From positions 1-16,889 of the forward strand of contig CAKTLJ010000031.1 of assembly GCA_934572535.1 (NCBI GenBank): a stretch of DNA of 16,889 nt. Reading direction: 5' to 3'. A model generated the notes under the pieces. That model did not search any database and was not told the DNA's origin. It saw nothing but the letters and a program-made list of their open reading frames with translations. Source of the DNA: an uncultured Eubacteriales bacterium (GTDB lineage Bacteria > Bacillota > Clostridia > Oscillospirales > Oscillospiraceae). The position numbers were made by a program, and so were the translations under genes. Positions within the stretch are counted from its first letter, which is position 1, and each line of letters opens with the position of its first letter. Shown piece after piece: positions 1 through 16,889 of this stretch.

Positions 1-17
1 AGAAATCTAAAGAAAGG

Positions 18-46
18 CGAAAACCCCGATAAATCAAGGGTTTTCG
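18..46 (+). other. hairpin upstream of ychF
   Basis: A 9-bp stem (18-26 pairs with 38-46, arms CGAAAACCC and GGGTTTTCG) with an 11-base loop lies just before ychF. It could be the end of a terminator of a gene left of the window, or a structure in the ychF leader. There is no good U-run after it on the plus strand beyond the TTTT inside the arm. I see no clear promoter for ychF within the 63 bases available. Confidence 0.4.
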
Positions 47-63
47 GACAGGTAAAAGATAAA

Positions 64-1158
64 ATGAAATTAGGTATCGTGGGTCTGCCCAACGTGGGCA
101 AGAGCACCCTCTTTAACGCCATCACCAACGCGGGCGCGGAGTCTGCCAACTATCCCTTCTGCACCATCGACCCCAACGTGGGCATGGTCACCGTGCCGGA
201 CGCCCGCCTGGACAAGCTGGCCGAGATCTACCACCCCAAGAAGACCACCCCCGCCGTCATCGAGTTCGTGGACATCGCCGGTCTGGTGAAGGGGGCCTCC
301 AAGGGCGAGGGCCTGGGCAACAAGTTCCTCGCCAACATCCGGGAGACCGACGCCATCGTCCACGTGGTCCGCTGCTTCGACGACGCCAACATCATCCACG
401 TCGAGGGCGGCTGCGACCCCGCCCGCGACATCGAGATCATCGACATCGAGCTCATCATGGCCGACATGGAGATGGTCGAGCGCCGCATCGACAAGGACAC
501 CAAGGCCGCCAAGGGCGACAAGAAATACCTGCGCTCCGCCGAGGTCTTCAAGGGCCTGCTGGCCTGGCTGGGCGACGGCAAGTCCGCCCGCAGCTACCCC
601 TGCGACGAGGAGGAGAAGGAGATCCTCTCCACCGCCGACCTGCTCACGCTGAAGCCCATCATCTTCGCCGCCAACATGGACGAGGACGGCTTCAAAAACC
701 ACGACGATGCCCCCTATTACCAGGCGGTCCTGAAGGCCGCCGAGGGGGAGCAGGCCCAGGTGGTCCCCATCTGCGCCAACGTCGAGGCCGACATCGCCGC
801 CATGGACCCCGAGGACCGCGCGATCTTCCTGGAGGACCTGGGCGTGGCCGAGTCCGGCCTGGACCGCCTCATCAAGGCCAGCTACACCCTGCTGGGCCTG
901 ATCTCCTACCTGACCTGCGGCGAGGACGAGTGCCGCGCCTGGACCATCACCCGGGGCACCAAGGCCCCCAAGGCCGCCGGGAAGATCCACACCGACTTCG
1001 AGCGCGGCTTCATCCGGGCCGAGGTGGTGGGCTTCGAGGACCTGGACGCCTGCGGCGGCTCCATGACCGCCGCCAAAGAGAAGGGCCTGGTCCGCTCCGA
1101 GGGCAAGGAATACGTGATGCAGGACGGCGACGTGGTCCTGTTCCGCTTCAATGTCTGA
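64..1158 (+). CDS. ychF: YchF, redox-regulated Obg-family ATPase
   Basis: A 364-residue protein of the usual YchF length. The P-loop GLPNVGKST is at residues 7-15, the switch-like DIAGLVKGAS near residue 70, and the G4 position reads NMDE instead of NKxD, which in YchF explains preference for ATP over GTP. The C-terminal third matches the TGS domain that follows the coiled-coil helical insert. YchF proteins bind ribosomes and take part in stress and translation-linked control; this is family knowledge, not shown here. The ATG at 64 is preceded only by a weak AGGT-like site. The gene overlaps the following dehydrogenase gene by 8 bases, suggesting coupled translation. Confidence 0.97.
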   Translation: MKLGIVGLPNVGKSTLFNAITNAGAESANYPFCTIDPNVGMVTVPDARLDKLAEIYHPKKTTPAVIEFVDIAGLVKGASKGEGLGNKFLANIRETDAIVHVVRCFDDANIIHVEGGCDPARDIEIIDIELIMADMEMVERRIDKDTKAAKGDKKYLRSAEVFKGLLAWLGDGKSARSYPCDEEEKEILSTADLLTLKPIIFAANMDEDGFKNHDDAPYYQAVLKAAEGEQAQVVPICANVEADIAAMDPEDRAIFLEDLGVAESGLDRLIKASYTLLGLISYLTCGEDECRAWTITRGTKAPKAAGKIHTDFERGFIRAEVVGFEDLDACGGSMTAAKEKGLVRSEGKEYVMQDGDVVLFRFNV

Positions 1159-1891
1159 GCAGAAGACCGTTCTGATCACCGGGTCCTCCCGGGGGATCGG
1201 GGCGGAGACCGCGCGTCTCTTCGCCGAAAAGGGCTACGCCGTGGGCGTCAACTACTGCCACTCCCGCGCGCGGGCGGAGGACCTGGCCGAGACGCTGCGC
1301 GGCCTGGGCGTCCCCGTGCGGCTCTATCCTGCGGACGTCTCCCGCCGGGCGGAGGCCGCGCGGATGGTGGAGGCCTTCCTGGGCGACTTCGGCCGGATGG
1401 ACGTGCTGGTGTGCAGCGCCGGGATCGCCCGGCAGGAGCTGTTCACCGACGTGACCGAGTCCGCCTGGCGGGAGATGCTGGGCGTCAACCTGGACGGCGT
1501 GTTCCACTGCTGCCAGGCGGCCCTGCCGGACATGATCCGCCGCAAGGCGGGGAAGATCATCACCCTCTCCTCCATGTGGGGGCAGGTGGGGGCCTCCTGC
1601 GAGGTCGCCTACTCCGCCGCCAAGGCGGGGGTCATCGGCCTGACCAAGGCCCTGGCCAAGGAGGTCGGTCCCTCGGGCGTCACGGTGAACTGCGTGGCCC
1701 CCGGGGTCATCGAGACCGAGATGAACGGCCTGCTCTCCCAGGAGACGAAGGACGCGCTGGCGGAGGAGACCCCCCTGGAGCGCATGGGGACCCCGCGGGA
1801 GGTGGCGGAGGCCATCTGGTTCCTCGCGTCTGCGGCGGGCGGCTTCTTCACCGGCCAGGTCCTGGCCCCCAACGGCGGGTTTATCATTTGA
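1151..1891 (+). CDS. FabG-like short-chain dehydrogenase/reductase
   Basis: A classical SDR of 246 residues. The Rossmann motif TGSSRGIG is at residues 10-17, the NNAG-type motif is present as CSAG (88-91), N113 is the conserved helix-4 Asn, and the catalytic triad is S141, Y154 and K158 (YSAAK). The C-terminal PNGG signature is present. This composition and length fit 3-oxoacyl-ACP reductase FabG or its paralogue YmfI, which reduce a keto group with NAD(P)H. It is not in a fatty-acid synthesis cluster, so its real substrate is open. The start ATG lies inside the last codons of ychF (AATGTCTGA) and has no convincing ribosome binding site of its own, so translation is probably coupled to ychF. 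Confidence 0.9.
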   Translation: MSEQKTVLITGSSRGIGAETARLFAEKGYAVGVNYCHSRARAEDLAETLRGLGVPVRLYPADVSRRAEAARMVEAFLGDFGRMDVLVCSAGIARQELFTDVTESAWREMLGVNLDGVFHCCQAALPDMIRRKAGKIITLSSMWGQVGASCEVAYSAAKAGVIGLTKALAKEVGPSGVTVNCVAPGVIETEMNGLLSQETKDALAEETPLERMGTPREVAEAIWFLASAAGGFFTGQVLAPNGGFII

Positions 1892-1946
1892 CAGCAACGA
1901 TGGGTTTCTCAGTTTCGTTCCATAGAATAAAGCGGGAGGCGATGAT

Positions 1947-2588
1947 ATGGCAGACGGAAACACCCATATCTACTTTGGCATTGGCGTGCTGGCGGGCCTG
2001 CCCGACGAGCTGCGCCGGAGGATCACCCGGGACATGGACGCCTTCTATCTGGGCCTTCAGGGGCCGGACCCTCTGATCTTCGACCCCCGGACGCAGAAGG
2101 AGGCCCGGCGCTTCCACAAGGTCTGGGAGCAGGAGTCCCTGGCGCGGCTGACCCGGGCCATGCGGGACGGGGAGCCGAGCGAGAGCAGCTTCGCCGCGGG
2201 CGGCTTCCTCCACTTCGCCCTGGACGACATCGTCCACCCCTGGATCTGGGAGTGGATGAAGGGAGGGACCTCCCACATGCGGCTGGAGCTGGCCCTGGAT
2301 TTCAGCATCCTCCGGGAGGAGGGCATCAAGCGGATGCCCCGGCTCTTCACCGAGGGCAAGTACCGGGTGGCGCCCTACGCCCACCTGATGCTCCCCCAGG
2401 CCAAGGCAAACCACTACCTCACCGGCCTGCGGGCCATGCAGGTGACCATCGACTACATCCGCCGCCAGGAGCAGCTGGTGATGAGCCACGTCACCGAGGC
2501 CGAGGCGGCGCAGGTCCTCATCCTGCGCCGGAAGGTGGACGAGGGCATCTCGCCCACGGCAGACCGGCTGGCTGACCTGCTCCTCTAA
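1947..2588 (+). CDS. zinc-dependent phospholipase C-like protein
   Basis: A 213-residue protein that I place in the Zn_dep_PLPC-like family common in Clostridia. The residues expected to bind metal are visible: an N-terminal TH motif (H7) on a glycine-rich start, GPDP at 39-42, H57, then HFALDDIVHP at 89-98 (HxxxDxxxH), H110 and E114. Family members are annotated as phospholipases, but small intracellular ones such as this, with no signal peptide, have no proven substrate. The ATG at 1947 is chosen because GGGAGG lies 7 bases upstream (1934-1939). The gene follows the dehydrogenase after 55 bases and is the last gene before a strong terminator, so it may share the ychF transcript. Confidence 0.72.
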   Translation: MADGNTHIYFGIGVLAGLPDELRRRITRDMDAFYLGLQGPDPLIFDPRTQKEARRFHKVWEQESLARLTRAMRDGEPSESSFAAGGFLHFALDDIVHPWIWEWMKGGTSHMRLELALDFSILREEGIKRMPRLFTEGKYRVAPYAHLMLPQAKANHYLTGLRAMQVTIDYIRRQEQLVMSHVTEAEAAQVLILRRKVDEGISPTADRLADLLL

Positions 2589-2609
2589 GCACATACGAGC
2601 AAACACATA

Positions 2610-2659
2610 AGCCCCCGTCCTGATCGAGCGATCGCCCCATCGCCCGCAGGACGGGGGCT
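2610..2659 (+). terminator. rho-independent-like terminator after the ychF cluster
   Basis: Perfect 13-bp stem: AGCCCCCGTCCTG at 2610-2622 pairs with CAGGACGGGGGCT at 2647-2659, with a 24-base loop. It starts 21 bases after the stop codon of the phospholipase-like gene. The following tract (TGCTGTTGCCATTTT) is only moderately U-rich. Confidence 0.8.
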
Positions 2660-2693
2660 TGCTGTTGCCATTTTACGTGGGGCGTGGGGCGTT

Positions 2694-3020
2694 GCCTCCG
2701 GCGGCCCCCATTTCTTTCAAGAAATGGGGGGAAAGAAGACCAGGGGTCCCCCCTGGACCCCGTGGGCGTGGGTCAAGACCTGCCGGGTGGTACCTCTGGT
2801 TTACCTGGCCTGCGGCCCTGTGTCGGCAGGCGGGAAGCGGCGCGCCCACCGGCTGGGCGCGCGGGGGCGCATACCCAAAACCTCCCTTGTCAAAGGGAGG
2901 GGGACCGCCGGAACGGCGGTGGAGGGATTCCGGTTCAGGACCAACGTTGCAGAAGGCGGCAAACGCCTGTAGGGTGGGGGCTTCTGGCGGGGCGTTGTGG
3001 GGACCCTCCAGGTGGGTGAT
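2694..3020 (+). repeat. interspersed hairpin repeat, copy 1
   Basis: A 327-base unit that recurs next door and, inverted, near 9 kb. It contains a series of hairpins: CCCCCATTTCT/AGAAATGGGGG (2705-2730), a GGCGCGCCCA/TGGGCGCGCC stem, CCTCCCTT/AAGGGAGG (2881-2900), and CCGCCG/CGGCGG just after. All frames read as low-complexity Gly/Pro/Arg-rich peptides and reading frames differ between copies, so I treat it as non-coding. Similar GC-rich hairpin repeats are common between genes in Oscillospiraceae genomes; that statement is from memory. Confidence 0.85.
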
Positions 3021-3300
3021 GCCTCCGGCGGCCCCCATTTCTTTCAAGAAATGGGGGGAAAGAAGACCAGGGGTCCCCCCTGGGCCCCGTGGGCGTGGGT
3101 CGAAATCTGCGGGGTGGTGCCCCTGGTTGGCCTGGCCTGCGGCCTCGTGTCGGCAGGTGGGAGGCGGCGCGCCCACCAGCTGGGCGCGCGGGTGAGTGGG
3201 TCGTTTGCCGAACGGCTTGGGGTGGACCCACGCCAAAGCCTCCCTTGTCAAAGGGAGGGGGACCGCCGGGACGGCGGTGGAGGGATTCCGGTTTAGGACC
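3021..3300 (+). repeat. interspersed hairpin repeat, copy 2
   Basis: Direct tandem copy of the preceding unit: the 26-base palindrome recurs at 3032-3057, exactly 327 bases after that in copy 1. The CCTCCCTT/AAGGGAGG hairpin recurs at 3239-3258, 358 bases after its counterpart, so this copy carries about 31 extra bases after the GCGCGC stem (around 3190-3230). The hairpin arms are kept while loops vary (CCGGC versus CCAGC, GAA versus GGA), as expected if structure matters. Confidence 0.85.
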
Positions 3301-3372
3301 AACGTGGTTCGTCAACGGGAATCCCCCCGTCACAGCTGGCGCTGTGCCACCCCCCTTTGACAAGGGGGCAGG
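3297..3372 (+). repeat. short repeat R1, left copy
   Basis: A distinct unit of about 76 bases joined to the end of copy 2. It contains GTCACAGCTGGCGCTGTG and the hairpin CCCCCTTTGACAAGGGGG (3351-3368). A nearly identical inverted copy, differing at only a few positions, is at 8772-8851. Confidence 0.85.
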
Positions 3373-3393
3373 ACGGCGCGGGGCCGAAGATAC

Positions 3394-3428
3394 AAAAAAA
3401 CACCCGAAATCGGAACGATTTCAGGTGT
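3394..3428 (-). terminator. terminator of the tRNA operon
   Basis: Read on the minus strand: stem CACCTGAAATCG / CGATTTCGGGTG with a 3-base TTC loop and one G-T pair, followed immediately by TTTTTTT. It begins 3 bases after the CCA end of tRNA-Val. A classic rho-independent terminator. Confidence 0.95.
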
Positions 3429-3430
3429 TG

Positions 3431-3506
3431 TGGTGGAGACAACAGAACTCGAATCTGTGACCTCTCGCGTGTGAGGCGAGCGCTCTACCAGCTGAGCTAT
3501 GCCTCC
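3431..3506 (-). tRNA. tRNA-Val (anticodon CAC)
   Basis: A 76-base tRNA with encoded CCA. Acceptor arms GGAGGCA and TGTCTCC pair with one G-U. The anticodon stem CTCGC/GCGAG encloses the loop CTCACAC, giving anticodon CAC. The T arm ACAGA-TTCGAGT-TCTGT is intact. It is the last gene of the three-tRNA operon, 3 bases after tRNA-Glu. Confidence 0.95.
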
Positions 3507-3509
3507 ATG

Positions 3510-3584
3510 TGGTGACCCGTACGGGACTCGAACCCATGTTACCGCCGTGAAAGGGCGGTGTCTTAACCACTTGACCAACGGGCC
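3510..3584 (-). tRNA. tRNA-Glu (anticodon TTC)
   Basis: A 75-base tRNA with encoded CCA. It begins GGCCCGTTGGTC, and the anticodon stem CCGCC/GGCGG encloses CTTTCAC, giving TTC. The T loop is TTCGAGT. Middle gene of the tRNA operon. Confidence 0.95.
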
Positions 3585-3611
3585 GAAATTCCCTCCTCAC
3601 CAGAAGAGAGA

Positions 3612-3688
3612 TGGTAGCGGCAACTGGATTCGAACCAGTGACACTCCGGGTATGAACCGAATGCTCTAGCCAACTGAGCTATGCCGCC
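3612..3688 (-). tRNA. tRNA-Met (anticodon CAT), elongator type
   Basis: A 77-base tRNA with encoded CCA. It begins GGCGGCATAGCTC, and the anticodon loop TTCATAC gives CAT. The first acceptor pair is G-U, and there is no initiator-like run of three G-C pairs flanking the anticodon, so I call it elongator Met. A CAT tRNA modified to read Ile (AUA) is less likely but cannot be excluded by eye. First gene of the operon. Confidence 0.92.
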
Positions 3689-3730
3689 ATATCGTCCCCG
3701 CCGGTGTCGCGGACCAGCGGAACGATGATT

Positions 3731-3759
3731 AGTATACCCGAAGGCACCCCGTTTGTCAA
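3731..3759 (-). promoter_or_regulatory. promoter of the tRNA operon
   Basis: On the minus strand TTGACA (3754-3759), a 17-base spacer and TATACT (3731-3736). This nearly consensus sigma-A promoter lies about 40 bases before tRNA-Met, as expected for a strongly transcribed stable-RNA operon. Confidence 0.93.
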
Positions 3760-3917
3760 CTGTTTTTTTCAAAGTTTTCTCGTTTTACAGTTTTGTCAAA
3801 TCCGGTCAACAGGTGCACCAGCACTTCGGTCATTCTCTCCAAAGCGTCCTGGGGGATGTACGCATAGTGGTAGTGGCAGCCGCCGGTGGAGCGATCGGGG
3901 CGGGGCAGCGCCTCCCT
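3756..3917 (-). pseudogene. possible gene remnant in frame after the glpK stop
   Basis: Directly after the glpK TGA, the same frame continues open for over 50 codons to a TGA at 3756-3758. The end reads like a real protein (YIPQDALERMTEVLVHLL followed by TGFDKTVK), with GC-rich codons giving way to AT-rich ones. There is no ATG, GTG or TTG at a suitable place: the AGGGAGG at the glpK stop is followed only by a CTG two bases on. It may be the tail of a lost gene, an unusual-start small gene, or chance. The stop overlaps the tRNA promoter -35 box. Confidence 0.25.
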
Positions 3918-5423
3918 TCACACGGTCCCCTCCTCTTCCCACGCCTTCGCCCGCTCCAGGGCCTTCCGCCACTGGGCGTACTCCCGGGCGCGGTCGGTCA
4001 TGGGCAAGTAGCGCTTGCCCGGTCTCCGGTCCTTCAGCAGGGCCTGCCTGGAGCTCCACAGGCCGCAGCCCAGCCCGGCCAGGCAGGCAGCGCCCCAGGC
4101 GGTGGTCTCCACCACCTCCGGCCGCTCGACGGGGACGTCCAGCAGGTCGGCCTGGTACTGCATCATGAAGTCGCTGACGCTGGCCCCGCCGTCCACCCGC
4201 AGGCCGGTGATCCTGCGCCCGGCGTCCCGCTCCATGGCGCGGATGAGGTCGGCGGTCTGGTAGGCGATGCCCTCCAGCGTGGCCCGGCAGAGGTGGGCCT
4301 TGGTCGTCCCCCGGGTCAGGCCCAGGATGGCGCCCCGGGCGTACATATCCCAGTGGGGCGCGCCCAGGCCGGTGAAGGCGGAGACCAGATACACGCCGCC
4401 GTTGTCGGGGACGGAGGCCGCCAGCACGTCGATCTCCGGGGCGCTCTGGATCACGCCCAGCTCGTCCCGGAGCCACTGGATGGAGGACCCGGCGTTGAAG
4501 ACGCTGCCCTCCAGGACGTAGGTCGTCTCCCCGTTCAGCCCCCAGCCCACGCAGGTGAGCAGGCCGTTCCGCGACGCCACCGCCTTCTCCCCGGTGTTCA
4601 GGAGGGTGAAGCAGCCGGTGCCGTAGGTGTTTTTGAGCTGCCCCGGCGCGAAGCAGCCCTGGCCGAAGAGGGCGGCCTGCTGGTCCCCCGCCGCGCCGCA
4701 GATGGGCAGACCGGCCAGCCTTTCCAGGTAAGGCACGCCCTGGGCGATGACCCCCAGGCGGCCGCTGTTCTCCACGGGCTGCGGCAGCCAGTCCATGGGG
4801 ACCTCCAGCAGGCGGCAGAGGTCCTCGTCCCAGCAGAGCCTGTGGATGTCGAAGAGCATGGTCCGGCAGCAGTTGGAGTAGTCCGAGGCGTGGACCTTCC
4901 CCCCGGTGAGGTTCCACAGCAGCCAGCTGTCCACGGTGCCGCAGAGCAGCTCGCCCCGCCGCGCCTTCTCCGCCACGCCGGGGAGGTTTTTCAGCATCCA
5001 CCGGTACTTGGTGCCGGAGAAGTAGGCGTCCACCACCAGGCCGGTCCTGGCCCGGATGGCGTCCGCGTGCCCCGCCCGCTGGAGCTGGGAGCAGAAGTCC
5101 GCCGTCCGGCGGCACTGCCAGACGATGGCGTTGCCCACGGGCTTGCCGGTGGCCCGCTCCCAGACCACGGCGGTCTCCCGTTGGTTGGCCAGGCCCACGG
5201 CGGCGATGTCCGCGGGGTCCACGCCGCTCTTCTCCACGCAGTCCGCCGCCGCGCGGAGCTGGCTGGTGAGCAGCTCCATGGGGTCGTGCTCCACCCAGCC
5301 CGGCTTGGGATAGTGCTGGGCGAAGGGGAGCTGCGCGGAGGCCACAACGGCCCCGTCCCGGGTAAAGAGGATGGCCCGGGAGCTGGTGGTCCCCTGGTCC
5401 AGAGCCAGTAAGTAGTCCTTCAT
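3918..5423 (-). CDS. glpK: glycerol kinase
   Basis: A 501-residue FGGY-family kinase that phosphorylates glycerol to glycerol 3-phosphate using ATP. The phosphate-binding DQGTTSSR is at residues 9-16, NQRET at 80-84, GDQQAALFG at 246-254 with catalytic D247, and YGTGCF follows at 267. Its length matches GlpK. In Bacillus and Enterococcus GlpK a His near residue 230 is phosphorylated by PTS HPr; the matching stretch here (221-243) has no His, so that control is probably absent. No glpF, glpD or glpO lies nearby. The ATG at 5423 is preceded by an AGGGAGAAAGGGAAG purine tract. In-frame sequence after its TGA is noted separately. Confidence 0.96.
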   Translation of the reverse strand: MKDYLLALDQGTTSSRAILFTRDGAVVASAQLPFAQHYPKPGWVEHDPMELLTSQLRAAADCVEKSGVDPADIAAVGLANQRETAVVWERATGKPVGNAIVWQCRRTADFCSQLQRAGHADAIRARTGLVVDAYFSGTKYRWMLKNLPGVAEKARRGELLCGTVDSWLLWNLTGGKVHASDYSNCCRTMLFDIHRLCWDEDLCRLLEVPMDWLPQPVENSGRLGVIAQGVPYLERLAGLPICGAAGDQQAALFGQGCFAPGQLKNTYGTGCFTLLNTGEKAVASRNGLLTCVGWGLNGETTYVLEGSVFNAGSSIQWLRDELGVIQSAPEIDVLAASVPDNGGVYLVSAFTGLGAPHWDMYARGAILGLTRGTTKAHLCRATLEGIAYQTADLIRAMERDAGRRITGLRVDGGASVSDFMMQYQADLLDVPVERPEVVETTAWGAACLAGLGCGLWSSRQALLKDRRPGKRYLPMTDRAREYAQWRKALERAKAWEEEGTV

Positions 5424-5742
5424 GGTGTTCTTCCCTTTCTCCCTCGTTCGATGATCTTACCTAGATTGTACCATGGCCTTCGCCATTTTACCACCCATTT
5501 TCCCAAAGAGGTTTCGCCGTGCAGTCCCATTTCCTTCCCAGCCAGGAGGACAGACCTGCCGTCTTTCCGGATGACCCGCCAAAGCCCTTTCTCTTCGCGC
5601 GGGCAGGCCAGGAAGAGTCTCTATTTACTCTTTCTGTTTATTCTCTCACGTTGGTTAGGCGCTACTTTTTGAGCGCCCCCCGTGAAAAAACGAGCGCCTC
5701 AAATCCCAAAAAGGGGGCCTGCCCTAAAAATGAAAGAATCGC
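5424..5742. other. intergenic region between rarD and glpK
   Basis: 319 bases with no convincing gene. Near glpK, a weak minus-strand -10 (TACAAT at 5465-5470) follows the small inverted repeat ATGGC-GAAG-GCCAT, which could be a glpK promoter and operator; no good -35 is visible. At 5658-5679 there is an AGGCGCT/AGCGCC inverted repeat without a U-run. The region is clearly more AT-rich than the flanking genes. Confidence 0.4.
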
Positions 5743-6636
5743 TCATCCGCGCCGCAGCTCCATCCGCAGCAGCCGGACCTTGTCCGCCAGGGTGAAGAGC
5801 ACGCCCACCCAGATGATGACGAAGGCGAGCAGCCGCTTGGCGTCCATCGGCTCGCCCAGGAGCAGGCCCATGAGGAACTGCAAGGTGGGGTTGACGTACA
5901 TGAGGATGCCGGTGAAGTAGTAGGGGATCTCCTTCACGCCCAGGTTGAACAGCAGCAGCGGGATGGAGGTCACCAGCCCGCAGGCGGGCAGCAGCCAGAA
6001 GGACGCGCCGTGCATCACCTGCGTCCAGCCCCCCGCCCGGGCGCTCCACCAGAGGGAGAAGCCCAGGGCGAAGGGGGTCATGAGCAGCGTCTCCAGAAAG
6101 AGCGAGGTCTGCGCGGTCAGGTCCAGGTTCTTCTTCACCCCGCCGTAGACGGCGAAGGGGGCCGCGATGACCAGGGGCAGCACCGGGAACTCCCCCGTGG
6201 CGGCCAGGAGGTAGACGATCCCGCCCACGGCGAAGAAGAAGGTGATCCACTCCCCCCGGGACGGCCTCTCCCGAAAGGCGACCAGCCCGATGAGGGCCAC
6301 GATCACCGGCTCGATGAAGTAGCCCATGCTCGCGTCCAGCACGTGGCCGCTGTTGACCGCCACGATGTACACGCCCCAGTTGAGCGTGATGAGCGCGCCG
6401 GAGAGCAGGCTCTTCCAAAAGATGCGCCGGTCGGCAAGGGCGCGCGTCGCCTTCGCCAGGCTCCGGGTGGCCGCCAGATACACCCCCATGAAGACCAGCG
6501 ACCAGAGGATGCGCTGGGCCAGGACGTAGACCGGGTCCACCGCCGCCAGCAGGGTCCAGAACCCCGGCAGCAGCCCCCACAGCACGTAGGACCCGGTGAC
6601 GGTCGCCAGGCCCAAACCTTTCTTCTTCTTCTCCAT
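5743..6636 (-). CDS. rarD: RarD-like EamA-family permease
   Basis: A 297-residue inner-membrane protein of the drug/metabolite transporter (EamA) superfamily, RarD subgroup. It starts with a lysine-rich cytoplasmic tail (MEKKKKG), followed by GSYVLWGLLPGFW, the hallmark of RarD, a QRILWSLVFM helix and about ten hydrophobic segments. Later motifs include LNWGVYIVAVNSGHVLDASMGY and a C-terminal FLMGLLLGEPM. RarD proteins are named for a chloramphenicol-sensitive phenotype; the transported substrate is unknown. I chose the ATG at 6636, not the upstream ATG at 6798, because GGGGGAA lies just before it, the family begins here, and the promoter at 6675-6704 lies between the two ATGs. Confidence 0.9.
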   Translation of the reverse strand: MEKKKKGLGLATVTGSYVLWGLLPGFWTLLAAVDPVYVLAQRILWSLVFMGVYLAATRSLAKATRALADRRIFWKSLLSGALITLNWGVYIVAVNSGHVLDASMGYFIEPVIVALIGLVAFRERPSRGEWITFFFAVGGIVYLLAATGEFPVLPLVIAAPFAVYGGVKKNLDLTAQTSLFLETLLMTPFALGFSLWWSARAGGWTQVMHGASFWLLPACGLVTSIPLLLFNLGVKEIPYYFTGILMYVNPTLQFLMGLLLGEPMDAKRLLAFVIIWVGVLFTLADKVRLLRMELRRG

Positions 6637-6661
6637 GATACATTCCCCCAGGATCGAACAA

Positions 6662-6676
6662 ATACTACGGGAGTAT
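6662..6676. promoter_or_regulatory. small dyad at the rarD promoter
   Basis: ATACT-ACGGG-AGTAT, a perfect 5-bp inverted repeat at about the transcription start of the rarD promoter. It could be a short operator or a 5'-end hairpin, or chance. Confidence 0.3.
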
Positions 6677-6704
6677 CTTATCCCTTTTCCCAAAGTCCTG
6701 TCAA
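6675..6704 (-). promoter_or_regulatory. promoter of rarD
   Basis: On the minus strand TTGACA (6699-6704), 18 bases, TAAGAT (6675-6680), 39 bases before the chosen start codon. The -35 is consensus and the -10 has four of six matches. Confidence 0.75.
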
Positions 6705-6765
6705 TCCCGGCGGGGCGATCTTTTTGCCCGCGCCGCGCAAACGCGCCCGGGGCGAAAAACAACCG

Positions 6766-6794
6766 TTGCCAGCCTCCCGTTTCTTTGCTATAAT
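6766..6794 (+). promoter_or_regulatory. promoter of the NADH:flavin oxidoreductase gene
   Basis: TTGCCA (6766-6771), a 17-base spacer and a perfect TATAAT (6789-6794), about 60 bases before the ATG at 6855. It is back to back with the rarD promoter. Confidence 0.88.
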
Positions 6795-6854
6795 GCAAGC
6801 TGACTACCTTTGCGCGAATGCGTTCCCAATTTACAAAAAAGGAGAACTGTCCCC

Positions 6855-7952
6855 ATGGCTTCTAACCTGTTTACCCCCGGCAAGATCGGCACCCTGGAGC
6901 TGCCCAACCGGCTCATCCGCTCCGCCACCCAGGACCCCTTCGGTCAGCGCGACGGCACCTGCGCCCCCGAGCAGGTCGCCCTGTACGGCGAGCTGGCCGC
7001 CAGCGGCCTGGGCGCGATCATCACCGCCTACAGCTACATCTCCCCCGAGGCCCGCTCCACCGGCATCCAGGTGGGCTTCGCCACCGAGGCCCAGCGCGCC
7101 AGCCAGAAGGAAGTGCTCGACGCCGTCCACGCCAAGGGCGGCCGCCTCTTCCTCCAGCTCATGCACGCCGGTATGAACGTCTTCATGCCCGAAAAGCGCG
7201 TGGAGGGCGGCAAGCTGCTCGCTCCCTCCGGCGGCATGACGGCCCCCAACGAGATGACCACCACCGAGATCACCGCCGCCGACATGGACAAGATCTGCGC
7301 CGACTTCGTCAGCGCCGCCCAGGCCGCCAAGGCGCTGGGCTTCGACGGCGTGCAGCTCCACTGCGCCCACGGCTACCTGCTCAGCCAGTTCCTCGACCCC
7401 AACACCAACGCCCGCACCGACGAGTTCGGCGGCTCCGCGGAGAACCGCTTCCGCTTCCCCGCCCGCTGTCTGCGCGCCATCCGCGCGGCCGTGGGCCAGG
7501 ACTTCCCCGTCCTGGTGAAGGTCAACACCAACTGCGCCGGAGAGGCCGACGCCGCCTACGCGGAGGACATCCTCTACTTCTGCCGCCAGTTCGAGGCCCT
7601 GGGCGCGGACGCCATCGAGCTGTCCGGCTACAACTGGCTCGGCCTGGGCAAGAAGAAGGTCCCCACCTTCTACCTCGACCGCGCCGTCGCCGTGCGCAAG
7701 CAGGTCAGCCTGCCCCTCATCCTGGTCGGCGGCATCCGCACCCTGGAGCAGGCCGATCAGATCCTGGCCGCAGGCATCGACTTCGTCTCCGCCTCCCGCC
7801 CCTTCATCTGCCAGCCCGACTTCTACAACGTGCTGGAAAAGGGCGAGGACTCCGCCTGCGTCGGCTGCACCAAATGTCTGGGCAACATCTGGAGCAAGGA
7901 GGGCCGCCGCTGCGTCAAGCACGAGATCCCCGAGGGATTCCCCAAGGCATGA
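6855..7952 (+). CDS. NADH:flavin oxidoreductase, Old Yellow Enzyme family
   Basis: A 365-residue TIM-barrel flavoenzyme. Visible family motifs are PNR (17-19), FLQLMHAG (99-106), LHCAHGYLLSQFL (168-180) with the two His expected to bind substrate, TDEFGGSAENRFRF (188-201), and VGGIRT (291-296) for the FMN phosphate. At the C-terminus the cysteines C335, C338, C341 and C353 form a cluster like the [4Fe-4S] ligands of 2-enoate and 2,4-dienoyl-CoA reductases, but the FAD/NAD domain of those long enzymes is missing. It probably reduces an activated C=C bond; the substrate is unknown. The ATG at 6855 is chosen over an in-frame ATG at 6810 because AAAAGGAGA lies just upstream. Monocistronic, with its own promoter and terminator. 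Confidence 0.88.
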   Translation: MASNLFTPGKIGTLELPNRLIRSATQDPFGQRDGTCAPEQVALYGELAASGLGAIITAYSYISPEARSTGIQVGFATEAQRASQKEVLDAVHAKGGRLFLQLMHAGMNVFMPEKRVEGGKLLAPSGGMTAPNEMTTTEITAADMDKICADFVSAAQAAKALGFDGVQLHCAHGYLLSQFLDPNTNARTDEFGGSAENRFRFPARCLRAIRAAVGQDFPVLVKVNTNCAGEADAAYAEDILYFCRQFEALGADAIELSGYNWLGLGKKKVPTFYLDRAVAVRKQVSLPLILVGGIRTLEQADQILAAGIDFVSASRPFICQPDFYNVLEKGEDSACVGCTKCLGNIWSKEGRRCVKHEIPEGFPKA

Positions 7953-7980
7953 CCCCCTTCCAGTCCCCTTTTTGGCACAC

Positions 7981-8017
7981 ACCGCCGGAGAAATTCCTTC
8001 TCCGGCGGTTTCTTTTT
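7981..8017 (+). terminator. terminator after the flavin oxidoreductase gene
   Basis: Perfect 12-bp stem ACCGCCGGAGAA / TTCTCCGGCGGT (7981-7992 with 7998-8009), loop ATTCC, followed by TTCTTTTT. Strong rho-independent terminator. Confidence 0.95.
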
Positions 8018-8037
8018 GCCCCAAATCCCGCTATAAT
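8009..8037 (+). promoter_or_regulatory. probable promoter of the TIGR03915-like gene
   Basis: A perfect TATAAT at 8032-8037, 43 bases before the start codon. The -35 at 17 bases' spacing (TTTCTT, 8009-8014) is poor and falls inside the U-tract of the preceding terminator. Confidence 0.55.
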
Positions 8038-8080
8038 GATAGTACAACAGTTCTAGTTCTTCCAGAAGGAGGTCCCTCCC

Positions 8081-8734
8081 ATGTCCGCCTGGCCCCAATG
8101 CACGATGATCTATGACGGCAGCTTCTCCGGCTTTCTCAGCTGCGTGGCCGAGAGCTTCCGCACCAAGGAGTATCCCTTTTACTTCCTGCCGCCGGGGCGG
8201 GAGCAGGTCTCCCTCTACCCGCTGCGGGAGGTCCACACCGACCCCGACCTGGCCCGGAGCGTCTACCAGGCCCTGGAAACGAAGGTCTCGCCCGCCTTCC
8301 GCCGCATCGTGACCTACAGCTTCCTGACCAGCCTGCCCCAGAAGGAGCGGCACATCTTCGACGTGATCTACCTGGGCTTTCTCCAGGCCCTGCCGCAGGA
8401 CCGGACCGACGAGCGCCTGCTCCTCCTCACGCGGGCCATCCGCCGCCTGACCAGGGAGGCCCAGCAGTGGCAGGAGGCGCTGCGCTTCTCCGACTGCGGC
8501 GGGGTCCTGGTCGGGCAGATCGCCCCCGAGAACCGGGTGCTGCCGCTGCTGCGCCTGCACTTCTGCCCGCGCATCCCCGCCTTTCTCATCCACGACAAGA
8601 CCCACCGAGAGGCCCTGCTCTGCGCCGACCGGCGCTGGGCGCTGCGCCCGGTGGACCACCTGGACCTGACCCGCCCCGACCAAACCGCCTGCCGCACCCT
8701 CTGGCAGCGCTTTTATACCCCGGCAATGTTCTAA
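8081..8734 (+). CDS. TIGR03915/DUF4130-family protein, probably C-terminally truncated
   Basis: A 217-residue protein recognised from its opening (IYDGSFSGFLSCVAESF), the RRLTREAQQWQEALRF segment in the middle, and FLIHDKTHREALL. The family is described as a putative DNA metabolism protein and normally sits beside a radical-SAM partner (TIGR03916), which is absent here. Family members as I remember them continue after the W-x3-F/Y segment with roughly 25 more residues containing an RNP-like and an MP-x-RYW motif; here the frame stops at PAMF, 37 bases before the repeat array. Repeat-associated loss of the 3' end is my inference. The ATG at 8081 has AAGGAGGT 8 bases upstream. Confidence 0.75.
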   Translation: MSAWPQCTMIYDGSFSGFLSCVAESFRTKEYPFYFLPPGREQVSLYPLREVHTDPDLARSVYQALETKVSPAFRRIVTYSFLTSLPQKERHIFDVIYLGFLQALPQDRTDERLLLLTRAIRRLTREAQQWQEALRFSDCGGVLVGQIAPENRVLPLLRLHFCPRIPAFLIHDKTHREALLCADRRWALRPVDHLDLTRPDQTACRTLWQRFYTPAMF

Positions 8735-8771
8735 CGCCCCCCGAAGGGCAGCACCCACACCCCCGCGCGCC

Positions 8772-8851
8772 GCCCTGCCCCCCTTGTCAAAGGGGGGTGG
8801 CACAGCGTCAGCTGTGACGGGGGGATTCCCGTTGACGAACAACGTTGGTCC
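8772..8851 (-). repeat. short repeat R1, right copy (inverted)
   Basis: Inverted, nearly identical copy of 3297-3372. It contains the hairpin CCCCCCTT-GTCA-AAGGGGGG (8778-8797) and the CACAGCGTCAGCTGTG segment. It starts the right-hand repeat array, 37 bases after the stop of the truncated gene. Confidence 0.85.
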
Positions 8852-8858
8852 TGCCCCG

Positions 8859-9096
8859 GAATCCCTCCACCGCCGTCCCGGCGGTCCCCCTCCCTTTGAC
8901 AAGGGAGGTTTTGGGTAAGCCCCCCCCGCGCGCCCAGCTGGTGGGCGCGCCGCCTCCCACGCCCCGACACAGGGCCGCAGGCCAGGCCAACCAGATGAAC
9001 CACCCCGCAGGGTTTGAACCACCCCAACGGGGTCCAGGGGGGACCCCTGGTCTTCTTTCCCCCCATTTCTTGAAAGAAATGGGGGCCGCCGGAGGC
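8859..9096 (-). repeat. interspersed hairpin repeat, copy 3 (inverted)
   Basis: Reverse-orientation copy of the unit at 2694-3020. The 26-base palindrome is at 9060-9085 and the CCTCCCTT/AAGGGAGG hairpin at 8889-8908, preceded by CCGCCG/CGGCGG. It adjoins R1 just as copy 2 does on the left. Confidence 0.85.
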
Positions 9097-9422
9097 ATTA
9101 CCCACCTGGAGGGTCCCCACAACGCCCCGCCAGAAGTACCACCCTACAGGCGTTTGCCGCCTTCTGCAACGTTGCGCCTAAACCGGAATCCCTCCACCGC
9201 CGTTCCGGCGGTCCCCCTCCCTTTGACAAGGGAGGTTTTGGGTATGCGCCCCTGCGCGCCCAGCCGGTGGGCGCGCCGCCTCCCACCTGCCGACACGGGG
9301 CCGCAGGCCAGGTAAACCAGCCCCACCACCCGGCAGGGCTTGACCCACCCCCACGGGGTCCAGGGGTGCCCCCTGGTCTTCTTTCCCCCCATTTCTTGAA
9401 AGAAATGGGGGCCGCCGGAGGC
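9097..9422 (-). repeat. interspersed hairpin repeat, copy 4 (inverted)
   Basis: Full reverse-orientation unit, 326 bases, including the same GGCGGCAAACGCC segment seen in copy 1. The palindrome is at 9386-9411 and the CCTCCCTT/AAGGGAGG hairpin at 9216-9235. The period (326) is almost equal to that of the left array (327). Confidence 0.85.
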
Positions 9423-9550
9423 AAGACCCACCTGGAGGGTATCCCAAACGCCCCGCCAGAAGCAATGCCCCACCCTACAGGCGTTGCTCCTGCCCCGGAA
9501 TCCCTCCACCGCCGTCCCGGCGGTCCCCCTCCCTTTAACAAGGGAGGTTT
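9423..9550 (-). repeat. interspersed hairpin repeat, partial copy 5 (inverted)
   Basis: A shortened unit keeping the ACCCACCTGGAGGGT segment, the CCGCCG/CGGCGG stem and a CCTCCCTT/AAGGGAGG hairpin (9528-9547), but without the 26-base palindrome and GCGCGC stem. Confidence 0.75.
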
Positions 9551-9584
9551 TTGGCAACACCCACGTAGAGGGTCCATGCAACGC

Positions 9585-9610
9585 AAAACGGCGGGAGCAA
9601 GCCCCCGCCG
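9585..9610 (-). terminator. probable terminator of the lysR-tetR transcript
   Basis: On the minus strand CGGCGGG / CCCGCCG (9604-9610 with 9589-9595), 8-base loop, followed by TTTTGCG. It lies about 55 bases after the tetR stop. Confidence 0.65.
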
Positions 9611-9629
9611 CAGCGATCTTGGTTTTACG

Positions 9630-9656
9630 AACACCTCCCTCTTGCAGGGAGGTGTT
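9630..9656. other. strong hairpin at the 3' end of tetR
   Basis: Perfect 11-bp stem AACACCTCCCT / AGGGAGGTGTT with loop CTTGC, 7 bases after the tetR stop. No U-run follows on either strand, so it may stabilise the 3' end or act with the next hairpin rather than terminate alone. Confidence 0.6.
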
Positions 9657-9663
9657 TCTGTCC

Positions 9664-10230
9664 TCATGCGCCGTCCGCCGGTGCGCCGAAGACGTCCAGA
9701 TGGCTGGGGACGAGGCGGACGAAGTGGGCGGCCAGGCGGTCCGGCGGGGTGGCCGCGTCGTTTTCCAGCCAGCGGTCCACCAGGGTCAGCAGACCGCCGA
9801 TGAAGAAGTGGCTGTATAGGTCCCGGTCGGCGGCGGGCGCGTCCGGGAAGCGGCGCTTGAGCAGGGCGCCGAAGGCCTGGATGTACTCCCGCCGGAAGAT
9901 CTGCTTGGCCGAGGCGTTGCGCGGGTCCAGGAAGAGGTGGGTGTACTCCTGCTTGTTGTTCAGGAAGTATTTGAAGACCCGGCGCAGGGCGTGCTGGAAG
10001 TCCTGGTGGTTGGGGGCGGAGGGGACGAAGATCTCCATCAGCTCCTGGATGCCGAAGGTGAGCAGATGGCGCTTGTCCTCGAAGTGGGCGTAAAAGGTGG
10101 AGCGATGGACCCCGGCCCGGTCGCAGAGGTCGGTGACGCGGATCTCGTCAAAGGGTTTTTCTGCCAGCAGGTCGGTCAGGGCCTTGAGCAGCAGGTCGTA
10201 GGTCCGCTGGGCGCGGGAATTTTCTGCCAT
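9664..10230 (-). CDS. TetR/AcrR-family transcriptional regulator
   Basis: A 188-residue regulator. The N-terminal helix-turn-helix is clear: residues about 10-55, with the signature IRVTDLCDRAGVHRSTFYAHF followed by DKRHLL. The C-terminal ligand domain ends with a FIGGLLTLVDRWLE helix typical of the TetR_C_8-type (DhaS-like) subgroup. I chose the ATG at 10230, which has a perfect GGAGGTGAT 8 bases upstream; the in-frame TTG at 10245 lies within that site. It follows lysR by 33 bases on the same strand and is probably cotranscribed. Its ligand and targets are unknown; the divergent glycyl radical operon, or the genes in between, are possible targets. Confidence 0.9.
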   Translation of the reverse strand: MAENSRAQRTYDLLLKALTDLLAEKPFDEIRVTDLCDRAGVHRSTFYAHFEDKRHLLTFGIQELMEIFVPSAPNHQDFQHALRRVFKYFLNNKQEYTHLFLDPRNASAKQIFRREYIQAFGALLKRRFPDAPAADRDLYSHFFIGGLLTLVDRWLENDAATPPDRLAAHFVRLVPSHLDVFGAPADGA

Positions 10231-10263
10231 GGGGATCACCTCCAAGATGGGCGCGGAAGGCCG

Positions 10264-11139
10264 CTAGAGCGGGCTGGCCTCCACGCAGAAGTCAAAAAAC
10301 CGGTCGATGGCCGCGAGGGGATGGGCCGTCCGCCGCCGGGCGATGTAGAAGTGGCTCTCGCTGTCCGGGGCGGTCAGGGGCAGCAGGCGCACGTCGGGCC
10401 GGTGGACGGGCGGGGTGTCCAGCATGACGGTGATGCCGAAGCCCTGGGCCACCAGCTCCATGATGAAGTCGGCGTCCTCCACCTCGTAGGCGATGCGCCA
10501 CCGCGCCCGCACCGGGGCGAAGACGCGGTCCACCATGTCCCGCTGGCCGCTGAGCCAGGAGTAGGTCACGTGGGGGTAGGGGAGGGTGTCCTCCAGCGTC
10601 ACGCACGCCCGCCCGGCGAGGGGGTGGTCCGGCGGGACCGCCGCCACCAGCCGCCGCCGCTGGATGGAGACGTATTCCAGGGCGGGGTCCTCGATGGGCT
10701 TGGAGCAGAAGCCGATGTCGATCGCGTCCTCCAGCAGCGCCTGGCAGACCGCGCGGGACATGCCCGTGGAGAACTGGAAGTCGCAGCCGGGGTTCTCCTC
10801 CTTGAAGCGGCGGCAGAGGCTGGTCACGGTGGGGGTGATGAGCAGGGGGATGGTCTTGAGCCGGATGGTGCCCACCCCCTCCCGGAGCATCCGGAAGGAG
10901 TGCAGGCAGCTGTCCGCCAGGGAGACGATCTGCTGGGCCTGGGGCAGCAGGGCCAGGCCGTACTGCCCCAGGCGGATGCCCCGGCCGCTCTTTTGGAAGA
11001 GGGGCACGCCCAGCTCCTTCTCCAGGGCGGCGACGGCGTGGCTCAGGCCCGATTGGGAGATGTGCAGCCGTTCGGCGGCCCGGCTGTAGTGCAGCTCCTG
11101 GGACAGGACGAGAAAGTAGCGCAGGTGGTCGATGTTCAC
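10264..11139 (-). CDS. LysR-family transcriptional regulator
   Basis: A 291-residue LTTR with an N-terminal winged helix-turn-helix (NIDHLRYFLVLSQELHYSRA, then AERLHISQSGLSHAVAALEKELG, residues 2-45) and a periplasmic-binding-like effector domain. The start is a GTG at 11139, chosen because AAGGAGG precedes it by 8 bases and the family begins with the helix right there; the more upstream GTG at 11172 would place the ribosome site inside the gene. It is transcribed away from the lactonase-glycyl radical operon across a 151-base gap, the usual LTTR arrangement, so it most likely activates that operon in response to a pathway compound. This is inference from position. Confidence 0.92.
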   Translation of the reverse strand: MNIDHLRYFLVLSQELHYSRAAERLHISQSGLSHAVAALEKELGVPLFQKSGRGIRLGQYGLALLPQAQQIVSLADSCLHSFRMLREGVGTIRLKTIPLLITPTVTSLCRRFKEENPGCDFQFSTGMSRAVCQALLEDAIDIGFCSKPIEDPALEYVSIQRRRLVAAVPPDHPLAGRACVTLEDTLPYPHVTYSWLSGQRDMVDRVFAPVRARWRIAYEVEDADFIMELVAQGFGITVMLDTPPVHRPDVRLLPLTAPDSESHFYIARRRTAHPLAAIDRFFDFCVEASPL

Positions 11140-11160
11140 GGCGGCGTCCTCCTTTTTCTT

Positions 11161-11178
11161 TGATTCTACCACGAATCA
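11161..11178. promoter_or_regulatory. candidate LysR operator
   Basis: TGATTC-TACCAC-GAATCA, a perfect 6-bp inverted repeat just upstream of the lysR start. It contains the T-N11-A spacing favoured by LTTRs (ATTC-N6-GAAT) and overlaps a minus-strand TAGAAT that could be the lysR -10, which would fit autoregulation. Confidence 0.5.
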
Positions 11179-11266
11179 TGCAAAAAAGGAATGAATTTAT
11201 GGAGTTCTCTGGCTTGATTTTTTCGCGCGGCTGGGGTTCAATGGGGGTAGAACGATACCGCTACAT

Positions 11267-11272
11267 TATATA
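11267..11272 (+). promoter_or_regulatory. likely -10 region of the glycyl radical operon
   Basis: The AT-rich CATTATATATAG stretch, with TATATA at 11267-11272, is the only good -10 candidate before the lactonase-like gene. No acceptable -35 lies 16-18 bases upstream, which fits an activator-dependent (LysR) promoter. Confidence 0.45.
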
Positions 11273-11290
11273 TAGAAGGAGAGATGCGCG

Positions 11291-12067
11291 ATGGGCATGA
11301 AGATCAGTGTGTTGTATCTGGGCAGGATGGAGTTTCCCAAGTTCCGCCTGATCCAGTGGGAGGACGAGGGGGAGCAGATCAAGTCTCCCGCCGTGGCCCT
11401 GCTCATCCAGCACCCGACCCTGGGCAACATCCTCTACGACACCGGCAACTGCCACGAGCACCAGGCGCTCTACACCCCGGAGATGCAGCACAACTACCCC
11501 GTGGTGGAGTGCATCTCCGTGAAGGAGGCCCTGGCCGCCAAGGGCCTGACGCCCGATGACATCGACCGCATCATCCTCTCCCACCTGCACTTCGACCACG
11601 CCGCCGGGCTGAAGGACTTCGTGGGGACCAAGGCGATCGGGCGGGTGATGGTCTCCGAGGCCGACCTGAAGGAGGCCTGGTTCCGCGTCACCACCGGGGA
11701 CGGCGGCGCGTACATCCGCGCGCTCTTCGACGTGGAGGGCATTCAGTTCGAGCCGGTCAGCGAGGACTGCTGGCTGGCCGACGACCTGGGCCTGTTCGTC
11801 CAGCAGTCCCACACCCCCGGCGTCATCGGCCTGATCCTCAAGACCGAGCACAGCGGCACCATCCTCACCACCAGCGACACGGTCTACTCCCGGGAGAGCT
11901 ATGACCTGGGCCTGCCCCCCGGCGGGACCATCAACAAGACCACCGACGAGTTTTTCGACAACCTGGCCCGCATCCGGGCCATGGAAGCGGCCTATCACGC
12001 GGAGCTTCTCTTCGGCCACGACTTCGACCAGATCCAGGAATGGGTGGCCCGGGGCGTGATCGAGTGA
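11291..12067 (+). CDS. metallo-beta-lactamase fold hydrolase, N-acyl homoserine lactonase-like
   Basis: A 258-residue soluble hydrolase. All seven expected metal ligands are visible: H98, H100, D102 and H103 in SHLHFDHAAG, H174 in HTPG, D196 in TSDT and H243 in FGHDF. The LILSHxHxDHAxG pattern and overall length match the lactonase branch (AiiA, AttM/BlcC), which opens lactone rings. The HTPG motif lacks the usual following His (HTPGVI), but this is not one of the metal ligands. It is first in the operon, 26 bases before the glycyl radical large subunit, so a lactone or ester in that pathway is a more likely substrate than a quorum signal. The ATG at 11291 has AAGGAGAG upstream; an ATG two codons later is possible. 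Confidence 0.85.
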   Translation: MGMKISVLYLGRMEFPKFRLIQWEDEGEQIKSPAVALLIQHPTLGNILYDTGNCHEHQALYTPEMQHNYPVVECISVKEALAAKGLTPDDIDRIILSHLHFDHAAGLKDFVGTKAIGRVMVSEADLKEAWFRVTTGDGGAYIRALFDVEGIQFEPVSEDCWLADDLGLFVQQSHTPGVIGLILKTEHSGTILTTSDTVYSRESYDLGLPPGGTINKTTDEFFDNLARIRAMEAAYHAELLFGHDFDQIQEWVARGVIE

Positions 12068-12093
12068 CCGCGCGGAACGAAAGGAGCGGAATT

Positions 12094-14355
12094 ATGAGCC
12101 ATACCCCCACCGCCGGAGCAGCCCTGGGCAACGAACTGCGCGCCGGGACCGTTGCCAAGGTCGGCAGCACCAAGCGCATCCAGGAACTCAACGGGATGCT
12201 CCACGCCAACCGGCCCAACGTGGACATCACCCGCGCCAGGGCCTACACCAAGGTCTACAAGGAAACGGAGGGTCTGCCCAGCCTCACGCGGCGCTACAAG
12301 GCCTCCGCCGAGGTCTACCGCACCCTGAGCGACGTGGTCTACGACCACGAGCAGCTGGTCGGCTGGCCCACCAAGCGCATCCGCGGGGCCAACTTCGCCA
12401 TCGAGCTGCACGCCCACTGGCTGGCCGACGACCTGCCCAACCTGCGGGAGCGGACCTATGACCCCTTCGAGATCAGCGACGAGGACTACCGGGAGCTGGA
12501 GGAGGAGCTGCTGCCCTACTGGAAGGACAAGACCATGGCGGTCCAGTGGGGCCACTACGTCAGCCGCGAGGAGTGGGAGCGCGGGCAGTTCGGCGGCGTC
12601 TCCGACGTGTCCAACTACCTCTGTGCCAACGGGTCCCACTTCATCCCCGCCTGGACGGACGTGATCCGCCACGGGTTTGGGAAGTATTACGACCAGGCCA
12701 AGGCCCTGCTGGCCGGGCTGGACCCCAACGACCCGGCCTGCATCGACAAGCGCGTCTTTTACACCGGCATCCTTGAGGTGCTGGAGGCCATCCGCGACTG
12801 GGGCGCGCGCCTTTCGGCCTCCTGCGCCCGCAAGGCGGCGGGGGAGAAGGACCCCGTCCGCAAGCGGGAGCTGGAGGAGATGGCCGCCATGATGCAGCGG
12901 GTCCCCTGGGGCCCGGCCACCTCCTTCCGCGACGCCTGCGAGACCGCCTGGGCCGTCTGCTTCTTCCTCTTCGTGGAGGGGGCGGGACCGTCCATCACCT
13001 GGGGCCGGTTTGACCAGTATATGTACCCCTACTACCGGGCCGACGTGGAGAAGGGGGTCCTCACCCCCGAGGGGGCCATGGAGCTGATCGAGGAGCTGTA
13101 CGTCCGCGTGACCTCCAACGTCTGGTTCCAGTCCACCCAGATGGCCTACATCTTCGGCGGCTACTACCGCTACCCCCACCTGGACGTGGGCGGCCTGGAC
13201 GAAAACGGCAAGGACGCCTCCAACGAGCTGTCCTACCTCTGCCTGCGGGCCATGCGCTACGCGAAGACCACCTCGCCCGCCGTCTGCCTCATGCTGCACC
13301 AGAAGACCCCGGACGCCCTGCTCTACGAGGCCTGCGAGCTGGCCGCCGAGGGCATGGGGCACCCCTCCTTCTTCAACTGCGAGAGCCTCTACGACATGCT
13401 GGCCCACCGGGCCGCCGGGCCGGACGGCTACTCCCACTACACCCGCAGGGAGATCCTCCGCTACGGCTCGCCCATCGGCTGCGTGGAGCCGGGGGCGGAG
13501 GGCCTGCAATATGGCCACACCGACTCGGGCATCATCAACGTCGCGGGCGCTGCCCTCATGGCGGTGACGAACGGGGTCATGCCCGTCGAGTCCGACAACC
13601 TCTTCGCCGGGAAGCTCCTGACCTTCGAGACCGGCGCGCCGGAGTCCTTCGAGACCTTTGACCAGTTCTACGCCGCCGTCAAGGCCCAGATCAAGTACGC
13701 CATCGAGGAGGCCCACGCCAACCTGCTCGTGTGCGAAAAGCTCCTGGCCGAGCAGTTCAACCTGCCCACCTTCACCGTCCTGCTGGACGGGGCGCTGGAG
13801 CGGGCCGTGGACGCCACCGCTGGGGGCGCGAAGGTCAACATCGGCCCCACCATGCAGATGGTGGGCTTCGGGACCATGGTGGACTCGGTCGCCGCCATCA
13901 AGCGGGTGGTCTTTGAGGAGAAGGCGGCCACCCTGCGGACGGTCTGCGACGCCTGCATGAACAACTTCCGGGGATATGAGGACCTGCGGACCCGGCTCCG
14001 CGCCGCCCCGAAGTACGGCAACGACGACGACTTTGCCGACGACATCGCCGTGGACCTCTGGAAGTGGTTCGCCGACTGCACCGTGGGCCTCAGGATGTAC
14101 CGCGGGCACTACTGCGACGCCGCCATCCAGATGGTCCAGTCCAACGTGGGCTACGGCGCGATGACCGGGGCCACCCCCAACGGCCGCCTGGCCGGTATGC
14201 CCATCTCCGACACCATGTCCGCCACCCAGCAGGCCGACACCCACGGGCCGACCGCCGCCGCCCGGAGCTATGGCAAGCTGGACTTCCCGGCCTACACCAA
14301 CGGCACCCTGCTGAACATGTGGATCAGCCAGTCCGAGCTGTTGGAAAAGGCGTAA
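12094..14355 (+). CDS. glycyl radical enzyme large (catalytic) subunit lacking the radical loop
   Basis: A 753-residue PFL-like barrel protein. The active-site thiyl Cys is C463 in IGCVEP with the acid/base E465, the Cys-x-Glu arrangement of non-PFL glycyl radical enzymes (decarboxylases, dehydratases, C-S and C-N lyases); PFL has Cys-Cys. Other family landmarks are WGRFDQYMYPYY (303-314), GGAKVNIGP (577-585), GTMVDSVAAIKRVVFEE (593-609) and GATPNGRLAG (692-701). The chain ends after KLDFPAYTNGTLLNMWIS, where ordinary enzymes continue with some 90 residues carrying the RVxGYS loop. That part is encoded by the next gene. ATG 12094 has AAAGGAGCGG upstream. The substrate cannot be assigned; the sequence after GCVEP (GAEG) is unlike the QxPGK of CutC and glycerol dehydratase. 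Confidence 0.92.
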   Translation: MSHTPTAGAALGNELRAGTVAKVGSTKRIQELNGMLHANRPNVDITRARAYTKVYKETEGLPSLTRRYKASAEVYRTLSDVVYDHEQLVGWPTKRIRGANFAIELHAHWLADDLPNLRERTYDPFEISDEDYRELEEELLPYWKDKTMAVQWGHYVSREEWERGQFGGVSDVSNYLCANGSHFIPAWTDVIRHGFGKYYDQAKALLAGLDPNDPACIDKRVFYTGILEVLEAIRDWGARLSASCARKAAGEKDPVRKRELEEMAAMMQRVPWGPATSFRDACETAWAVCFFLFVEGAGPSITWGRFDQYMYPYYRADVEKGVLTPEGAMELIEELYVRVTSNVWFQSTQMAYIFGGYYRYPHLDVGGLDENGKDASNELSYLCLRAMRYAKTTSPAVCLMLHQKTPDALLYEACELAAEGMGHPSFFNCESLYDMLAHRAAGPDGYSHYTRREILRYGSPIGCVEPGAEGLQYGHTDSGIINVAGAALMAVTNGVMPVESDNLFAGKLLTFETGAPESFETFDQFYAAVKAQIKYAIEEAHANLLVCEKLLAEQFNLPTFTVLLDGALERAVDATAGGAKVNIGPTMQMVGFGTMVDSVAAIKRVVFEEKAATLRTVCDACMNNFRGYEDLRTRLRAAPKYGNDDDFADDIAVDLWKWFADCTVGLRMYRGHYCDAAIQMVQSNVGYGAMTGATPNGRLAGMPISDTMSATQQADTHGPTAAARSYGKLDFPAYTNGTLLNMWISQSELLEKA

Positions 14356-14375
14356 CGCGAGAAAGGAGCCTGACC

Positions 14376-14672
14376 ATGACCACCATTCGTGACGTCCCGC
14401 TGGACTGCCCCGAGGCCACCTACGTGGCGCCCGTCTACAAGGAGGCGGGGATGCGCAACCTCACCAACCTGGTGCGGACCATGCTCAACGACTACGGGGT
14501 CTACCACGTCCAGTTCAACACCATCAACAAGGAGACCCTCCTCGACGCCAAGGCCCACCCCGAGAACTATCCCACCCTGATGGTCCGGGTGGCGGGCTAC
14601 AGCGTCTACTGGACGGACATCGCCGAACGGGTCCAGGACGACATCATCAGCCGGACCGAGCATACCTTTTAA
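14376..14672 (+). CDS. separate glycyl radical subunit
   Basis: A 98-residue protein made of the C-terminal half of a Gly_radical domain. HVQFNTINKETLLDAKAHPE is at residues 44-63 and the radical loop VRVAGYSVYW at 70-79, with G74 the expected radical site, followed by QDDIISRTEH. Residues 26-41 (MRNLTNLVRTMLNDYG) are the helix that normally follows the domain's variable loop, and residues 1-25 are an extension with no counterpart in single-chain enzymes. It starts 20 bases after the large-subunit stop, in another frame, with GAAAGGAG 7 bases before the ATG. GrcA/YfiD (about 127 residues) is a spare part for cleaved PFL; here the large subunit has no loop of its own, so this should be an obligate subunit. 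Confidence 0.93.
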   Translation: MTTIRDVPLDCPEATYVAPVYKEAGMRNLTNLVRTMLNDYGVYHVQFNTINKETLLDAKAHPENYPTLMVRVAGYSVYWTDIAERVQDDIISRTEHTF

Positions 14673-14712
14673 ATAGTAGGAACGCGCGCCAGCACGCGCC
14701 GAAGCGCAGACC

Positions 14713-14740
14713 AGGACCGCCCGCTTCCGCGGGTGGTCCT
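14713..14740 (+). other. intercistronic hairpin 1 before the activase gene
   Basis: 12-bp stem AGGACCGCCCGC / GCGGGTGGTCCT (one G-U) with loop TTCC, 40 bases after the radical-subunit stop. No U-run follows, so it is likely an mRNA processing or stability element rather than a full terminator. Confidence 0.7.
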
Positions 14741-14745
14741 CAGCT

Positions 14746-14774
14746 TGTCGAAAAAGGCTGCGCCTTTTCCGACA
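14746..14774 (+). other. intercistronic hairpin 2 before the activase gene
   Basis: 13-bp stem with one A-C mismatch, TGTCGAAAAAGGC / GCCTTTTCCGACA, loop TGC. It directly follows hairpin 1. Its type resembles repeat hairpins seen between genes in related genomes (memory, not searched). Confidence 0.65.
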
Positions 14775-14829
14775 GAAGGGGCTGGCAGGCCGCCGCGCGC
14801 AGGTCCTGTCCTTTGGGGAGGGGAAACAC

Positions 14830-15777
14830 ATGACCGAGAACCGCGCCGTTTTATTTGACATCGGCCGCTTCCGCAACGCGGACGGGCCGGGCATCCGCAC
14901 CATCCTCTTTTTCAAGGGCTGCCCCCTGCGCTGCCGGTGGTGCAGCAACCCCTTCGGCCTCTCCGCCGCGCCGCAGCTCGTGGTGAACCCCGCCAGGTGT
15001 ACCGGCTGCGGGACCTGCGCCCAGGTCTGCCCGCAGGGGGTGAACACCGCGGGGGAGCCGGTCCGGGTGGACTTCGCCGCCTGCACCCGCTGCGGCGCCT
15101 GCATCGCCCGCTGTCCCGCCGGGGCGCGGATGCTCTCCGGCCGGAGCTACACCCCGCAGGAGTTGTACCGGGAGGCCGCCAAGGACGCCGCCTTCTACCG
15201 GAAGGGCGGGGGCGGCGTGACCCTCTCCGGCGGGGAGGTCCTGCTCCAGCACGAGGCCGCGGCGGAGACCCTGCGCCTCTGCCGGGCCAACTACCTCAAC
15301 ACCTGCATCGAGACCTCGGGCTATGCCGCCTGGGAGCAGCTCTGGTCCGTGGCCCGGCATTGCCACACGGTTTTTTATGACCTCAAGCACCTGGACCCCG
15401 AAAAGCACCGGGAGGGGACCGGCGTGTCCAACGAGAGGATCCTGGAGAATCTCCGGCGGCTCTGCGCGGCCCTGCCGCAGCGGCACGGGCGGGTCATCGT
15501 GCGCCTGCCGCTCATCCCCGGCTACAACGACGATGACGAGGCCGTCGCCGCCGCCGCGCGCTTCGTCGCCGCGCTGCCCGGGCGGCCGGAGCTGAACCTG
15601 CTGCCCTACCACGACCTGGGCGAGAGCAAGTACGAGATGATCGGGCTGGACTACGCCCTGCCCGGCCTGGAGAGCCGGAAGGGGAGGGACCCGCGCCTGC
15701 TGGCGCTCCAGGCCCTCTGCCAGCGCTGCGCCCCCGAAACGCGGGTCAGTCTGGGGGGCGACGCGATCGCCCTGTGA
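14830..15777 (+). CDS. glycyl radical enzyme activating enzyme (radical SAM)
   Basis: A 315-residue activase that uses S-adenosylmethionine to abstract H from the glycine of the partner. The radical-SAM cluster ligands are C31, C35 and C38 (CPLRCRWC). Two ferredoxin-type [4Fe-4S] motifs follow: C57, C60, C63, C67P and C85, C88, C91, C95P. This double-cluster insert is typical of activases of non-PFL enzymes (HpdA, CutD, GldA-AE type). VTLSGGE, the GGE motif, is near residue 135 and DLKHLDPEKHREGTG further on. The position usually reading NPES is NPFG. The ATG at 14830 follows GGGGAGGGG. The 157-base gap with two hairpins, against 20 bases between the enzyme subunits, suggests separate dosing. 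Confidence 0.95.
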   Translation: MTENRAVLFDIGRFRNADGPGIRTILFFKGCPLRCRWCSNPFGLSAAPQLVVNPARCTGCGTCAQVCPQGVNTAGEPVRVDFAACTRCGACIARCPAGARMLSGRSYTPQELYREAAKDAAFYRKGGGGVTLSGGEVLLQHEAAAETLRLCRANYLNTCIETSGYAAWEQLWSVARHCHTVFYDLKHLDPEKHREGTGVSNERILENLRRLCAALPQRHGRVIVRLPLIPGYNDDDEAVAAAARFVAALPGRPELNLLPYHDLGESKYEMIGLDYALPGLESRKGRDPRLLALQALCQRCAPETRVSLGGDAIAL

Positions 15778-15802
15778 GGGCGGCTCGCCCCCTGCGCAAA
15801 AC

Positions 15803-15839
15803 CACCAAGGGGCGCTGAAAAACGCCGGGGAATTTGGTG
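15803..15839. other. nested inverted repeat downstream of the activase
   Basis: CACCAA (15803-15808) pairs with TTGGTG (15834-15839) around an inner GGCG/CGCC stem (15811-15814 with 15823-15826). No U-run follows, and I see no clear terminator for the glycyl radical operon before the next promoter. Confidence 0.35.
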
Positions 15840-15871
15840 AGAATGGCGTCGGATTTCTTTGCGAAAAACAG

Positions 15872-15900
15872 TTGACACAGGGCTTGTTTTGGTGTATCAT
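15872..15900 (+). promoter_or_regulatory. promoter of the S10 ribosomal protein operon
   Basis: Consensus TTGACA (15872-15877), 17-base spacer and TATCAT (15895-15900), about 270 bases before rpsJ. A strong sigma-A promoter with a long leader, as expected for a ribosomal protein operon. Confidence 0.93.
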
Positions 15901-15906
15901 AAACGA

Positions 15907-16172
15907 GCGTGTGAAAGCGCAGTCTGCGATGATGCGGGAGATTGCTCCACCTGGAGGTAACTTCCGCGGAGTATGTCCGTGAATCGGGCGGCTGGGGAAC
16001 TTGCTGCATGGCGTATATCGCCATGACAGAAGGCCATAAAGCCGGCGAATTGTGCCGGTTTTCTTCATGCTTATGGAGTGATACGCACGGATAAGTGTAT
16101 CGGGTTCCCCACCGTACGGAGCGTGGCAAAGACAATGACACTTCGTATGTTTCTTAGGAGGAAGACATCAAC
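15907..16172 (+). ncRNA. structured 5' leader of the S10 operon
   Basis: About 265 bases of transcribed leader with several hairpins: CTCC-ACCT-GGAG near 15944, a perfect CATGGCG-TATAT-CGCCATG (16007-16025), an attenuator-like stem (16038-16062), and GATAC(G)CAC/GTGTATC (16080-16101). It probably mediates feedback by a ribosomal protein; E. coli uses L4 on its own S10 leader by attenuation, but homology with that leader is not claimed. Confidence 0.6.
16038..16065 (+). terminator. attenuator-like terminator in the S10 leader
   Basis: AAAGCCGGC pairs with GCCGGTTTT (16038-16046 with 16054-16062, one G-U), 7-base loop, and the run TTTTCTT spans the end. It lies between the promoter and rpsJ, so it must be read through or regulated. 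Confidence 0.6.
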
Positions 16173-16484
16173 ATGGCACAGAATGAAATGATTCGTATCC
16201 GACTGAAGGCTTATGACCATCAGCTTATCGACCAGAGCGCAGAGAAGATCGTGGAGACCGCCAAGAGGACCGGCGCGACCGTTTCCGGCCCCATCCCCCT
16301 GCCCACCAAGAAGGAGGTCGTCACCATCCTTCGCGCCGTCCACAAGTACAAGGACAGCCGTGAGCAGTTCGAGCGCCGCACCCACAAGCGCCTGATCGAC
16401 ATCAACAATCCCAGCCCCAAGACCGTGGAAGCGCTGATGAGCCTGGATCTGCCCGCTGGCGTCGAGATCGAGATCAAGCTGTAA
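16173..16484 (+). CDS. rpsJ: 30S ribosomal protein S10
   Basis: A 103-residue protein matching S10 from end to end: [20 protein letters not shown] at residues 7-26, [16 protein letters not shown] (39-54), the [20 protein letters not shown] stretch that follows, and the C-terminal [12 protein letters not shown]10 belongs to the 30S head and, as NusE, takes part in transcription antitermination with NusB. It is the first gene of the S10 operon, with AGGAGGA about 11 bases before the ATG. Confidence 0.98.
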
Positions 16485-16518
16485 GACGTTGCGACGTCGA
16501 GCCAACCCAACTAAGTGT

Positions 16519-16553
16519 ACCCGCTGCCTGTCGCCTTATCGAGACAGGCGGGT
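16519..16553 (+). other. hairpin between rpsJ and rplC
   Basis: GCCTGTC / GACAGGC, extended by ACCC / GGGT with a small bulge, in the 142-base gap between the first two genes of the operon. No U-run follows. A gap this large with structure is unusual inside an S10 operon and may mark a second control point. Confidence 0.55.
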
Positions 16554-16626
16554 CATGTTGACAAACCAATGACAGCCCAATGGTCAAGTTTGCCAACCAA
16601 TAACCTTTACAAGGAGGAAAACCAAC

Positions 16627-16889
16627 ATGGAAAAGGCCATCATCGGCAAAAAGATCGGTATGTCCCAGATCTTCGACGAAGCCGGTAAGGTCATCCCGGT
16701 CACTGTCATCGAAGCAGGCCCCTGCGTCGTCGTGCAGAAGAAGACCGAGGAGAAGGACGGCTACAACGCCGTGCAGCTGGGCTTCCAGGACACCACCGAG
16801 AAGAAGCTCACCAAGCCCGAGCAGGGTCACCTGAAGAAGGCAGACGTTCCCATGAAGAAGGTGCTCAAGGAGTTCAAGCTGGACAAGGC
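16627..16889 (+). CDS. rplC: 50S ribosomal protein L3, N-terminal part
   Basis: The first 87 codons of L3 run off the right edge of the window. The opening [20 protein letters not shown], the [17 protein letters not shown] segment and YNAVQLGF are diagnostic. L3 is an early-assembly protein near the peptidyl transferase centre. AAGGAGG precedes the ATG, and the order rpsJ-rplC is the universal start of the S10 operon. Confidence 0.98.

Follow-up and report, generated by a model that had tools for sequence, protein, structure and literature searches.

Genes at the locus

The window, i.e. the whole stretch of 16,889 nucleotides under analysis (contig CAKTLJ010000031.1, from an uncultured Eubacteriales bacterium), carries the two genes of a predicted glycyl radical enzyme (GRE), together with an activase gene and other neighbours:

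10264-11172, minus strand: divergently oriented LysR gene, whose product probably regulates the operon
11291-12067, plus strand: metallo-beta-lactamase (MBL)-fold hydrolase (Pfam PF00753), lactonase-like, probable operon member
12094-14355, plus strand: large subunit, GRE barrel, 753 aa, with the Cys loop C463-V-E465, stopping short of the radical loop
14356-14375, plus strand: spacer before the small gene, 20 nt, with the Shine-Dalgarno sequence AAAGGAG
14376-14672, plus strand: small subunit, glycyl radical chain, 98 aa, with RVAGYS (G74) and a conserved N-terminal extension
14830-15777, plus strand: radical SAM GRE-activating enzyme (TIGR02494, 298 bits for a cut-off of 174)

The sole Pfam match of the large chain (P0001) is to the PFL-like domain PF02901 (509 bits, positions 3-647 of the 647 of the profile), and the Pfam scan reported no Gly_radical match in this protein. 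The barrel motif residues C463 and E465 are where the first-pass annotation had them. That annotation also had the protein end after TNGTLLNMWIS, which is incorrect, as eight more residues (QSELLEKA) follow. The RVAGYS motif with G74 lies, as had been proposed, on a gene of its own, in another frame, 20 nt past the TAA of the large gene and with its own start and ribosome-binding site. The product of this gene (P0002) matches a single Pfam domain, Gly_radical, with the best stretch at positions 49-105 of 106, and an equal-length match of residues 41-94 to residues 701-754 of E. coli PFL makes G74 the equivalent of G734. In the N-terminal segment of the small chain, Y16, Y21 and G25 are invariant among 34 rows, and P12, P19 and K22 are kept in at least 90% of them. 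A structural model of the small chain (29-row alignment, pLDDT 81.4) resembles GRE C-termini and YfiD.

Features of the eliminase class (the C-x-E motif and an eliminase barrel) are present in P0001. All 32 split rows, three of which represent a single gene, keep C463 and E465, and H182, which aligns with His160 of HypD and Asp216 of CutC, is found in all 28 split rows with a residue at that position. P0001 does not qualify as a CutC: it scores 462.6 bits against TIGR04394, below the cut-off of 1050, and sequence alignment puts H182, N174 and I480 in place of the CutC substrate-site residues Asp216, Tyr208 and Tyr506 (whose roles are taken from passages of PMC8473560).

Away from the GRE genes, the window holds GC-rich dispersed repeats at 2687-3368 and 8779-9564, direct and inverted, with arms of up to 291 nt that are 94% complementary and that give rise to long spurious ORFs. 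Three tRNA genes, Val(cac), Glu(ttc) and Met(cat), lie at 3431-3688 on the minus strand. Downstream of the activase gene starts a ribosomal protein operon (S10 and L3, named by reading the sequence).

Conservation and spread of the split

A pattern scan of one genome per species (84,980 species) yielded 11 loci, with relatives at 58-94%. Together with later genome searches, it gave 19 distinct large-small pairs: the window, L001-L005, L006 (two), L007-L010, L011 (two, one large gene being cut by the contig end), L099, L100, L101 (two) and L102. The check suggested by the first-pass annotation was a search for adjacent pairs of PFL-domain and Gly_radical proteins across species. All 19 pairs are split alike, with a separate small gene directly downstream of the large one, and the split is thus not limited to one genome. 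All pairs come from Bacillota, including one from a member of the Bacilli. Their barrels share about 58% identity or more with P0001, versus at most 38% for the listed single-chain matches.

Both genes are under purifying selection: dN/dS is about 0.09 for each between the window and L001, and ranges from 0.03 to 0.18 in the nine comparisons yielding a ratio under a simple NG86 count (three were saturated). With 19 of 19 pairs and such low ratios, the two-gene split that had been noticed in the window is more than a chance event. Distances between large chains and between small chains are correlated (r 0.95, 78 comparisons among 13 pairs), although shared descent alone would give the same result. 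Among the P0001 relatives listed, 120 of 120 are 752-762 aa long and carry PF02901 only; the same holds for the 120 large-chain relatives listed for a distant clade B of split GREs (719-762 aa), a set that overlaps the former. No fused large and small member of the clade occurs among these matches; this, along with the conserved adjacent pairs, bears out the earlier proposal of an obligate two-piece enzyme.

The split GRE is sparse among species. In the class of G004, the small-chain profile A1 detects a small-chain-type match in one genome out of 391 (E 8.5e-57), the next match in that class (2.8e-29) falling within an 866-aa frame, and in one of 200 genomes of the class of G008, whose genus sample is G008 alone. 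Similarly, the family of G004 and G006 gives 3/250 and 3/200 (the same three genomes), and that of G009 and G1004 gives 4/197 and 4/296 (the same four). A search of proteins gave 355 relatives of the small chain, of which 120 were listed. Counted over sequence records, the split clade is no rarity: P0162, an E. gabavorous cluster, lies on at least 1000 contigs. Record titles of the pattern-scan loci name goat rectum, sheep colon and water buffalo abomasum as sources. The small-chain profile found no relatives in viral_contigs, and no split-GRE relatives were found on plasmids, where P0001 at E 1e-100 retrieved only two Klebsiella CutC records (31-32%).

The window, L002, L004, L006, L008-L011 and L099-L102 have an activase gene next to their pairs; at the corresponding site in L001, L003, L005 and L007, gene calling took opposite-strand frames. 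Proteins similar to the LysR regulator occur in other loci, and proteins similar to the MBL-fold hydrolase, whose closest NCBIfam models are lactonases (each under cut-off), in six. Metabolic neighbours vary between loci, their names being Pfam matches that missed NCBIfam cut-offs; the clade-B operon in L099, for instance, includes aldehyde dehydrogenase and phosphate butyryltransferase-like genes. OYE-type flavoenzyme genes lie near split GREs in the window (6810-7952), L101 (33-1913) and L103 (5029-7574, alongside a DUF3237 gene). Both kinds of gene are possible pathway partners; the nearest models for the OYE-type genes of L101 and L103 are BaiCD and bilirubin reductase, below cut-offs.

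Three genomes, represented by L006/L103 (9058-17100), L011 (1-4938) and L101 (4386-10662), each hold two tandem split pairs, near which one activase gene was seen. In L011 and L101, one of the tandem pairs is of clade B, followed by a gene that, judged by eye, resembles a sigma-54-type regulator. One source annotates a clade-B barrel (P0250) and a small chain (P0105) as choline trimethylamine-lyase, and several small chains as formate C-acetyltransferase. Since P0001, the barrel that was scanned, misses both the CutC cut-off and the choline-site residues, surveys may count the wrong function.

Ordinary GREs are present as well in six of nine host genomes, as Gly_radical matches inside frames of 738-831 aa. 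Five of ten small-chain-profile matches in open frames under 700 aa were checked for other splits. One of the loci seen, L104 (1657-4179, genome G119), may be a split that arose independently, in a different lineage of GREs: its 746-aa barrel, 28% identical to P0001, ends at a TGA with GAGGAGG right after, and the radical domain continues in the same frame to near the contig end. This split is known from one genome, and a nonsense mutation is as likely. Candidates in G258, G150, G291 and G278 were rejected, as they look like broken or truncated genes.

Descent and junction of the two chains

Among 299 genomes of the phylum, the best matches of P0001 are two split barrels (88 and 76%), followed by single chains at 38% or less. 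In a quick tree of 45 barrel rows, the 17 split rows (one gene appearing twice) form one clade on a branch of length 1.4 with an SH-aLRT support of 100. Several single-chain rows are long, so that any placement of a neighbour to the clade is tentative. A tree of 58 radical domains, weak because it relies on 79 columns only, groups the 18 split rows (again with one gene twice; support 99) among dehydratase-type GREs, and places GrcA3 with PFL (100), apart from the split radical domains. In eight of nine host genomes, moreover, the barrel gene ends in a stretch that weakly matches the first half of Gly_radical, and the second half corresponds to the small protein in all nine; the barrel-end matches mostly span positions 2 to 46-48 (2-55 in G009, and 2-76 through stops in G006). 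Given its placement among dehydratase-type GREs, with GrcA3 going to PFL, the small chain looks like the cut-off C-terminal end of its own lineage and not a recruited spare part.

The junction itself differs between split and single-chain enzymes. At position 743 of the large chain, all 32 split rows (three of them from one gene) have W, while none of 28 single-chain rows does, all of these having K or R. In the window pair, the junction spans 54 residues, versus a median of 30 (range 29-41) in 28 single chains. The W743 end, the longer junction and the N-terminal segment of the small chain are the best candidates for a docking interface. A joined single-chain proxy model, built from 25 rows of which four extend across the small domain, has a mean pLDDT of 69.8, with residues 682-813 below 50, and does not place the radical domain in the barrel. 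None of the alignments listed between it and solved GREs extends beyond about residue 756, and the whole-length Foldseek rmsd is about 20. With so few rows across the small domain, the model does not count as evidence against docking.

Proposed mechanism and relation to known systems

Two genes with separate translation signals, a conserved split, a neighbouring activase and the catalytic residues are established by sequence, and we regard the pair as very probably a GRE that needs both chains and belongs to the eliminase (dehydratase-like) class. By analogy with the rest of the family, the small chain would dock on the large one at the site that the C-terminal radical domain occupies in ordinary GREs, with its extra N-terminal segment and the W743 end of the large chain contributing to the contact. 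The activase would abstract a hydrogen from G74, probably with the small chain on the barrel and the loop swung out, and the G74 radical would then generate a thiyl radical at C463. This radical may act on a small hydroxylated substrate by eliminating a leaving group, for which water is the likeliest candidate; the product is probably an aldehyde or a ketone. Oxygen damage at G74 would spoil just the 98-aa chain, which could conceivably be replaced.

Several other explanations have to be weighed against such an enzyme. A sequencing error, an assembly error or a pseudogene in the window genome might be suspected, since 9 of the 11 pattern-scan loci come from metagenome assemblies. However, the identical split is found in the named isolates Evtepia gabavorous KLE1738 (Clostridia) and Vagococcus acidifermentans LMG 24798 (Bacilli), and in every other pair, with low dN/dS. 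Alternatively, a frameshift or stop read-through could join both parts into one normal chain, as the short spacers and the placement of the parts like halves of one protein would allow. The 13 measured pairs speak against such recoding: they combine three frame relations (0, 1 and 2), three stops (TAA, TGA and TAG) and spacers of 13-60 nt, each with a start and a Shine-Dalgarno-like site ahead of the small gene. Taken with the 19 pairs split alike, this variety excludes a sequencing error, error of any kind in the window genome having next to no probability, and makes recoding very unlikely. There is a slim chance that the small protein is a spare part of the GrcA/YfiD type beside a GRE gene damaged by truncation. 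Free-standing radical-domain proteins of about this size are known to act as spare parts, and P0002 weakly matches the GrcA3, GrcA2 and GrcA models, but its scores (75.4 of 158, 63.6 of 145 and 47.3 of 170 bits, respectively) are all far under the cut-offs. Moreover, the short radical-domain alignment sets P0002 with dehydratase-type GREs and GrcA3 with PFL, the matches listed include no fused clade member, and selection maintains both genes.

The remaining alternative opposes only the replacement step: the pair may be a permanent heterodimer, born of an old, nearly neutral gene fission, in which the radical chain neither exchanges nor is activated on its own. A single origin fits the barrel tree, the gene pairing is tight, and NrdJa/NrdJb is believed to function as two heterodimers joined in a dimer (PMC4520616). 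The lack of a fused member among the matches listed, and a longer junction that hints at a made-for-purpose interface, weigh somewhat on the other side without excluding it. We hold this to be a serious possibility, if a little short of probable. It is conceivable, although rather doubtful, that the two-chain enzyme instead works with an exchangeable radical cartridge: the activase would charge small chains, fresh ones could take over from those that oxygen has damaged, and where a genome has two tandem pairs but a single activase seen close by, a small chain may even supply several barrels. The first-pass annotation had likewise proposed a radical part that can dissociate, be activated on its own and be replaced once damaged, which goes beyond what the sequences show. 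In excerpts of PMC8683613, YfiD activation is undetectable without its partner, cleaved PFL, which by analogy would argue against a freely charged, separately activated radical chain.

A C-terminal radical domain is described as "found in all GREs" in PMC7077986. The split pairs have the other marks of the family, namely a PFL-like barrel with a Cys loop, an RVxGY loop with the radical Gly and a cognate radical SAM activase gene, but carry the loop on a separate gene in all 19 cases. The first-pass annotation named no characterised enzyme of this design; searches of an open-access library gave no natural two-chain GRE with its radical domain on its own gene among the papers listed. Such an enzyme would allow the radical part to be added, removed, mutated or replaced in vitro, opening activation, loop opening, radical transfer and oxygen damage to stepwise study.

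Known GREs with small extra subunits, such as 4-hydroxyphenylacetate decarboxylase and benzylsuccinate synthase, keep the radical domain on the large subunit, and their small subunits are other, iron-sulphur proteins. The GRE eliminases (1,2-propanediol and glycerol dehydratase, CutC, HypD and IslA) have it on the same chain, unlike the split pair; the single-chain matches listed are no more than 38% identical to P0001, and the CutC pocket residues differ. YfiD/GrcA and T4 Y06I, the spare parts of PFL, come closer, as they are free small radical-domain proteins that complete a barrel and are served by an activase (PMC8683613, in the same excerpts), as is predicted for the small chain of the split pair. 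Those proteins rescue oxygen-cleaved PFL, and intact PFL needs no partner; the split-pair barrel, in contrast, has no radical loop of its own and is thus incomplete before any oxygen damage, and its small chain belongs to a different lineage in the radical-domain tree. Finally, NrdJa/NrdJb, the split class II ribonucleotide reductase of Pseudomonas aeruginosa, is likewise a radical enzyme cut into two genes with both chains needed (PMC4520616), but it uses B12 and no glycyl radical, and its cut separates other functions.
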